NCBI GenBank assembly: GCA_018069525.1
Contig: JAGPUQ010000007.1
Coordinates: forward strand, 124,001 to 188,000
DNA from: Porticoccaceae bacterium
Lineage (GTDB): Bacteria; Pseudomonadota; Gammaproteobacteria; Pseudomonadales; Porticoccaceae
Length of the DNA: 64,000 bases
Direction of reading: 5' to 3'
A model generated the notes under the pieces. It made no database searches, was not told the DNA's origin, and saw only the letters and a program-made list of their open reading frames with translations. Shown piece after piece: positions 1-64,000 of the stretch. Every line of letters starts with the position of its first letter. Position 1 is the first letter of the stretch. The position numbers were made by a program, and so were the translations under genes.

Positions 1-1
1 C

Positions 2-823
2 TTTGGACTAGAGGATTATCTCTCCGCTCAAGGGGTGCATACTAACCTCACCGCCACTCTGGTTATGTGTGGCATCTTCGGCTTTGCCGGTTCATTTATT
101 TCGCTGCTCATATCCAAGTTTATGGCCAAGCGCAGCACCCGCACCCGGTTGATCGACGAACCCGCCAATAGCGAGGAGCGCTGGCTGGTGGACACCGTGG
201 CTGAGCTCGCCCGCAAAGCCGATATCGACATGCCCGAAATCGGTATTTTCCCGTCCCCACAATCTAACGCTTTCGCCACCGGCTGGAATAAAAACAAAGC
301 CTTAGTGGCGGTCAGCGCAGGCTTGTTAGAGCGCTTTGAGCGCGAGGAAGTACGCGCCGTACTCGCCCACGAAATCGGCCACGTCGCCAATGGCGATATG
401 GTGACCCTGGCCCTGGTGCAAGGTGTGGTAAATACCTTTGTGATGTTTTTTGCGCGAATCATCGGCTCAATAATTGACCGCGTAGTGTTTAAAAATGAGC
501 GCGGCCGAGGCATTGGCTACTTTATGATCGTGATGGTATTGCAGGTGGTGCTGGGCATTCTCGCCTCCACCATCGTGATGTGGTTTTCACGCTGGCGAGA
601 GTATCGCGCCGATGCAGCCGGCGCCCACTACGCCAGTCGCTCCGCCATGATTGGCGCGCTGCAACGCCTGCAAGCCGAGTCTCAGGCCCATATCCCCAGC
701 GAATTGCCAGAAACTATGACCGCCCTGGGTATTTCCGGCGGCTGGAAAAAACATACGGGCAAACTGTTTATGACCCACCCACCGCTAGAAGAACGTATTG
801 AAGCCCTACGTCGCGGTGTTTAG
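2..823 (+). CDS. htpX: Membrane zinc metalloprotease HtpX (5' end outside window)
   Basis: HtpX is an inner-membrane M48 zinc protease that degrades misfolded membrane proteins. The frame is open from base 2, so the gene starts upstream of the window and only the first few dozen residues are missing. The GTG at 35 is internal. The zinc motif HEIGH lies about 112 residues after that GTG. A hydrophobic segment precedes it, two more follow it, and the third-ligand region REYRAD comes later. The C-terminal [15 protein letters not shown] is typical of the family. The downstream Rieske gene starts 30 bp later on the same strand. Family assignment is very secure; only the N-terminus is unknown. Confidence 0.95.
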
Positions 824-853
824 CCTCAAGAGATTTGATCCTGGATTAAATCA

Positions 854-1207
854 ATGACTGCCGTTTATCTCGGCGCCTTAGCCGAGCTTGCGGCGGGTGC
901 GACGCGAGGCTATCAAGCCGCGCCCGATCTCAGTGTGTTTGCGGTACGCCATAACGACGAGGTACATGTCTATCGCAATCTCTGTCCCCACGGCGGCACC
1001 GAACTGAACTGGATGCCGGACAAATTTCTCGACCGCGACCGCGAATATATCCAGTGTTCGTCCCACGGCGCGCTATTTGAAATTAACACCGGGCTCTGTA
1101 TCGCGGGCCCCTGTGGCGGTCAACACCTGGACAAGCTGCCTAGTCACGTCGAGGACGGCAATATCTACGTTCACATTAAAAACATGATCGAAGCCGAAAA
1201 AAATTAA
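854..1207 (+). CDS. Small Rieske [2Fe-2S] protein
   Basis: This 117-residue protein is a stand-alone Rieske domain. It shows the CPHGG first ligand box (C-x-H) and the CSSH second box (C-x-x-H), the usual Cys2His2 ligands of a 2Fe-2S cluster. There is no signal peptide or membrane segment, so it is probably a cytosolic ferredoxin-type electron carrier for an oxygenase, as in multicomponent ring-hydroxylating dioxygenases or NirD-like proteins. No oxygenase subunit is adjacent: htpX lies upstream and an NTF2-like gene downstream. The redox partner therefore cannot be inferred from context. The Rieske fold is certain, the pathway is not. Confidence 0.85.
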   Translation: MTAVYLGALAELAAGATRGYQAAPDLSVFAVRHNDEVHVYRNLCPHGGTELNWMPDKFLDRDREYIQCSSHGALFEINTGLCIAGPCGGQHLDKLPSHVEDGNIYVHIKNMIEAEKN

Positions 1208-1268
1208 TTCCAACCCAGACCTTTAATTAAACCCTCCCATTAAACTAAACTTAAAAAAGGAAAACACC

Positions 1269-1661
1269 ATGAGTAATGTTGCAGACGAACTCGCTATCCG
1301 CAAAGTAGTTGCACAATATAACCGCGCCTTCGACTACGGCGATCCCGTCGCCTGGGCAGATTTATTTACTGCCGACGGCACTTTCTGTATGGGCGGCAAG
1401 GAGCTGGCTGGCGGCAAAGAAAACCTGCTCGCCTTCGCCAACAAAATGGTCCCCAGCATGAAGGTAAAACATTGCACGACTGATGCCATTGTCGAAGTCG
1501 ACGGCAACACCGCCAGCCACGACGCCTATTTAATCTTAGTCGACACCGGCGCAGACAAGGTGAGCGTGGTCAACTCTGGTCGCTATATCGATACCATGGA
1601 AAAAGTTGGCGGCGACTGGAAATTTAAAAGCCGCGTCGTCGAAATCGACGGAAAAATGTAA
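1269..1661 (+). CDS. SnoaL-like / NTF2-fold protein
   Basis: The 130-residue product has the layout of the SnoaL-like NTF2 fold. It opens with an N-terminal helix of the kind 'LAIRKVVAQYNRAFDYGD', followed by WADLFTADGTF and a C-terminal sheet ending in WKFKSRVVEIDG. Members include polyketide cyclases, dehydratases, isomerases and ring-hydroxylating dioxygenase beta subunits, so a function cannot be read from the fold alone. A clear ribosome site (AAAAAAGGAAAA) precedes the ATG. A terminator follows at about 1702. Being next to a Rieske protein hints at oxidative catabolism, but this is inference. Confidence 0.8.
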   Translation: MSNVADELAIRKVVAQYNRAFDYGDPVAWADLFTADGTFCMGGKELAGGKENLLAFANKMVPSMKVKHCTTDAIVEVDGNTASHDAYLILVDTGADKVSVVNSGRYIDTMEKVGGDWKFKSRVVEIDGKM

Positions 1662-1701
1662 AATAAGAATTTATTTCACCAAATAAAAAAACCCTTACCA
1701 A

Positions 1702-1722
1702 AAACCCCTGTAATGGGGGTTT
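1702..1722. terminator. Bidirectional Rho-independent terminator
   Basis: AAACCCC pairs with GGGGTTT around a seven-base loop. It lies in the 88-bp gap between the convergent NTF2-like gene and sfsA. Pyrimidine-rich tracts follow on both strands, stronger on the minus strand (TTTTTGG), so it can serve both genes. Confidence 0.7.
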
Positions 1723-1749
1723 CTTTACTAATACTCTGTAACTAAAAAA

Positions 1750-2454
1750 TCAACATTTAACATTCAGCTTACGATCAAGCACAATCTCATCGGCACCCAA
1801 CTGACAGCCGTAGGCAAATATTTCGACACCGGCGGCAAGGGCTTCGCGCAGGGTTTTTCCATACACCGGATCGATATCGTCCTCGGGGCTGACTGTACTG
1901 ACATCACTTAGCTGCACACAAAAACACAACACCGCTCTATGCCCTTCTGCCACCATGGCCATTAATTCGCGCAGATGCTTGCTACCACGGGTGGTAACGG
2001 AATCTGGGAATTGCGCTAAGCCATTACCTGCGGACAGCGTGACATTTTTAACTTCCACGTAGCAACGCTGATCACCTTCCTGCAACAGTAAATCAATACG
2101 ACTGTTTTCCGCTCCGTAGCGAACCTCCCGACGCAGACTGCTATAACCCTCCAGTTCGGGAATGCGCCCCGCCAATATCGCTTCCTCCACCAGTCGGTTA
2201 GGCCGACTGGTATTGACACCGGCCAGCAAACCATCGCTGGTGGTAACCATTTCCAAAGTGCCGGGTAATTTTCGTTTCGGGTTGTCGGAGCGAGAAAACC
2301 AACAGGGTGTTCCCGGCGCCAGGCAATGTTTCATTGAGCCAGTATTGGCGCAGTGGATGGTTAATTCACTACCATCGCTCAGTGCCACGTCGGCAAAAAA
2401 TCGTTTGTAGCGCCGTATAAATATGCCTTGCTCAAAAGCCGGATCAAACTTCAC
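1750..2454 (-). CDS. sfsA: SfsA DNA-binding / sugar fermentation stimulation family protein
   Basis: This is SfsA, a nuclease-like fold protein first found as an enhancer of maltose gene expression in E. coli. Its biochemical role is still poorly defined. I choose the GTG at 2454. It gives 234 residues, the usual family length, and is preceded by GGGGAG six bases upstream. The longer open frame would run far into the aminotransferase gene. Typical segments are CANTGSM, SDNPKRKLPGTLEM, the nuclease-like core EVKNVTL, and the PDSVTTRGSKHL stretch. The GTG overlaps the TGA of the upstream aminotransferase (GTGA), so the two are translationally coupled. Confidence 0.93.
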   Translation of the reverse strand: MKFDPAFEQGIFIRRYKRFFADVALSDGSELTIHCANTGSMKHCLAPGTPCWFSRSDNPKRKLPGTLEMVTTSDGLLAGVNTSRPNRLVEEAILAGRIPELEGYSSLRREVRYGAENSRIDLLLQEGDQRCYVEVKNVTLSAGNGLAQFPDSVTTRGSKHLRELMAMVAEGHRAVLCFCVQLSDVSTVSPEDDIDPVYGKTLREALAAGVEIFAYGCQLGADEIVLDRKLNVKC

Positions 2455-3677
2455 CCCCGGCTCCCCAAAGCCGAACTCAAGCGCTCTACTGCCAACTCCA
2501 AACGCTCCATCGGCTCGGTGTAGGTGAAGCGCACGTGGCTTTGCGCTAGATGCTCGCCAAAGTCGGTGCCCGGCGTGAATGCCACTCCGGCACGTTCCAG
2601 CATATCCCAGCAAAACGCCTCGCCGTCCGCCCTACCCGGTTTCATCAGGGCGCTAATATCGGCGTAAATGTAAAACGCCCCGGCGGGGGTAACAGGAATA
2701 CCAAAACCCAGTGATCTCAGTGCCGGTACAAAAAAATCACGGCGACGCTGTAATTCTTCGCGGCGAGCTTCCATTTCGGCGATGACCGATGGCTGAAAAG
2801 CCGCCAGGGCAGCGTACTGCGCAATGCTGGGCGGGGAAATATAAAAATTCTGCGCCATGGTGTTGATCACATCGACCACATCTTCAGGCACCACCATCCA
2901 GCCCAGACGCCAACCGGTCATACCGAAATACTTGGAGAAGCTGTTGATCACAAAGGCTTCGTCGGTAATTTCAAGAATAGAGGTTTCGTCCCGCTCATAG
3001 ACCAGGCCGTGATAAATCTCATCCACCACCAGAGTGCCACCCTGGCTGGCAATAAACTTGTGGATGCCCTCAAGGTGAGCTCGATCCATAAGCTCCCCGG
3101 TGGGATTGCTGGGCGAAGCTAACAGCGCACCGATAGTGTTGGCCTGCCAGTGGGCGCGGGTCGCCTTCTCCGTCAACTGATAGCGCTCTGCGGCCTCCAC
3201 CGGCACGGCCTGAGGCTCACCCCCGGCGCGACGAATAAAATTGGCGTTGCAGGGATAGCCCGGATCGGTGACCAATACACCATCGCCCGGATTGATTAAC
3301 AAATCACCAATCAAACTCAGCGCCGCGCTGCTGCCGGTGGTTACCACTATGCGTTCCGGCGCAATCGCAATGCCATTGCGCTGTCGATATAGGTCCGAGA
3401 TCGCCCTACGCAATTCGGCGATGCCGAGCGCCGAAGTGTATTTGGTTTTTTCGTCCCTCAAGGCCGCCTCTGCGGCCTCGACTATAAGTTGAGGCGTAGC
3501 AAAGGCGGGTTGGCCGGCTTCGAGCCGCACGATGTCGCGACCCTCCGCCTGCAAGCGCTCTGCGGCCTCCAGAAAGTCCACCACCTTGAACGAAGTCATC
3601 TCCGCCACGCGATCTGCCAGGCGGCGTGTTTTTACTCCAGTCGGTGTTTTTACTCCAGTCGATGTAGTTACTGCCAC
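2451..3677 (-). CDS. Class I/II PLP-dependent aminotransferase
   Basis: This 408-residue fold-type I aminotransferase has the expected signatures: TGSSAAL phosphate contact, SPSNPTG (Asn binding PLP), VDEIYHGL (Asp and Tyr) and the Schiff-base lysine in NSFSKYFGMTGWRLGW. It is probably an alpha-amino-acid:2-oxoglutarate aminotransferase of the aspartate/tyrosine type. The exact substrate cannot be told. The start is the GTG at 3677 with an AGGAG site. Its first codons carry an 18-bp tandem duplication (TGVKT twice) not needed for the fold. The catalytic region begins near residue 19. It forms a coupled pair with sfsA, an arrangement seen in other gammaproteobacteria. Confidence 0.9.
   Translation of the reverse strand: MAVTTSTGVKTPTGVKTRRLADRVAEMTSFKVVDFLEAAERLQAEGRDIVRLEAGQPAFATPQLIVEAAEAALRDEKTKYTSALGIAELRRAISDLYRQRNGIAIAPERIVVTTGSSAALSLIGDLLINPGDGVLVTDPGYPCNANFIRRAGGEPQAVPVEAAERYQLTEKATRAHWQANTIGALLASPSNPTGELMDRAHLEGIHKFIASQGGTLVVDEIYHGLVYERDETSILEITDEAFVINSFSKYFGMTGWRLGWMVVPEDVVDVINTMAQNFYISPPSIAQYAALAAFQPSVIAEMEARREELQRRRDFFVPALRSLGFGIPVTPAGAFYIYADISALMKPGRADGEAFCWDMLERAGVAFTPGTDFGEHLAQSHVRFTYTEPMERLELAVERLSSALGSRG
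3626..3661. repeat. 18-bp tandem duplication in the aminotransferase N-terminus
   Basis: Two identical copies of gtgtttttactccagtcg lie head to tail, and a degenerate third copy follows. It adds six in-frame residues near the protein start. Confidence 0.95.
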
Positions 3678-3823
3678 GTATGCTCCTGATATATAGACTT
3701 ATCGTTAGTTGACGCCATTCTAACGACATCTTAACAACAGCGCCCGATAGTAAATAAATAGTGCGCTGCACTTGAAATTTGATCTAATCACCCCTATAAA
3801 CGCCTCTTCGTTATCAGTCCGAT

Positions 3824-4285
3824 ATGGATCCGGTCATGGCTAGAAAGAAAGCTGTAGTAAAATCACCGTTATTTCTTCGCGGTTTCGAACCCTACAAAGA
3901 AAAGAAGGGTGAGGAATACATGAATGAAAAGCAGAGACAACATTTTAAAAATCTACTGCTGTCCTGGAAACAGGAATTGATGGAAGAAGTCGATCGCACC
4001 GTCTCTCACATGAAGGACGAGGCGGCCAATTTCCCCGACCCCGCTGATCGCGCTACGCAAGAGGAAGAATTCAACCTCGAACTTCGCACCCGCGACCGCG
4101 AGCGCAAGTTGATCAAAAAAATTGACCAAACCATTGTGGCCATCGACTCCGACGACTATGGCTACTGCGAGCAGTGCGGCGTCGACGTGGGCATCCGCCG
4201 ACTGGAAGCCCGCCCCACCGCAACCTTGTGCGTCGACTGTAAAACCCTCGATGAAATCCGCGAGCGCCAAACGTCCAACGGCTGA
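3824..4285 (+). CDS. dksA: RNA polymerase-binding transcription factor DksA
   Basis: DksA binds the RNA polymerase secondary channel and works with ppGpp in the stringent response. The 153-residue protein has the coiled-coil arms, the tip motif DPADRATQ with the two key aspartates (D72 and D75), and a four-cysteine zinc site at C115, C118, C136 and C139 within GYCEQCG and TLCVDCKTL. It is close to E. coli DksA through the segment VDRTV-HM-DEAANFPDP. A second in-frame ATG twelve bases downstream could also be the start. gluQ follows 57 bp later, the usual gammaproteobacterial order. Confidence 0.98.
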   Translation: MDPVMARKKAVVKSPLFLRGFEPYKEKKGEEYMNEKQRQHFKNLLLSWKQELMEEVDRTVSHMKDEAANFPDPADRATQEEEFNLELRTRDRERKLIKKIDQTIVAIDSDDYGYCEQCGVDVGIRRLEARPTATLCVDCKTLDEIRERQTSNG

Positions 4286-4342
4286 AGCCCATCCAGGGTG
4301 AATGGGTGTGGAGTAGCCCGGTGACGGCTGAGCGATGCCTCA

Positions 4343-5344
4343 ATGCCTAAACCCGGCGATGCTGAATTTGGTGATACTGAACCTGGTAATCCCAGCCCCT
4401 ATATCGGCCGCTTTGCACCCTCGCCCACCGGCCCCCTCCACGCGGGTTCGCTGGTTGCGGCCCTGGCTAGTTATCTCGATGCTCGCGCTGCCCACGGCCA
4501 GTGGCTGCTGCGCATCGAAGACATTGACCCGCCTCGTGAAATTCCCGGTGCCAGCGATCTTATCCTGACTCAGCTCGACGCCCACGGCCTACATTGGGAC
4601 GGAACGGCGTGCTATCAAAGTCAGCGCCTGGAATACTACCTTAGCGCCCTGAAAAATCTCGCCGCACAAAATCTACTATTCGCCTGCACCTGTACCCGGG
4701 AACGGGTTCGCGCTAACGCTGGCCAGTACGATGGCAGCTGTCGAGCCCACCTGATACAGGCAAAGGACATCTCGATAGCAGCGGACAACGCAACACCGCC
4801 CAACAATGCGGCTGCTCACACCAGCACCTCCACCCGTATTCGCACCGACGCACACTCGCTCATCGCCTTCGACGATTTAATAAAGGGCCCCCAGCGTGTT
4901 GATTTACACACCGCAGGTGGTGACTTTATTGTGCGCCGCCGGGATCAGCTATTTGCCTATCAACTCGCAGTCGCGGTGGACGATGCCGAACAAAATATCA
5001 GTCATGTACTGCGCGGTGGCGATCTACTCGACTCCACGCCACGGCAAATTTTTCTGATCAACCTGCTGGACTCTCCCGCCACGCCACCTCGATACGGGCA
5101 TATCCCGATGATGGTCAACCAGGATGATCAAAAACTCAGCAAACAGCACCACGCTCCCAGCCTAGAGCTCGGTGCGCCGGGTGAAAACCTTTACCACGCC
5201 CTGGAATGGTTGAATCAGTCGCCTCCCCAGGCACTCCTCGGTGCAAATCCAGACGAAGTGCTAGATTGGGCCATCAACCACTGGGATCGGGGACAAGTCA
5301 CGTCAGTTGAACGTAAGCCCTACGACCTGGACAAACCATCTTAA
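4343..5344 (+). CDS. gluQ: Glutamyl-Q tRNA(Asp) synthetase
   Basis: GluQ (YadB) is a shortened glutamyl-tRNA synthetase that lacks the anticodon domain and attaches glutamate to queuosine in tRNA-Asp. The class I HIGH box appears as PLHAGSL (residues 31-37) and KMSKS as KLSKQ (264-268). The zinc site FACTC...GSC is present. The length, 333 residues, is a little above the usual 290-300. The extra residues come from an N-terminal stretch and a Thr/Ala-rich loop around 145-165. The first codons contain a 15-bp tandem duplication (GDAEF, GDTEP). dksA lies upstream, as usual. Confidence 0.95.
   Translation: MPKPGDAEFGDTEPGNPSPYIGRFAPSPTGPLHAGSLVAALASYLDARAAHGQWLLRIEDIDPPREIPGASDLILTQLDAHGLHWDGTACYQSQRLEYYLSALKNLAAQNLLFACTCTRERVRANAGQYDGSCRAHLIQAKDISIAADNATPPNNAAAHTSTSTRIRTDAHSLIAFDDLIKGPQRVDLHTAGGDFIVRRRDQLFAYQLAVAVDDAEQNISHVLRGGDLLDSTPRQIFLINLLDSPATPPRYGHIPMMVNQDDQKLSKQHHAPSLELGAPGENLYHALEWLNQSPPQALLGANPDEVLDWAINHWDRGQVTSVERKPYDLDKPS
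4358..4387. repeat. 15-bp tandem duplication in gluQ
   Basis: gatgctgaatttggt is followed directly by gatactgaacctggt, giving GDAEFGDTEPG in the dispensable N-terminus ahead of the first catalytic strand. Confidence 0.8.
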
Positions 5345-5439
5345 AAGTCTTCTTAAGAACACAAAAAGTTATATGCTTATGCCTAATTATTATAAAAGCT
5401 GTTTTGCCATTCGTCCGCGCCCGCGCTAATATGCTTGCA

Positions 5440-5573
5440 ACTTATACCAATAATTACTTTAGAGAATAACAATAAGACCGACAATAATAATAAAAATAAC
5501 GACTGGCTTGCTTGAGGTGTAAAAACCGACAGCCTATGAATAATACGGGGGAAGTCGAGAGACTTCCCTTTTT
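5440..5573 (+). ncRNA. Candidate A-rich small RNA upstream of pcnB (CrcZ-like position)
   Basis: The gluQ-pcnB gap (5345-5806) has no credible gene but ends in a strong hairpin terminator at 5549-5573. Ahead of it, 5461-5500 carries runs that fit the AAnAAnAA catabolite-activity motif bound by Hfq-Crc (aataacaa, aataataataaaaataa). In Pseudomonas the Hfq-sequestering RNA CrcZ is encoded just upstream of pcnB. Position, A-rich motifs and terminator together suggest a similar RNA. I see no convincing sigma-54 promoter and no adjacent cbrAB, and the 5' end is a guess. Confidence 0.35.
5549..5573 (+). terminator. Rho-independent terminator in the gluQ-pcnB gap
   Basis: GGGAAGTC pairs with GACTTCCC around a GAGA tetraloop and is followed by TTTTT. 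It is 230 bp upstream of the pcnB start, too far from gluQ (205 bp) to be a simple operon end. It may end the candidate small RNA. Confidence 0.85.
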
Positions 5574-5593
5574 CATTTGCGGCTTTCTTAAAT

Positions 5594-5629
5594 GCATATG
5601 TATTCGCATATGTATTGGCATATGCGAAT
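5594..5629. repeat. Three 12-bp repeats with GCATATG cores
   Basis: gcatatgtattc, gcatatgtattg and gcatatgcgaat follow one another directly. Each contains the palindrome CATATG, so the array could be an operator as well as a slippage product. It lies between the terminator and pcnB. Confidence 0.8.
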
Positions 5630-5647
5630 ATCGACATAACTTCGATG

Positions 5648-5680
5648 ACATAGCTCCAACATAGCTCCAACATAGCTCCG
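5648..5680. repeat. Three 11-bp tandem repeats upstream of pcnB
   Basis: Three copies of acatagctcca (the last ends in g) run head to tail, continuing the repeat-rich pcnB leader. Confidence 0.9.
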
Positions 5681-5806
5681 ACATGTCTCGTGCCAGCACC
5701 GGCCTGGACATCTCTTCCCCCTCACCCATTAAAATCAGCCAGTCTCCGCGAGGCTGGGGCCACCACTGTGCTAGAATCGCCGCTGCTCCGCGACCACCTG
5801 TCTAGA

Positions 5807-7201
5807 ATGATTAAACGTCTCAAAAAGCTACTTAGCTCAAAGTCCAACAAAGCCACTCAAGGGAAGGCCACTCAAGGGCCACGGCGAATTGCCGCCGACA
5901 GCCATGGCCTCCACCCCGGTACAATCAGTCACGGTGCCCGCGATGTGGTGGAAAAATTAAGTGCTGCGGGCTATCAAGCCTACGTAGTTGGCGGCTGTGT
6001 CCGCGACGCCCTGCTCGGCCAGCATCCGAAAGACTTCGATGTCGCTACCGATGCCACCCCCGAACAAGTCAAAACGGTATTCCGGCGCGCACGTATCATT
6101 GGCCGTCGCTTTAAAATCGTTCACGTCCGCTATGGCCGAGAAATTGTCGAAGTGACCACCTTCCGTGCACCTCATACCGGCTCTACTAGCCGCTCACCTG
6201 ACGCCCATAAAAAACCCCGCAAACGCGCTGAGCACTCCCAACGCAGCGACGCGGGAATGCTACTCAGAGATAACGTGTTTGGTTCTCTTGAGGAAGATGC
6301 TGTACGCCGGGATTTCACCATCAACGCGCTGTACTACCAGCCCGAAGAAAATTTACTGCTCGATTTCGTCAACGGCCTGGACGATATTGAAAATCAAACT
6401 CTACGTATGATTGGCGACCCGGCCACCCGTTACCGCGAGGATCCGGTACGCATGCTGAGAGCCGCACGCTTTGCGGCGAAACTCAATTTTCAAATGGATG
6501 CAGCGACCCTGGCCCCCCTGAGGGAATTGCACGGATTGATTGAAGAAGTGCCCGCCGCGCGGTTATTTGATGAAGTCTTAAAGCTGCTGATGAAAGGCGA
6601 TGCCCTCAGCACCTACGAGATCCTCACCGAGTTCCAGATTTTCACCCATCTGTTCCCCGACACCGCGCGCGCGATGAAAGACAACGACGCTTACGAAACC
6701 TTTATTCGTCAGGCGCTGACCAACACCGACCTGCGTATTCAGGCGAAACAGCACGTTACTCCCGCATTTTTGCTCGGCGCCCTGCTCTGGCCTGCCGTCG
6801 AGGTCCTGCGCGCCCAACATATCGCCGCAGGCATGCCGCCTGCCGTCGCCTTTAATAAGGCCTCTGCGGAAATTATTCGCCGCGAAGTGCAGCACATCGC
6901 CATTCCCAAGCGCTTTTCAGTACCGATGCGAGAAATTTGGGATTTACACCTGCGCCTGTCCAACCGGGGCGGCAACCGCGCCCTCCAGTTACTTGAGCTA
7001 CCCAGATTTCGGGCCGCCTATGACTTTGTCCTGTTGCGCGAACAGGCCGGCGAAGATCTCGGTGATCTCGGCGACTGGTGGACCACCTTTCAAGAGGCGG
7101 ACGAAGACACGCGGCAACAGATGAGTGCAGCGATAAAATCCGGCCCCAGGCGCAAACGCCGCAGTGGCCGCAAGCGCAGTGCGCAGCCGACATCGCCATA
7201 A
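5807..7201 (+). CDS. pcnB: Poly(A) polymerase I
   Basis: PcnB adds poly(A) tails to RNA 3' ends and so promotes decay. The nucleotidyltransferase core is clear: the VGGCVRDALLG loop near residue 62, the catalytic pair in KDFDVAT (about 76-78), RRDFTINALYY, and the GDPATRYREDPVRMLRAARFAAKL brace. The C-terminus is Arg/Lys-rich (SGPRRKRRSGRKRS), as in other PcnB. I use the ATG at 5807, because the open frame back to a GTG at 5690 encodes Pro/Leu-rich sequence unlike the family. That start lacks a good ribosome site; E. coli pcnB also initiates poorly. A 15-bp duplication encodes KATQGKATQG in the basic N-terminal tail. folK follows 48 bp later. Confidence 0.93.
   Translation: MIKRLKKLLSSKSNKATQGKATQGPRRIAADSHGLHPGTISHGARDVVEKLSAAGYQAYVVGGCVRDALLGQHPKDFDVATDATPEQVKTVFRRARIIGRRFKIVHVRYGREIVEVTTFRAPHTGSTSRSPDAHKKPRKRAEHSQRSDAGMLLRDNVFGSLEEDAVRRDFTINALYYQPEENLLLDFVNGLDDIENQTLRMIGDPATRYREDPVRMLRAARFAAKLNFQMDAATLAPLRELHGLIEEVPAARLFDEVLKLLMKGDALSTYEILTEFQIFTHLFPDTARAMKDNDAYETFIRQALTNTDLRIQAKQHVTPAFLLGALLWPAVEVLRAQHIAAGMPPAVAFNKASAEIIRREVQHIAIPKRFSVPMREIWDLHLRLSNRGGNRALQLLELPRFRAAYDFVLLREQAGEDLGDLGDWWTTFQEADEDTRQQMSAAIKSGPRRKRRSGRKRSAQPTSP
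5849..5878. repeat. 15-bp tandem duplication in pcnB
   Basis: aaagccactcaaggg is followed by aaggccactcaaggg, giving KATQG twice in the basic N-terminal tail. Confidence 0.9.
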
Positions 7202-7224
7202 CCTGGCAACATTCGATAGCCTTA

Positions 7225-7252
7225 ATCCAAGAACCGTGATCCAAAAACCATG
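7225..7252. repeat. 14-bp tandem duplication spanning the folK start codon
   Basis: atccaagaaccgtg is followed directly by atccaaaaaccatg. The second copy ends in the folK ATG and the first ends in GTG, so the start site itself appears duplicated. Confidence 0.75.
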
Positions 7253-7741
7253 AGTTCCACCGTCTACATTGCCCTGGGCAGCAATCTCGACGACCCCAGC
7301 GCCCAAATCCATCGAGCACTGACAGCCCTGGCTCATTTACCCCAAACCGAATTAGCTGATTGCGCCCTCTGGTACCGCAGCGTGGCCGTCGGCCCCGGCA
7401 CCCAGGCTGACTACATCAATACCGTCGTGCGCCTGCATACCGAGCTAGCGCCGCTGGACTTACTCCACGCTCTGCAAGCCATAGAAACCGCACAGGGCCG
7501 CACTCGAACCCAACACTGGGGTGCCAGAACCCTGGACCTCGACATCCTCTTATACGACGACCTTAGCCTCAACACCGAGGAGCTTACGCTACCGCACCCA
7601 CGCCTGACCGAGCGCAATTTTGTGTTGGCGCCATTGCACGATCTCGCCCCCGAGCTAACCCTGGTCAACAGCAAAGGCATCGAACGCTCTGTTAAACAAT
7701 GGTTGGCAAATTGTGGCTCAACAGGTATTGTCCAACTCTGA
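7250..7741 (+). CDS. folK: 6-hydroxymethyl-7,8-dihydropterin pyrophosphokinase
   Basis: FolK transfers pyrophosphate from ATP to 6-hydroxymethyl-dihydropterin in folate synthesis. The 163-residue protein has the N-terminal YIALGSNLDDP, the catalytic RTLDLDILLYDD and the PHPRLTERNFVLAPL signature, at normal length. It sits between pcnB and a deoxynucleoside kinase. Its last 29 bases overlap the likely kinase start in another frame. The order pcnB-folK-...-panB is the same as in Pseudomonas. No strong ribosome site is visible before the ATG, where a 14-bp duplication is found. Confidence 0.96.
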   Translation: MSSTVYIALGSNLDDPSAQIHRALTALAHLPQTELADCALWYRSVAVGPGTQADYINTVVRLHTELAPLDLLHALQAIETAQGRTRTQHWGARTLDLDILLYDDLSLNTEELTLPHPRLTERNFVLAPLHDLAPELTLVNSKGIERSVKQWLANCGSTGIVQL

Positions 7742-8438
7742 GTTGGAGCACTCTGTGGAATTATTGGCCAACGATATTAATCTCAACCTCGATCTAGACT
7801 CCCTACCCCGCTTTATCGCCGTTGAAGGCCCCATTGGCGTGGGCAAGACTACGCTCGCCAAACGTTTAGCCGCAACGTTTAATTACGATACTTTGCTGGA
7901 AGAGGTGGAGGAAAACCCGTTTCTGGAACGTTTCTACCGAGATCGCCGCAGCGTCGCCTTGCCCACCCAGTTATTTTTCCTGTTTCAACGCAACAAACAG
8001 ATTCAAGCACTGCGCCAGGGCGATATGTTTCAACCCATTCAGGTCGCCGACTTTCTTATCGACAAAGACCCTTTGTTTGCCAGCGTGACTCTCGATGACG
8101 ACGAGCTGCGCCTGTACCAGACGGTTTACGATCAGCTCACCATCGACAAACCTGTCCCCGATCTGGTGATTTACCTGCAAGCCCCCACCGAGACTTTATT
8201 AAAGCGAGTTCACAAACGGGGTGTCAGCATGGAGCAAAGCATTGATGAGTCGTATTTGGCCGAATTAAACGAGGCCTACACCCAGTTTTTCCACTACTAC
8301 GAAGAAGCACCCCTGCTGATCGTCAACACCGAGGAAATCGATATTTCCAACAGCGCAGTCGACTACCGGCAGTTGGTAGAATATCTGCTTACCGTCAAGA
8401 CCGGACGGCATTACTACAATCCGCAACTTCGGTTTTAA
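7713..8438 (+). CDS. Deoxynucleoside kinase
   Basis: This 241-residue P-loop kinase belongs to the deoxyadenosine/deoxyguanosine kinase family. It has GPIGVGKTT (Walker A, about 39-47), LLEEVEENPFLERFY (substrate base-binding Glu), a DRR-like motif in FYRDRRS, and an arginine-rich LID (KRVHKRG). It should salvage deoxynucleosides by 5' phosphorylation. The start shown is a GTG inside folK. A GTG at 7755 is also possible, because the first 30 residues are poorly conserved in nature. Its place between folK and panB is shared by several gammaproteobacteria. Confidence 0.88.
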   Translation: MAQQVLSNSELEHSVELLANDINLNLDLDSLPRFIAVEGPIGVGKTTLAKRLAATFNYDTLLEEVEENPFLERFYRDRRSVALPTQLFFLFQRNKQIQALRQGDMFQPIQVADFLIDKDPLFASVTLDDDELRLYQTVYDQLTIDKPVPDLVIYLQAPTETLLKRVHKRGVSMEQSIDESYLAELNEAYTQFFHYYEEAPLLIVNTEEIDISNSAVDYRQLVEYLLTVKTGRHYYNPQLRF

Positions 8439-8590
8439 GCCGGCTATTTCGGTCGGAAAATAACCTGCCGAGAAATCAATAGTCACACCCGTCGTCCCAG
8501 CAAACCATCTGCCAGCAGGCCTCACAAACACCCAGTCCATAAACACATCCCCTAAACACAGACCTAGACCGAACAACACAGGTACCAACG

Positions 8591-9382
8591 ATGAAAGCAG
8601 TCACCATCAACACCCTGAATGACATCAAGCACGCCGGGGAGAAATTTGCCGTGCTGACCGCCTACGACAGCGCGTTTGCCCGCCAGGTGGAGCTGGCGGG
8701 TATTGAGGCTCTGCTGATCGGCGACTCGCTGGGTAACGTGGTTTTAGGTTACGACAGTACCGTTCCGGTATCGATGGACGACATGGTGCACCACACCGCT
8801 GCCGTGACTCGTGGCAATAGTAAATCCTTACTTATTGCCGATTTACCTTTTATGGCCTACGCCACACCCGAGCAGACACTGAGCAACTCCGCGCGCCTGA
8901 TGCAGGCCGGAGCACAGATGGTAAAACTGGAGGGCGGTGAATGGCTCTGCCCCTCGGTACGCATGCTCGCCGATCGTGGTATTCCTGTGTGCGGCCACCT
9001 CGGCTTAACGCCGCAGTCGTTCAATAAACTCGGCGGCTACCGGGTTCAAGGTCGCGACGAAGCTGGGGCCGAACAGATAGTCCTCGATGCCCGGCGTCTG
9101 CAAGATGCCGGGGCCGATTTACTGGTACTGGAATGCGTTCCCACCCAACTCGCGACGCGAATCACCAAAGCATTAACTATTCCGGTCATTGGTATTGGTG
9201 CTGGGCCCAACACCGACGCCCAGGTATTGGTGCTCTACGATATGCTGGGGATTTCTCCACGGGTACCCAAATTTACCCATAATTTCCTGGCAGAAACAGG
9301 GGATATTCAAGGAGCACTGATGGCTTATGCCGAGGCGGTGCGCTCGGGCACCTTTCCGCGACCGGAGCACAGTTTTAAGTAG
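8591..9382 (+). CDS. panB: 3-methyl-2-oxobutanoate hydroxymethyltransferase
   Basis: PanB makes ketopantoate from 2-oxoisovalerate and methylene-tetrahydrofolate, the first committed step to pantothenate and CoA. The 263-residue TIM barrel shows LTAYDSAFARQVELAG, the metal-binding GDSLGNVVLGYDSTVPV, VKLEGG, CGHLGLTPQ and IGIGAGPNTDAQVLVLYDMLG, all typical. It is normally followed by panC, but here the next gene is an ArsR regulator on the opposite strand, so panC must be elsewhere or replaced. The 152-bp gap upstream holds no gene. Confidence 0.97.
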   Translation: MKAVTINTLNDIKHAGEKFAVLTAYDSAFARQVELAGIEALLIGDSLGNVVLGYDSTVPVSMDDMVHHTAAVTRGNSKSLLIADLPFMAYATPEQTLSNSARLMQAGAQMVKLEGGEWLCPSVRMLADRGIPVCGHLGLTPQSFNKLGGYRVQGRDEAGAEQIVLDARRLQDAGADLLVLECVPTQLATRITKALTIPVIGIGAGPNTDAQVLVLYDMLGISPRVPKFTHNFLAETGDIQGALMAYAEAVRSGTFPRPEHSFK

Positions 9383-9464
9383 TAAAAGGGGGATTGTTGG
9401 ATATTACTGGGGGGAGGCCTGAGGTCTAAGGTCTGGGCCCTGGTGAAAGCCGCTTTGCTTCGAT

Positions 9465-9770
9465 TTAGTCCACGGGCGCCGCGCAAAACAAGCCGTGTAA
9501 GGTGTGAATAATCGCCTGAGCCTTGGGGTTATCCAGACGATAGTAGATAGTCTGGGCTTCCCGCCGCGTCGCCACCAGGCGAGCCGCTCGCAGCGTAGCA
9601 AGGTGCTGAGAGAGCGACGACTGACTAAGTGGGATACGCTCGTTCAGATCACCCACTGACAATTCGCCATCGTGCAGCGTGCACAAAATCATCAAGCGGT
9701 GTTGGTTGGACATCGCCTTCAGCAAATCCTCGGCTTCTTCCGAGTGGGTGGCTAATTGATTTAGATCCAT
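9465..9770 (-). CDS. bigR: ArsR-family persulfide sensor (BigR/SqrR type)
   Basis: This 101-residue winged-helix repressor has the ArsR core HRLMILCTL...SQSSLSQHLATLRAARLVATRREAQTIYYRL. The two cysteines that act as a persulfide-responsive switch in SqrR and BigR are present at matching places: C30 in MILC and C96 in LFC near the C-terminus. It probably represses the divergent dioxygenase and transporter genes until reactive sulfur forms a polysulfide bridge between the cysteines. The two start codons are 256 bp apart with an AT-rich control region between. Assignment rests on the cysteine pattern plus context. Confidence 0.9.
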   Translation of the reverse strand: MDLNQLATHSEEAEDLLKAMSNQHRLMILCTLHDGELSVGDLNERIPLSQSSLSQHLATLRAARLVATRREAQTIYYRLDNPKAQAIIHTLHGLFCAAPVD

Positions 9771-9920
9771 ATCGATGATGACCTTTGTTATCTTATTGAC
9801 CTGAAATACCCTACTCTTTGCCTGGCGCGCGTGATCACGGCAACTACCTAAGCATATACTTGAAATGCATGCCTGGAGCGCAAAAGAGCCAGATTAGTTC
9901 TATTTTAGTTCATATTACGG

Positions 9921-9960
9921 TAAATTATATATTGCTAATATTCGAAATGCTAATACAATG
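9921..9960. promoter_or_regulatory. Probable BigR operator region
   Basis: The bigR to dioxygenase gap is AT-rich. It contains tgctaata twice (9933-9940 and 9948-9955), 15 bp apart, within an imperfect attg...caat symmetry. BigR-type repressors bind AT-rich partial palindromes, so this is the best operator candidate. The exact site is inference. Confidence 0.4.
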
Positions 9961-10026
9961 TCGTTATAGGCTTATAGCTAAATTAGCAAGATTGCTCGCT
10001 CAATGCCCATTAGGAGGTTACTTTAG

Positions 10027-10875
10027 ATGGAAATAACCAGCTTTTTTCACCATGACAGCTCCACCTACACCCACCTGCTGTGGGATAAGGATACCCGTGA
10101 AGCCGCGGTGATTGATCCGGTACTGGATTTCGACTACAAGTCTGGTCATACCCATACGGAAAGTGCCGACCTGGTGATAGCCAAAATAGATGAGCTAGGC
10201 CTCACCCTTCGTTATATCCTGGAAACTCACGCCCACGCTGACCACATCAGCGCTGCCCCTTACATTAAGCACTTGCGTGGCGGTGTGCTTGGCATAGGCA
10301 GGCATATCGATCAGGTACAGGATGTCTTTAAAGGCGTCTACAATCTGGGCGATCTGGCCACCGATGGCAGCCAGTTTGATCGCCTACTCAGCGAAGGCGA
10401 CACTCTCGCACTAGGCAAACTCACTATTACGGTACTGGAAACGCCGGGACATACCCCGGCCTGTATTGCTTATCAGATTGAAGACGCCGTGTTTATTGGC
10501 GATACTTTCTTCTCTCCACAAGCCGGAACCGCGCGAGTCGATTTCCCCGGTGGCAACGCCCACCAACAATATCAATCCCTCACCAAACTGCTGGCTCTGC
10601 CCGATAGTACGCAACTGTTCCTGTGCCACGATTACCCGGCCGAGGGTGAGGCACCGGTTCCTATGGTCACGGTTGCCGAGCAAAAAGCCCGCAATATTTA
10701 TTTGCAAGGCGGTAGCGAACAGGACTACGTGACGCGACGCCAGGCGCGGGACGCTACCCTGGAGATGCCGGAACTGATCCTGCCATCGATTCAGGTGAAT
10801 ATTCAGGCTGGCCACTTACCAGAGCCGGAAGACAATGGCGTCAGTTACTTTAAAATCCCCCTTAATCAATTTTAA
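10027..10875 (+). CDS. Persulfide dioxygenase-like MBL-fold protein (ETHE1/Blh family)
   Basis: The 282-residue metallo-beta-lactamase fold protein carries HAHADH (68-73), a conserved ETPGHTP histidine, GDTFF and LCHDYP, the pattern of the ETHE1/Blh subgroup. Those enzymes oxidise glutathione persulfide to sulfite and glutathione using one mononuclear iron. The product lacks a rhodanese domain. A strong ribosome site (TTAGGAGG) precedes the ATG. It is divergent from a BigR-like regulator and followed by two YeeE/YedE membrane genes, the same set as the BigR operon of plant-associated bacteria. Confidence 0.9.
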   Translation: MEITSFFHHDSSTYTHLLWDKDTREAAVIDPVLDFDYKSGHTHTESADLVIAKIDELGLTLRYILETHAHADHISAAPYIKHLRGGVLGIGRHIDQVQDVFKGVYNLGDLATDGSQFDRLLSEGDTLALGKLTITVLETPGHTPACIAYQIEDAVFIGDTFFSPQAGTARVDFPGGNAHQQYQSLTKLLALPDSTQLFLCHDYPAEGEAPVPMVTVAEQKARNIYLQGGSEQDYVTRRQARDATLEMPELILPSIQVNIQAGHLPEPEDNGVSYFKIPLNQF

Positions 10876-10893
10876 ATCGGACGGAGCAACTCT

Positions 10894-11319
10894 ATGCATC
10901 ATTTTGTTTTAGCGGTGATCGGCGGCGGCCTACTCGGCGTTGCCGCCGTGATGATGATGGGCCTCAACGGCCGCATCGCAGGTGTTAGCGGCATATTATC
11001 CGGCAGCATGACTCAGCCTTCGGGCGACCGCCTATGGCGCATTTTATTTATCGTTGGTGTGGTCCTTGGTGGCGCCATACCGGCACTGATATCCGCAGAC
11101 TTCAAACCACCGGAACCCCAGGCCGGCACCATGCTGGTGATCGCCGGAGGCCTGTTAGTCGGCCTCGGTACTGGACTCGGCAGTGGCTGCACCAGCGGTC
11201 ACGGTATTTGCGGAATGTCTCGTCTGTCGCTGCGCTCCATCGTCGCTACCGGCACCTTTATGGCAGCGGGTTTCGTGTGCGTCTACGTGCTTCGTCACGT
11301 CCTACTCAACAACGTTTAA
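10894..11319 (+). CDS. YeeE/YedE-family sulfur transporter subunit (PmpA-like)
   Basis: This 141-residue membrane protein has four or so hydrophobic segments and the conserved GSGCTSGHGICGMSRLS element with C99 and C106. These are the cysteines that in YeeE-type channels relay thiosulfate or persulfide sulfur. It is half of a split YeeE/YedE transporter, with the other half encoded 13 bp downstream. Such PmpAB pairs accompany persulfide dioxygenase and BigR in several proteobacteria. The transported species is not established by sequence. Confidence 0.88.
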   Translation: MHHFVLAVIGGGLLGVAAVMMMGLNGRIAGVSGILSGSMTQPSGDRLWRILFIVGVVLGGAIPALISADFKPPEPQAGTMLVIAGGLLVGLGTGLGSGCTSGHGICGMSRLSLRSIVATGTFMAAGFVCVYVLRHVLLNNV

Positions 11320-11332
11320 GGAGCCCAAAACC

Positions 11333-11764
11333 ATGGTTAAACAGCAAACCGGGAAGTTAATTTCAGCACTGGTATCCGGCCTTGTTTTCGGACTCGGCAT
11401 GGCCATCTCCGGCATGACCAACACCGACCGCGTGCAGGGCTTTCTCGACCTATTCGGCCAGTGGGATCCGACATTGGCCTTTGTGATGGGTGGCGGCTTA
11501 GTCGTAGCCTTTATAGGCTACAAGCTGGTACTAAAAAATCCGACACCCTTATTTGCCGACAGCTTTTCCCTGCCTACCAAAACAGTGATCGATAAACCTT
11601 TATGGATTGGCGCCATCTTGTTCGGTGTCGGCTGGGGCCTGGTTGGTTATTGCCCCGGCCCCGCGATTGCCGGTTTGAGTTACGGGTATACGGCAACACT
11701 GCTCTTTGTCCCCACCATGATTGCCGGCTTGTTATTGGCAAAACCCATAGCAAAATTAATTTAA
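11333..11764 (+). CDS. YeeE/YedE-family sulfur transporter subunit (PmpB-like)
   Basis: The 143-residue membrane protein is the second half of the split YeeE/YedE transporter. It shows FGLGMAISGMTNTDRVQGFLD, a long central hydrophobic helix, and GWGLVGYCPGPAIAGL with the conserved cysteine C107. The start is the ATG at 11333, behind AAGGAG. The open frame extends further upstream only because it overlaps pmpA out of frame. A terminator at about 11800 closes the dioxygenase-pmpA-pmpB operon. Confidence 0.88.
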   Translation: MVKQQTGKLISALVSGLVFGLGMAISGMTNTDRVQGFLDLFGQWDPTLAFVMGGGLVVAFIGYKLVLKNPTPLFADSFSLPTKTVIDKPLWIGAILFGVGWGLVGYCPGPAIAGLSYGYTATLLFVPTMIAGLLLAKPIAKLI

Positions 11765-11799
11765 ACTGCAGTAATACTTAATCGACAAACCCTCACTAG

Positions 11800-11833
11800 C
11801 CGGGCTTCCAAGCGATTGGAGCCCGGTTTTTTT
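11800..11833 (+). terminator. Rho-independent terminator of the persulfide operon
   Basis: CCGGGCTTCCA pairs with TGGAGCCCGG, with one bulge, and is followed by seven T. It lies 35 bp after pmpB. Confidence 0.9.
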
Positions 11834-12015
11834 GCTAAGCAAATTCAACCTACGTCGTCCGATATTTATTATCGCCATGCTCGCAGGCTCTTCCTTTTAG
11901 TTTTTTCCATTAAAAAATATTGCGATCGAAGCAGGTTTAAAACCGGCTTCCTGGGCTTATTTTCTCTGCTTTGAGATACACTGCCTCACTGCCCCACCCA
12001 AGGAAGAGGTTTTCA

Positions 12016-13827
12016 TTGTCTACTAACTCGGCTTCCGCCAACCCACCTCCTAGCAACCCGATTTCAAAACTATCTTCGATAACCCAGTTATTCCGCTTTA
12101 TCGCGCCCTATCGTTGGCGCTGGATGGGCGCGGGGCTTGCGTTGTTAATTACAGCTGGCATCACGCTCACCATCGGCCAGGGTGTGCGCATGGTGATCGA
12201 CGAAGGTTTTGTAGCCGGTTCCAGTGCGCAATTAAAAAGCGCGGTATTTTTTCTGTTCGGCCTGTCGGTACTCATGTCCATCGGTTCTTTTATACGTTTT
12301 TATTTGGTGTCCTGGCTAGGGGAGCGGGTTAGCGCAGATATACGCGCCACGGTATTTAATAATATGACGGCAATGGATGCGGAGTTTTTCGACAGCAATC
12401 GCAGTGGTGAAATCACTTCACGTTTAACTGCCGATACCACTTTGTTGCAAACCATTATTGGCAGTTCTTTTTCCCTCGCCTTGCGCAGCAGTATTTCAAT
12501 GACCGGCGCGCTGATTATCTTGCTGATTACCAATCTCAAACTAACGATCATTATTCTCGGCTGCGTGCCGGTCATTCTGCTGCCCATTTTGATCTTCGGT
12601 CGCCGAGTGCGCACGCTATCGCGGGCCAGCCAGGACTCCATCGCCGATGTTGGCAGCTATGCCGGAGAGATTATTCAGAATATCAAAACCGTGCAAAGTT
12701 ACACCCGCGAAACGGAAGAAAAAGCTGCGTTCGCCCTCGAAGTCGATCGGGCGTTTATGATTGCCAAACGCCGCATTGGTCAGCGCGCCCTATTAATTGC
12801 CGCGGTGATCCTGCTCATCTTTGGCGCGCTCTCGGGAATGCTGTGGGTGGGCGGCAACGATGTGATTAACGGCGCAATGAGTCCCGGCGATCTGGGTGCC
12901 TTTGTGTTTTACGCGCTGCTAGTTGCGATGGGTGTTGCCACGCTCTCTGAGGTCTACGGAGAACTGCAACGCGCGGTGGGCGCAACCGACCGCTTAATGG
13001 AACTCATCGGCACCGAAGCCAAAATCACCCGACGTGCCCACACAGAGACTAATCAAAGCCCTGGCGATTTACCCGCACAGCTATCAATAAAAAACATCGC
13101 CTTCGCCTACCCGACTCGACCCGACCTCCCGGCCTTGATCGATTTTTCTCTGGACATTCCCGAGGGCAAAGTTATCGCGCTGGTTGGCCCATCCGGTGCG
13201 GGCAAGTCGACTATTTTTGAGCTATTGCAGCGCTTTTACGATCCGCAATCGGGCGCCATCACCCTGGGTGGAGTCGATCTCCGCGATCTCGACCCCCAGG
13301 AGTTACGCCAACAGCTCGGTGTAGTGGCTCAGCACCCGGCTTTATTTACCGCGGACGTAATGCACAATATTCGTTACGGAAAACCCGACGCCAGCGACGA
13401 CGAAGTCATTGCCGCCGCTAAGTCGGCCTATGCTCACGAGTTTATTACTCGGCTCCCCGAAGCCTATGGCAGTTTTCTAGGCGAACAGGGCGTGCGGCTT
13501 TCCGGCGGCCAGCGTCAGCGCATCGCCATTGCCCGTGCGATATTGAAAAACCCGCGCATTTTGTTATTAGATGAGGCCACCAGTGCGCTCGATACACAAA
13601 GTGAGTTGCAGGTGCAGTTAGCATTGGAAACCCTGATGAAAGATCGCACCACGGTGATTATTGCCCATCGGTTATCGACAGTTCAGCACGCCGACGAAAT
13701 TGTGGTGATGGATCACGGTCGCTGGGTAGCCAGTGGCACTCACAGTGAACTCATGGCAAGCTCTGAACTTTATGCGAGCCTGGCTACCCACCAGTTTAGA
13801 AGTGGTCGCGATTCAAACCACGACTGA
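12016..13827 (+). CDS. ABC exporter, fused membrane and ATPase domains (MsbA/LmrA type)
   Basis: The protein has an N-terminal six-helix export domain (about residues 25-310) and a C-terminal ATPase. The ATPase has Walker A GPSGAGKST, signature LSGGQRQR, Walker B ILLLDEATSALD and the switch AHRLST. It is a half-transporter that would act as a homodimer exporting lipids or hydrophobic compounds. It resembles MsbA in length but lacks its usual lpxK neighbour, so I give no symbol. I choose the TTG at 12016 (603 residues), because GGAAGAGG is eight bases upstream. Another TTG at 11971 has no ribosome site. A 12-bp duplication spans its stop codon. Confidence 0.9.
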   Translation: MSTNSASANPPPSNPISKLSSITQLFRFIAPYRWRWMGAGLALLITAGITLTIGQGVRMVIDEGFVAGSSAQLKSAVFFLFGLSVLMSIGSFIRFYLVSWLGERVSADIRATVFNNMTAMDAEFFDSNRSGEITSRLTADTTLLQTIIGSSFSLALRSSISMTGALIILLITNLKLTIIILGCVPVILLPILIFGRRVRTLSRASQDSIADVGSYAGEIIQNIKTVQSYTRETEEKAAFALEVDRAFMIAKRRIGQRALLIAAVILLIFGALSGMLWVGGNDVINGAMSPGDLGAFVFYALLVAMGVATLSEVYGELQRAVGATDRLMELIGTEAKITRRAHTETNQSPGDLPAQLSIKNIAFAYPTRPDLPALIDFSLDIPEGKVIALVGPSGAGKSTIFELLQRFYDPQSGAITLGGVDLRDLDPQELRQQLGVVAQHPALFTADVMHNIRYGKPDASDDEVIAAAKSAYAHEFITRLPEAYGSFLGEQGVRLSGGQRQRIAIARAILKNPRILLLDEATSALDTQSELQVQLALETLMKDRTTVIIAHRLSTVQHADEIVVMDHGRWVASGTHSELMASSELYASLATHQFRSGRDSNHD

Positions 13828-13838
13828 AACCACGAGTT
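13815..13838. repeat. 12-bp tandem duplication across the ABC exporter stop codon
   Basis: aaaccacgactg is followed by aaaccacgagtt. The TGA stop straddles the junction. Confidence 0.8.
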
Positions 13839-13919
13839 ATGCCAGACACAAAACAGGGGCGCCGAGTAGCAGCGCCAGTATCGGCCAGACCAGAATAACT
13901 TACCGTAGGAGAAACTAGC

Positions 13920-14846
13920 ATGATCACCGAACAGGACATGTATTTTCATCAGCCCACTTCCGACGACCATTACTGGGCTGAAACCAATTACTTTGGCTTT
14001 TATCTTCCAGAGGAAGCGCTATACGTTAATGTTTACGTGCTTACCCGGAAAAATGCCGGCGTGGTGCTATCGAGCATTACCGTCACCGATGGGTTTTCCA
14101 ATGCACCCCACCTGGTTCGGTACAGCAATAGCCAGGTGCATCTGCCTTTCCCGAAAACCAATTTAGACGACTACCAACTCGCCAATGGCCTGGCTATCAA
14201 GTGCACAAAGCCGGTAATGGACTACCACATTACCTTCGACGACCAGCGCCAGGTGTCTTTTGACGTGCAATACCAGGCCTTGATGGCACCTTACGATATT
14301 CACGATCCCGATATGGACCCGCTGGCGGCGAGCGCCGACGACAAGGTCTCCGCTACTGCCTACGCCGGGCACTGGGATCAAACTGGTCGAGTCACCGGCA
14401 AGTTCAGCCTCGACGGAAAAACCTACAAGGTCGATTGCGTATCCAGCATGGATCACAGTTGGGGCCAACGTAAAGAAGATCAATTTAAGAATTTTTGCTG
14501 GCTTAACGCCAATTTTGACAACGACGTGAGCATTCACTGTATTTGGGCCATCGACCCAGACGATGCCAATCACTACCGCGCTATCGTGCACGGCTATGTG
14601 CGCGAAGGCGATCAGGTTTTCGGTTTAACAAAAGGTTCAGGCAAACTGCGCCGCAATGGCTTACTGCATCAACATATGGATCTTCAGGTGGAAGACATCC
14701 GCGGCAAGGTTCACGACTTTACCGGTACTGCCTTTACCTCGAATGCCTGGCAACCCTGGCCCTTTGTCTACGCCACCCAGTCGTTGTTGCGCTGGGAACT
14801 CGACGGGGTAAGCGGCTGGGGTGAAGCCCAGGACGTCTGTCGATAA
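13920..14846 (+). CDS. CrtC/AttH-like beta-barrel protein (DUF7064/7065 type), unknown function
   Basis: The 308-residue protein has no signal peptide or membrane segment. The segments MDHSWGQR near residue 178 and ending WELDGVSGWGEAQDV recall the calycin-like double barrel of CrtC hydratases and AttH, which bind hydrophobic ligands. I believe the nearest named families are DUF7064/DUF7065, found mostly in marine gammaproteobacteria and mycobacteria. Ribosome site GTAGGAG precedes the ATG. It follows an ABC exporter by 92 bp and converges on a DDN-like reductase. A role in terpenoid or steroid handling is possible but is inference. Confidence 0.6.
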   Translation: MITEQDMYFHQPTSDDHYWAETNYFGFYLPEEALYVNVYVLTRKNAGVVLSSITVTDGFSNAPHLVRYSNSQVHLPFPKTNLDDYQLANGLAIKCTKPVMDYHITFDDQRQVSFDVQYQALMAPYDIHDPDMDPLAASADDKVSATAYAGHWDQTGRVTGKFSLDGKTYKVDCVSSMDHSWGQRKEDQFKNFCWLNANFDNDVSIHCIWAIDPDDANHYRAIVHGYVREGDQVFGLTKGSGKLRRNGLLHQHMDLQVEDIRGKVHDFTGTAFTSNAWQPWPFVYATQSLLRWELDGVSGWGEAQDVCR

Positions 14847-14861
14847 ACTTATTTGATGCTT

Positions 14862-15320
14862 TTATCTCGGTTCACAAATAAATACCGGAATATCCCGCTC
14901 GGCGCGCTGCTGGTATAAATCGTAGTCGGGGTAATACTCGCAGCACACTGGCCACAGGGCCTGCTTTTCTTCCCCATCTACGCGACGGGCACGCAGCTGC
15001 ATTTTGTTGCTTTTGTACTGCACGTCAACATCGGGATTAACGACCAAATTATTAAACCAGACCGGGTTTTTTGGTGCACCACCCTGAGAGGCGACAATAA
15101 GCACCCCGTCCTTGTAGGGTACATGCATCAACGGCACAACTCGCTTTTTGCCGGATTTCGCTCCCGTCATGGTCACCAGACAAACATCGCGGCCAGCCAG
15201 CTTGCCCATCAGACGGCCATTAGTCCAACGGTACACCTTTTCGTTTAAGGACGAAAACACCTTCAGGTAGGGAAGTAACTTAGCCATTTGTTCGGATGTC
15301 GCGGTTTGCAAATTAAACAT
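14862..15320 (-). CDS. DDN-like nitroreductase / deazaflavin-type reductase family protein
   Basis: The 152-residue protein belongs to the split-barrel family that includes mycobacterial Ddn. It has GRDVCLVTMTGAKSGKKRVVPLMHVPYKDGVLIVASQGGAPKNPVWFNNLVVNPDV, essentially the entire family signature. Ddn enzymes use cofactor F420, which most gammaproteobacteria do not make, so here the cofactor may be FMN, F420 from an unrecognised pathway, or something else. The start ATG follows TTAGGAGAG. It converges on the CrtC/AttH-like gene with only 15 bp between the stops. Confidence 0.85.
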   Translation of the reverse strand: MFNLQTATSEQMAKLLPYLKVFSSLNEKVYRWTNGRLMGKLAGRDVCLVTMTGAKSGKKRVVPLMHVPYKDGVLIVASQGGAPKNPVWFNNLVVNPDVDVQYKSNKMQLRARRVDGEEKQALWPVCCEYYPDYDLYQQRAERDIPVFICEPR

Positions 15321-15632
15321 AGAACTCTCCTAATAAAAATTAATCGTTTATTTTATTTCTTTTGTCTCTGAATTTGCTATCTAAATTCGATTTTATAAGA
15401 GCGGAAAATAGTTACCGACTAATAACCTACATGCTCATCAATATAAGCAACTGATATAAGAAACTGATACAAGCAACAAAGCTATAACGATATCAGTTTG
15501 TTAAAAACACAGAAATGGATAACGCCAACTTTTCTTAGTCGAAATAAGCATATTAAAAACAGTTCTTTTACTTGTTCCCTGATCGGAGTTTTAATTCCCG
15601 ACCTCGCCACTCCAAAACTATCAGGGCATCCC
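15321..15632. other. AT-rich gap with control regions and three 13-bp repeats
   Basis: This 312-bp divergent region must hold the promoters of the DDN-like gene (minus strand) and cysH (plus strand). It is clearly more AT-rich than its surroundings. At 15441-15479 three 13-bp copies of an atataagcaactg-type unit follow one another. The open frame continues upstream of the cysH start to 15498, but its Lys/Ile-rich sequence does not look like CysH. Confidence 0.6.
15441..15479. repeat. Three 13-bp tandem repeats upstream of cysH
   Basis: atataagcaactg, atataagaaactg and atacaagcaacaa are adjacent, in the DDN-cysH divergent region. Confidence 0.85.
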
Positions 15633-16313
15633 ATGAACCTCGCAGTTGAACCGTACAACTCCAACGGACGCAATTCAAGTATTGTCGGAAGGCCCCTGTT
15701 CGACCTAATGGATGCAAATGAGGTATTCGCAGACGCCACGCCCGAGCATATTCTCCGCCACGCCCTTAGTCATTCTGAATGTCCGCTTATCAGTACCAGT
15801 TTTTCTGCCTATTCGGCGGCATTGCTCCACAGAGTGCAAAAAATCCGCCCTGACATTACCGTGCTGTGGTGCGACACCGGTTTTAACACATCGGCCACCT
15901 ACCGATTTGTCGATCAACTGGTGGCACAACTGCATTTAAACCTAAAGATATATCACCCCAGATTCTCTGCCACCCACCTGCAGGCGCGCTATCGGGAAAT
16001 CCCGGCACCGGGCACAGCTGGGTATGAAGAATTTACCCGCACCGTAAAATTAGAACCTTTTGCTCGTGCCTTTGCAGACCTGCAACCGGATCTGTGGATC
16101 ACCGGTATTCGCCGAGAAGAAACCGACTTCCGCAAAACTCAAAATATATTTACCTGGGATGCCGGGCGTTCCGTCACCAAGGTCGCACCGACATTTTATT
16201 CCAACACTAAAGACCTTACGGACTACCTCGTCCAGCACGATCTACCTGCGGAACTGGATTACTTTGATCCCACTAAGCCCGACGAACACCTGGAATGTGG
16301 TTTGCATTATTAA
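15633..16313 (+). CDS. cysH: Phosphoadenylyl-sulfate (PAPS) reductase
   Basis: CysH reduces PAPS to sulfite with thioredoxin. The 226-residue protein has LWCDTGFNT, TGIRREETDFRKT and the C-terminal catalytic ECGLHY. There is no Cys-Cys...CxxC set for an iron-sulfur cluster, so it is the PAPS-using rather than the APS-using type. That implies an APS kinase (CysC) elsewhere, as the sat gene at 51.3 kb makes only APS. I start at the ATG at 15633. No other sulfur assimilation gene is adjacent. Confidence 0.93.
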   Translation: MNLAVEPYNSNGRNSSIVGRPLFDLMDANEVFADATPEHILRHALSHSECPLISTSFSAYSAALLHRVQKIRPDITVLWCDTGFNTSATYRFVDQLVAQLHLNLKIYHPRFSATHLQARYREIPAPGTAGYEEFTRTVKLEPFARAFADLQPDLWITGIRREETDFRKTQNIFTWDAGRSVTKVAPTFYSNTKDLTDYLVQHDLPAELDYFDPTKPDEHLECGLHY

Positions 16314-16500
16314 GTAGCACGAGCTTAACTCCGCGACCCGATACCCGTTATCCCCTTCGCCCCCCCCTGCTTGTCTCTTCGCAACTAAATCTTCGCCGAT
16401 CACCGCAAGCAACAAAGCCGGGGCACGCGATTCGTGCGCGAGGGAAAATTTCTTTATGATTGCCTGTTGACGATAAACCTTTCATTAACTGGAAAATATT

Positions 16501-17265
16501 ATGTCTGGATTACTGGCTGGAAAAATAGCGCTTATCACCGGAGCCGCTTCCGGGATTGGGGCCGCTGCGGCCGAGGTGTTTGCTCAAAAGGGCGCTAAAG
16601 TTGTGGTTTCTGACATCGCCACAGAAGGCGGTCAAGCCACTGTGGAACGAATCCTTAGCGCGGGTGGCGAGGCTATATTTCAACCCTGCGATGTCACGGA
16701 CGCAGAGCAAGTGCAAAATTTAATCAAGGTCGCAGTCAGCACTTACGGACAGCTCGACATCGCGTTTAACAACGCTGGGGTAGAGGGCGAAGCAGCAACT
16801 ACGCCTAACTGTTCTCTGGAAAATTTTGATCTTAATATCGACGTCAATCTGAAAGGCGTATTCCTGTGCATGAAATACCAAATTAATCAGTTTCTCGCTC
16901 AGGGTACCGGGGGAGCCATCGTCAATACCGCCTCGGTAGCCGGATTAGTCGCCGCCAAAGGGGTGCCCGCCTATGTCGCCGCTAAACACGGGGTGGTTGG
17001 ATTAACCAAAACTGCCGCCATTGAGTTCGCCAAGAAAAACATCCGTGTTAACGCCGTGTGTCCAGGCGGTATCCGCACCCAAATGCTGGAGCGCTCGATT
17101 GCCGACAAACCCTGGATTGAAAAACAGTTGCTGCGCTTCCAGCCCATCGGGCGGCTTGGAGAACCTGACGAGGTCGCCAGGGTGGTAGCTTTTTTATGTT
17201 CCGATGAAGCGTCTTTTGTCACGGGCCATGCCATGCCGGTGGATGGCGGTTGTGTCGCCATCTAA
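16501..17265 (+). CDS. Short-chain dehydrogenase/reductase
   Basis: A classical SDR of 254 residues. It has the NAD(P) motif TGAASGIG (13-20), NNAG near 90, and the catalytic triad S145, Y158 and K162 in AYVAAKHG. The C-terminal FVTGHAMPVDGGCVAI is typical. An acidic residue after beta-2 (VVVSDI) suggests NAD(H). It resembles 2,5-dichloro-cyclohexadiene-diol and cyclopentanol dehydrogenase-like SDRs, but the substrate cannot be read. It converges on tesA with three bases between the stops. Confidence 0.9.
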   Translation: MSGLLAGKIALITGAASGIGAAAAEVFAQKGAKVVVSDIATEGGQATVERILSAGGEAIFQPCDVTDAEQVQNLIKVAVSTYGQLDIAFNNAGVEGEAATTPNCSLENFDLNIDVNLKGVFLCMKYQINQFLAQGTGGAIVNTASVAGLVAAKGVPAYVAAKHGVVGLTKTAAIEFAKKNIRVNAVCPGGIRTQMLERSIADKPWIEKQLLRFQPIGRLGEPDEVARVVAFLCSDEASFVTGHAMPVDGGCVAI

Positions 17266-17268
17266 AAA

Positions 17269-17964
17269 TTATGGCTGCGTAAACGAAGGTTCACAAAACG
17301 CCTGGAGTGGTTCCTCCAACGCCACCCAGGCATTGTCCAGCAAGATCATTTGTGCCGCTGCCGTGGGATGAACCCCATCGTTCTGCATCAGTTCAGCACG
17401 ACCACCGATGCCTTCCAGAAAAAATTTAACAAAAGGTACTTGTGTTGACTCCGCAACATTGGCAATCGCCTGTTCAAACAGGGTTTGATAAACGACTCCG
17501 TAATTAGGCGGAATTAAAATACCCAGCAGTACTACCTTCGCGCCGGCCTTGTGGGATAGTTCGATCATGGATGCCAGATTTTTCTGCATGACCACTGGCG
17601 ATAAACCGCGAAGACCATCGTTACCCCCCAGCTCGATGATAACTAACCCGGGTTTATGTTCGCTCAGCAGGTCAGGCAAGCGAACCTTGCCGCCGTGGGT
17701 GGTTTCGCCACTAACGGAGGTATTGATTACTTTAATGTCTGAAGCTTGAACGCCTGAATCTTGAATACCGCTACTTTCCACACCCGAACACTGACTATCG
17801 AGTCGGGTTTGCAGCAGCGCAACCCAGCCCTCGCTCTTGTCAATGCCATAGGCGGCGCTGATACTATCGCCCAGTACCAGTACACGAGCGCAGGCAAAGA
17901 CAGAGCTCGCAAACAGGAATTGTGCGATAAACAGCAAAGCAAATAGGCGGAAACCTCCAACCAT
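17269..17964 (-). CDS. tesA: Periplasmic acyl-CoA thioesterase I / lysophospholipase / arylesterase
   Basis: TesA is an SGNH hydrolase of the periplasm. From the ATG at 17964 there is a signal peptide (FRLFALLFIAQFLFASSVFA), then LGDSISAAYG with catalytic Ser34, the GETT block, ELGGNDGLRG with the oxyanion Asn, and the DGVHP catalytic Asp-His. Between strands 1 and 2 it has an extra SGVESSGIQDSGVQASD stretch of 15-bp repeats not found in E. coli TesA. The upstream open frame (to 18171) is just antisense to ybbA. The divergent ybbA start shares the sequence CATG with this start. Confidence 0.93.
   Translation of the reverse strand: MVGGFRLFALLFIAQFLFASSVFACARVLVLGDSISAAYGIDKSEGWVALLQTRLDSQCSGVESSGIQDSGVQASDIKVINTSVSGETTHGGKVRLPDLLSEHKPGLVIIELGGNDGLRGLSPVVMQKNLASMIELSHKAGAKVVLLGILIPPNYGVVYQTLFEQAIANVAESTQVPFVKFFLEGIGGRAELMQNDGVHPTAAAQMILLDNAWVALEEPLQAFCEPSFTQP
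17743..17787. repeat. 15-bp degenerate repeats in tesA
   Basis: Three adjacent 15-bp units on the minus strand encode SGVES, SGIQD and SGVQA, an insertion in a surface loop of TesA. Confidence 0.75.
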
Positions 17965-18733
17965 GACTGACACTCCATTACTGGAAGCCCGTAAGCTGGG
18001 CAAACAGGTATCCGGGCCTGAGGGAGAACTGACTCTCCTCGAAGATATTAATTTTACGCTATTACCCGGCCAAAGCCTCGCTATTACTGGGCCATCCGGT
18101 AGCGGTAAATCAACCCTGCTTGGACTGCTGGCCGGGCTGGATTCTCCTACTTCGGGAGAAGTCCTTATCAACGGCAGGACCTTTAGCGATCTCAGCGAAG
18201 ACCAGCGCGCCCAACAGCGCGGTGAACTCTGCAGCTTTGTATTTCAGGATTTTCATCTGGTCAACGATTTGAATGCGCTGGAAAACGTCATGCTGCCACT
18301 AGAACTCAAAGGCGTAGTAGAACGTAAGGAAATCGCCCTTCACTGGCTGGAACAAGTGGGTTTAAACGAACGCATCAAACACTTTCCCACCACTTTATCT
18401 GGCGGCGAACAACAGCGGGTGGCGCTGGCTCGCGCCTTTGCGGTGCAACCAGGCTTGTTGTTTGCCGACGAACCTACCGGGAGTCTCGATCACGCTAACG
18501 GTAGCCGCGTGATTGAACTGCTGTTTGAACTCAACAAAAATATCTCTACTACAGCTCAAACGACAACCCACGCTACAAGCCATCCTGTAAGCAACACTTC
18601 CCATGGTGCCGCGCTGATTTTGGTGACTCACGATGCGACGCTAGCCGAGCGCTGTGATTATCACCTGCGCTTGCAAGCCGGTCGTATTTATCAGGTATCA
18701 ACAGATGGCCAGCAGAGTGAAGTAACTGCATGA
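17963..18733 (+). CDS. ybbA: ABC transporter ATPase YbbA (LolD-like)
   Basis: This 256-residue ATPase of the MacB/LolD class has Walker [11 protein letters not shown]-loop FVFQDFHL, signature [17 protein letters not shown], Walker [13 protein letters not shown] and the switch LVTHD. It works with the large permease encoded immediately downstream (ATGA overlap). In E. coli the same pair ybbA-ybbP is divergent from tesA, as here. A Thr/Ser-rich insertion (about residues 195-212) lies between the D-loop and the switch. Its exact substrate is unknown. Confidence 0.93.
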
Positions 18734-21207
18734 TGAGTAAAGTGTTCCGACCCTGGCGCGCGCCTGCTTTTCAATTATTAGCGACGGCCCTCGCCATCGC
18801 TGCTTTCGCGCTGGTCACCATGATCTTGCTGCGCGCCGAACTGGAAGGCCGCTTTGCGGTACAAACCGCCGAAGCCCTGGGCGGCGATATTATTTTATCG
18901 GGCAGTCGAGAGCCTGAAGCTGCGCAGTTTTCAAACCTGAGCAAAACCGCGAGCAAACACTCTCAGCTTATCGATTTTTCTACCGTGCTAGTGCAAGGCG
19001 AAACCATATTGCTGGTCAGCGCCAGAGCCGTGGATGCCAACTACCCCTTATACGGCAACATTAACATTGCGAACAGCCGTTTTGCCTCGGCGCTACCGGT
19101 TAAATCCGGCCCCAAACCCGGTGAGGTGTGGGTGGACAATCAAGTTCTCGACCGGCTCGACATTAAGGTGGGCGACTCCATTAACGTGGGCAGAAAAGCC
19201 CTACACGTAAAGGCAGTTATTCGCCAGTTACCCGATCAAAATGCGGGATTTTACAGTATGAATCCGCGCATTGTATTGACCCGCGCTGATTTGGATGCCA
19301 CTGATGTACTAGGGCCGGGCGCACGTATTCACCACCATTTAATGCTGGCTGCAGATACGGGTTTAGTTAAATCAGTTTCTCAAACGCCAGGCATCGATGC
19401 ACTCAAACTGCGCCCCGATCAGAGCTTGGAAACCACCGACAACGCGGCAATTCGCAGCATGGGGCCACTGCGGCAGCTCACTCTGTGGGCCAATCTTGCC
19501 GTGCTGCTGATTAGCTTGCTCTGCGGTGCGGCGATTTATTTGGCAACGGCGCAACGGGTACGTCAAGGTGCACGACTGGCCGGCTTGTTGCGCACCTTCG
19601 GTGCCAGTCGTTATCAGGTGATTGTCCGTTTGCTCGGTAGCGAATTTGTCGCCGTCTTACCCGCCGCCCTACTGGGTAGCGCGGCTGGAATCGCCACTGT
19701 TATTGGCCTCAAGAATCTACTGGGCTGGAGCGGCCCCCTGGAGGCCCATCTCGGCGACTGGTTAGCGCTGGCCTTCAGCCCCCTCGTACTGTGGGCGGCG
19801 TTTGCGCTGCCCCGCTTAAGTGCTTTGGTGCGAGTGCCCGCCATTGAAGTCCTGCGACAAGGTCATCGCCAGGCGGCCGTTTCCGTGCAGGCGGAATTAC
19901 TCGCCGTGCTGGCTGGGCCAATCGTACTGGCGAGCCTACTCACTCGCTCTCTTGTCGATCTCGGTCAATTGATTTTACTGTTAATCATATTGGGGGCAGT
20001 ACTGCCCGCTGTGTTGTGGCCTCTACTTAAAGGCCTCGACCTACTGAGCACTCGCCTGCCTCTTGCCTTGCGCCTGGCGGTACGACGTTTGGCCCGACGG
20101 CCTTATTTAACACTGCCTCTAATGGCCTCCCTGACATTGGCGATGGCCATACTCGCGCTGGCCGGGCACACCGGCAACGCTTTGCTGGAAAACTGGCGAA
20201 CCACCCTGCCAGAAAAAGCGCCCAATCATTTTGTAATGAATTTATACCAACAAGATTTGCCGGTGTATCAACAATGGCTGGCAGACAACCAGGCGCTTCC
20301 CCAAACTCCCTACCCAGTGGTGCGAGGCCGTTTAACGGAAATCAACAACATCCCGGTGCGGGAAGCGGTGAGCAAGGAAAACAGAGGGGGCAATCGCCAG
20401 TTAAATCGCGACCTGGTGCTTACCGAGGCCAGCGAACTACCCGCCAGTAATCTTGTCGTTGCTGGATTGTGGCATGCCAGTGATGATCAGCTCCGGGGAA
20501 ATACGGTCTCAGTCGAGCAAAAATTAGCTGAGCGCATGAAATTAAAACTCGGCGACAAACTACAATTCGTCACTAGCCGAGGCAAACTCGAACCCACTAT
20601 CACCAGTATTCGCGAAGTTGACTGGAATAGTTTTTCGCCCAATTTTTATTTTATGTTTAATCAGGGCAGTCTCGAAACCCAGGACACTACCTGGCTAAGC
20701 AGTTTTTGGTTACCAGAAGGCGACGGCAGGCGCCTGGCCGAACTCATCCAACAACTACCTCAGGTCACGCTGCTGGATGTATCTGTCCTCCTGGCGAAAA
20801 CCCAGGATCTGGTGAGTCAGGCAAGTCGAGCGGCAGAACTGATCGCCCTATTACTAATGTTTGCGGCGCTACTGGTATTGAGCAGTGCCCTGCTAGATGG
20901 CCAGGCGCAACGCGGTCGGGACAACGCACTACTCCGCACCATGGGTGCCCGGTATGGTTTACTGAGCCGCATTGCCTGGCTGGAATTTCTGATACTCGGC
21001 GGTAGTGCAGCACTTGGCGCGACCCTTATCACTTTTGCCGCGCTTTACCCCATTGGCACACAGTTGCTGATCGGCTCGTCCAAGATCTCAGCCTGGCTGT
21101 TACTGCCCACTGCGCTGGCCGTGTTGGTCGCCAGCGGCGGTGTCTGGCTGAGTCGCAAAGCGCTGCGCACGCCACCACTGGCTTTATTGAGAAACGAACA
21201 GTACTAG
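18730..21207 (+). CDS. ybbP: FtsX-like ABC permease YbbP
   Basis: YbbP is an 825-residue permease with two copies of the FtsX/MacB plan. Each half has one N-proximal helix, a large periplasmic domain and three helices (about 250-350 and 700-815), plus extra helices in the middle (about 385-480). It couples to YbbA, whose stop overlaps its ATG. The tesA-ybbA-ybbP neighbourhood suggests handling of lipids or other envelope compounds. The family has no settled substrate. Confidence 0.92.
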   Translation: MMSKVFRPWRAPAFQLLATALAIAAFALVTMILLRAELEGRFAVQTAEALGGDIILSGSREPEAAQFSNLSKTASKHSQLIDFSTVLVQGETILLVSARAVDANYPLYGNINIANSRFASALPVKSGPKPGEVWVDNQVLDRLDIKVGDSINVGRKALHVKAVIRQLPDQNAGFYSMNPRIVLTRADLDATDVLGPGARIHHHLMLAADTGLVKSVSQTPGIDALKLRPDQSLETTDNAAIRSMGPLRQLTLWANLAVLLISLLCGAAIYLATAQRVRQGARLAGLLRTFGASRYQVIVRLLGSEFVAVLPAALLGSAAGIATVIGLKNLLGWSGPLEAHLGDWLALAFSPLVLWAAFALPRLSALVRVPAIEVLRQGHRQAAVSVQAELLAVLAGPIVLASLLTRSLVDLGQLILLLIILGAVLPAVLWPLLKGLDLLSTRLPLALRLAVRRLARRPYLTLPLMASLTLAMAILALAGHTGNALLENWRTTLPEKAPNHFVMNLYQQDLPVYQQWLADNQALPQTPYPVVRGRLTEINNIPVREAVSKENRGGNRQLNRDLVLTEASELPASNLVVAGLWHASDDQLRGNTVSVEQKLAERMKLKLGDKLQFVTSRGKLEPTITSIREVDWNSFSPNFYFMFNQGSLETQDTTWLSSFWLPEGDGRRLAELIQQLPQVTLLDVSVLLAKTQDLVSQASRAAELIALLLMFAALLVLSSALLDGQAQRGRDNALLRTMGARYGLLSRIAWLEFLILGGSAALGATLITFAALYPIGTQLLIGSSKISAWLLLPTALAVLVASGGVWLSRKALRTPPLALLRNEQY

Positions 21208-21299
21208 CCAGTCAGGGTAGATACTGAGCAAACTGAAAAAAATTGTGCATAATCAGTGAATGAGTAATATTGATCTATGAAAACAAGCCGGAGGTAGTT

Positions 21300-22949
21300 A
21301 TGTCTGTATCCAGTGCGTCATCAAACCAGAGTTCAAATTCTTCAACTGCACGTACGGTAGACGCAGTCATCGTAGGTGCCGGCTTTGCCGGTTTATACAT
21401 GTTGCATCGCCTTCGAGAGCAAGGTCTGACGGCACAAATTTTTGAAGCCGGTAGCGGCGCGGGCGGCACCTGGTTCTGGAACCGCTATCCCGGTGCGCGG
21501 GTGGATGTCGAAAGTATGCAGTACTCCTACCAGTTTTCCGAAGAACTCCAGCAGGAGTGGCAATGGTCCGAGCGCTATGCGCCACAGGCAGAGTTGCTGG
21601 AATATCTTAATCACGTGGTTGAGCGCTTCGGTTTAGCCCCGGATATTCAATTTAACACCCGGGTAGAATCCGCAGTTTTTGATGACTCCAGTAAAACATG
21701 GCAGGTCAGCACGGATCAGGGTGACCAGGTTAATGCCAAATACTGCATTATGGCTACGGGATGTCTGTCCAAGGCAAACAAGCCAGACATCGCGGGAATG
21801 GACTCCTTCAATGGCCCCACTTACCACACGGGCGAATGGCCCCACGAGGAAGTGGATTTCAGTGGGATGCGGGTCGGTATTATCGGCACCGGCTCCTCCG
21901 CCATTCAGGCGATTCCGGAAATCGCCAGGCAAGCCGAACATTTAACGGTGTTTCAACGCACCCCCAATTTCTCGGTTCCCGCACGCAACAAACCCCTGGA
22001 CCCCGAAGAGGTTAAAAACGTAAAACAAAACTACGGCGCTTTACGAGAAGCGGGTCAGCAACAATTCGGTGCCTTTGATGCGGACTCCAACACCAAAGCC
22101 GCTGCAGAAATGTCTCCCGAAGAAATCAAAGCAGAACTCAACAAGCGTTGGCAAATGGGTGGTCTTAACTTTTTCGGTGTGTTTGTCGATTTCCTGGTTA
22201 CTCAGGAAACTAACGATATCGTCGCCGATTTTGTGCGTGAAAAAATCGCAGAACGCGTTAATGACCCAGAAACTGCCGCACTACTTGCCCCTAATACCGT
22301 ATTTGGTTGCAAACGCATATGCGCAGACACCGATTATTTTGAAACCTATAACCGCGACAATGTCACGCTGGTAGATATTAGTAAGACCGCCATTTCAGCA
22401 ATCACGCCCGAAGGCCTTAAGGTCGGCGACGGTTCTTCTGAAGACAAAGCCTATGCCTTTGACGCCCTGGTTTTCGCTACCGGCTTCGACGCCATGACCG
22501 GTTCACTCAACAAAATCGATATTCGCGGCTGCGATGGCCAAACTTTAAAAGAAAAATGGGCAGCTGGCCCGCTCACTTACCTGGGCTTATGCTCTGCCGG
22601 GTTTCCCAATCTGTTTACTATCAGCGGACCGGGTAGCCCCTCGGTCTTCACCAACATGGTGACGTCCATCGAACAACACGTGGAATACATTGGCGACATT
22701 ATTGCCTATATGACCGATAACAAACTTGCCACCATCGAAGCAAGTAACGAAGCCGAAACTCAATGGGTTGCCCACGTCAATGAAGTGGCGAGTTATACGC
22801 TGCTTAATTCGTGCAACTCGTGGTATCTGGGCGCCAACATCCCAGGTAAAAAGAGGGTTTTTATGCCCTATGCGGGCGGCTTCCCGCCCTACGTTGCCAA
22901 GTGCAATGAAGTCGCGGCAAAGGGTTACGAAGGTTTTACGCTGACTTAA
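21300..22949 (+). CDS. Baeyer-Villiger flavin monooxygenase
   Basis: The 549-residue flavoprotein has the FAD motif GAGFAG (26-31), the second nucleotide motif GTGSSA (196-201) and the Baeyer-Villiger fingerprint F-x-G-x-x-x-H-x-x-x-W-P (170-181, FNGPTYHTGEWP). It should insert oxygen next to a ketone, giving an ester or lactone with NADPH and O2. The start is the ATG at 21300, behind GGAGGT. The next gene is a serine hydrolase that could cleave such an ester. The substrate is unknown; the sequence resembles cyclohexanone and steroid-type enzymes. Confidence 0.93.
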   Translation: MSVSSASSNQSSNSSTARTVDAVIVGAGFAGLYMLHRLREQGLTAQIFEAGSGAGGTWFWNRYPGARVDVESMQYSYQFSEELQQEWQWSERYAPQAELLEYLNHVVERFGLAPDIQFNTRVESAVFDDSSKTWQVSTDQGDQVNAKYCIMATGCLSKANKPDIAGMDSFNGPTYHTGEWPHEEVDFSGMRVGIIGTGSSAIQAIPEIARQAEHLTVFQRTPNFSVPARNKPLDPEEVKNVKQNYGALREAGQQQFGAFDADSNTKAAAEMSPEEIKAELNKRWQMGGLNFFGVFVDFLVTQETNDIVADFVREKIAERVNDPETAALLAPNTVFGCKRICADTDYFETYNRDNVTLVDISKTAISAITPEGLKVGDGSSEDKAYAFDALVFATGFDAMTGSLNKIDIRGCDGQTLKEKWAAGPLTYLGLCSAGFPNLFTISGPGSPSVFTNMVTSIEQHVEYIGDIIAYMTDNKLATIEASNEAETQWVAHVNEVASYTLLNSCNSWYLGANIPGKKRVFMPYAGGFPPYVAKCNEVAAKGYEGFTLT

Positions 22950-23027
22950 CGCACGTCGTAAACCGACCATTGGAGAAGCGCCATCAATAACCTAAATATA
23001 ACATCGTCCAATTATGATTTTAGTGAA

Positions 23028-24182
23028 ATGCACACCGCCATGCAGAAATATGTGGATAACAAACTGCTTAACGGCCTGTCGGCGGTGGTATTAAAGGGTA
23101 CCGACGTTGTCGATTTTAAAACCTGGGGTTACATGGATATGGAGTCCCTTACCCCGATGGCCGACGATGCAATTTTTCGTATTTACTCCAACACCAAGAT
23201 CATTACCTCAGCCGCCGCAATGATACTTTACGATGACGGTGCTTTTCAGCTCGACGACGCAATCCACACATACATTCCGCAATTCAAACATCTACAGGTA
23301 CTAAAAAAAGGCGCGAGTGATTTAACGGATACCGAGTCGTTAAACAGTGCGCCCACCATTCGACAGCTCATATCGCACAGTGCGGGCTTTAGCTACGGTT
23401 TGTTTATCAACAACCCGCTTGATCAGACCTATGCAGATCAACGCATGACCCACAAAGATTCTAGCCTGGCAGAAATGATCGATAAGCTGGCCAAACTACC
23501 CTTGGCCTATCAACCCGGTGAAAGATGGCAATACAGTGTCGGCATCGACATCCTGGCGTATTTAGTTGAAGTCTGGTCCGGGAAAAGTTTTATCGACTTT
23601 TTAAAAGAACGGCTTTTTGAGCCCCTAAATATGGTGGATACCGATTTTTATGTGCCGGAGAAAAACCACCACCGTCTAACGACTAACTACAGTCCACTGA
23701 ATTTACTCGACCCAATGGAGCCAGGACTCAAAGCCTGCCCGGATCTGTTGATTGGCAGCGTACTGAAACCCAAAAGTTTTCAATCGGGCGGAGGCGGACT
23801 GGTATCCACTATTGGCGACTACACCACATTTATCCAGATGATAGTTAACCGTGGCGAATGGAGTGGCCAGCGCATTCTGTCCCCGGAGTCCGTCGAGTTA
23901 ATGCGCACCAATCAGCTCCGTGAGGGCGTCAAAGTAAAACTACCTACCTGGGATATGCCCAACACCGTCTTTGGCCTGGGTTTTGCCATTAAAAATTCGC
24001 CTGCTGACGGAGAACCAGACAGCGCTATTGGCGAATATCATTGGGGCGGCCTGGCTGCTACACACTCCTGGATTTCACCCAAAGCCAATCTTTCAGCTTT
24101 GATATTTACCCAGCGCGCCTATGGATTTTGGCATCCCTTTAGCCACGAATTTAAGCGTTTGGTCTACAAAATCGCAGGGTGA
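23028..24182 (+). CDS. Class C beta-lactamase-fold serine hydrolase / esterase (EstB-like)
   Basis: This 384-residue protein has SNTK (S54, K57; the S-x-x-K active site), a second-motif Tyr in WQYSVGID, and HWGGLAATHSW as the third motif. No signal peptide is seen, so it is more likely a cytosolic esterase than a beta-lactamase. It is 78 bp after the monooxygenase and on the same strand, which suggests hydrolysis of the ester or lactone product. The ATG shown lacks a ribosome site. GGAGAAG lies ahead of an in-frame ATC about 48 bases upstream, so the protein may be about 16 residues longer. Confidence 0.85.
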   Translation: MHTAMQKYVDNKLLNGLSAVVLKGTDVVDFKTWGYMDMESLTPMADDAIFRIYSNTKIITSAAAMILYDDGAFQLDDAIHTYIPQFKHLQVLKKGASDLTDTESLNSAPTIRQLISHSAGFSYGLFINNPLDQTYADQRMTHKDSSLAEMIDKLAKLPLAYQPGERWQYSVGIDILAYLVEVWSGKSFIDFLKERLFEPLNMVDTDFYVPEKNHHRLTTNYSPLNLLDPMEPGLKACPDLLIGSVLKPKSFQSGGGGLVSTIGDYTTFIQMIVNRGEWSGQRILSPESVELMRTNQLREGVKVKLPTWDMPNTVFGLGFAIKNSPADGEPDSAIGEYHWGGLAATHSWISPKANLSALIFTQRAYGFWHPFSHEFKRLVYKIAG

Positions 24183-24386
24183 AAATTCCGGCTCGATCTG
24201 GCGCACCTGTTGCTCAGTATTTTCCACGCCTACCCACCTTTTATTGATATGATAGCGCTGTGCTAAACTCCTCAACAGAAGAAGAACTCAAACTGCCCAT
24301 TGGCTCTATATTACCCCGATTAAATTAGAGTTTGATGTCGGTTTTGAGAAAAATAAGATCGGCGTTGAAGATGGGTGGAATACTAT

Positions 24387-25433
24387 ATGTCGCACGATGA
24401 ATACAGCCTGTTCGGATCGGCCATCAATTTTAGCGAACAACGCGATAGAAGATCCCTTGAAAACATATTGATTGCGACGCTTTCTGACTTTTTTGATTTT
24501 GATTCTCTTATCTTACTCCGAGTACCAAGAAACCCCGATAACAAATACCTGGAAGTGGCCGCTTCTATACCAAACACTGCATTTCAGGATAAGCTAAAAC
24601 CGCTTCCTTATGAATACGGAGACCCCCGTGTTCAGCGCAATGATGCTATTAACACCTGCATTAGCAGTGGCAACCCTCTCTCAGAAGAAGCCGACGGCAA
24701 GCAACGCACCTTATTTCCCATCGTCGTCAACAACTCAATCAAAGAAATTTTAGACCTGTACGGAGACCATCACTCTCCGGAGACAAGGAAATTTATTAAC
24801 GGTTTTATACGTATCTACAGTAATTTCTTGTCCATCATTGACGATAACGAACGCGACACCCTTACCGGTCTATTAAACCGTAAAACATTTGACACTAAAT
24901 TAACTGAACTTATGTCCAGCTCTTCAGCGGAACAACATACTTTAATTCCGACCGGAAAAGAACGTCGTGCAAAGAAAACCGACTCCCATTACTGGGTCGG
25001 GATATTAGATATAGATAATTTTAAAGCTATTAACGATCAATTTGGTCATATCTATGGCGATGAAGTATTACTGCTGTTCGCTAACCTTATGGGAAAAACC
25101 TTCAGAAGCAATGATCTATTGTTTCGCTATGGCGGAGAGGAATTTGTTGTCGTGCTAGAACCCACGACGGAGTCAAACGCCTTTATGATTTTTGAACGAT
25201 TTCGACAGCAATTAGAAAAATATGACTTTCCACGGGTGGGACGCATAACGGTCAGCGCTGGATTCATAAAAATCGACGACAATCAGCACCAGTCTACCCT
25301 GCTCGAACACGCCGATCAGGCCCTGTACTACGCGAAGGAACACGGCCGAAATCAGGTCTGCAATTATCACGCCCTGGTAAAGTCAGGTGCACTAACACCA
25401 CGCCAGTTTGAAAGTAATATTGAGCTATTTTGA
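24387..25433 (+). CDS. Diguanylate cyclase, GGDEF domain with N-terminal sensor region
   Basis: The C-terminal half is a GGDEF domain: DTLTGLLNRKTF start, LDIDNFKAINDQFGH, and GGEEF at about 249-253. An RxxD inhibitory site (RSND) lies exactly five residues earlier, so product inhibition by c-di-GMP is expected. The first 150 residues look like a GAF-type cytosolic sensor with no membrane segment. I use the ATG at 24387 (GGTGGA upstream) rather than a GTG four codons earlier. The gene stands alone, with about 200 bp of empty sequence before it. Confidence 0.93.
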   Translation: MSHDEYSLFGSAINFSEQRDRRSLENILIATLSDFFDFDSLILLRVPRNPDNKYLEVAASIPNTAFQDKLKPLPYEYGDPRVQRNDAINTCISSGNPLSEEADGKQRTLFPIVVNNSIKEILDLYGDHHSPETRKFINGFIRIYSNFLSIIDDNERDTLTGLLNRKTFDTKLTELMSSSSAEQHTLIPTGKERRAKKTDSHYWVGILDIDNFKAINDQFGHIYGDEVLLLFANLMGKTFRSNDLLFRYGGEEFVVVLEPTTESNAFMIFERFRQQLEKYDFPRVGRITVSAGFIKIDDNQHQSTLLEHADQALYYAKEHGRNQVCNYHALVKSGALTPRQFESNIELF

Positions 25434-25585
25434 GCTCAATCAACAAAATAAAGCCCTATACTCATAGGACAAAGGCGCTACCCACGCGTCGCTAAGTTAC
25501 ACAATAACTCGCCCCCACTATGCTACACTTCAAGCGTTTACAGCCTACGCCGCCCTGCCTACGCTGTAAGCTTAAACAACAAACC

Positions 25586-25713
25586 CCGAGCCCCGGAGTT
25601 CTAAGGCCAGAAACAGGCTAAGAACCCGGAGCCGGAATCATCCTCGGTGTATTTAGAGGATTAGATTCCCAGGGATCAGCAGGAAACTGCTCTTCCTCCC
25701 GACTTTGGAAAGG
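25586..25713 (+). promoter_or_regulatory. Molybdenum cofactor (Moco) riboswitch
   Basis: The moaA leader matches the Moco RNA family. CCCAGGG (25668-25674) and CCTCCC (25695-25700) flank a hairpin AGCAG-GAAA-CTGCT. GGAATCATCCTC pairs with GAGGAT and GATTCC just upstream. The end TTTGGAAAGGTG is almost the same as in the E. coli moaA leader, with the ribosome site GGAAAGG inside it. It should block translation of moaA when cofactor is plentiful. Confidence 0.85.
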
Positions 25714-25721
25714 TGTTTGAC

Positions 25722-26696
25722 ATGCTAGAAGACCGCTTCGGGCGCGAGTTTCATTACTTACGCCTATCTATTACCGATGTCTGCAACTTTCGTTGCAACT
25801 ACTGCCTGCCCGATGGCTACGAAGGCCGACCGGACGAGGCCTTCCTGTCGCTGGATGAAATTCGTCGCATCGCCTCGGCGTTTGCCGCTACCGGCACCTC
25901 CAAAATTCGTATCACCGGCGGAGAGCCCTCGGTGCGTAAGGATCTCACCGAGATTATTCGCACGGTAAAATCCACACCCGGCATCAATAAGGTCGCGATG
26001 ACCACCAATGGCTATCGCCTGCCGGAGCTGATCGATAGCTGGGCGGATGCGGGTCTGGACGCGCTCAATGTCAGCATCGACAGTCTCGACCCCGCCGTAT
26101 TTCAAGCCATTACCGGACACAGTCAGCTTCAGCAACTGCTGGATGGCCTTGAGCGCGCAGTCGAGCTGGGCATCCCCACCATTAAAGTCAATGCGGTGAT
26201 GCTGAAAGGCTTTAACGACAACCAGCTAGGCCGCTTTCAGGAGTGGCTAAAACATAAACCCATCACTTTGCGTTTTATCGAATTGATGCAGACCGGTGAC
26301 AACGCCAAATTTTTCGCGGAACGTCACGTCGCTGGCGACGACGTGCGCACGCAGCTGTTAAACACCGGCTGGACACCCACCCTCCGCGGAAAAGACGCCG
26401 GCCCCGCGCAGGAATTTCACCACCCAGACTACATGGGTCGCGTGGGCCTTATCATGCCTTACAGTAAAGATTTCTGTGCTACCTGCAACCGTCTGCGAGT
26501 CAACTCCACTGGTAAACTCCACCTCTGTCTGTTTTCCGAGAACGGCCTGGATTTGCGCCACCTCTTACAGGCAGACAGCCAGCAAGAGGAGTTAATTAAT
26601 TTTTTGCACACTCAATTAGCCGACAAAAAGGTCAGCCACTTTTTACAGGACGGTGATAGTGGCGGCACTCGCCATCTCGCCATGCTGGGAGGATAA
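25722..26696 (+). CDS. moaA: GTP 3',8-cyclase
   Basis: MoaA is a radical-SAM enzyme making 3',8-cyclo-GTP, the first step of molybdopterin synthesis. It has the SAM cluster CNFRCNYC near the N-terminus, the second cluster CATCNRLR...LHLC near the C-terminus, and the essential terminal Gly-Gly (MLGG). I choose the ATG at 25722. The in-frame GTG at 25713 is part of the ribosome site GGAAAGG of the riboswitch, as in E. coli. It heads moaABCDE-mobA; moaB starts five bases downstream. Confidence 0.98.
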   Translation: MLEDRFGREFHYLRLSITDVCNFRCNYCLPDGYEGRPDEAFLSLDEIRRIASAFAATGTSKIRITGGEPSVRKDLTEIIRTVKSTPGINKVAMTTNGYRLPELIDSWADAGLDALNVSIDSLDPAVFQAITGHSQLQQLLDGLERAVELGIPTIKVNAVMLKGFNDNQLGRFQEWLKHKPITLRFIELMQTGDNAKFFAERHVAGDDVRTQLLNTGWTPTLRGKDAGPAQEFHHPDYMGRVGLIMPYSKDFCATCNRLRVNSTGKLHLCLFSENGLDLRHLLQADSQQEELINFLHTQLADKKVSHFLQDGDSGGTRHLAMLGG

Positions 26697-26700
26697 ACAC

Positions 26701-27252
26701 GTGGTTAAAAATTACGCGGAGAATTTCCAGGCGCTCAACATTGCGGTACTCACCGTCTCCGATAGTCGCACCGAAGACAGCGATACCTCCGGGCAATTGT
26801 TAGTAGAGAAACTTACCGTAGCCGGGCATCAGCTAGCCGGCAAGCATATTGTAAAGGATGAGCTGTACACCATTCGTGCGGTGGTCGCGACCTGGATTGC
26901 CTCGGATAGCATACAGGCCATACTGATTACCGGCGGCACCGGCTTTACCGGACGCGATTCGACCCCCCAGGCGGTGCTACCACTGTTCGACACGGTCATC
27001 GACGGCTACGGCGAATTATTCCGACACGTGTCTTACCAGGATATTGGCTCCTCCACCGTACAATCCCGCGCCGTAGCAGGTTTATCCAATCGTACCATCG
27101 TATTCTGCATGCCCGGCTCCACCAACGCCTGCCGCACCGCCTGGGATAAAATTATCGGCGAACAACTAGACGCCAGCCACAAACCCTGTAACTTTGTTGG
27201 CCAGTTAAAATCCATTAACAATACTCACTGCAACAGTCGGGAACAGAGTTAA
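26701..27252 (+). CDS. moaB: Molybdopterin adenylyltransferase-type protein MoaB
   Basis: A MogA/MoaB-family protein of 183 residues, with [32 protein letters not shown] and [15 protein letters not shown]. It activates molybdopterin by adenylylation or is the E. coli-type paralogue. The start is GTG at 26701, with GGAGG seven bases upstream. The ORF start at 26653 lies inside moaA. It is followed by moaC six bases later. Confidence 0.95.
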
Positions 27253-27257
27253 CTGCG

Positions 27258-27734
27258 ATGACCGAATTCAGTCATATCAATGCCGATGGTGAAGCCAATA
27301 TGGTGGACGTGAGTGGCAAAGCCATAAGCACTCGCGTCGCCGTGGCCGAAGGCTTTGTACTGATGCAAGCGGAAACCCTAAAATTAATTCGTGATGGCGG
27401 CCATCACAAAGGCGATGTTCTCGCCACCGCGCGCATCGCCGGTATTCAAGGCGCAAAACGCTGCCCCGATTTAATCCCACTCTGCCACCCCTTAATGCTC
27501 TCCAAAGTGCAGGTGGATTTTGAATTACAGGACACTAAAAACCGCATTCGCATTACCGCGCTGTGCAAACTCGACGGCAAAACCGGCGTCGAGATGGAAG
27601 CACTCACTGCCGTTTCGGTCGCCGCACTCACTCTGTTTGATATGTGTAAAGCCGTCGATCCCGGCATGATCATTGAAGACATTAAAGTGCTGAGTAAGGC
27701 AGGCGGAAAAACGGGGAACTGGGAACGCAGTTAA
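27258..27734 (+). CDS. moaC: Cyclic pyranopterin monophosphate synthase
   Basis: MoaC converts 3',8-cyclo-GTP to cyclic pyranopterin monophosphate. The 158-residue protein is collinear with E. coli Moa[50 protein letters not shown] and [26 protein letters not shown]. The active-site Lys and His are present. It is the third gene of the moa operon, with moaD 44 bp further on. Confidence 0.98.
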
Positions 27735-27778
27735 AGTTAACTTTAAAGTAAATAAATACCTTTGGTGATTTCAACATC

Positions 27779-28039
27779 ATGATTAAAGTTTTACTCTTTG
27801 CCCAAATCCGAGAACGCCTGGACTGCGCTCAGGTAGACATCAGCACAGACAAGCCCTCCACCACTCCGGCAACTATCGCCGAACTCAAAACCCTGCTCGC
27901 CCAACGTGGCGACCTCTGGCACCTGATGTTTGCGGAACAGAAAGTGCTTTCTGCGATCAATAAAGTGATGAGCTCAGACGAATCTCCCATTCAGGCAGGA
28001 GACGAAGTCGCATTTTTTCCACCGGTGACGGGGGGATAA
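27779..28039 (+). CDS. moaD: Molybdopterin synthase sulfur carrier subunit
   Basis: MoaD is the small, ubiquitin-like subunit of molybdopterin synthase. The 86-residue protein ends in FFPPVTGG, the Gly-Gly that is adenylylated by MoeB and converted to a thiocarboxylate. The start is ATG at 27779. moaE begins three bases after the stop, fitting a one-to-one complex. MoeB itself is at 37.9 kb. Confidence 0.96.
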   Translation: MIKVLLFAQIRERLDCAQVDISTDKPSTTPATIAELKTLLAQRGDLWHLMFAEQKVLSAINKVMSSDESPIQAGDEVAFFPPVTGG

Positions 28040-28042
28040 ATA

Positions 28043-28573
28043 ATGTCCACCGCTAACACCCGTATTCGCATTCTCGAAGATGCTTTTGACCCCGCGGCCA
28101 TGAGCGCAGAAATGACCGCGTCTAATATTACGAGAAGCACTACGGGAAGTACTACGAGAAGTACTACGGGCAGTCATACGGGAAGCACTACGGAAAATAA
28201 TACCCATGGCGCGCTGGTGACATTTACCGGTATGGTGCGCGATCTTGTGGAAAACCCGGTCAACGCCATGTTGCTGGAACACTATCCCGGCATGACCGAA
28301 CGCGCTCTGGAAGCAATTATTAACAAAGCGCGCGAGCGCTGGGCTCTCGGCGACATCAACATTACTCACCGGGTTGGTATGCTTTACCCCGGAGAGCCTA
28401 TCGTATTTGTCGGTGTTAGCAGTGCCCACCGACGCGAGGCCTTTGAGGCCTGTCAGTTCTTAATGGATTATTTAAAAATCGAAGCACCGTTCTGGAAAAA
28501 AGAATTTACGCCCGACGGCGAACATTGGGTAGAAGCCAAAAGCAGTGATGCTGATGCTGCCAGGCGCTGGTAA
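28043..28573 (+). CDS. moaE: Molybdopterin synthase catalytic subunit with repeat insertion
   Basis: MoaE converts cyclic pyranopterin to molybdopterin with MoaD thiocarboxylate. The fold is clear: GALVTFTGMVRD, LEHYPGMTERAL, HRVGMLYPGEPIVFVGVSSAHRREAFEACQFLMDYLK and the catalytic lysines in PFWKKEFTP. Length is 176 residues against about 150. The excess is a Ser/Thr-rich insertion made of six 12-bp repeats (28130-28201), lying just before the GALVTF strand where E. coli has a short acidic turn. The stop is followed three bases later by mobA. Confidence 0.96.
   Translation: MSTANTRIRILEDAFDPAAMSAEMTASNITRSTTGSTTRSTTGSHTGSTTENNTHGALVTFTGMVRDLVENPVNAMLLEHYPGMTERALEAIINKARERWALGDINITHRVGMLYPGEPIVFVGVSSAHRREAFEACQFLMDYLKIEAPFWKKEFTPDGEHWVEAKSSDADAARRW
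28130..28201. repeat. Six 12-bp tandem repeats inside moaE
   Basis: Six copies with exact 12-bp phase, of the type acgggaagtact, encode TRST, TGST, TRST, TGSH, TGST and TENN. The insertion keeps frame and lies in a surface turn of MoaE. Confidence 0.93.
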
Positions 28574-28576
28574 GCC

Positions 28577-29146
28577 GTGAGCATTTTTTCACCGCAGCCA
28601 AAAACCATTGGGGCTATTCTCGCCGGGGGGAGGTCCCAACGTATGGGACAGGACAAAGCCTTACTTCAAGTAGGTAGCGGGACCCTGCTCGATCACATGA
28701 ACAACAAACTTAAGGCCCTGCCAGCACTGACCGACGTAGTTATTTGCCGAAACCAGGCAGGTTATCTAAACGACATAAAACCCGATCTAGGGCCCCTGGG
28801 TGCGCTCTATACATTGAGCGAGAACTACCCAGATTATCGAGCGCTGATTGTGCCCGTAGATATGCCCTTACTGAGCACCGAGTTATTAGCAAAACTATGC
28901 GAAAGGAGCGAGGGAACTACCGCTATGCACTTTGACGGCTATGTTTTCCCGCTAGTCATTTATATGGGAAAAGAACTAAACCAGGAGCTAGAAAAGCGTA
29001 TCAAAAATAGCGACTCCGACCTGTCTGTTGCCAAACTATTGCGAGACATTAAAACCGAAACAACGCCCAAACCTGTCGACATGGCGCAGCTCTCTAACAT
29101 TAACACCCTGGATGAATGGGAGGCGCTACAACAAAATTTACGATAA
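28577..29146 (+). CDS. mobA: Molybdenum cofactor guanylyltransferase
   Basis: MobA attaches GMP to molybdopterin to make the MGD cofactor used by DMSO-reductase-type enzymes. It has AILAGGRSQRMGQDKALL (nucleotide binding), LGPLGALYTL and VPVDMPLLSTELL, at 189 residues. The start is the GTG at 28577, three bases after moaE. As MobA is only needed for MGD enzymes, a formate dehydrogenase or nitrate/DMSO reductase should exist in this organism. A 13-bp duplication covers the stop codon. Confidence 0.93.
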   Translation: MSIFSPQPKTIGAILAGGRSQRMGQDKALLQVGSGTLLDHMNNKLKALPALTDVVICRNQAGYLNDIKPDLGPLGALYTLSENYPDYRALIVPVDMPLLSTELLAKLCERSEGTTAMHFDGYVFPLVIYMGKELNQELEKRIKNSDSDLSVAKLLRDIKTETTPKPVDMAQLSNINTLDEWEALQQNLR

Positions 29147-29163
29147 AAAGTTACGATAAAATA
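29138..29163. repeat. 13-bp tandem duplication across the mobA stop
   Basis: ttacgataaaaag is followed by ttacgataaaata. The first copy contains the mobA TAA stop. Confidence 0.8.
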
Positions 29164-29189
29164 TTACAACTAATCCGAGCTAACTCGCG

Positions 29190-29627
29190 CTATATATCGT
29201 GCTTCTTATCAACATCATCTTCCGGACGACCATAGGCTTTTGCCGTATAGGTCAAAAGGAAAATCGCCCCGCTAAGCAACACAATTGCGCCGGATATTCC
29301 TAATAGTACCTTAAGATGAAGTATATCCAGAGTCTGCTGCACGTCGAGCACTAGATGTCTTGAAAGCGCTGTTATCGCGATAAATATCAAAAACTGCACC
29401 GGCAATCTGTGAGTTTTAAAATAAATTCCGATCATCGCGCCTAATTCAAGATAGATAAACAACAGAAGAATATCTTTTAGCTCCGCATGCCCCTTTTCCA
29501 TCATATGTAGATATTCGTAAACTGCAGACCAGACTACCGTTGCGCCGATAATAAATAATGCCAGGTAGTGAAATACATCAACTAATGCCGATCCAAATTT
29601 TAGAACCTTATCCGGAGTGCTTTCCAT
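29190..29627 (-). CDS. psiE: PsiE-family phosphate-starvation-inducible membrane protein
   Basis: The 145-residue protein has four membrane segments. It carries the PsiE core YLELGAMIGIYFKTHRLPVQFLIFIAITALSRHLVLD, very similar in pattern to E. coli PsiE. The family is induced by phosphate starvation in E. coli, but its function is unknown. The C-terminus is short and charged. It converges on mobA and stands apart from the CoA-transferase gene (about 100 bp). Confidence 0.88.
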   Translation of the reverse strand: MESTPDKVLKFGSALVDVFHYLALFIIGATVVWSAVYEYLHMMEKGHAELKDILLLFIYLELGAMIGIYFKTHRLPVQFLIFIAITALSRHLVLDVQQTLDILHLKVLLGISGAIVLLSGAIFLLTYTAKAYGRPEDDVDKKHDI

Positions 29628-29728
29628 AAATAATTTCCTCTATCACTCAATAATAAATAGAACTTTATCGCTATAATTGCTCGTGTATCGAATAAGCCTT
29701 AACCGGCGCAAACAATTTAACTATAACC

Positions 29729-30901
29729 TCACTCTTGTTGTCCAAACACGCCTTTTCCCAGCATCCCGTTAATCTCATCCTCTGAAAACCCTACGGTTCG
29801 AGCCAACTCCAGATTATGAGCACCTAACTCTGGCGCTTTAAAGTTGATCTGGCCCGGTTCGTTGGCAAACTTAATCGGAATACCGATATGCTCCCAGCCT
29901 CGATCGTCTTCAACTATCATTTCCCGCGCGCGAATTTGCGGATCATCCGCACCCTGACGTAAATCATTAACGGGGGCAAACGCGGCGTCCACATCGGCAA
30001 ACCACTCAATCCATTCTGCCTGCGTTTTACTGAGAAAATTTTCCCGCAAAAATGCTTTAACCGGCTCCTGGGTCGACCCGGGGGGCGGTTGACAAAACTC
30101 AATAAGATCAGGCCGCTCCATTTTATTCAGCACGTTCACAGCAAAGTGCATTTCAGAAGCACCCAACACTACGTATTTTTCGTCTTTGGTTTCGTAGATG
30201 TTGTACATGGCATAACCGCCCCAGGTACGCTCATCCTTCACCACGGGTGCTTTTTTCTCGGCAAATACCGAGCCCATATTATTAGGTACGCAGGCCATCA
30301 ACGAATCCATCATCGCCAAATCAATATAGTCGCCCTGCCCGGTCTCTTTACGGCGCAGCAAGGCCATTAACACCGCTGACAAACCCATCATCGAGGTAAG
30401 CATGTCGGCAGTGGGAATTGCCGGGATTGCCGGTTTGCCATCGAAGCCGAGATTGACCGACAGTATTCCCGCGTAGGCTTCCGTCGCCAAATCGTGAGCG
30501 GGCTTTTTCATATAGGGGCCAGTCTGCCCAAAGGCAGACAAGGAGGCGTAGACCACTCCTGAGTTGCGCGCTTTAATATCCTCGTAACTCACACCCAGGC
30601 GCTGCACCACACCGGGGCGGAAGGCTTCTATCACCACATCGGCCTGCTCGGCAAGGCGCAGGGCCATCTCCTTGCCTTCATCGGTTTTAAGATTAAGCTG
30701 CACACTCTTCTTGCCCCGGTGGGTGTTGGCGAAATACACCGTCATACCGTCGCGCTTGGGGCCAATTTCCCGATTCGGCTCACCACCATTAATGGGTTCG
30801 AGCTTGATCACCTCGGCGCCGTGGTCAGCCATCATCTGGGTGAGTGCCGGACCGGGGAGGAATAGCGATAAATCCAGAACCTTTACACCTTCTAACTTCA
30901 T
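29729..30901 (-). CDS. CaiB/BaiF family CoA transferase (family III)
   Basis: A 390-residue family III CoA transferase. It has GVKVLDLSLFLPGPALTQMMADHGAEVIKLEP, RGKKSVQLNLKTDEG, EAFRPGVVQRLG and the catalytic aspartate in DYIDLAMMDSLMA. Such enzymes move CoA between carboxylic acids (carnitine, bile acid, formyl and oxalate types). It lies at the end of a minus-strand set with a HIT protein and two hotdog dehydratases, which suggests activation of an unsaturated or hydroxylated acid. The substrate is unknown. A lipid or terpenoid acid is possible. Confidence 0.93.
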   Translation of the reverse strand: MKLEGVKVLDLSLFLPGPALTQMMADHGAEVIKLEPINGGEPNREIGPKRDGMTVYFANTHRGKKSVQLNLKTDEGKEMALRLAEQADVVIEAFRPGVVQRLGVSYEDIKARNSGVVYASLSAFGQTGPYMKKPAHDLATEAYAGILSVNLGFDGKPAIPAIPTADMLTSMMGLSAVLMALLRRKETGQGDYIDLAMMDSLMACVPNNMGSVFAEKKAPVVKDERTWGGYAMYNIYETKDEKYVVLGASEMHFAVNVLNKMERPDLIEFCQPPPGSTQEPVKAFLRENFLSKTQAEWIEWFADVDAAFAPVNDLRQGADDPQIRAREMIVEDDRGWEHIGIPIKFANEPGQINFKAPELGAHNLELARTVGFSEDEINGMLGKGVFGQQE

Positions 30902-30926
30902 TTATTGTGCCTTTTACAGTTGATCT

Positions 30927-31376
30927 TCAAATTACTATCCCCGCCTTTTCGAGGTAGCTCTGTATTTTTTTCATTAGTGCTTGATCTCGACTCAGATCAA
31001 ATTGAGGTGCCGCATCCCAGTCGTAGAACCAGACGGGCTTGGTTTGCAATTCTTCCACCTCATCATTAAATCTCGGTAAGATATGCACGTGGAGCGCTGG
31101 CTCCAGGTTACCCAGAATTTCGTAGTTAATACGTACGGCACCGGTAATCTCAAGCAGAGCATCGCCGACCACCGTCATTTCATACAATAGTGTTTTACGA
31201 TCACTGGCGCTCAGTTGATTGAGATCGCTCACCACCGGGTCGGGCAAAATCAAACAATAACCACTGAGAAACTGTGAACTGCCAAGCACCACCCATCCCG
31301 ACTTAACTCGGGCGATAGTTCTTGGATTGTCGCCGGATTGGCAATTTTTTACCCACTGATGGATTAAGGTTGTCAT
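30927..31376 (-). CDS. HIT-family nucleotide hydrolase
   Basis: A 149-residue histidine-triad protein with GYCLILPDPVVSDLNQL and the active-site region EPALHVHILPRF. The middle (nucleophile) and last histidines of the triad are kept but the first is Ala, a variant also seen in Ap4A hydrolase-like members. It may split acyl-adenylates or dinucleotides. It lies between the CoA transferase (25 bp) and the hotdog dehydratase (5 bp), so it may be co-transcribed with them. Confidence 0.88.
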   Translation of the reverse strand: MTTLIHQWVKNCQSGDNPRTIARVKSGWVVLGSSQFLSGYCLILPDPVVSDLNQLSASDRKTLLYEMTVVGDALLEITGAVRINYEILGNLEPALHVHILPRFNDEVEELQTKPVWFYDWDAAPQFDLSRDQALMKKIQSYLEKAGIVI

Positions 31377-31381
31377 AAACT

Positions 31382-31789
31382 CTAGAACCTCACCACGGCA
31401 TGACCGGGTATTGTCACCTCACCCTCGGCATTTTTTAAATACAGACTGACTTTGATTTCTTTTTTATCGTCGTCCTTTTCTTCTACTACCCCACCAGCGC
31501 TCATGGTCTCACCTAAAAATGCGACGCGGCGGTTGGCGTAGCCAAAGGAAACTAAAGAGGCATCTTCGCCAATCCAGTCGGTAACCACCTGACCGATCCA
31601 GTCACCTTGCAGGGGGCCGTCGAGCACGATGGCTTGGTAGCCCTCTTCCTCGGTGGCGTAGGCGTGGTCGAAGTGAATACGGTGGGGATTCCAGATCGCG
31701 GCGTTGTACATAAACAATTGGACAATGTTGGCGGTGTGTTCGCGGGACGGCAACAAGTCACCCACATTAATAGATTCGTAATTTAGCAT
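31382..31789 (-). CDS. MaoC-like hotdog-fold dehydratase
   Basis: A 135-residue single hotdog domain of the MaoC / (R)-specific enoyl-CoA hydratase family. NPHRIHFDHAYA carries the Asp/His dyad, and GPLQGDWIGQVVTDWIG is the central helix. It lies seven bases downstream of a second hotdog gene (FAS1-like). In other bacteria, two small hotdog proteins of this sort form a heterodimeric hydratase for bulky acyl-CoA, such as steroid side-chain CoA in mycobacteria. Hydration of an enoyl-CoA is therefore expected. Confidence 0.85.
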   Translation of the reverse strand: MLNYESINVGDLLPSREHTANIVQLFMYNAAIWNPHRIHFDHAYATEEEGYQAIVLDGPLQGDWIGQVVTDWIGEDASLVSFGYANRRVAFLGETMSAGGVVEEKDDDKKEIKVSLYLKNAEGEVTIPGHAVVRF

Positions 31790-31796
31790 GTTCGAG

Positions 31797-32252
31797 CTAC
31801 CTCGCGATCAGGGAAGTGGTTTCATTTAAAACGGGCTCACCCGCTTCGGTTTCCACCACAACTTCGGTAAGTACAAAAATAAGTGGGCCACTTTTACCTT
31901 GTTTTTCGTAGATATCTTTCAGCCGTCGAGTGATCGAAAGTTTATCTCCTGCACGAATTGGGCGATGGTAAACCGTATCGGAACTACCGGCCATTAAACG
32001 TTTGAGGGGTAACTCGGGAATCAGTTTATCTTCTGGTATACCGTCTTTGCGCAATTGATCGACAGGCAAGATCTCCAGACTGTAGCCAAAATGAAATAGC
32101 GGTGGTGCTTCATCCCCATCGAGGTATTTTTTAGCCCTCTGCCCTGTAGATACAGCGTATTTTTGGATGTCCCTGCGCGTCACTTCAACGTGCAGGGTCG
32201 GATTAGCCCGACCAATGCACGCCTTGATTTCGAGGCTTAATAACTCTGTCAT
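31797..32252 (-). CDS. FAS1-like / MaoC N-terminal-type dehydratase
   Basis: A 151-residue hotdog protein of the 'FAS1-like dehydratase' group. It has the opening RRDIQKYAVSTGQ, PPLFHFGYSLEILP, and the central LMAGSSDTVYHRPIRAGDKLSITRRLKDIYEKQGKSGPLIFV, but no MaoC Asp/His dyad. It should pair with the MaoC-like product encoded next, one subunit giving structure and the other catalysis. It starts a four-gene set running down to the CoA transferase, after a terminator. Confidence 0.83.
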   Translation of the reverse strand: MTELLSLEIKACIGRANPTLHVEVTRRDIQKYAVSTGQRAKKYLDGDEAPPLFHFGYSLEILPVDQLRKDGIPEDKLIPELPLKRLMAGSSDTVYHRPIRAGDKLSITRRLKDIYEKQGKSGPLIFVLTEVVVETEAGEPVLNETTSLIAR

Positions 32253-32280
32253 ATTGGTATTCCTACTTTTTTTAAATTAT

Positions 32281-32312
32281 AAAAAGATCCCGGCGAATAC
32301 CGGGATCTTTTT
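32281..32312. terminator. Bidirectional terminator between the ABM and hotdog genes
   Basis: AAAAAGATCCCGG and CCGGGATCTTTTT form a perfect 13-bp stem around CGAATA. It ends transcription of the ABM monooxygenase gene (minus strand). T-runs are present on both strands. Confidence 0.93.
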
Positions 32313-32330
32313 AACATGATGGGCTGGTGG

Positions 32331-32618
32331 CTATTCCACCGCGGGAAGGATCTGAATATCCGGCGCGCCGCCCAGGAATTCACCTAAACGTCCACCTAAT
32401 TCTTTAAAATGCGCGGTTCCTCGATGTGCACCCAGCGCAGCTTCGTTGCTGTACTGCTCTAACATTATGTAAGTGGTAGCGTCGTCGGTTTTGTGCAATT
32501 GATAAAAAGTGCAATCCGGCTCGTTGGCCCTCACCTGAACTGCTAACTCTCGCATCAAATCCTCGAAACCTGCCTGTTTACCGTCTTGTACTTTTAAGGT
32601 TGCGATAACTCCAATCAT
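32331..32618 (-). CDS. Antibiotic biosynthesis monooxygenase (ABM) domain protein
   Basis: A 95-residue dimeric ferredoxin-like fold. It starts MIGVIATLKVQDGKQAGFEDLMRELA and has EPDCTFYQLHK and YIMLEQYSNEAALGAHRGTAHFKEL, typical of YgiN-like quinol monooxygenases. Such proteins oxidise quinols or aromatic polyketides without a cofactor, or act as accessory proteins. It follows the LLM oxidoreductase by 97 bp on the minus strand and is ended by a strong terminator. The substrate is unknown. Confidence 0.87.
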   Translation of the reverse strand: MIGVIATLKVQDGKQAGFEDLMRELAVQVRANEPDCTFYQLHKTDDATTYIMLEQYSNEAALGAHRGTAHFKELGGRLGEFLGGAPDIQILPAVE

Positions 32619-32698
32619 AATTACTGTCCTGTTTATAATTTACTTTAAACGGAATGGCCTGCTTGAAAGCAATAATTTAGCATTACCTCGCCGCCACC

Positions 32699-32730
32699 TT
32701 ACTATAACTTTACTATTACTTTACTAAAGG
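32699..32730. repeat. About 11-bp degenerate repeats across the LLM stop
   Basis: ttactataac, tttactattac and tttactaaagg are adjacent, giving several TAA/TAG stops in a row on the minus strand at the end of the LLM gene. Confidence 0.6.
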
Positions 32731-33651
32731 TAACACCTCTTTGGCGAAACGTTCGATTTGTTCGTAACGCTGCTCGGGCGGACTGACGGGATCCATAATC
32801 ATATGGCGAACACCCGCATCGCGGAAGGCCTGAATTTTTTCGGCAATGTCTTCCGGTCGACCCAGCGCACAGTATTTTTTCGCCGGATTGCGGAAGTCAC
32901 TGGCGTAGCGCTCGCTTAGGTGCTCGGTGGCAATATCCCAGGACGCCTCGAAACTGTCGTCAATGCGAAAGAACAGCAGATGGGCCGTATCGAATCTCGT
33001 TAATTCTCGCTGCGCCTGTTCTGCACTCTTTGCTATCTGCTCGAGAAATGATTTAAACATCTCAGGCGTAACCACATACGACACATAGCCATCTGCCATG
33101 CGCCCCGCACGCCTGAGTGCTGCCTCGGAACGTCCACCACACCAGATGGGCGGGCCACCAGCCTGCATGGGTTTAGGTAGCATTTGCACGTTTTCAAAAG
33201 GATAAAAGCGACCATCGTGAGAGACTTCGCCACCACTCCAGAGCTTGCGCAACACGTCTATACCTTCCGATAGTCGCGCGCCACGCTCTTTCACCGGCAC
33301 TCCGCAGGCAGCGTATTCATTGGGGAACTCGCCCCCGACCCCGACGCCAAACACCAGGCGACCCGAACTTAATTGATCCAGAGTGGAGACTTGTTTTGCT
33401 ACCGCCGTCGGATGTCGCAAAGGCAGGAGATATACCGAGGTACCAAACATCAAACGATCACTCAATGCCGCTGCCTGGGCAAGCTGGATTAAAGGATCGA
33501 GAATGGGCATAGCAAAGGCCACATGGTCTCCGACCCACAGGGAATCGAGACCAATACGATCTGCCAGCGTGGTGACACTACGCACAGCCTCGGCACTGTC
33601 CATAGACACCATCCAGCCAAATTTCATTTCATCGGCAAGAGGTAAGTTCAT
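32716..33651 (-). CDS. LLM-class flavin (or F420)-dependent oxidoreductase
   Basis: A 311-residue luciferase-like TIM barrel, with GLDSLWVGDHVAF, LPLRHPTAVAKQVSTLDQLSSGRLVFGVGVGGEFPNEYAACG and GGPPIWCGGRSEAALRRAGRMADGYVSY. The pattern is that of the TIGR03619/TIGR03857-like LLM groups, common in actinobacteria and often F420-dependent, but a gammaproteobacterium more probably uses FMN. The start ATG follows GGAG. It lies upstream of the ABM gene and may share its operon. Oxygenation or desaturation of a CoA-linked or free acid is plausible. Confidence 0.88.
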   Translation of the reverse strand: MNLPLADEMKFGWMVSMDSAEAVRSVTTLADRIGLDSLWVGDHVAFAMPILDPLIQLAQAAALSDRLMFGTSVYLLPLRHPTAVAKQVSTLDQLSSGRLVFGVGVGGEFPNEYAACGVPVKERGARLSEGIDVLRKLWSGGEVSHDGRFYPFENVQMLPKPMQAGGPPIWCGGRSEAALRRAGRMADGYVSYVVTPEMFKSFLEQIAKSAEQAQRELTRFDTAHLLFFRIDDSFEASWDIATEHLSERYASDFRNPAKKYCALGRPEDIAEKIQAFRDAGVRHMIMDPVSPPEQRYEQIERFAKEVLPLVK

Positions 33652-33702
33652 CGTTGTTGCTCCTGTTTTTTTACTTCTACTATAGCTTTATGTTCCGGCG
33701 CC

Positions 33703-34728
33703 TTACATTAATTCTAAAACCGGTTCAGACAAGGCCGCGTATTGCTCGCGCAATTCCAGGATATGTTCTCCCCAGTAACGTTCGGTGTTAAACCAGGGGA
33801 AGGCGCGGGGAAAGGCCGGATCGTCCCAACGGCGCGCCAACCAGGCCGCGTAGTGCATCATTCGTAAAGTACGCAGAGGCTCAATCAGCTGAAGTTGCCG
33901 CGGATGAAAATCATAGAATTCATTATAACCATCCACCACTTCCGATAACTGAGCTGTGCGCATTACCCGGTCGCCAGACAACAGCATCCAGATATCCTGC
34001 ACTGCGGGTGCCATGCGCGCATCATCCAGATCGACAAAATTCGGCGCGTCATTGCGCCACAGCATATTACCGCCATGACAATCGCTGTGGGTGCGAATCA
34101 TAATCATCGGCTGCTGTTTGGAAAAAACTTCCTCAACCGCTTGCAACAGGTCTGCGGTCAAGGAATCGTAAGACGCCTTCAAGCTTGCCGGGATAAATTG
34201 TTCGCTGATTAGCGCCCTGCTATCGTAACCATAACTCTCAATGGTCAGACTGGGGCGACATTCGAACGGCCGGATCGCGCCGATGGCATGAATACGCCCG
34301 ATCAAACGCCCGAGAGTCAAAAGATTATCGAGGTTCTCCAGCTCCGGCGCGTGCCCACCTCGCCGGGGAAACAGCGCGAAACTAAAGTCACCGTAATGAA
34401 ACAGGCTTTCCCCCTGCTCGTTGCGCAAGGGCGCTACCACCGGCAGTTCGTGCTCCATCAACTCAAAACTGAATTGATGCTCTTCTTTTATCTGTTGTTC
34501 CGACCAGCGCTCGGGACGGTAAAATTTGGCAATCAAAGGCTCTCGATCGTCAATACCGACTTGATAGACCCGGTTTTCGTAACTGTTCAACACCAGTAAA
34601 CGACCGTCGCAGGGGAACCCCTGACTCTCAACCGCATCCATCAAAAATTCGGGGCTTAGTGCTTCAAAAGGGTGGGTGTTCAAACATCGCACCTTGATAT
34701 TTTCAGAGCGCTCAATATTTATCTCCAA
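33703..34728 (-). CDS. srkA: Stress response kinase A (YihE protein kinase)
   Basis: SrkA is a Ser/Thr kinase of the aminoglycoside phosphotransferase fold that counters MazF-driven death in E. coli. The sequence follows it through: LNSYENRVYQV, IAKFYRPERWSEQQIKEEHQF, the catalytic HSDCHGGNMLWR, FVDLDDARMAPAVQDIWMLLSGD and AWLARRWDDPAFPRAFPWF. The open frame begins with TTG at 34728. A GTG at 34692 would give the E. coli length, so the start is uncertain. A terminator separates it from the gene upstream. Confidence 0.95.
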   Translation of the reverse strand: MEINIERSENIKVRCLNTHPFEALSPEFLMDAVESQGFPCDGRLLVLNSYENRVYQVGIDDREPLIAKFYRPERWSEQQIKEEHQFSFELMEHELPVVAPLRNEQGESLFHYGDFSFALFPRRGGHAPELENLDNLLTLGRLIGRIHAIGAIRPFECRPSLTIESYGYDSRALISEQFIPASLKASYDSLTADLLQAVEEVFSKQQPMIMIRTHSDCHGGNMLWRNDAPNFVDLDDARMAPAVQDIWMLLSGDRVMRTAQLSEVVDGYNEFYDFHPRQLQLIEPLRTLRMMHYAAWLARRWDDPAFPRAFPWFNTERYWGEHILELREQYAALSEPVLELM

Positions 34729-34782
34729 TACATGCTGCCATTACAACGTGTGGCTAAAACGTCTCATTTAAAAAGCCATCAA

Positions 34783-34808
34783 AAAAGGGAGGCATTAGCC
34801 TCCCTTTT
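34783..34808. terminator. Terminator of the repeat-rich peptidoglycan-binding gene
   Basis: AAAAGGGAGG and CCTCCCTTTT form a perfect stem around CATTAG. On the minus strand it is followed by a T-run. It lies 16 bp after the 34825 stop. Confidence 0.93.
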
Positions 34809-34824
34809 AACACTGAAAAAACAT

Positions 34825-36234
34825 TCAGATACTTACATTAAGCGCTTTTAGTGTATCCAGCGTCAAGCCGCCAGTAGCCAGATTTTTTTTGCGTTGAAAG
34901 TTATCTACCGCAATCAAGGTCTGGCGACCAATTACGCCGTCAATGGGACCCGGGTTAAAACCGGCGTTTTTAAGCGCCTGTTGAACACCGGAAATAATCT
35001 CATTAGACATATTGGTTTCGCACAAAACCGATTTCCACTCCAACTTGGTACTGGAAACCTTGAGTCGCTTGGAAACATTTTTGGTTTCTTCCGGAATTTT
35101 TGTGCGAACTTCTCGAGCATCGGAGATCAACTTTCGTACTTTTTTGTCGGCGTAAACTGCGGGCACTGCAACTTTATTGAACGTGGCCGGAGTCTTAACT
35201 ACCTGACGTTTCACCGTTTTATAGGTGGCTGGATATTCTTTTTTACAGATCATATTACCGGTTCTTTTGCCAAGGTCTCCGTGACTCTCCAAAGCGTGCC
35301 AAATGTATTTTCCTTCGGCAATTTTTACCCGTTTCTGAACCTCTTCATATTTGGCAGGGATTACCATACGAATTTCCTTGGCATCGCTAACCAATTTACG
35401 AACTTTAATGGTTTCATACTTAGCGGGAATTTCCACCGTCCGGGAACCCGCCGGGGTTTTAAGTACCGTTTTACTAACCGTGTTGTACACAGCCGGAACT
35501 TCCACCAAACACATAATTTCACCCGTGGAGTTATCGATTTTTTCCACCGGGCCACGACCTGCTTTCCAAACCGACTTGGCGGGTTCTACCAGTACTTTTT
35601 CTTTAACCGTTTCATATTCTGCGGGAACTTCAACCAGTTTTTTGGCCGCCGGAGCAACCAGAACTTTTTCTTCGACGAACGTATACTCCGCCGGAGTGAA
35701 GGAAACTTCTTGGGATTCCTGGCTAGTAAGTACTTTTTGCATTTCGGATTTGTATTCAGCAGGCTGGTAGTGTTCGTGATAGCACTCATTCGGCGCTGCC
35801 GCCTGAAGGTTAACTCCGCTCCGACCAGCGGCTGTCAGCACTGCGGGATTCACCGGCACATCACTTTTCAATGAGCCACTGACCCAGGCACTGTACGCAG
35901 CACTGGTTTCAATTTTTTCCACTTCGGTGCCATACACAGCTGGAACCGGAATTAATTTGGTAGAGGATTCAGAAACCAGCACTTTCTCTTGCGCTTCTTC
36001 ATATTTAGCTGGCACAACATCCACTTTCTCCGAAGCTTCACGCACCACCACTTTCTGGGTTTCGGTGCGGTATTCCGCAGGCACCATTACCTTGGCATAA
36101 CACTCGCCGGGCCTGGCATCAGGGAGGGTGTTAGCCATGTCTTCTACCGCTGAGGCCTGGCTCGACAGCAGCAGAACCATTGCCGTTAACAAGCTCGTTT
36201 TAACAATTTGATTATTCATAGTGTAGTTACTCAT
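34825..36234 (-). CDS. Secreted repeat protein with C-terminal peptidoglycan-binding domain
   Basis: A 469-residue exported protein with a signal peptide (SLLTAMVLLLSSQASA). Residues about 42-400 are made of roughly twelve copies of a PAxYxxVxxxVLVxxAxxxxxV unit of about 21 residues. They are grouped in four blocks of three. Each block opens with a Cys (ECY, ECY, MCL, ICK) and ends with a Trp (SAW, SVW, YIW, LEW). A PG_binding_1 domain (VQQALKNAGFNPGPIDGVIGRQTLIAVDNFQ) follows at 406-466. The start ATG has AAGGAG upstream. The likely role is a periplasmic protein anchored to peptidoglycan. Its function is unknown. Confidence 0.85.
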   Translation of the reverse strand: MSNYTMNNQIVKTSLLTAMVLLLSSQASAVEDMANTLPDARPGECYAKVMVPAEYRTETQKVVVREASEKVDVVPAKYEEAQEKVLVSESSTKLIPVPAVYGTEVEKIETSAAYSAWVSGSLKSDVPVNPAVLTAAGRSGVNLQAAAPNECYHEHYQPAEYKSEMQKVLTSQESQEVSFTPAEYTFVEEKVLVAPAAKKLVEVPAEYETVKEKVLVEPAKSVWKAGRGPVEKIDNSTGEIMCLVEVPAVYNTVSKTVLKTPAGSRTVEIPAKYETIKVRKLVSDAKEIRMVIPAKYEEVQKRVKIAEGKYIWHALESHGDLGKRTGNMICKKEYPATYKTVKRQVVKTPATFNKVAVPAVYADKKVRKLISDAREVRTKIPEETKNVSKRLKVSSTKLEWKSVLCETNMSNEIISGVQQALKNAGFNPGPIDGVIGRQTLIAVDNFQRKKNLATGGLTLDTLKALNVSI

Positions 36235-36543
36235 TGTGTAACGCTCCTTTATAAAGCGACGTTTACCAGGTCACTAGCGGCGGGCGGTTGCCGAATATAC
36301 TGCCCTTACAAGGCCGATTGCAAGCTCCTCTGGACCTCCGAGACTCTCTGTTGGTATTGGGTATAGATTATCTGATCAAAATTTCCACTCTCGTATTTAT
36401 CTGTGGTTCGACCAACTCTGCCGTCCTCAGTTCCGATAGATTATCGACCATCTATCGGAACAAGCACTATCATTGAACCAGCGGTATTCACGCGACAATA
36501 TCGACCCGACACTTTTGATTCGACTATGCTTTATGGTCGTCGA
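36235..36543. other. Gene-poor gap with a perfect 11-bp inverted repeat
   Basis: This 309-bp gap lies between moeA (ends 36544, minus strand) and the repeat protein (starts 36234, minus strand), so it should hold the latter's promoter. It includes the 11-bp inverted repeat at 36431-36460. A short plus-strand open frame (36288-36476) has no ribosome site and is not credible. Confidence 0.7.
36431..36460. promoter_or_regulatory. Perfect 11-bp inverted repeat
   Basis: ttccgatagat and atctatcggaa are separated by eight bases. No T-run follows on either strand, so it is not an ordinary terminator. It may be an operator for the gene starting at 36234, or a hairpin at the moeA transcript end. Confidence 0.5.
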
Positions 36544-37833
36544 TCAAACCACCCCAGCACCGAGTAGCTCATCGAAGGGTAATACCGGCAACAGCGTGCC
36601 AGCGGGCAATTCACCCGCCCCCGCCTCCACCAAAATAAAGCAATTACAGCGCGCCAACGCACCAAAGGCACCCGAGCTCTGCTGCCGATCCGGTGTAACT
36701 ACAAAACCGCAGCCGGGCGAGGCATGCAATTCTGACGCAGCTAATTTTGAGCGGCTCAAACGCCCTCGCACCAGTTCAAGACGATTGCGATTAGAGCGCA
36801 TCGGCTGGGTGATAGGCGCGCTCAACATCAACGGTTCCGGGTCGTCCGCCCCCTGAAGTTTACGCAGTACCGGCGCGACCAACTGATGAAAGGTAACCAG
36901 CGCGGACACCGGGTTACCAGGCAGCCCAAAAAATGGGGTTTGGACGAGATGACCAAAAATAAAGGGTTTTCCCGGTTTAATGGCGACTTTCCAGAAATCG
37001 AGATTGCCTAGTTCCTGCAACACTTCGCGGGCGTAATCGGCCTCGCCCACTGAAGCGCCCCCACAGGTCAGCACCACGTCGGCACGACGCTGCCCCTCCA
37101 TGCAGACTTGCCGTAGCTGCTGGGGGTCATCGGCAACCACTCCGAGGTCTACCACCTCGATGCCCAATTTTCGTAACATCACCTGTAGCACATGGCGATT
37201 ACTTTCGTAAATATCGCCGGGGCCAAGCGCTTCTCCCGGTGCACGCAGCTCGTCGCCGCTGACAAATAAAGCCACACGCAGCGGTTTGCGCACTAGCGCC
37301 TGGGCCAGGCCCAGCGTCGCTAATACCCCAGTTTCAATAGCACCGATACGACGCCCCGCACTAAGCATAATGTCGCCGCGGGCCACATCCTCACCTCGAT
37401 AGCGCACGCTGGCACCCTGTCGAGACGGTGGCGTTACCAGGCGCATCATATTACCCGCCTCCACCGCGACATTTTCTTGAATCACCACGGTATCCGTCCC
37501 TCCAGGCAGGGTTGCTCCGGTGGTAATACGCACACATTCCCCGGTCGAGACGGTGCCGTTAAAAGGTTTACCCGCCAGAGACTTGCCGACCACTGGATAA
37601 GTGCTGCTACCGGAAATATCGGCAAACCGCAAAGCGTAACCATCCATCGCCGAGTTATCCGCAGGGGGCGAATCCAGCGGGGAGACAATATCTTCGGCCA
37701 GTATGCGACCCGGTAATTCCGCCAGTGGTTTTGTTTCGGTAGCCAGCGTGCGCGCATCACCGCCAGCGGCAAGGCTGGCCAACATAGTTTGCCGGGCGTC
37801 GGCAAGCGACATCATCGGAGTATTTATGGTCAA
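36544..37833 (-). CDS. moeA: Molybdopterin molybdotransferase
   Basis: MoeA inserts molybdate into adenylylated molybdopterin. The 429-residue protein shows PLDSPPADNSAMDGYALRFADI, ITTGATLPGGTDTVVIQE, VRYRGEDVARGD, SGDEL..GDIYESN, GGASVGEADY, KPGKPFIFG and GLPGNPVSALVTFHQL, all classical. The TTG at 37833 is the likely start: AGGAAG lies seven bases upstream and the N-terminus (NTPMMSLADA) aligns with E. coli MoeA. An ATG six codons later is an alternative. It follows moeB by 111 bp in the same direction, and partners the moa operon 7 kb away. Confidence 0.96.
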   Translation of the reverse strand: MTINTPMMSLADARQTMLASLAAGGDARTLATETKPLAELPGRILAEDIVSPLDSPPADNSAMDGYALRFADISGSSTYPVVGKSLAGKPFNGTVSTGECVRITTGATLPGGTDTVVIQENVAVEAGNMMRLVTPPSRQGASVRYRGEDVARGDIMLSAGRRIGAIETGVLATLGLAQALVRKPLRVALFVSGDELRAPGEALGPGDIYESNRHVLQVMLRKLGIEVVDLGVVADDPQQLRQVCMEGQRRADVVLTCGGASVGEADYAREVLQELGNLDFWKVAIKPGKPFIFGHLVQTPFFGLPGNPVSALVTFHQLVAPVLRKLQGADDPEPLMLSAPITQPMRSNRNRLELVRGRLSRSKLAASELHASPGCGFVVTPDRQQSSGAFGALARCNCFILVEAGAGELPAGTLLPVLPFDELLGAGVV

Positions 37834-37877
37834 AATGGCACTTCCTAATTCAAGTCGCCCAGTAGTTAAACCGAGCC

Positions 37878-37922
37878 TAAGTAAGTGGAGTCTAAGTAAG
37901 TGGAGTCTAAGTAAGTGAAGCC
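37878..37922. repeat. Three 15-bp tandem repeats between moeB and moeA
   Basis: Two exact copies of taagtaagtggagtc and a third, taagtaagtgaagcc, fill most of the moeB-moeA spacer. Confidence 0.95.
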
Positions 37923-37944
37923 TGAAAAATCACCACAGCCTTGT

Positions 37945-38748
37945 TTAACTGGCATTCTGGCATACGAGGCAATCAGACCACACCGGCAACCCAAAACTCT
38001 GCCACTCTCCGTAAGCGCCATCAAATAATAGTAAGCGTCCCGCCAGCGTTTTACCGACGCCGGTTAACACTTTGATGGCTTCCAGTGCCTGCATACTGCC
38101 GATAATACCCACCAAGGGCGCTAATACCCCGGCTTCGACACAGCTCAATTCCTGCTCGCCAAAGTGCCGACTCAAACATTGGTAACACGGCGCACCCGGC
38201 GTCATCGGAAATACCGCCACCTGCCCCTCCATACGAATTGCCGCGCCGGATACCAGCGGTGTTTGGTGTTGGTAGCACACCTCGTTAAGCAATTCGCGAG
38301 TGGCTAAATTGTCGCTGCAATCGACCACCACATCGACCTTTGAGATATCGACCTGCGTGATACCGATCTTAGCGATACCTCTACCGTCGCTTGCTACCTC
38401 GACTCTTTCCACCTCGATTCTTTCTATCAGGGGCACTAGTTCGACGTGGGGATTAATCGCCGCCAGGGCCTGCGCCGCCGACTCTGCCTTGTTTTTGCCT
38501 AAATCTGCATCGCCGTGCAAAACCTGGCGCTGGAGGTTGGACAACTCAACGTTATCAAAATCTGCCAGCAACAAACGGCCAATGCCAGAGGCCGCCAGAT
38601 ATTGAGCCGCCGCGCAGCCCAGACCACCCAGGCCTACGATCAAAGCGGTGCTGGTAGAAAGCGTCTCCTGACCGTCAAAACCGAACTGAGGGAGCAGTAA
38701 TTGCCGTCCATAACGGCTTTGCTGTGCACGGGAAAGGACTTTATTCAT
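37945..38748 (-). CDS. moeB: Molybdopterin-synthase adenylyltransferase
   Basis: MoeB adenylylates the MoaD C-terminus so it can receive sulfur. The 267-residue E1-like protein has VGLGGLGCAAAQYLAASGIGRLLLADFDNVELSNLQRQ (ATP binding), DCSDNLATRELLN, and two CxxC zinc pairs, CYQC and CLVC. A 15-bp duplication inserts ERIEVERVEV and a variable stretch up to KVDVVVDCSDN, giving about 17 more residues than E. coli MoeB. It precedes moeA in the same direction. Rhodanese or MoeZ domains are absent. Confidence 0.95.
   Translation of the reverse strand: MNKVLSRAQQSRYGRQLLLPQFGFDGQETLSTSTALIVGLGGLGCAAAQYLAASGIGRLLLADFDNVELSNLQRQVLHGDADLGKNKAESAAQALAAINPHVELVPLIERIEVERVEVASDGRGIAKIGITQVDISKVDVVVDCSDNLATRELLNEVCYQHQTPLVSGAAIRMEGQVAVFPMTPGAPCYQCLSRHFGEQELSCVEAGVLAPLVGIIGSMQALEAIKVLTGVGKTLAGRLLLFDGAYGEWQSFGLPVWSDCLVCQNAS
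38395..38424. repeat. 15-bp tandem duplication in moeB
   Basis: tacctcgactctttc is followed by cacctcgattctttc. On the minus strand this encodes ERIEV then ERVEV in a variable linker. Confidence 0.8.
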
Positions 38749-38858
38749 AGCTTATTCACTGAGGCCAGCTAATATTGTAGCGGATATGTTGCGCATAATA
38801 GCTGGAGCACTCGGTCTTGTCGTTACTGCCGGAGTCTGGTATCACTGTTTCCGGCGAC

Positions 38859-38912
38859 CTGCTCCGACAATCTACCCCGAGCATCTGCTCCGACAACCTA
38901 CTCCGGCAATCT
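38859..38912. repeat. Degenerate 16-bp repeats upstream of the GST gene
   Basis: ctgctccgacaatcta and ctgctccgacaaccta are 26 bp apart, followed by ctccggcaatct. They lie in the moeB-GST divergent spacer, close to where its promoters must be. Confidence 0.7.
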
Positions 38913-38949
38913 GGTTTAACTCAGGCCACTCATTAGAGGACAAGTAACA

Positions 38950-39585
38950 ATGAAACTCTACGACTACCCCAAAGCCCCCAATCCCCGCCGCGTGAACATT
39001 TTCCTCGCGGAAAAAGGTATTGAAATTGAACGCGTACCGGTGGACTTAATGAAAGCCGAGCAACTAAAACCCGAGTATCGAGCCAAAAATCCGGCCTGCG
39101 ATGTCCCTATGCTGGAGCTGGACGACGGCACCTGCATCAGTCAAATTCGTGCCATCTGCCGATATTTTGAAGAAATTGAACCATCGCCCCCACTGTTGGG
39201 TAGCACGCCTACCGAAAAAGCCCAGTGCGAAATGTGGGAACACCTGGCCTCTATGAATGGCCTACTGGCCATCGCCGAAGTGTTCCGCAACACCGCACCC
39301 GGCTTTGCAGGTAGAGCTGGCGTTGGCCCCCACAGCTACGAGCAATCGCCAGAATTAGCCGAGAGAGGGCTACATAGGGTAAGCAACTTTTTCACCGACT
39401 TCGATCAACGACTCAGTGACAACGACTATGTAGCCGGTGATTTCTACTCCATGGCGGACATTACCACGCTGGTGGCCTGCGATTTCGCCAGGTGGATCAA
39501 ACAGGAAATTCCCGCAGAGTGTAGTAATTTACGTAGCTGGTACGACAGGATATCTCAGAGACCGGCTGTACAAGCCAACTCTTAG
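38950..39585 (+). CDS. Glutathione S-transferase family protein
   Basis: A 211-residue GST. The thioredoxin-like N-domain has LYDYPKAPNPRRVNIFLAEKGIEIERVPVDL and the cis-Pro site VPMLELDDG. The helical C-domain ends DYVAGDFYSMADITTLVACDFA, the family N-capping box. It belongs to the theta/nu-like bacterial GSTs. Catalytic residue choice (Ser or Tyr) is unclear. A strong ribosome site (AGAGGAC) precedes. It starts a plus-strand run with a flavin reductase and an AcuI-like gene. Confidence 0.9.
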   Translation: MKLYDYPKAPNPRRVNIFLAEKGIEIERVPVDLMKAEQLKPEYRAKNPACDVPMLELDDGTCISQIRAICRYFEEIEPSPPLLGSTPTEKAQCEMWEHLASMNGLLAIAEVFRNTAPGFAGRAGVGPHSYEQSPELAERGLHRVSNFFTDFDQRLSDNDYVAGDFYSMADITTLVACDFARWIKQEIPAECSNLRSWYDRISQRPAVQANS

Positions 39586-39775
39586 CAGGCCGCTCAAGGA
39601 ATCGCCCAGAACAACGGTTTCCCGATTACTAAGGCTGTGGTAAATTGCAGAGCGTCGCCTATCTCGACAACGATTAAATAAAGAATATAAAGACCTATAT
39701 TCGGCATGCCGACCTTGTTAACCCGGTACTGCTAACACGGCCACGTGCCAATATTACTTTTTAACAGGAGCATGC

Positions 39776-40255
39776 ATGAGTCTTGATCAACGGGAATTTC
39801 GGGACGCCCTGGGTGAATTTGCTACCGGCGTCACAGTCGTCACTGCCAAAGATAAAGACGGCACTCCCGTCGGCGCGACCGCCAACAGCTTTTCCTCCGT
39901 ATCCCTGGATCCGCCGCTGGTGCTGTGGAACGTGGCCAAAACCGCTAATTGTTTCGACGCCTTTAACGCCGCCGAGCACTTCGCCGTTCATATTCTGCAC
40001 AGCGGTCAGGAAGACATTTCCAAGCGTTTTGCCACCAAAGATAACGATAAGTTTTCCGGTGTTGAGTGGCATGAAAGTGCCGAGGGAGTACCGCTACTGA
40101 CCGACTTTGACGTGCGCTTCGAGTGCAGCACCGAACACCTTTACGACGGCGGTGACCATTTAATTATTGTCGGCCGGGTTCACGCTATGGATAACAAAGT
40201 CCGCGAGCCCTTAGGCTTCTATAAAGGTAGATACGCCAAAATCGTCACCGATTAA
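39776..40255 (+). CDS. Flavin reductase family protein
   Basis: A 159-residue FMN-binding split barrel of the HpaC/NtaB type: FRDALGEFATGVTVVTAKD, GATANSFSSVSLDPPLVLWNVAK, FAVHILHSGQEDISKRFA and HLIIVGRVHAM. Such proteins supply reduced FMN to two-component monooxygenases, or reduce flavins directly. The start ATG follows AGGAG. Possible clients in the window are the LLM oxidoreductase (32.7 kb) and other flavoenzymes. Direct pairing is inference. Confidence 0.92.
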   Translation: MSLDQREFRDALGEFATGVTVVTAKDKDGTPVGATANSFSSVSLDPPLVLWNVAKTANCFDAFNAAEHFAVHILHSGQEDISKRFATKDNDKFSGVEWHESAEGVPLLTDFDVRFECSTEHLYDGGDHLIIVGRVHAMDNKVREPLGFYKGRYAKIVTD

Positions 40256-40315
40256 AGCTACGGAATCGTTCTCGTACGACGAACCCGTGCTGCAAGCAAA
40301 TTTAAATCTGCTCGC

Positions 40316-40363
40316 AAATTAATCCATAAATTAACTCACAAATTAACTCTTAAATTAATAACA
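40316..40363. repeat. Four 12-bp tandem repeats upstream of the AcuI-like gene
   Basis: aaattaatccat, aaattaactcac, aaattaactctt and aaattaataaca follow with exact 12-bp phase. They end twelve bases before the ATG, and the ribosome site (aacagga) abuts the last unit. Confidence 0.93.
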
Positions 40364-40374
40364 GGAATCCGAAT

Positions 40375-41370
40375 ATGAGCGATTCATTTAATGCTTTGGT
40401 AATTGACAAAAATGATGCCGGACTCAGCGCAGCCATCAAACAATTGTCCGTCGCCGATCTGCCCGACGAAGATGTGCTGGTCGATATCGCCTACTCCACC
40501 GTCAACTATAAAGACGGCCTGGCGGTTACCGGCACTCTGCCCATCGTACAAAAATTTCCCATGGTCGGCGGTATTGATTTGGCCGGCACGGTAGCGGAAT
40601 CCCGCGATGCACGCTTTAAACCTGGAGACAAAGTCCTGGTCAATGGCTACGGTTTGTCCGAGCGCCACTGGGGCGGTTATTCGCAACGCCAAAAACTCAA
40701 TCCAGATTTTCTGGTGCGAGTGCCCGACGCTTTTAGTCTGGAAGAAGCCATGGCTCTTGGCACCGCCGGTTACACCTCGATGTTGTGTGTGCAGGCAATC
40801 CAGGACGGGGGCATTAAACCGGAAGACGGCCCCGTACTAGTCACTGGTGCAGCGGGCGGTGTGGGCACCGTCGCGATTATGTTGCTGGCCAAACTCGGGT
40901 ATCAGGTCACCGCCTCCACCGGACGCGTTGAAGAAGCCCGCGAACTCCTGGAAACACTCGGCGCTAGCGATATTATTTCCCGCGATGAACTGTCCCGAGA
41001 CCCCGCCATGCTCGAAGCGGAAATCTGGGCGGCGGCGGTAGATAGCGTTGGCGACAACACCCTGGCAACCGTGCTCGCGCAAACTAAATACGACGGTACC
41101 GTCGCCGCTTGCGGCCTGGCTGCCAGCCCTAATTTGCCCACCACCGTTATGCCTTTTATTCTGCGTAGCGTAACGTTACGCGGTATCGACTCGGTGATGG
41201 CGCCACTGGAACGTCGGCAACGGGCCTGGGACGCACTGGCTAAACTCGTTGATCTGGATAAATTGCGCGCCATCTACAACGTCGAGCCCATGAGCAAAGT
41301 ACCCGAGATAGCCCCAGCTATTCTCGCCGGGAAAATCAAAGGTCGAGTCGTGATTGACGTTAATGCTTAA
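40375..41370 (+). CDS. acuI: AcuI-like acrylyl-CoA reductase / zinc-free MDR quinone oxidoreductase
   Basis: A 331-residue medium-chain reductase of the YhdH/AcuI group: STVNYKDGLAVTG, FPMVGGIDLAGTVAES, GYGLSERHWGGYSQRQKL, VTGAAGGVGTVAIMLLAKLGY (NADPH site) and LRSVTLRGIDSVMAPLERRQ. AcuI reduces acrylyl-CoA to propionyl-CoA in propionate and DMSP-derived acrylate metabolism. Neighbours give no direct proof of that pathway, so the symbol indicates the closest family. No zinc-binding cysteines are seen. Confidence 0.88.
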   Translation: MSDSFNALVIDKNDAGLSAAIKQLSVADLPDEDVLVDIAYSTVNYKDGLAVTGTLPIVQKFPMVGGIDLAGTVAESRDARFKPGDKVLVNGYGLSERHWGGYSQRQKLNPDFLVRVPDAFSLEEAMALGTAGYTSMLCVQAIQDGGIKPEDGPVLVTGAAGGVGTVAIMLLAKLGYQVTASTGRVEEARELLETLGASDIISRDELSRDPAMLEAEIWAAAVDSVGDNTLATVLAQTKYDGTVAACGLAASPNLPTTVMPFILRSVTLRGIDSVMAPLERRQRAWDALAKLVDLDKLRAIYNVEPMSKVPEIAPAILAGKIKGRVVIDVNA

Positions 41371-41392
41371 ACCTTATTGGTAAAACTTGTTC

Positions 41393-41418
41393 GTAAACCT
41401 TCTTTGTAAACCTTCTTT
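41393..41418. repeat. 13-bp tandem duplication downstream of acuI
   Basis: gtaaaccttcttt occurs twice in a row, flanked by weaker copies on both sides (gtaaaacttgttc, gcaaac). Confidence 0.93.
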
Positions 41419-41501
41419 GCAAACAAGAACGTGGCGCGGCACAGAGCATTTAGCTAAACAATAAGGCCTTATCGTCAGACCTTATTCTCGGCTCTTATCA
41501 A

Positions 41502-41909
41502 TCAGCCCAGTGCCGGGCCACCTTTATCGACCCAGGTTTTAAGATCGAAGTATTCCCGCCACTGCTTAATTTTTCCGTCACTATCAAATTCAAAAATACC
41601 CAGTACTGGAAGCTCGTCCAGATCGCCTGAAGGCAGAGAAAAACTGTCCAGTCGTTCGGTAACTACGCGCTCGCCATCGGTAACAATCGTTAATATCTCA
41701 AACTTGCAGGCGCTCGCCGCTGACAAAAATGGGGTCAAAAACCCGCGTATTTCATTGTGGCCTGTCAAGGGCGCCAAAGGCACATTGTGGTACACCGCAT
41801 CCTCGCTCATAAGGGAAAGTATGCCTTCCACGTCGAGTCTCTCCCAGGCTTCACAAAAACTGGCTACGGTTTGGCGGTGATTTTCAGACAAACGCTGGTC
41901 TACTGACAT
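41502..41909 (-). CDS. Limonene-epoxide-hydrolase / SnoaL-like protein
   Basis: A 135-residue NTF2-fold protein. It has VASFCEAWERLDVEGILSLMSEDAVYHNVPLAPLTGHNEIRGFLTPFL and an end GKIKQWREYFDLKTWVDKGG, the pattern of limonene-1,2-epoxide hydrolase-like proteins (the motif REYFD with Arg/Asp). It may hydrolyse an epoxide or isomerise a ketosteroid-like compound. It converges on acuI and lies beyond the terminator of the thiolase gene. The substrate is unknown. Confidence 0.8.
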   Translation of the reverse strand: MSVDQRLSENHRQTVASFCEAWERLDVEGILSLMSEDAVYHNVPLAPLTGHNEIRGFLTPFLSAASACKFEILTIVTDGERVVTERLDSFSLPSGDLDELPVLGIFEFDSDGKIKQWREYFDLKTWVDKGGPALG

Positions 41910-42054
41910 AACTCTTCTCCCATATTAATAATATCGAACCACTTTACACCAAATCACCCCACTCTAATTTTTTGGGGCGCGTTTAAAAGGAAATTATTGC
42001 TTGTTAAGCGCCCTCTCTTCAACGAAACAGGCAGGGCAGCGCCCAATACTATAT

Positions 42055-42097
42055 AAAAAAGCCCGGCCATAAAAAAGCCCGGCTAAAGTAGCCGGCT
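42055..42097. terminator. Terminator of the thiolase gene with duplicated arm
   Basis: AAAAAGCCCGGCT pairs with AGCCGGCTTTTTTT around AAAGT, with one bulge. The left arm AAAAAAGCCCGGC is present twice (42055-42067 and 42071-42083), so two alternative hairpins can form. It lies 25 bp after the thiolase stop (minus strand). Confidence 0.9.
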
Positions 42098-42122
42098 TTT
42101 TTTCAGAACACTTAGTTACTCC

Positions 42123-43301
42123 CTAGAGCAACTCCACCGCTATCGCCGTGGCTTCACCACCGCCGATACACAGGCTGGCAACGCCTTTTTTCTTGCCGTA
42201 GGTTTGTAGCGCCCCAAGCAAGGTCACAATAATACGTGCGCCACTGGCACCCAGCGGATGACCCAACGCGCAAGCGCCGCCGTGCACATTAACTTTATCG
42301 TGGGGCAGATTTAATTCGCGCATTGCGGCCATGGCGACTACGGCGAAGGCTTCGTTAATTTCGTAGAGATCAACGTCCTCGGCAGCCCAGCCGGTATTGG
42401 CAAAAAGTTTTTTCAGTGCACCCACCGGAGCAGTGGTAAACCATTCTGGCTCTTGGGCAAACTGGCTATAGCCACGAATCACAGCCATTGGTTTAAGGCC
42501 ACGTTTTTCGGCTTCGCTTTGACGCATTAATACCAAAGCCGCTGCACCGTCGGAAATCGAACTGGCGTTCGCTGCCGTTACCGTGCCGTCGGCTTTAAAG
42601 GCGGGCTTTAAGGTCGGAATTTTGTCGGGGCGAGCATTACCGGGCTGCTCGTCGGTATCGATGACTTGTTCTCCACCGCGAGTTTTTAAGGTCACTGGCG
42701 CAATTTCACCTTTGAACTTGCCTGCATCAATCGCAGCGTTGGCACGACTCAGGGATTCAATAGCGTAGGCGTCCTGAGCTTCGCGGGTAAAGGTGTATTT
42801 ACCGGCGCACTGCTCGGCGAATACGCCCATCAAACCGCCGGTGTAGGCATCCTGTAAGCCGTCGGTGAACATATGATCTTGCAGTTCGCCGTGACCCAGG
42901 CGATAACCGCTGCGGGCTTTAGGCAATAAATACGGCGCATTACTCATGCTTTCCATACCACCGGCAACCACCACATCAGCTTGCCCGGCGAGCAAAGTGT
43001 CGCAGGCCATCATCACGGTTTTCATACCGGAGCCACACATTTTATTGACGGTGGTGGTACCGGCACTGACTGGAATTCCGGCACCCAGAGCAGCTTGCCG
43101 CGCTGGAGACTGGCCAACGCCAGCGGGGAGCACACAGCCCATCAATACTTCTTCGACCGCATCGGGAGCGACACCGCTACGCTGTAGAGCAGCCGCAATG
43201 GCTGTTGCCCCCAACTTGGGAGAAGGAACGGACGAGAAATCGCCCATCATGCCGCCCATTGGGGTGCGGGCACTGCCGACGATAACGACTGGATCATTCA
43301 T
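42123..43301 (-). CDS. Acetyl-CoA C-acyltransferase (thiolase)
   Basis: A 392-residue thiolase II type enzyme. The acyl-binding cysteine is C89 (NKMCGSGMK), and the other active-site residues lie in GGACALGHPLGASG and CIGGGEATA. It would catalyse acetoacetyl-CoA formation or cleavage, or the last step of beta-oxidation. The order of catalytic motifs and length are normal. It stands alone on the minus strand upstream of a terminator, with sspB 50 bp further upstream. Polyhydroxybutyrate genes are not adjacent. Confidence 0.95.
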   Translation of the reverse strand: MNDPVVIVGSARTPMGGMMGDFSSVPSPKLGATAIAAALQRSGVAPDAVEEVLMGCVLPAGVGQSPARQAALGAGIPVSAGTTTVNKMCGSGMKTVMMACDTLLAGQADVVVAGGMESMSNAPYLLPKARSGYRLGHGELQDHMFTDGLQDAYTGGLMGVFAEQCAGKYTFTREAQDAYAIESLSRANAAIDAGKFKGEIAPVTLKTRGGEQVIDTDEQPGNARPDKIPTLKPAFKADGTVTAANASSISDGAAALVLMRQSEAEKRGLKPMAVIRGYSQFAQEPEWFTTAPVGALKKLFANTGWAAEDVDLYEINEAFAVVAMAAMRELNLPHDKVNVHGGACALGHPLGASGARIIVTLLGALQTYGKKKGVASLCIGGGEATAIAVELL

Positions 43302-43351
43302 GTGTTTGGCCTCTTGATCGGATACTAATGCTACGAATAAAAATGAAAACC

Positions 43352-43858
43352 TTATTTAACCACTCGCAAGCGAGCGTGACCGCCGCCGGGATTCGACGGT
43401 GGTTTTGGTGGTGTGTCGTCTGGTTCTGGCTCGGAAGGCTCTGCTGGGCGTTCAACAGGGGGTTTGGCCGGATCGCTCAAGGCTTTGTCGACCGAACGCA
43501 ATGTGTGCCCAGGCGTTTTGGATGCCTGGCCTGTTTCCGGCGCTACTTCCGGTTCAAATGCCATGCCCTGCCCGTTTTCGCGGGCATAGATTCCTAGAAT
43601 CGCATTGATGGGCACGTAAATATCGGTGGGAATACCGCCGAAGCGGGTGTTAAAACTCACCGCGGTGTCGTCCATGATGAAGTTTTGAGCGGCGCGGGGA
43701 GCAATATTAAGCACGATCTGCCCGTCGGTGACGTGGCTCTGGGGTACCGAAACCCCAGGCTGGTGGGTATCGACCACCAGGTGGGGAGTACAGTCGTTAG
43801 CCACTATCCAGTCGTAATAGGCCTTAACCAAATAAGGTCGATTAGATGACATTCCCAT
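43352..43858 (-). CDS. sspB: ClpXP adaptor protein SspB
   Basis: SspB delivers ssrA-tagged proteins to ClpXP. The 168-residue protein has the substrate-binding domain (RPYLVKAYYDWIVANDCTPHLVVD, VPQSHVTDGQIVLNIAPRAAQNF, FNTRFGGIPTDIYVPINAILGIYARENGQGM), a flexible Pro/Glu-rich linker, and the ClpX-binding tail GGGHARLRVVK. It is 40 bp downstream of sspA, as usual. Assignment is secure. Confidence 0.98.
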   Translation of the reverse strand: MGMSSNRPYLVKAYYDWIVANDCTPHLVVDTHQPGVSVPQSHVTDGQIVLNIAPRAAQNFIMDDTAVSFNTRFGGIPTDIYVPINAILGIYARENGQGMAFEPEVAPETGQASKTPGHTLRSVDKALSDPAKPPVERPAEPSEPEPDDTPPKPPSNPGGGHARLRVVK

Positions 43859-43898
43859 TACGTTAACCCGTTCATTTACCAGCGCAAAATAATCGCAC

Positions 43899-44531
43899 TC
43901 AGATGTGCATATCTCGTTCGGCTTCAGTCAGACTTTCCTGGAATGCCGGCCGCGCAAACATGCGTTGCATGTAGCCGTGCAGAGGCTTGCATTGCTTGTT
44001 ATTGGGCAGCGCAATATCGAGTATAGGCAAACGCCATAACAGCGGCGCTAAACAGCAATCCACCAGGGTAAATTCTTCGTTCATAAAAAAAGCTTTATCG
44101 GTAAAGATGGGAGCCACGCTCAACAGACTCTCGCGCAACTCTTTGCGCGCCTTCTCGGCCATCTTGGTTTCGCCTTTCGAATAAACAATATCGGCCTTAT
44201 CACACCAGTCTTTTTCAATACGGTGCATGTACTGGCGACTCAAGGCTCGCGCTACCGGGTAGACCGGCAACAAGGGCGGGTGCGGGAAGCGCTCGTCCAG
44301 GTATTCCATCATCACCTTGGACTCGTAGAGTGCAAGGTCTCGATCGGCCAGCGTCGGCGTGGTGCCGTAAGGATTGAGCTCGATCAATTCTTCCGGCAAA
44401 GCGCCGTGATTGACCTCTTCGATATCAACGGTAACGCCCTTTTCAGCCAGCACAATACGTACCCTGTGACTGTACTGACAGGAAGAATCCGAAAATAGCG
44501 TCATGGTAGAACGCTTAGATACTACCCCCAT
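43899..44531 (-). CDS. sspA: Stringent starvation protein A
   Basis: SspA is a GST-fold protein that binds RNA polymerase under starvation. The 210-residue protein starts MGVVSKRSTMTLFSDSSCQYSHRVRIVLAEKG and has MEYLDERFPHPPLLPVYPVARA, LYMHRIEKDW-like YMHRIEKDWCD and LVDCCLAPLLWRLP, all very close to E. coli SspA. The PHP pocket residues are kept. Upstream lies the petA-petBC gene pair; this order (pet-sspA-sspB) is typical. Confidence 0.98.
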   Translation of the reverse strand: MGVVSKRSTMTLFSDSSCQYSHRVRIVLAEKGVTVDIEEVNHGALPEELIELNPYGTTPTLADRDLALYESKVMMEYLDERFPHPPLLPVYPVARALSRQYMHRIEKDWCDKADIVYSKGETKMAEKARKELRESLLSVAPIFTDKAFFMNEEFTLVDCCLAPLLWRLPILDIALPNNKQCKPLHGYMQRMFARPAFQESLTEAERDMHI

Positions 44532-44555
44532 GATTTACCTCGTCGCCTATGGCGT

Positions 44556-46622
44556 TTAATGTATATCCTTCCAGTATTCACGGTTCAAGAGCCAGACGAA
44601 TACCAACAAGATCAAGAGAAACAACAAAACGCCATAACCGATAGAGCGACTCTTGTCCGCAACCGGGTTGGCCAGATAACTCATAAAATTCACTAAATCG
44701 TACACTGCAATATCAAATTCGTCGGCAGACAGTTCGCCTTCCTGTATCAATGTATAGCTGCCACAGGGATCGTCCAGTATTGGCTCGCTGGTAAGCGGGT
44801 CAACGCGAACACCGCCGTTGTGGGCTAGCGACGGCCCCGGCGCGCACGCCGCCAGACCCTGCAAATCCAGCAGCGCGTGGGGCATGCCCACGTTCTGGAA
44901 TACTTTGTTATTGACGCCAACCGGACGGCTGGGGTCTACATAAAAATGACGTAAATAGGTATAAACCCAACTCGGCGAACGCGCTCGTGTGACCAGGGTT
45001 AAATCTGGCGGCGGCGCGCCAAACCATTGCTTGCCCGATTCTTCGGACATCGACGCCTGCATCAAATCACCGATTTTCTGCTCGCCGAACACCAGGTTTT
45101 CAAGCACCAGGCCGTGGGGGATATCGAGATCGTCGGCGACTCGCTCCCAGCGGGAAAACTTGGCACCGTGACAACCCATGCAGTAGTTGGCAAAAGTCTG
45201 CGCGCCACGCTGTAGCGAAGCCTTGTCCTGATGATCAACTTCAATTTTATCGCAGGCAATAGTACCGCAGTCGTGAGTCGCTTCCGAACCCACCGCTTTC
45301 AAGGGGATCACTATCAACGCAATCACAATACCCAGCACACCCAGCGCACGCCAGAAACCCATGCCGCCATCCATTGTGACCCTTTCTGGCTCCACCCTGG
45401 TTTTTTCAAAGCGGGTCCAAAATGGCATCGCAACAAAATAGGCGAAATACAGTAGCGTACAAAATTGAGCCAATCCGGTGCGCGCTGGTGTCGGAGCTTT
45501 AATCCCCAACACACCAAGTATCACAAAGGACGCCGCAAATACCACCACCGCTACCCGGCTAATATTACCTTTGTAACGAATCGACTTAACCGGGCTGCGA
45601 TCCAGCCAGGGCAAGACAAACAGTATCGCCACCGCCGCCGCCATCACCATAAAGCCCAGCAGTTTTGCAGTTAGGGGACCAATCGAAAACGTCACCGCCC
45701 GCAACATTGAATAATACGGGGTGAAATACCACACCGGCGCGATGTGCTCGGGAGTTTTCAGGGAGTTGGAATGCTCAAAGTTGGCCTTCTCAATAAAGTA
45801 GCCGCCCATTTCCGGCATAAAGAAAATAATAAAACAGAACACAAACAGAAATACCGTGATCGGCACCAGGTCGTGAACCGTGTAGTAGGGATGAAAGGGA
45901 ATGCCGTCCAGCGGAATGCCATTTACATCTTTGTGCTTTTTGATTTCGACGCCATCCGGGTTATTGGACCCGACCTCGTGTAGCGCCAATAAGTGCAGGA
46001 ATACCAAACCGATCAACACCAGCGGTACGGCGACCACATGCAGTGCAAAAAACCGGGTCAGCGTAATACCGGAAATCAGATAATCACCGCGTATCCAGTC
46101 AACAATGCCCTCACCGAAATAAGGAATCGCGCCAAACAGGTTAATAATGACCTGTGCGCCCCAGTAGGACATTTGGCCCCAGGGCAACACGTAACCGAGA
46201 AAGGCCTCGGCCATCAGCGCCAGATAAATGCCCATGCCGAACAGCCACACCAGCTCGCGAGGTGCTTTATAAGAGCCATAAAGCAAACCGCGGAACATAT
46301 GCAGATAAACCACAATAAAGAAGGCGGAAGCGCCGGTGGAATGCATGTAGCGGAGAATCCAGCCGAAATCCACATCGCGCATGATGTATTCAACCGAGCC
46401 GAAGGCCCGTTCCGCCGAGGGGTCGTAGCTCATGGTCAGCCAAATACCGGTTAACAACTGGTTAACCAACACTAATAACGACAGGACCCCAAAGAAATAC
46501 CAAAAATTAAAATTCTTCGGTGCGTAATATTTCGCCATATGGGTGTCCCAGGCGCGCTGCACAGGCAGCCTCGCATCGACCCATCTCCACAACCCAGTTA
46601 GACCTTTCATCAACAGGCTCAT
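44556..46622 (-). CDS. petBC: Fused cytochrome b and cytochrome c1 of the bc1 complex
   Basis: This 688-residue protein fuses cytochrome b (about 1-415) and cytochrome c1 (about 420-688) in a single frame. Cytochrome b has eight helices, heme-b histidines H94, H108, H195 and H210, and PVWY as the Qo motif. The c1 part has one extra helix (425-442), heme site CMGCH at 481-485, a Met-containing fold end, and the C-terminal anchor. Between them VEPERVTMDGG is a short linker with no signal-peptidase site I can be sure of. The stop of petA overlaps its ATG. In most gammaproteobacteria petB and petC are separate. Confidence 0.93.
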   Translation of the reverse strand: MSLLMKGLTGLWRWVDARLPVQRAWDTHMAKYYAPKNFNFWYFFGVLSLLVLVNQLLTGIWLTMSYDPSAERAFGSVEYIMRDVDFGWILRYMHSTGASAFFIVVYLHMFRGLLYGSYKAPRELVWLFGMGIYLALMAEAFLGYVLPWGQMSYWGAQVIINLFGAIPYFGEGIVDWIRGDYLISGITLTRFFALHVVAVPLVLIGLVFLHLLALHEVGSNNPDGVEIKKHKDVNGIPLDGIPFHPYYTVHDLVPITVFLFVFCFIIFFMPEMGGYFIEKANFEHSNSLKTPEHIAPVWYFTPYYSMLRAVTFSIGPLTAKLLGFMVMAAAVAILFVLPWLDRSPVKSIRYKGNISRVAVVVFAASFVILGVLGIKAPTPARTGLAQFCTLLYFAYFVAMPFWTRFEKTRVEPERVTMDGGMGFWRALGVLGIVIALIVIPLKAVGSEATHDCGTIACDKIEVDHQDKASLQRGAQTFANYCMGCHGAKFSRWERVADDLDIPHGLVLENLVFGEQKIGDLMQASMSEESGKQWFGAPPPDLTLVTRARSPSWVYTYLRHFYVDPSRPVGVNNKVFQNVGMPHALLDLQGLAACAPGPSLAHNGGVRVDPLTSEPILDDPCGSYTLIQEGELSADEFDIAVYDLVNFMSYLANPVADKSRSIGYGVLLFLLILLVFVWLLNREYWKDIH

Positions 46623-47224
46623 GCGTTTTCCCCCTCGTCAATACCAACCACCACGACCGAGTCGCTCTCATAGCTGTGTGGTGGTACCACCAGATTTAAG
46701 GGTGCAGGTACACCTTTAAAAACCCGGCCTGCCAGATCAAACCTGGAGCCGTGGCAAGCACAAAAAAAGCCGCCGAGCCATTCCTCTCCAGCCCTGTTGA
46801 GATCTGTAGCACCAACCTCGGGACGATACGTTGGCGCGCAACCAAGGTGCGTACACAAACCTACCAATATTAAATATTCTTCTTTAACGGCGCGGTTTTT
46901 AGGATCGACATATGTCGGCTGCTGGGCTTCTTCCGATTGGGGATCCAGCAAACGATCTTCGGCTTTGGACAGCATTGCCAGCGCTTCTGGCGTGCGACGC
47001 AGAATATAAACCGGTTTACCACGCCAGGCTTCGGTGATCATTTCACCCGGTCGGATTTTACCAATATCGACTTTAACCGGTGCGCCAGCCGCTTTCGCCT
47101 TGGCGTTGGGCTGCCAGGAACCTACAAACGGTACCGCAGCACCTACCACACCAACCGCACCAACCACACAGGTGGCGCCCGTTAATACACGGCGACGGGT
47201 TAGATTTACACCCTCATTGCTCAT
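46619..47224 (-). CDS. petA: Ubiquinol-cytochrome c reductase Rieske subunit
   Basis: The Rieske iron-sulfur protein of the bc1 complex. From the ATG at 47224 (AGGAG upstream) it has a Tat-type N-terminus (LTRRRVLTGATCVVGAVGVVGA) that stays as the membrane anchor. The cluster boxes are CTHLGC and CACHGS with the intervening cysteines for the disulfide, followed by PAPLNLVVPPHSY. The TTG six codons earlier is not needed. Its TGA overlaps the ATG of petBC (ATGA), so both are translationally coupled. Confidence 0.97.
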   Translation of the reverse strand: MSNEGVNLTRRRVLTGATCVVGAVGVVGAAVPFVGSWQPNAKAKAAGAPVKVDIGKIRPGEMITEAWRGKPVYILRRTPEALAMLSKAEDRLLDPQSEEAQQPTYVDPKNRAVKEEYLILVGLCTHLGCAPTYRPEVGATDLNRAGEEWLGGFFCACHGSRFDLAGRVFKGVPAPLNLVVPPHSYESDSVVVVGIDEGENA

Positions 47225-47397
47225 CAGAGCTCTCCTCAACAACTCGGTGATAAACAGACGAACTGACTAAGCAGCCCGTGGGAAGCCACACCTAACAACA
47301 CGGCGGGAAATAGCGCGCCATAGTACTTAAAAGCGCCGCAACTAACAAGTAAAACTTACACAAAATGCAGGCAAGCTACTGTTTTTTAAGCAAAAAA

Positions 47398-47420
47398 ATG
47401 CCCGGTGTAAAACCGGGCAT
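47398..47420. terminator. Terminator of the rplM-rpsI operon
   Basis: ATGCCCGGT pairs with ACCGGGCAT around five bases. On the minus strand it is followed by a run of seven T. It lies 22 bp after rpsI. Confidence 0.95.
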
Positions 47421-47441
47421 CGGGCAACTCCAGAGCGTTTT

Positions 47442-47834
47442 TTAACGTTTGGAGAACTGCGGACGCTTGCGCGCTTTGTGCAGGCCAATTTTCTTACGCT
47501 CCACTTCGCGAGCATCGCGAGTCAGAAACCCGGCTTTGCGCAGTGTCGGACGCAAATTCTCGTCGTAAGCCAGCAGAGCACGAGCCAGACCGTGGCGAAT
47601 CGCACCCGCCTGGCCGAAGCTACCACCACCGGCAACCGTTGCCATGATGTCGAACTTGCCAAGAAACTCGGTCACTTCCAGCGGCTGCCGCACAATCATG
47701 CGCGCCACTTCACGGCCAAAATACACGTCGATATCGCGATTGTTGATCTTGATATTGCCGTTGCCGGGAGAAAGAAATACCCGCGCCGAAGAGGTTTTAC
47801 GTCGGCCGGTGCCGTAATAGGGAGTGTCTGCCAT
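47442..47834 (-). CDS. rpsI: 30S ribosomal protein S9
   Basis: S9, 130 residues, with [54 protein letters not shown] and the tail [17 protein letters not shown] that reaches the P-site tRNA. It is 12 bp downstream of rplM, the universal order, and ended by a strong terminator. Confidence 0.99.
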
Positions 47835-47846
47835 GATGTGCTATTC

Positions 47847-48275
47847 CTAAATATCGAGTGCTTGAGGTTGCTGAGCTGCGTGGGGATGAGCATCACCAGC
47901 GTAAACTTTCAGCTTTCTGTACATATCTCGGCCCAGAGGACCTTTCGGCAACATACCCTTCACCGCCATTTCGAGCGCTCGCTCTGGAGCACGATCAATC
48001 AGTTTTTCAAAACTGATGCCTTTGATCCCACCGGGATAACCGGTGTGACGATAATAAATTTTGTCGGTGGCTTTCTTGCCGGTAACCCGTACTTTTTCGG
48101 CATTAACCACGACAATATAGTCGCCGGTATCCACGTGGGGAGTAAACTCCGGCTTGTGCTTGCCACGCAGACGATGAGCAATACTGCTGGCGAGACGACC
48201 AAGGGTTTTTTCGGCCGCATCGACGACAAACCAGTCGTGAACTACGGTCTCAGATTTAGCGCTATAAGTTTTCAT
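47847..48275 (-). CDS. rplM: 50S ribosomal protein L13
   Basis: L13, 142 residues from the ATG at 48275 ([20 protein letters not shown]), exactly the E. coli length. The longer open frame to 48314 is not needed. Later parts, [44 protein letters not shown] and [11 protein letters not shown], are diagnostic. A consensus-like promoter is seen at 48366-48394. Confidence 0.99.
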
Positions 48276-48589
48276 GACTGTATCAACTTCGCCTGGGGTC
48301 AGCTTGAACGACAACCAATAGTCTGGATGCCGCCAAAGGAATGGGGGTCTAAAAAAAGAGGGCGAATTCTACCGGCACAATCACGGTAGATCAAGGCCGG
48401 ATTACACTAAGTTGCACAATAATCTGCCCATCGCTCGATATGGTGCCCCAATCACTGCGCAATCACCGCATAAGAAGACTTCCCTGGCACCTGATTGTAC
48501 ACGGGTGTGCACAGCTCGTTTTTGATTGCACTCCGGATTTATAGGCTAATGGCTGACAGCAAGGGCAAGGTTCAGGGCATAGCTCAGAG
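48276..48589. other. rplM upstream region
   Basis: This 314-bp stretch between zapE and rplM (both minus strand) holds the rplM promoter and leader. The leader includes a T-rich run and a 90-base untranslated part. I see no gene or strong hairpin in the far half. Confidence 0.7.
48366..48394 (-). promoter_or_regulatory. Sigma-70 promoter of rplM-rpsI
   Basis: On the minus strand TTGATC (-35) and TAGAAT (-10) are separated by exactly 17 bases, about 95 bp ahead of the rplM ATG. It is followed by the discriminator tcgccc. Confidence 0.75.
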
Positions 48590-49684
48590 TTAAGGCTTAT
48601 GAGGTCTCGCCAAATACTCGTGGGACTGCATCTCTAACAAACGGCTCCTGGTGCGCTCAAATTCAAAATCCAGCTTACCGCCGCCATATAACTCGTCGAG
48701 CGGCACCTCTGCGGACAAGGCCAGCTTAACGTTGCGATCGTAAAACTCATCAACCATATTGACGAAGCGGCGAGCGGCGTCGTCTACCTCACGATGCAAA
48801 CGCGGCACCTCACCCACCAATACCGCATGAAATTCCCGCGCCAGTTCAATGTAGTCATTCTGGCTGCGTGGGCCACCGCACAGGGTGGCAAAATCAAACC
48901 AGACCACATCCTCGCCGACGAAACGAGCCGCAATATCTCGCCCTTCCACTTCTAGCATCACGTTCTTGCGGATTTCTTCCGGAGAGGGCACCAGGTTTTC
49001 AAACACTTCGGCTAACGCCGGTTCGGCCGCCGCATCTAAGGGGTAGTGGTAGAGGTCAGCGCGAGTCAAGGTACGCAAGCGATAATCCACACCACCGTCG
49101 ACGTTAACAACCTCACAGTGCTTGTTAATCAACTCGATGGCGGGCAAAAACCGCTGCCGCTGCAAGCCGTTGTGATACAACCCGTCGGGAGCAATGTTAG
49201 AAGTGGCCACCAAAGTCACACCGCGCGCAAACAACTCCTCCATCAAGGTACCCAGGATCATCGCGTCACCAATGTCGGACACAAAAAATTCATCGAAGCA
49301 CAACACCCGCGCCTCGGTGGCAATGCCCTGAGCCACCTTTTTAAGCGGGTTTTTTTCGCCCTTGAAACAGGTTAAGTCGCGATGCACCCGCCGCATAAAG
49401 CGGTGGAAGTGAACACGCAACTTATCCTGAAATGGCAGGCTCTCGTAAAAACTGTCCATCAAATAAGTTTTACCGCGACCCACGCCACCCCATAAATACA
49501 GCCCCGACACGGTTGCGGCACGACGATTGCGAAACAAGCGCTGCAGCAATCCGGTATTTTCGCCAGGCGCAGCAATGAGCTGATCGTGCAAGGCCTGCAG
49601 TTTTTCCACCGCCCCCTGTTGTGACTCGTCGTGCTGAAAATCTTCGCGCTGGAGATCGTGTTGGTAGCGTTGCAGTGGTGTCAT
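48590..49684 (-). CDS. zapE: Cell division ATPase ZapE
   Basis: ZapE (YhcM) is an AFG1-family AAA+ ATPase that binds FtsZ during division. The 364-residue protein has TPLQRYQHDLQREDF at the N-terminus, GLYLWGGVGRGKTYLMDSFY (Walker A), FHRFMRRVH, VLCFDEFFVSDIGDAMIL (Walker B and AFG1 signature) and FVNMVDEFYDRNVKLALSAEVPL near the end. Its place upstream of rplM-rpsI is conserved in gammaproteobacteria. Confidence 0.97.
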   Translation of the reverse strand: MTPLQRYQHDLQREDFQHDESQQGAVEKLQALHDQLIAAPGENTGLLQRLFRNRRAATVSGLYLWGGVGRGKTYLMDSFYESLPFQDKLRVHFHRFMRRVHRDLTCFKGEKNPLKKVAQGIATEARVLCFDEFFVSDIGDAMILGTLMEELFARGVTLVATSNIAPDGLYHNGLQRQRFLPAIELINKHCEVVNVDGGVDYRLRTLTRADLYHYPLDAAAEPALAEVFENLVPSPEEIRKNVMLEVEGRDIAARFVGEDVVWFDFATLCGGPRSQNDYIELAREFHAVLVGEVPRLHREVDDAARRFVNMVDEFYDRNVKLALSAEVPLDELYGGGKLDFEFERTRSRLLEMQSHEYLARPHKP

Positions 49685-49826
49685 CGTATTGAGCTTCAGA
49701 CTTCTTTGGTGAAAGTAATGGCGTGTGAATTATGAGTGTGCGCTACCGACAAAACCAGTCGCCACACGGGAGCAAGACTTTATCCCGGCGAGACTGTACC
49801 CGGGCAAGTAAGGCGATTCAAGCAGA

Positions 49827-50510
49827 TTACACGGCGTTTGACTCAGCCATCATCGCGCGCACCTCGGGTTCCAACCTGGTTTTCATGGTTATCAGCTCGC
49901 CGTGAAAGAAGTGACTGGCCTGGGGAATACAAATTAGCCGAGGGGGTGTTGCCAGATCGTGTACCCAGGCAGTGACCACGTCGGCATCGACAATATCGTC
50001 GGCTCCGCCGATCACCACGCAGGTCGGGCAAGCGAACTCGCCATTAGGCGCGTAGCTGTAGCGATCCACCGGGGGTGCCACCAGCACTAAGTGCTGACAC
50101 GTTTTATTTGTACTGGATAAGCTTTCTCCAGATAACACTTCGCTGGCTGCAGCCGCAATCGCCGAACCAAAGGAAAATCCCGCCAGGACCAACTGGGCAT
50201 CGGGATTGTGTTCGACTGCGTACCTGGCGACGGCCAACATATCGTCTACCTCGCCCCGCCCTTCATCGTGAACGCCAGCGCTGGCACCCACGCCTCGAAA
50301 ATTAAAGCGCAGCACGGTAACACCCAGCTGGCGATACATACGCGACAAGGTAGTAATCACCTTGTTGTCCATCGTGCCCCTGTAGAGCGGGTGGGGGTGG
50401 GCAACCACCGCCACCAGTGGCGATGAGCTATCGACCGGCTCGCCAGGCTCGACCACCACCTCCAGGCTCCCCACAGGTCCCGGCACCAACAGTACCTCTG
50501 CTCGACTCAT
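49827..50510 (-). CDS. Alpha/beta hydrolase (dienelactone hydrolase-like)
   Basis: A 227-residue alpha/beta hydrolase with VAHPHPLYRGTMDNKVITTLSRMYRQLG, LRFNFRGVGASAG, the nucleophile elbow GFSFGS, an acidic GGADDIVD, and the catalytic His in ASHFFHG. It is the widespread small hydrolase often found next to yhcB and zapE in Pseudomonas relatives. The substrate is unknown. It is divergent from the yhcB-like gene. Confidence 0.9.
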   Translation of the reverse strand: MSRAEVLLVPGPVGSLEVVVEPGEPVDSSSPLVAVVAHPHPLYRGTMDNKVITTLSRMYRQLGVTVLRFNFRGVGASAGVHDEGRGEVDDMLAVARYAVEHNPDAQLVLAGFSFGSAIAAAASEVLSGESLSSTNKTCQHLVLVAPPVDRYSYAPNGEFACPTCVVIGGADDIVDADVVTAWVHDLATPPRLICIPQASHFFHGELITMKTRLEPEVRAMMAESNAV

Positions 50511-50674
50511 GCTTTGCGACTCCTCAATGCGCTCTATGAACTACCTTTACTATAGTACCTATCCTACTCCCCCAGTCCCTGGACTCCCCGTTGACGCCCT
50601 TATTTCGGTTCGACTGAGGCGATTATTCTCGCTAGAATGGGCGCTCGATCGTCGTGTTACTTAAGGAGCGAATT

Positions 50675-51205
50675 GTGGATAGCAGCAGTATATTAATAGT
50701 GGTGGCCGCATTGATAGTGGGTCTGTTACTCGGGATATTATTGACCCGCGGCTTATCCTCACCCCTTAAACAGCGCAAACAGTTGGGCGAAGAGCTACGC
50801 CAGGCCAGGGAAAAACAGCAACTCTACGAGCGTGAAGTCGCCGAGCACTTCGTCAAAACATCCGGCCTGGTCAATAATTTGACGGAGAGCTATCGACATC
50901 TGCACCAACACCTTGCCGCCAGCGCCGAGACCCTGGCTAACCCCAACCTTGGCGACGGCCTGCTGGCACCTAAAGTCACCCAGCTGGAACTGGATATCGA
51001 GCAACTCCCCGCTCTTGACGCCACAATGCCAGAACCACCCAGAGACTACGCGCCAAGTCAGGGTGTGCTCAATGAAGGTTACGGCCTGGACAAACCAGCT
51101 TCGCCCGTTAAAAACGCTGCGGAAAAAGACAAACCCCAACTTTCGGTGGTTAACAGCGACACTGCGGAGGTCGAGAGCGACGACCCGACACTTAAAGTGG
51201 GTTAA
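50675..51205 (+). CDS. zapG: YhcB/ZapG-family membrane protein (DUF1043)
   Basis: This 176-residue protein has one N-terminal membrane helix (VVAALIVGLLLGILLTRG), a coiled-coil stretch (QRKQLGEELRQAREKQQLYEREVAEHFVKTSGLVNNLTESYRHLHQHLA) and a long disordered Pro-rich tail. It is the DUF1043/YhcB family, which in E. coli links cell-wall synthesis with division. I use the GTG at 50675, because GGAG lies eight bases before it. The GTG at 50654 would put the ribosome site inside the gene. A perfect terminator follows. Confidence 0.92.
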   Translation: MDSSSILIVVAALIVGLLLGILLTRGLSSPLKQRKQLGEELRQAREKQQLYEREVAEHFVKTSGLVNNLTESYRHLHQHLAASAETLANPNLGDGLLAPKVTQLELDIEQLPALDATMPEPPRDYAPSQGVLNEGYGLDKPASPVKNAAEKDKPQLSVVNSDTAEVESDDPTLKVG

Positions 51206-51240
51206 CCCGGTAAGCGAAGATCGCGTATATCATCACCATT

Positions 51241-51268
51241 AAAAAGCCGGGAAATATCCCGGCTTTTT
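51241..51268. terminator. Bidirectional terminator after zapG
   Basis: AAAAAGCCGGGA and TCCCGGCTTTTT form a perfect 12-bp stem around AATA, between the convergent zapG and sat. Confidence 0.95.
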
Positions 51269-51280
51269 AATGGTCGAATA

Positions 51281-51344
51281 CCCAGCCTATTTGCTGAATT
51301 CCCAGGCCTATTTCGCAGAATGCCCCGTCTTATTTTGCAGAATG
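51281..51344. repeat. 22-bp tandem copies of the sat 3' end
   Basis: Three units (20, 22 and 22 bp) lie head to tail. The last contains the sat stop with codons GHSAK-stop on the minus strand. The middle one still reads GHSAK-stop, and the first is more decayed. Confidence 0.9.
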
Positions 51345-52562
51345 CCCAGACAAGGTCACTTCCACCTTATCCTCGTCGGCAATACCGGAGTAATAACGAC
51401 CCAACACCTCTAACACTTCGGGACGAGAAAAATGCGCATCGATGTCCTCGCCTTCCGAGAGAGCTTTACGCAGCTTAGTACCGGACACCAGGACCCGATC
51501 TGCCGCTTCGTGGGGACAGGTGCGCATGGACGACATGGTGCCGCAGCGGTGACACCAGAAGGTCCAGTCAATTTTCAGTGGCTGGGTTTGTAAAGCATCC
51601 CGGGGGATTTCATCAAAAATATGATGGGCGTCAAAAGGCCCGTAATAATCGCCAACCCCGGCGTGATCGCGCCCGACGATCAAATGTGAGCATCCGTAGT
51701 TTTGCCGAAATAGAGCATGCAGTAAGGCTTCTCGAGGCCCGGCGTAGCGCATATCGAGAGGGTAGCCGGACTGCACCACGGTGTTATCGACAAAATAATT
51801 ATCGAGCAACACACTGATGGCTTCCTGACGCACATCGGCGGGAATATCGCCGGGCTTCAGCTTGCCAAGTAGAGAATGCACCATCACTCCATCGCAAATT
51901 TCTATGGCAATTTTGGCCAGGTATTCGTGGGAGCGGTGCATGGGGTTGCGAGTTTGAAAGGCGGCAACCGTGGCCCAGCCCTTGCTCTCAAACAAAGCGC
52001 GGGTTTCGGTCGGCGTCATGTACGTGTCGGCATAAGTCGTGGGGAACTCACCCTGGGAGAAGACTTTTACCGTTCCCGCCAGGTTCACATCGCCCTGCTC
52101 CATCACCATTTTCACACCGGGATGGTTTATGTCGGTGGTTTTAAAAACCTGCTGGCACTCGTGGGCTTTATCGATACGGTATTGTTCGGTAATTTTCATG
52201 GAGCCCATAAGCTCGCCGTCTTCACCATTAACCAGCGCTACTTCGTCGCCAAGGTTAAGTGTCTCGGCCTGTTCGCTGCTCACGGACAAGGTAATGGGAA
52301 TCGGCCAGAACAAGCCGTTGGCCATCTGCATATCGTCGCAAACACCGCGCCAATCGACCTCACCCATAAAACCATCTAGCGGAGTAAATCCGCCGATACC
52401 CAACATAATAAGGTCACCGACTTCGCGGGAGGCCAGCTCGACTTTCGGTAGCGATGCCGCATGAGCGGTCGCTGCCGCCAGCTTATCACCTTCCAGCAAT
52501 AAGAGATTGAGCGTTTCTGCGCCGTGGGGCTTAACCAAACGCGACTTTACTGATCCATTCAT
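51330..52562 (-). CDS. sat: ATP sulfurylase (sulfate adenylyltransferase, Sat type)
   Basis: Sat makes APS from ATP and sulfate. The 410-residue protein shows [15 protein letters not shown] (HxxH site), [30 protein letters not shown] and a zinc-type pair [10 protein letters not shown]...RTCPH followed by [13 protein letters not shown]. It is the homo-oligomeric type, used either for assimilation or in reverse by sulfur oxidisers. It occupies the place where Pseudomonas has cysDN, next to algW. As cysH is PAPS-type, an APS kinase is needed elsewhere. Confidence 0.95.
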
Positions 52563-52881
52563 AGCACTTCCTGAGGGTTTACGATGTTGAGGGGGCTTTA
52601 TTTAAAGCCCATGTTTAAAGTTAGTACTTAAAGTTAAGGTTCAAAATCAATATTGAGAGTAGACGCCGAGAGCGACGCCTGGCAAAGACGGGGTATCAGA
52701 GGCTTACTCAGCGGTTTGTGCCATAATAACCCTTAGCGTGTAACAATAAAATGAAAGGCAAGCAATGAGCCCCCATCAGCATGGATCCCGCTGGCTATAT
52801 TTTGATAGGCCCTGTGTTTTAAGCATTGCTTACCCAAACCCTCCCTGCTCCGTGACTTATTCACAATGACTTACTCACACC
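52563..52881. other. sat-algW divergent control region
   Basis: This 319-bp region should hold promoters for sat (minus) and algW (plus). It has a near-perfect hairpin in the sat leader (GGGCTTTA and TAAAGCCC, 52593-52610) and AT-rich tttaaag copies. A 14-bp duplication lies right at the algW start (52853-52880). No gene is seen. Confidence 0.65.
52853..52880. repeat. 14-bp tandem duplication upstream of algW
   Basis: tgacttattcacaa is followed by tgacttactcacac, one base before the algW ATG. Confidence 0.8.
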
Positions 52882-54072
52882 ATGTCATTCAGTAAACGCG
52901 CCACCACTATCTGGCCCGTCATCACCGGCTTATTAGCTGCGGCGCTGATTCTGACTATCTCCGCTCGGATACAGCAGCCAGCGCCCGAACCACAAACTAT
53001 GGGTTCGGTTATCGGCAACCTGGCACCGGTGAGAACGATAACCAAGGACACCGTGTCCTACTCTGATGCGGTACAACGCGCCGCCCCTGCGGTAGTCAAC
53101 ATCTACACCCGCACCTTGCTACCCCAGCGCCTACATCCACTAATGTTCAACGATCCGCTTTTCCAGCGCTACTACAACAAAAGTGCACAACCGCAACAGC
53201 AGCGCATGGCTTCGTCATTGGGCTCGGGGGTGATTCTCAGCGACGACGGCTTTATTCTCACCAATCACCACGTGGTGGCCGGTGCCGATGAAATCATTGT
53301 GCTGTTATACGATGGCCGCGAAGCTCAGGCCCAACTGGTCGGTTCCGACCTCGAAACCGACCTGGCGGTATTGCGAATCACCCTGGACAAGCTCTCCCCC
53401 ATCGCCATCGGCAACTCCTCACAAACTCGGGTTGGCGATGTGGTACTGGCCATCGGCAACCCCTTCGGTTTGGGACAGTCGGTGTCGCAGGGCATTATCA
53501 GCGCGCGCGAACGCAACGGTCTTGGGCTCAGCACCTTCGAGAATTTTCTACAAACCGATGCCGCAATCAATCAGGGCAATTCCGGCGGCGCGCTGATCGA
53601 TGCCTACGGTAATTTGCTGGGGATCAACAGCGCCACCCTCAACGAAAGCTCATCGGTGGGTATCGGCTTCGCCATCCCGGTCAAAACCGTCATCAAGGTG
53701 CTGGAAGATATCGTTCAGTACGGCAAGGTCATTCGCGGCTCGCTGGGGATACAGGCACAACAATTATCGCAAGAGATCGCTGGACGTCTCGGACTGTCGC
53801 CGCCTAACGCGCTGATTATTACCCATGTCCAGATTGGCAGCCCAGCTCACACCGCTGGCCTACAACCCCGCGATATTATCACTCACATCAATAGCCGCCT
53901 GGTCTCCGACGGGGCACACGCGGCTAACCTGATCGCCGATTTAAAACCCGGCGACCCGGTGCGACTGCGTATTGTTCGGGATAATCAGATAATTGACGTC
54001 ACTGCGATAGCCGGTACCCGCGCAACCGGCAGTCCAATATCGACCACTCAGGGCGACCCTGCAGGTAGTTAA
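52882..54072 (+). CDS. algW: Periplasmic serine protease of the DegS/AlgW type
   Basis: A 396-residue HtrA-family protease. One N-terminal membrane helix (about 10-28) anchors it to the inner membrane. The trypsin-like domain has the catalytic triad in TNHHVV (His), DLETDLAVL (Asp) and GNSGGAL (Ser). A single PDZ domain (about 285-375) senses outer-membrane proteins. This is the DegS/AlgW plan, which starts RseA cleavage and the sigma-E envelope stress response. Position next to hisC matches algW of Pseudomonas, though here it converges on hisC. Confidence 0.93.
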   Translation: MSFSKRATTIWPVITGLLAAALILTISARIQQPAPEPQTMGSVIGNLAPVRTITKDTVSYSDAVQRAAPAVVNIYTRTLLPQRLHPLMFNDPLFQRYYNKSAQPQQQRMASSLGSGVILSDDGFILTNHHVVAGADEIIVLLYDGREAQAQLVGSDLETDLAVLRITLDKLSPIAIGNSSQTRVGDVVLAIGNPFGLGQSVSQGIISARERNGLGLSTFENFLQTDAAINQGNSGGALIDAYGNLLGINSATLNESSSVGIGFAIPVKTVIKVLEDIVQYGKVIRGSLGIQAQQLSQEIAGRLGLSPPNALIITHVQIGSPAHTAGLQPRDIITHINSRLVSDGAHAANLIADLKPGDPVRLRIVRDNQIIDVTAIAGTRATGSPISTTQGDPAGS

Positions 54073-54171
54073 TTACGTCGGCTTTTAATAAGGTTTAAAA
54101 TTTAAGGCTTAGGCTGCGCCGATCAAACGTAAAGGTTTTCGCTTGTTGCAGAGCTCCTTACAAATTACAAA

Positions 54172-55242
54172 TTACAAGATGCTTTTAAATGCCGCGCTCA
54201 TTGCCGCAACAAACAATTTATTTTGTTGCTCGTCGCCTACTGTAATACGCACAAACTCGCTAATGCGAAGCTTGTCAAAATGGCGCACCAGCACACCCGT
54301 CTCACGTAAAGCTTGCGCTAAATCCGCTCCCGCATATTTCTTATGGCGAGCAAACAAAAAATTCGCAGCCGAAGGTAGCACTTCAAAATCCAGTTTCACC
54401 AGTTCGGCAACCAGGGCTTCGCGGCTCTCAATTACTTGCCGGCGACGAGATTGAAAATACTCTTCATCTTCAAACGCGGCAATGCCACCGGCAATGGCGA
54501 GGCGGTCCAGAGGATAGGAGTTAAAACTGTTTTTAACCCGTTCCAGGGCCTCAATCAAACCAGCATCGGCAACCGCAAAACCCACGCGCAAGCCCGCCAG
54601 CGAGCGAGATTTCGACAGCGTTTGCACCACTACTAAATTAGGGAAACGCTTTACCAGGGCAATGGCAGATTCGCCACCGAAGTCGACATAGGCTTCATCG
54701 ATCACCACCACCGAATCCGGATTAAGCTGCAATAATTTTTCTATCTCGCCCAAGGCTAAGGGAACCCCGGTGGGCGCATTGGGGTTGGCAATAATAATGC
54801 CGCTGTTGGACTGAGCGTAGTCGTCGACCTCAACAGTAAAATCGTTTTTCAGTGCAATAGTCTGGTAATTAATGCCGTACAAACCACAGTACACCGGATA
54901 AAAACTGTAGGTAATATCCGGAAACAGAATCGGTTTATCATGTTTCAGCAAACCATAAAAAATATGTGCCAATACCTCGTCGGAGCCGTTGCCGACAAAA
55001 ATTTGAGAAGTTTCAACACCGTAATATTTGGCGATGGACGCTTTTAACTGATCCGCTTCCGGCGGCGGATACAACCGCAAACCGTCGTTGACTTGAGCCG
55101 CGATGGCCTCCATCACCCGAGGCGACGGCCCATAGGGGTTTTCGTTGGTATTGAGCTTTAGCAACTGATCGTTGCTGGGTTGTTCTCCCGGAACATAGGG
55201 ACTGAGGTCTTCTACAAAGTCGCTCCAATAACGCCTGCTCAC
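54172..55242 (-). CDS. hisC: Histidinol-phosphate aminotransferase
   Basis: A 356-residue PLP aminotransferase with [43 protein letters not shown] and the Schiff-base lysine in [16 protein letters not shown], all diagnostic of HisC. The start is GTG at 55242, which overlaps the hisD stop (GTGA). It converts imidazole-acetol phosphate to histidinol phosphate. It ends the hisG-hisD-hisC set, as in Pseudomonas. Confidence 0.97.
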
Positions 55243-56621
55243 GATTTATTTTCATCCTTTATTCGATATTCGGCCGACCGCGCGTGCGCCGTTAGGGATT
55301 CGCCCCGCGCCAATACCGAGGCCGTCTTGCCGAGAGTCGCAGCGCCCTGTGGCGAACACATAATCACCGAAGTGCGTTTTTGAAAATCGTAAACCCCCAA
55401 GGGCGATGAAAACCGTGCCGTGGTCGAGGTCGGCAACACGTGATTGGGGCCAGCGCAGTAATCACCCAACGCCTCGGCCGTGTAACGACCCAGAAATACC
55501 GCCCCGGCATGTCGTATTTTGGGCAGCCAGCTCTCCGCGTCAGCCACCGATAACTCAAGATGTTCCGGGGCAATGCGATTGGAGATAGCTATCGCTTCAT
55601 CCAGATTTTCAACCTGGATAAACGCACCACGGGCTCGTAACGACGCTTCAATCACCGCTCTTCGTTCCAGAGTAGGCAGTAAGCGCTCCATACTTTGCGC
55701 GACCTGATCCAGAAAGTCAGCGCGAGGACTGATTAAAATCGCCTGCGCCTGCTGGTCGTGCTCAGCCTGGGAAAACAAATCCATCGCGATCCAGTCGGGG
55801 TTGGTATCGCCATCACAAATCACCAATATTTCCGAAGGCCCGGCCACCATATCCAAACCGACCTGACCAAACACCTGGCGCTTGGCGGCGGCGACATAGG
55901 CATTGCCCGGCCCGACAATTTTATCGACTGCAGGGATGGTCTCGGTGCCATAGGCTAAAGCTGCAACCGCCTGCGCGCCACCCACCGTAAACACTCGCGT
56001 AACACCGACAATAGCCGCTGCCGCTAACACCAGGGGATTAAGCACTCCGTCTGGTGCCGGACTCACCATAATAATTTCAGCCACCCCCGCTACCTGGGCA
56101 GGAATCGCATTCATCAATACCGAAGAGGGGTAACTCGCCTGACCACCGGGAACATAAATCCCCACTCGATCCAGTGGCGTGATTTGCTGGCCCAGCAAAG
56201 TGCCGTCGGCTTCCCGGTAATTCCAGGATTCCTGTTGCTGACGCTGGTGAAAATTTTTTACGCGTTCAGCGGCGGTGTACAAGGCCTCGCGCTGCTCACC
56301 GGGCAGACCTTCAAGAGCTTGCTGACATTGGTCTGGAGAAATTTCCAGCTCACTCGCCGAACCTGCTGTTCTGCGGTCAAAGCGATTAGTGAAGGCCAAT
56401 AAAGCGGCATCACCGTCGAGACGCACCTGGGCGAGGATATCGGCGACGCTGGCTTCCAGAGTTTTGTCGGCAAGCACTTGCCAGGCTGTCAAACCGGCGA
56501 GACGCCGATCAAAGTCCTCGGCCCTGCTACTCAGCCGGGTGATATTTAGAGAGGAGCTTTTATTTGTAAGATCAACTTCCGTGTCCGATCCCGATGCTGT
56601 AGACGATTTTTGGGTGGCCAC
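55239..56621 (-). CDS. hisD: Histidinol dehydrogenase
   Basis: A 460-residue zinc enzyme with [75 protein letters not shown] and [33 protein letters not shown]. It oxidises histidinol to histidine in two NAD-dependent steps. The start is GTG at 56621, with GGAG upstream. The first 20 or so residues exceed E. coli HisD. Its stop overlaps hisC. Confidence 0.97.
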
Positions 56622-56625
56622 GACA

Positions 56626-57261
56626 CTAATCTCCGACCACAGCTTGCTTTAGCTCATCAACAAGAGGCTGAATCACACGGTATTTGGTTTTAAACGCGCC
56701 TTTGTTGATAATCAGCCGCGAACTGATGTTGGCGATCAATTCTCGCGCCTCAAGGCCGTTGGCACGCAAAGTGTTACCACTATCGACTATATCGACAATT
56801 TCATCGGCCAGCGCCATTACGGGGGCCAACTCCATACCCCCGTATAATTTGACAATATCGGCCTGACGACCCTGCTCCGCATAGTAACGGCGGGCCACGT
56901 TGACATACTTGGTCGCCACGCGGATTCGACCGGGCTTGGCTTGCACACCGGTGAGCGCCGCCGTCATTAAACGGCAGCGGGCAATACCTAAGTCCAGCGG
57001 CTCATAAAAATCCTCGCCGCCGTGCTCCATCAAACCATCTTTACCGGCAACACCCATATCGGCGACACCAAACTGCACGTAGGTGGCCACATCGCTACCT
57101 CTGAGCACCAATAAGCGCACGCCATCGCGATTAGTGTCAAACACCAGCTTGCGACTGCTGGCGATATCCTCGGCAGGCTCAATACCCGCGCGCGCCAGCA
57201 GCGGCAGAGTCTCCGCCAAAATACGACCTTTGGTTAATGCTATGGTCAGGCTGGTCGCCAT
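56626..57261 (-). CDS. hisG: ATP phosphoribosyltransferase, short form
   Basis: The 211-residue short HisG, with [33 protein letters not shown] and [17 protein letters not shown]. It lacks the C-terminal histidine-binding domain, so it needs the HisZ regulatory subunit, which must be elsewhere. It catalyses the first step of histidine synthesis. It lies between murA (14 bp) and hisD (4 bp), the usual order. Confidence 0.97.
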
Positions 57262-57275
57262 ATTTTTATTCCAAA

Positions 57276-58568
<1,293 letters not shown>

Positions 58569-58635
58569 TTAAGCGCGCGAGAAACATAAAAAAACCAACA
58601 CGAGAGTCGTATCGGCAATGATTAATCGTTACTGG

Positions 58636-58872
58636 TTAAAGCGCCTGCCACTCCGCCGGGGTATAAGCTTTGATATTGACGGCATGAATGGCACCAGAGG
58701 CTATCAGATCGTTGAGTACCCCGTAGACTTTTTGTTGTCTCTGCACCGCGCGCAGACCCTCAAAAACACTGCCAGCAAGCGTTACGCTGACGTGGTTACC
58801 TTCTACCACCGCTTGCACGTCATCGACATCCAGTGCCGTTTGCAAACGGTTAATGATCAGCTCAGCATCCAT
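58636..58872 (-). CDS. ibaG: BolA family protein IbaG
   Basis: A 78-residue BolA-like protein. It has VEGNHVSVTLAGSVFEGLRAVQRQQKVYGVLNDLIASGAIHAVNIKAYTPAEW, where the conserved His may help bind iron-sulfur clusters with a monothiol glutaredoxin. I choose the ATG at 58872 because it fits the family; a GTG three codons earlier is also open. It lies between mlaC and murA, as in E. coli, but mlaB is missing from the usual place. Confidence 0.92.
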   Translation of the reverse strand: MDAELIINRLQTALDVDDVQAVVEGNHVSVTLAGSVFEGLRAVQRQQKVYGVLNDLIASGAIHAVNIKAYTPAEWQAL

Positions 58873-58983
58873 GTTGGGCACCCAGCTTATGAGTGTTCAG
58901 TTTGCAGGCATTCATATTATAGAACGCCCGACACTCTGAATACGGAATTAACATTACACTTATCGGCATACTTAGAACCATAC

Positions 58984-59874
58984 TCAACTCTCGCTCGCAT
59001 CCCAATTGGTAATCACCTTATCGATGTCGCCAGCATTCTGCTGTGCAGCCTGTACAAATTGATTGCGGAAGGTTTTGCCGAGATTTATACCGTTAATCAC
59101 CACGTTAACCACTTTCCACTCGCCTTCACGATTGAGACCCATACTGTATTCCAGCGGATAGCGTCCTTCGGCGTTGCGAATTTCCTGAACAACAGTGGCT
59201 TTGCGCTTCTCCCCAGGAGACTCGATCGGGGATACCAACACAATTTTTTCATCGCCATAGTTCAGTAAACCGCGGCCGTAGGTTTCCACCAAACCAGCTT
59301 TAAAAATTCGTGCGAACTCCTGTTTTTGCACCTCGGTAGCCGTTTTACGGTAGGGACCCATGACATTTAAAGCGATCCAGTCAAAATCAATGGCTTTCAT
59401 CATTGCCGTATCAACCTCACCGACAAACTGCTTAAAGCGCTCATCTTCAGCAGCCTTCGCGCTGGTCTCAGCGGCTAACACCCCGCGTTCTGATTCGCGA
59501 TACTGAGCAATCAGCGCCACCACTTCATTGGTGATACTCTCGATCACCATATGAGGAAACGGCGGAACCCCGGACGTCGCCTCGACCGTCATACCTGCAG
59601 AGCTGTTTTCAGCAGCAACATCTTCAGCCGCGACGCTTGCAGCCGGAAGACTGTCATTCGCAAGACTGTCGTTCGCAAGACTTACACCCAAAAGAGAGAA
59701 CATCGACATCGCCAGCAATAAGGCACTCAAGGTCAAAATTTTGACGCTTCGCTGTACATTGTCCTGACCACCACATCGACTCGCTATTTGATTCGACGAA
59801 ACGTTACCGGTCTGTGGTATTTGCCCACCAATCACCGCCCCGACCACTATTGAAGGAAATATTTGCTTTGTCAT
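58984..59874 (-). CDS. mlaC: MlaC-family phospholipid-binding protein
   Basis: An MlaC/Ttg2D family protein carrying phospholipids between outer and inner membranes. The core (residues about 95-290) shows IALNVMGPYRKTATEVQKQEFARIFKAGLVETYGRGLLNYGDEKIVLVSP and WKVVNVVINGINLGKTFRNQF. The ATG at 59874 gives 296 residues with about 41 before the hydrophobic signal segment. A TTG inside that stretch may be the real start. After the signal there is a repeat linker (SLANDSLANDSL, then Ala/Glu-rich). mlaF, mlaE, mlaD and mlaB are not at this locus. Confidence 0.88.
   Translation of the reverse strand: MTKQIFPSIVVGAVIGGQIPQTGNVSSNQIASRCGGQDNVQRSVKILTLSALLLAMSMFSLLGVSLANDSLANDSLPAASVAAEDVAAENSSAGMTVEATSGVPPFPHMVIESITNEVVALIAQYRESERGVLAAETSAKAAEDERFKQFVGEVDTAMMKAIDFDWIALNVMGPYRKTATEVQKQEFARIFKAGLVETYGRGLLNYGDEKIVLVSPIESPGEKRKATVVQEIRNAEGRYPLEYSMGLNREGEWKVVNVVINGINLGKTFRNQFVQAAQQNAGDIDKVITNWDASES
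59653..59682. repeat. 15-bp tandem duplication in the mlaC linker
   Basis: gtcattcgcaagact is followed by gtcgttcgcaagact, giving SLAND twice after the signal peptide. Confidence 0.93.
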
Positions 59875-60104
59875 AAAACCACGTCCTATTACTGCTGCTT
59901 GAGTACTAAATTAGACATAAACAGGCACTGCAAGTGCCCGTCTTCCCTAGATAAATCTCTCTATCACCACTACCTGAGCGGTGACTTTAAAGGCCGCACA
60001 CTATACCATTGCCATCCGCTTATTTCGAATATTGACGCTTACTTCACAAGATCGGGCTTAACGCCACATCCGCCGAGCCGAAGCACTCAACACAAGAGCA
60101 CTAA

Positions 60105-61079
60105 ATGACCGCATTACTCGTCCCTCTACTGTATATCCTGCTCGGTCTCGCGGGACTTATCTGGTCTGCCGATCGCTTCGTTATCGGCAGTGCTGGCCTG
60201 GCTCGCAACCTCGGTATTTCGCCGTTGATGATCGGGTTAACCATTGTCGCCCTTGGCACCTCGGCCCCGGAAGTCATTGTCTCCATAAACGCGGTATTAC
60301 AGGACTCTGCCAGCATCGCGGTGGGCAACGCGCTCGGCTCCAATCTGGCCAATATCGGCCTGGTACTGGGCGTAACCGCGCTGATCGCGCCGCTGCCTGC
60401 ACAGCGTCACCTGATTTGGCAGGAAGGCCCGGTATTACTGCTTGTTACACTGGCGGCTGGGCTATGCCTGAGTAACGGCTGGCTCGGACGCATTGAAAGT
60501 CTGTTACTACTGGCGATGATTGTGCCCGTTATGTTCGCCGCTATTTATTACAAAAAAAGCCACCCCGATCCAGAAATCGTCGCCGAAGGCGAGCAGGTCC
60601 CGAAGTTATCCAATACTGCGGCGATACTGTGGTTTGTACTCGGCCTGGTAGTGATGTTAATCAGCGCGCGACTGCTGGTATCCGGAGCCAAAACCGTGGC
60701 ACTGGAGTTTGGTATCAGCGAACTGGTTATTGGCTTAACCGTAGTAGCAATTGGCACCAGCCTGCCCGAACTGGCGGCTTCTCTGGCCAGTGCGCTGAAA
60801 GGCCACCACGATATCGCCATTGGCAATATCTTCGGTTCCAACATGTTCAACCTGCTGGCAGTGATGCCCATTGCCGGCATTGCCAAACCGCTAAATATTG
60901 GCATGGACGTGTTTTACCGAGACTATGCCGCCGTGGCCATCCTCACCGTGGTCTTTATATCTATCATTGCCTATGGTTTACGCGGGAAAAGACAGCAGGC
61001 CGTACTGTCCAGACGCGTTGGCGGTTTACTGCTGGGGCTCTACGTCCTTTACTATCTGATTCTATTGCCAACAAGCTGA
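60105..61079 (+). CDS. yrbG: Calcium/sodium antiporter YrbG
   Basis: A 324-residue CaCA-family exchanger with about ten membrane helices. The two inverted alpha repeats are visible as MIGLTIVALGTSAPEVIVSI...GNALGSNLANIGLVLG and VIGLTVVAIGTSLPELAASL...GNIFGSNMFNLLAV. It is adjacent to kdsD, as in E. coli. It is divergent from mlaC, leaving 230 bp with no mlaFED genes between. Confidence 0.95.
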   Translation: MTALLVPLLYILLGLAGLIWSADRFVIGSAGLARNLGISPLMIGLTIVALGTSAPEVIVSINAVLQDSASIAVGNALGSNLANIGLVLGVTALIAPLPAQRHLIWQEGPVLLLVTLAAGLCLSNGWLGRIESLLLLAMIVPVMFAAIYYKKSHPDPEIVAEGEQVPKLSNTAAILWFVLGLVVMLISARLLVSGAKTVALEFGISELVIGLTVVAIGTSLPELAASLASALKGHHDIAIGNIFGSNMFNLLAVMPIAGIAKPLNIGMDVFYRDYAAVAILTVVFISIIAYGLRGKRQQAVLSRRVGGLLLGLYVLYYLILLPTS

Positions 61080-61113
61080 CCCGAGGTCAGCGTATCGTTA
61101 TACTAAGCGCGTC

Positions 61114-61200
61114 TTTTAATAAACGGTCGATTTTAATAAACGGTCGACTTTAATAAACGACCAACTTTAACGAACGGCCGGCTTTGAAACCGACCGTCGA
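61114..61200. repeat. Five 17-bp tandem repeats between yrbG and kdsD
   Basis: Units of the type ttttaataaacggtcga run head to tail: two exact copies, two diverged 17-bp copies and a 19-bp copy. They fill half of the 178-bp spacer. Confidence 0.93.
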
Positions 61201-61257
61201 CTTTGCTCTCGCTATTTATTGGACGCTTCAAAATGACAATAACGGAAAACCCCAACC

Positions 61258-62256
61258 TTGACTGACCCCACTTTGATCAATAGGGATTCCGCCGGGAGCG
61301 ACCTGATCACCCCCGCCGTGCGCACCATCGAAATGGAAATTGCCGCCGTGCAGGCGCTATTGCCACGCATTGGTGCCGACTTTGTACGCGCCTGCGAATT
61401 AATTTTAGCCTGCACTGGCCGCACCATCGTGATTGGCATGGGCAAGTCCGGGCACATCGCCAACAAAATAGCCGCCACCCTGGCGAGCACCGGAACCCCG
61501 GCATTTTTTGTTCATCCCGGCGAAGCCAGTCACGGCGATATGGGTATGATCACCCGTGCGGATGTGGTGGTCGCTATTTCGAACTCCGGTGAAACCGCAG
61601 AAATTATCACTTTGATCCCTCTGCTTAAACGCCTCGACGTGCCCTTAATCGGAATGACCGGTGCGGTGGAATCTGCACTGGCTCGCGCCTCCGATACCCA
61701 CCTGGACATCAGCGTGGCCAGCGAAGCCTGCCCCCTTGGCCTGGCGCCGACCAGTAGTACTACAGCCGCACTAGTGATGGGCGATGCCCTTGCCGTCGCC
61801 CTACTGGAAACCCGCGGCTTTAGCGCAGAAGATTTTGCGTTTTCCCACCCCGGCGGCAAGCTGGGTCGCAAGCTGCTATTGAAAGTAGGCGATGTGATGC
61901 ACGCTGGCAAGGAAACGCCGCAGGTAGCACCCGACACACTGCTGCGCAATGCTCTGCTCGAAATGACGGCAAAAGGCCTGGGTATGACCACCGTGGTGGA
62001 TGCCGGGGGCCAGTTACTGGGCGTATTTACCGATGGCGATTTGCGCCGCGCCATCGACCAGCAGATCGACATCAACACTGCAACGGTGGGTGAAGTTATG
62101 ACCCCCAACTGCCTGACTATCCACCCCAACATGCTGGCGGCGGAAGCGCTGGGCATTATGGAAACCAAGACTGTTACCGCACTGGTGGTCGAGGACGACC
62201 AGCAGGCAAGGGGCGTGATTCATATGCACGACCTGTTAAAGGCCGGCGTAGCATGA
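61258..62256 (+). CDS. kdsD: Arabinose-5-phosphate isomerase
   Basis: KdsD makes D-arabinose 5-phosphate for Kdo. The 332-residue protein has a SIS domain (VIGMGKSGHIANKIAATLASTGTPAFFVHPGEASHGDMGMI, ISNSGETAEI) and two CBS domains (about 205-330). The start is TTG at 61258, which gives the usual length. No ATG is available in frame ahead of the first strand. kdsC overlaps its stop (ATGA). Confidence 0.96.
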   Translation: MTDPTLINRDSAGSDLITPAVRTIEMEIAAVQALLPRIGADFVRACELILACTGRTIVIGMGKSGHIANKIAATLASTGTPAFFVHPGEASHGDMGMITRADVVVAISNSGETAEIITLIPLLKRLDVPLIGMTGAVESALARASDTHLDISVASEACPLGLAPTSSTTAALVMGDALAVALLETRGFSAEDFAFSHPGGKLGRKLLLKVGDVMHAGKETPQVAPDTLLRNALLEMTAKGLGMTTVVDAGGQLLGVFTDGDLRRAIDQQIDINTATVGEVMTPNCLTIHPNMLAAEALGIMETKTVTALVVEDDQQARGVIHMHDLLKAGVA

Positions 62257-62816
62257 CCATTCCATCCAAACCCGCTAAATCCGCAAGCCCACACATTCTG
62301 TCGGCGGCGCGAAACATCAAAGCCGTGATTCTGGATGTTGACGGCGTGCTCACCGACGGCAAACTCTACTACGGCAACCAGGGCGAACAACTCAAAACCT
62401 TTAACACCCAGGACGGCCTCGGCATCAAACTCTTACAACGCGCGGGTATCAAAGTCGGTATTATCACCGCACGCAGCTCTCAACTGGTCAGTCGTCGCGC
62501 CGCAGAACTGAGCCTCGATTACCTGATTCAGGGCCGCGAAGACAAACTCAGCGCACTTGAGGAATTGCGGGCCGATCACTCCCTGCCCTTCACCCTGGCC
62601 GAAATCGCCTATATGGGCGATGATCTTCCCGACCTGCCGGTAATTCGTCAGGTCGGTCTCGGCATGACTGTCGCCAACGCCAGCACGACAGTGACCCAGT
62701 ACGCCGACTGGCAGTCGATGTTTCCCGGTGGAGCCGGAGCGGTGCGGGAGGCGGCCGAGATGATCCTTGGTGCACAGGACAAGCTCGACACCGTGTTAGC
62801 TGAATATTTAACATGA
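62253..62816 (+). CDS. kdsC: KDO 8-phosphate phosphatase
   Basis: KdsC is a HAD phosphatase releasing phosphate from Kdo-8-phosphate. The 187-residue protein has the nucleophile motif ILDVDGVLTDGKLYYG, FNTQDGLGIKLLQRAGIKVGIITARSS and AYMGDDLPDLPVIRQVGLGM. It overlaps kdsD by four bases and is nine bases ahead of lptC. The N-terminus is longer than E. coli by a few residues. Confidence 0.97.
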   Translation: MTIPSKPAKSASPHILSAARNIKAVILDVDGVLTDGKLYYGNQGEQLKTFNTQDGLGIKLLQRAGIKVGIITARSSQLVSRRAAELSLDYLIQGREDKLSALEELRADHSLPFTLAEIAYMGDDLPDLPVIRQVGLGMTVANASTTVTQYADWQSMFPGGAGAVREAAEMILGAQDKLDTVLAEYLT

Positions 62817-62825
62817 AGACTTCTC

Positions 62826-63404
62826 ATGAGATCTAACGTGAAAAATATCGTCTTGCTCGCGCTTGCCGCCGTGGCACTCCTCGCCTTCCTGACCTTCTGG
62901 GAATCCCCACCCAAACTGTTTATTCGCGACGCCAGGATACTGATACCCGAATCACCGAAAGCCGACAGCTATATGCGCGCCACCTTCACTCGCAAGTTTG
63001 ATGACACCGGCATTTTGTCTTATACCCTGGACTCAAGCAGTGGCGAGTACTTCAAAACCGGCGATCGACTCGAACTTCAGCAACCACAGCTGCAGGCGCT
63101 GAACGACGCAGAAAACATCCAGCCCTGGCATCTCAACGCCAACAGCGGCGTCATCTTTAACACTAAAAACCGCGTGGTTATGAGCGGCAAAGTTCACGCC
63201 TGGCAGCAAGTCCCCGCCGGTAAAAATCAGTTGCGCACGCCAAGATTAGTATTTTTTCCCGACACCAACACCGCCGAAACCCAAAGCCGTGTGGCCTTGA
63301 CATCGCCCACCGGCACTACCACCGCTAAGGGTTTAAAAGCGAATCTCCAGCAGCAGACCTATGAATTACTCTCGCAGGTAAAAAGTGTCCATAAACCTCA
63401 GTAA
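62826..63404 (+). CDS. lptC: LPS export protein LptC
   Basis: LptC anchors the periplasmic LPS bridge to the LptBFG transporter. The 192-residue protein has an N-terminal membrane helix (IVLLALAAVALLAFLTFW) and an OstA-like beta-jellyroll. It includes DSYMRATFTRKFDDTGILSYTLDSSSGEYF, WHLNANSG and ALTSPTGTTTAKGLKANL. It follows kdsC by nine bases and precedes lptA, the standard order. Confidence 0.93.
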   Translation: MRSNVKNIVLLALAAVALLAFLTFWESPPKLFIRDARILIPESPKADSYMRATFTRKFDDTGILSYTLDSSSGEYFKTGDRLELQQPQLQALNDAENIQPWHLNANSGVIFNTKNRVVMSGKVHAWQQVPAGKNQLRTPRLVFFPDTNTAETQSRVALTSPTGTTTAKGLKANLQQQTYELLSQVKSVHKPQ

Positions 63405-63410
63405 CTATTT

Positions 63411-63475
63411 ATGAAAACTGTCCGCAAGTTATGAAAGCTGTCCGCAAGCTACCGGCCATGAAAACTGTCCGCCAA
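63411..63475. repeat. Triplicated lptA start segment with a 7-codon minicistron
   Basis: Copies of atgaaaactgtccgcaag begin at 63411, 63431 (atgaaagctgtccgcaag) and 63458 (atgaaaactgtccgccaa). The first reads MKTVRKL and then TGA, with that TGA overlapping the second ATG (ATGA). It could act as a short translated leader. Confidence 0.9.
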
Positions 63476-63958
63476 CTACTGGTGTGCATACTCCTAAGCT
63501 TGCTTAGCACCCCGCTGTGGGCGCTGCCAACTGATCGCGCACAGGCGATACACATCGAATCAGACAGCGCTACGCGCAACGATAAAACCGGCATTACTAT
63601 TTATACCGGCTCGGTAAAAATAAAACAGGGCTCCCTAAATATTTCCGCAGATAAAGTCACGGTATATTCCGAAGCTAACGTGGTCAGCAAAATTGTCTGT
63701 CTTGGCAAACCTGCGGTCTACCAACAACAACCCAAAGTAGAAGACGAAATAATGACCGCGCGTGCCAATACCATTGAATATCAGCTTACGAAAGAAATCA
63801 TGGTACTGACCGGGGATGCCAGCGTTGACCAGGCCGGCTCAACGCTAAAAGGACCGGTAATCAATTACGATATCAAGGCAGAACAGATGCAGGCTAGTGG
63901 TGAGGGTCGCGTGCAGATGGTGATTCCGCCCAGCCAGCAAGCGGAGTCTACTCGCTAG
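63431..63958 (+). CDS. lptA: LPS transport protein LptA
   Basis: LptA forms the periplasmic LPS bridge. The protein has a signal peptide (MKTVRQLLVCILLSLLSTPLWA) and OstA domain: IHIESDSATRNDKTGITIYTGSVKIKQGSLNISADKVTVY and MTARANTIEYQLTKEIMVLTGDASVDQAGSTLKGPVINYD. The start could be the ATG at 63431 or at 63458. The latter leaves a more usual signal peptide. Both arise from a triplication of the start segment. lptB begins two bases after the stop. Confidence 0.94.
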   Translation: MKAVRKLPAMKTVRQLLVCILLSLLSTPLWALPTDRAQAIHIESDSATRNDKTGITIYTGSVKIKQGSLNISADKVTVYSEANVVSKIVCLGKPAVYQQQPKVEDEIMTARANTIEYQLTKEIMVLTGDASVDQAGSTLKGPVINYDIKAEQMQASGEGRVQMVIPPSQQAESTR

Positions 63959-63959
63959 C

Positions 63960-64000
63960 ATGGCGCGCCTAAAAGCAGAACACCTGGCCAAATCCTATCG
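63960..64000 (+). CDS. lptB: LPS export ABC ATPase LptB (cut at window edge)
   Basis: Only thirteen codons are in the window. They read MARLKAEHLAKSY, which matches the start of LptB (the E. coli protein begins MATLTAKNLAKAY). It begins one base after lptA. Position and sequence agree, but the length here is small. Confidence 0.8.
   Translation, partial: MARLKAEHLAKSY

Follow-up and report, generated by a model that had tools for sequence, protein, structure and literature searches.

The gap between gluQRS and pcnB probably encodes a shortened CrcZ-type decoy of Hfq/Crc which, judged by sequence comparison, belongs to an order-wide lineage of such RNAs and in this clade has escaped control by CbrAB and apparently come under a sigma-70 promoter. 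The gap comprises 462 bases, positions 5345-5806 of the window (the whole 64 kb stretch of DNA that was analysed). In agreement with the sequence-only reading, no gene was found in it. The upstream neighbour gluQRS (4343-5344, + strand) was identified by an NCBIfam GluQRS match over the cut-off and by locus comparison, and the poly(A) polymerase gene pcnB (5807-7201, + strand; NCBIfam TIGR01942, 505 bits) begins with the ATG at 5807. An extended -10-like element, TGTGCTAGAAT, precedes pcnB at 5767-5777 (+ strand), and many relatives of the family have a similar element a little upstream of pcnB. The predicted CrcZ-like small RNA extends on the + strand from 5439 to 5573; its ends are approximate, the start following from the promoter and the end from the terminator. 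A small-protein reading of the segment was rejected: stop codons mostly interrupt the transcript's sense frames, and indels of every length distinguish the copies. The segment 5594-5683 is rich in palindromes (GCATATGTATTCGCATATGTATTGGCATATGCGAAT) at first and then has a short tandem repeat (ACATAGCTCCA); neither was seen in relatives. Elsewhere in the window, a Moco (molybdenum cofactor) riboswitch (25572-25731, 77.1 bits) precedes a moaA-like radical-SAM gene.

An A-rich stretch with AAnAAnAA-like motifs had been noticed in the gap. It contains two AAN-repeat runs on the + strand, AATAACAATAAG at 5465-5476 and AATAATAATAAAAATAA at 5483-5499, both predicted to be Hfq distal-face sites. In 5000 dinucleotide-preserving shuffles of the gap the total length of AAN runs was matched once, and a run as long as AATAATAATAAAAATAA never occurred; AATAACAATAAG also exceeds the shuffles and falls in conserved alignment columns. 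The whole 64 kb contains five matches to AANAANAANAA, four of them within 5465-5499. A further run, CCAATAATTAC (5447-5457, + strand), appears decayed, its counterpart being intact in relatives of the genus. The runs are followed by a weak predicted hairpin (5505-5534, + strand), aligned with the site where relatives carry the GGGTGGGTTAG hairpin (columns 107-117 of alignment A2, made of the window's relatives). That hairpin is identical in all 12 of the other CbrAB-less copies aligned and is missing from the window copy, which is thus a reduced form. The strong terminator previously placed at 5549-5573 was confirmed with slightly wider limits, 5547-5573 (+ strand), consisting of a stem (5547-5570) and a T tail reaching 5573. 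For nine of its 12 base pairs there were relatives in which both sides had changed, so the stem is kept by compensatory changes despite altered sequence. Short perfect hairpins of varying sequence (e.g. AGTCAT-N7-ATGACT, GAAGC-N6-GCTTC and TGGCC-N4-GGCCA) were seen directly 5' of the A-runs at L061, L068, L085, L088, L087, L111 and L112. They lie near the expected 5' end, several of them in sigma-70-type copies, and are possibly 5'-protecting stem-loops.

A plain DNA search among the relatives returned, besides the sequence itself, one weak match, and the comparison therefore relied on synteny and on a covariance model. It covered the regions upstream of pcnB in 52 genomes of the order, and the model was built from the sequences of 16 relatives, with the window sequence left out. 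The model scored 55.6 bits at 5439-5573, for an E-value of 2.5e-8 in the 64 kb, and this was the sole match in the genome. Matches with E up to 0.1 were obtained in 28 relatives, the best one lying at the pcnB locus in nearly all of them. Thus the covariance search that had been proposed as a check indicated an RNA conserved at its position. Most members of the window's own family share the same build of AAN runs, middle hairpin and GC-rich terminator. The AAN runs are also retained in other families, where the middle part is different. The RNA was kept in all ten other genomes of the CbrAB-less clade in which the pcnB locus was examined. In genus g7 (L061, L064, L068, L071) the A-rich RNA occurs twice in tandem before pcnB, and each copy has a separate promoter-like site and a separate terminator.

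When the window RNA was scanned for existing Rfam families, only chance-level matches were found. Its score with the CrcZ model (RF01675) was 14.6 bits, below the gathering cut-off of 95 bits, which was reached by none of the 16 loci of the window's family. Two other loci, L084 (306.8 bits; the positive control) and L091 (110.8 bits), were recognised as CrcZ with the RNA at the corresponding place before pcnB, so the synteny is anchored to real CrcZ. The Rfam model misses the short forms described here. CrcZ of P. aeruginosa carries six A-rich Hfq-binding motifs, and by titrating Hfq it keeps the protein from ribosome-binding sites that are A-rich (PMC4063720). The window RNA resembles CrcZ (and CrcY and CrcX; Pseudomonas, Azotobacter) in lying directly upstream of pcnB, in having A-rich Hfq-type motifs, two of which are intact and beyond chance, in ending with its own intrinsic terminator, and in being encoded in a genome that also encodes Hfq and Crc. 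It differs in length and motif number (approximately 135 nt and two intact motifs versus 407 nt and six), and the cbrAB genes, the CbrB operators and the sigma-54 site are lacking. The neighbour on the upstream side is gluQRS instead of cbrB, and neither a -24/-12 site nor CbrB half-sites were found before the RNA. Because of the low score, the different promoter and the missing cbrB neighbour, the RNA was not filed as a member of the Rfam CrcZ family. The kinship suggested by the CrcZ-like location is nevertheless supported, as a conserved RNA precedes pcnB, its synteny is that of the CrcZ lineage, and Hfq and Crc are both encoded. The RsmY/RsmZ decoys of RsmA/CsrA offer an analogy only, that of an RNA soaking up a translational repressor and so lifting repression (a parallel drawn in PMC8871633); motif, protein and regulator are different, and no homology is claimed.

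Reviews have called CbrAB and the cbrA-cbrB-crcZ arrangement exclusive to Pseudomonadaceae (PMC8871633; PMC6296734). In the open-access literature we found no report of this arrangement outside Pseudomonadaceae. Most other sampled families had the gene order gluQ-cbrA-cbrB-[A-rich RNA]-pcnB, and the full arrangement was also present in relatives from the window's own family; the clade to which the window belongs no longer has sensor, activator or sigma-54 promoter. In families f13 and f15 CbrB was found without CbrA. At L076, L077 and L079 (genus g4), L097 (f13) and L105 (f15) a cbrB with an intact AAA+ motif adjoins pcnB, and full-length CbrA was found nowhere in the genome. Where a genome has the RNA as well as a CbrB with GAFTGA, the A-runs are preceded at 20-59, mostly 27-33, bases by a -24/-12 site (TGGCA[CT]-N7-GC); G051 also has the site, and G042 has a near match only (TGGCAT-N7-GT). 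CbrB half-sites were counted with the consensus TGTTAC/GTAACA taken from PMC8871633. There were 19 against 2.4 expected in ten CbrB-containing genomes and two against 1.5 expected in nine CbrAB-less genomes, with none in the window. Sigma-54 site and CbrB operators thus accompany GAFTGA-bearing CbrB, and both are absent where it is missing. Since the tree holds only two to three independent transitions (about three events, two of them well supported), this clean correspondence of the sigma-54 site with a GAFTGA-bearing CbrB does not amount to a significant one.

A genome search for crc and cbrAB, another of the proposed checks, yielded a Crc homologue, no CbrA and no orthologue of CbrB. The crc homologue is situated between pyrE-like and rph-like genes, which is the order in Pseudomonas too. 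The encoded protein has 258 residues, and its best solved match is Crc of P. aeruginosa (4jg3, 8e-69). Hfq (L001, G000:C12:29182-29370) and sigma-54 are also encoded. For CbrA the search gave just kinase-domain matches of approximately 1e-16; as the genomes are mostly drafts, absence of CbrA is certain at the locus and strongly indicated, if not absolute, elsewhere. For the closest CbrB-like protein, identity with the CbrB of a relative is 41%, compared with 73-76% for the CbrB orthologues of two other relatives. Residue 25 of Hfq, which is Y in E. coli and P. aeruginosa, was F in all 28 genomes read. These include CbrB-containing ones, and an adaptation of Hfq specific to the CbrAB-less clade was thereby ruled out.

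The sequence-only reading had noted that cbrAB is not adjacent and that the RNA may be controlled differently. Both points held: the upstream neighbour is gluQRS, and in place of CbrAB, CbrB operators and sigma-54 promoter there is a conserved sigma-70-like promoter. Promoters were called as consensus matches. The window promoter, TTGCCA-17-TAATAT at 5404-5432 (+ strand), was not significant taken alone (p=0.14). When the copies were compared, the pattern TTTGC[CA]-N16..18-TAnnAT was present in nine of the 13 CbrAB-less copies, where shuffling gave a mean of 0.03 and at most 1, and in none of the ten sigma-54-type copies. In a tree of PcnB and GluQ the CbrAB-less genera g1 (that of the window), g5 and g7 formed one clade with an SH-aLRT support of 96. 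All its members have kept Crc; CbrAB, CbrB operators and the sigma-54 site are gone, and the RNA persists.

The sister clade (g6, g10, g11, g13) shows a different combination of losses. Crc is gone, no sigma-54 site precedes the RNA, and CbrB is either missing altogether or present without the sigma-54-contacting GAFTGA motif or without the whole AAA+ domain. The RNA persists in g6, in g10 and, by eye, in g13, and was not found at the locus in g11. The CbrB orthologues of L080, L081, L082, L085, L088, L086 and L087 lack GAFTGA or the AAA+ domain, and Crc is absent there as well; those without the AAA+ domain consist of the receiver and the DNA-binding part only. In G006, a genome of 1.3 Mb, everything was lost.

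These observations are consistent with the following mechanism. Transcription of 5439-5573 would yield a small RNA of approximately 135 nt, whose exposed AAN repeats would attach to Hfq at its distal face, Crc taking part as well. The RNA would thereby draw Hfq off mRNAs for transport and catabolism whose ribosome-binding sites are A-rich, presumably with fewer sites than CrcZ. Once the clade had lost CbrA and CbrB together with the operators and the sigma-54 promoter, a sigma-70-type promoter would have taken over. With such a replacement of the CbrAB/sigma-54 input, the decoy may be constitutive or may answer to another input. As just two AAN runs are intact and the GGGTGGGTTAG hairpin is missing, the window copy may be decaying.

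A candidate target of the window RNA, suggested by its upstream sequence, is agcS, which codes for an amino-acid carrier (TIGR00835) and has AACAACAAGAATAA 10-23 bases upstream of the ATG. With the agcS starts placed by tblastn, an A-rich motif near the start codon or ribosome-binding site was found in five of six CbrAB-less genomes and in one of seven CbrB-containing genomes of the family (Fisher p=0.03, relatedness ignored). Genome-wide, the five-unit AAN pattern was not enriched (21 matches against 28 in the reversed control), and most matches lay away from start codons.

Three other explanations were considered. The transcript could be an ordinary base-pairing small RNA dependent on Hfq, in which the AAN runs load Hfq, and the segment from these runs to the terminator, with GATGRRTTGCTA and, in relatives, the GGGTGGGTTAG hairpin, pairs with target mRNAs. 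The invariance of GGGTGGGTTAG in the 12 aligned copies fits this idea, since a pure decoy would not need it. However, the window copy has kept its AAN runs and terminator without that hairpin, and in the other families it is the middle part that varies while the AAN runs stay; we consider this explanation unlikely for the window, although RNAs of relatives that carry the hairpin may act by base pairing. That the RNA is a functionless, decaying CrcZ-type remnant left behind after the loss of CbrAB appears improbable. The erosion of one AAN run and of the conserved hairpin points in this direction, as does the model score of the window copy, which is among the lowest within the CbrAB-less clade. 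On the other hand, the promoter and two long AAN runs of this copy are intact, its terminator stem is perfect, Crc is retained, and the RNA was present in every one of the ten other clade genomes examined.

A cis-acting leader or attenuator of pcnB would also be expected to precede that gene in the same orientation and to end in a terminator. With 233 bases between terminator and pcnB, and a separate, conserved extended -10-like element for pcnB, this is very improbable; in addition, the RNA of CbrB-containing relatives has a sigma-54 promoter of its own, and general folding of the region showed no antiterminator. A shortened CrcZ-type decoy of Hfq/Crc, now under a sigma-70 promoter, is therefore the explanation that we prefer.

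For the order as a whole, we are somewhat inclined to think that carbon control by CbrAB, CrcZ and Hfq/Crc is ancestral to this entire gammaproteobacterial order and not a speciality of Pseudomonadaceae. The clade of the window would have dropped the input half and kept decoy, Hfq and Crc on sigma-70, and the sister clade would have lost Crc and the sigma-54-activating motif of CbrB and kept an A-rich, decoy-type RNA in several genera. This suggests that the carbon-control system is older, more widespread and more rewirable than described so far. If true, the two clades are natural dissections of the circuit. The presence of the CbrAB/RNA arrangement across most sampled families, together with a decoy that outlived its sensor, would open a comparative route to the essential parts of Hfq/Crc catabolite control. 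The same comparison asks what can replace CbrAB as the input, and whether the main target of the RNA is Hfq, as its retention where Crc was lost may indicate, or the Hfq-Crc complex.
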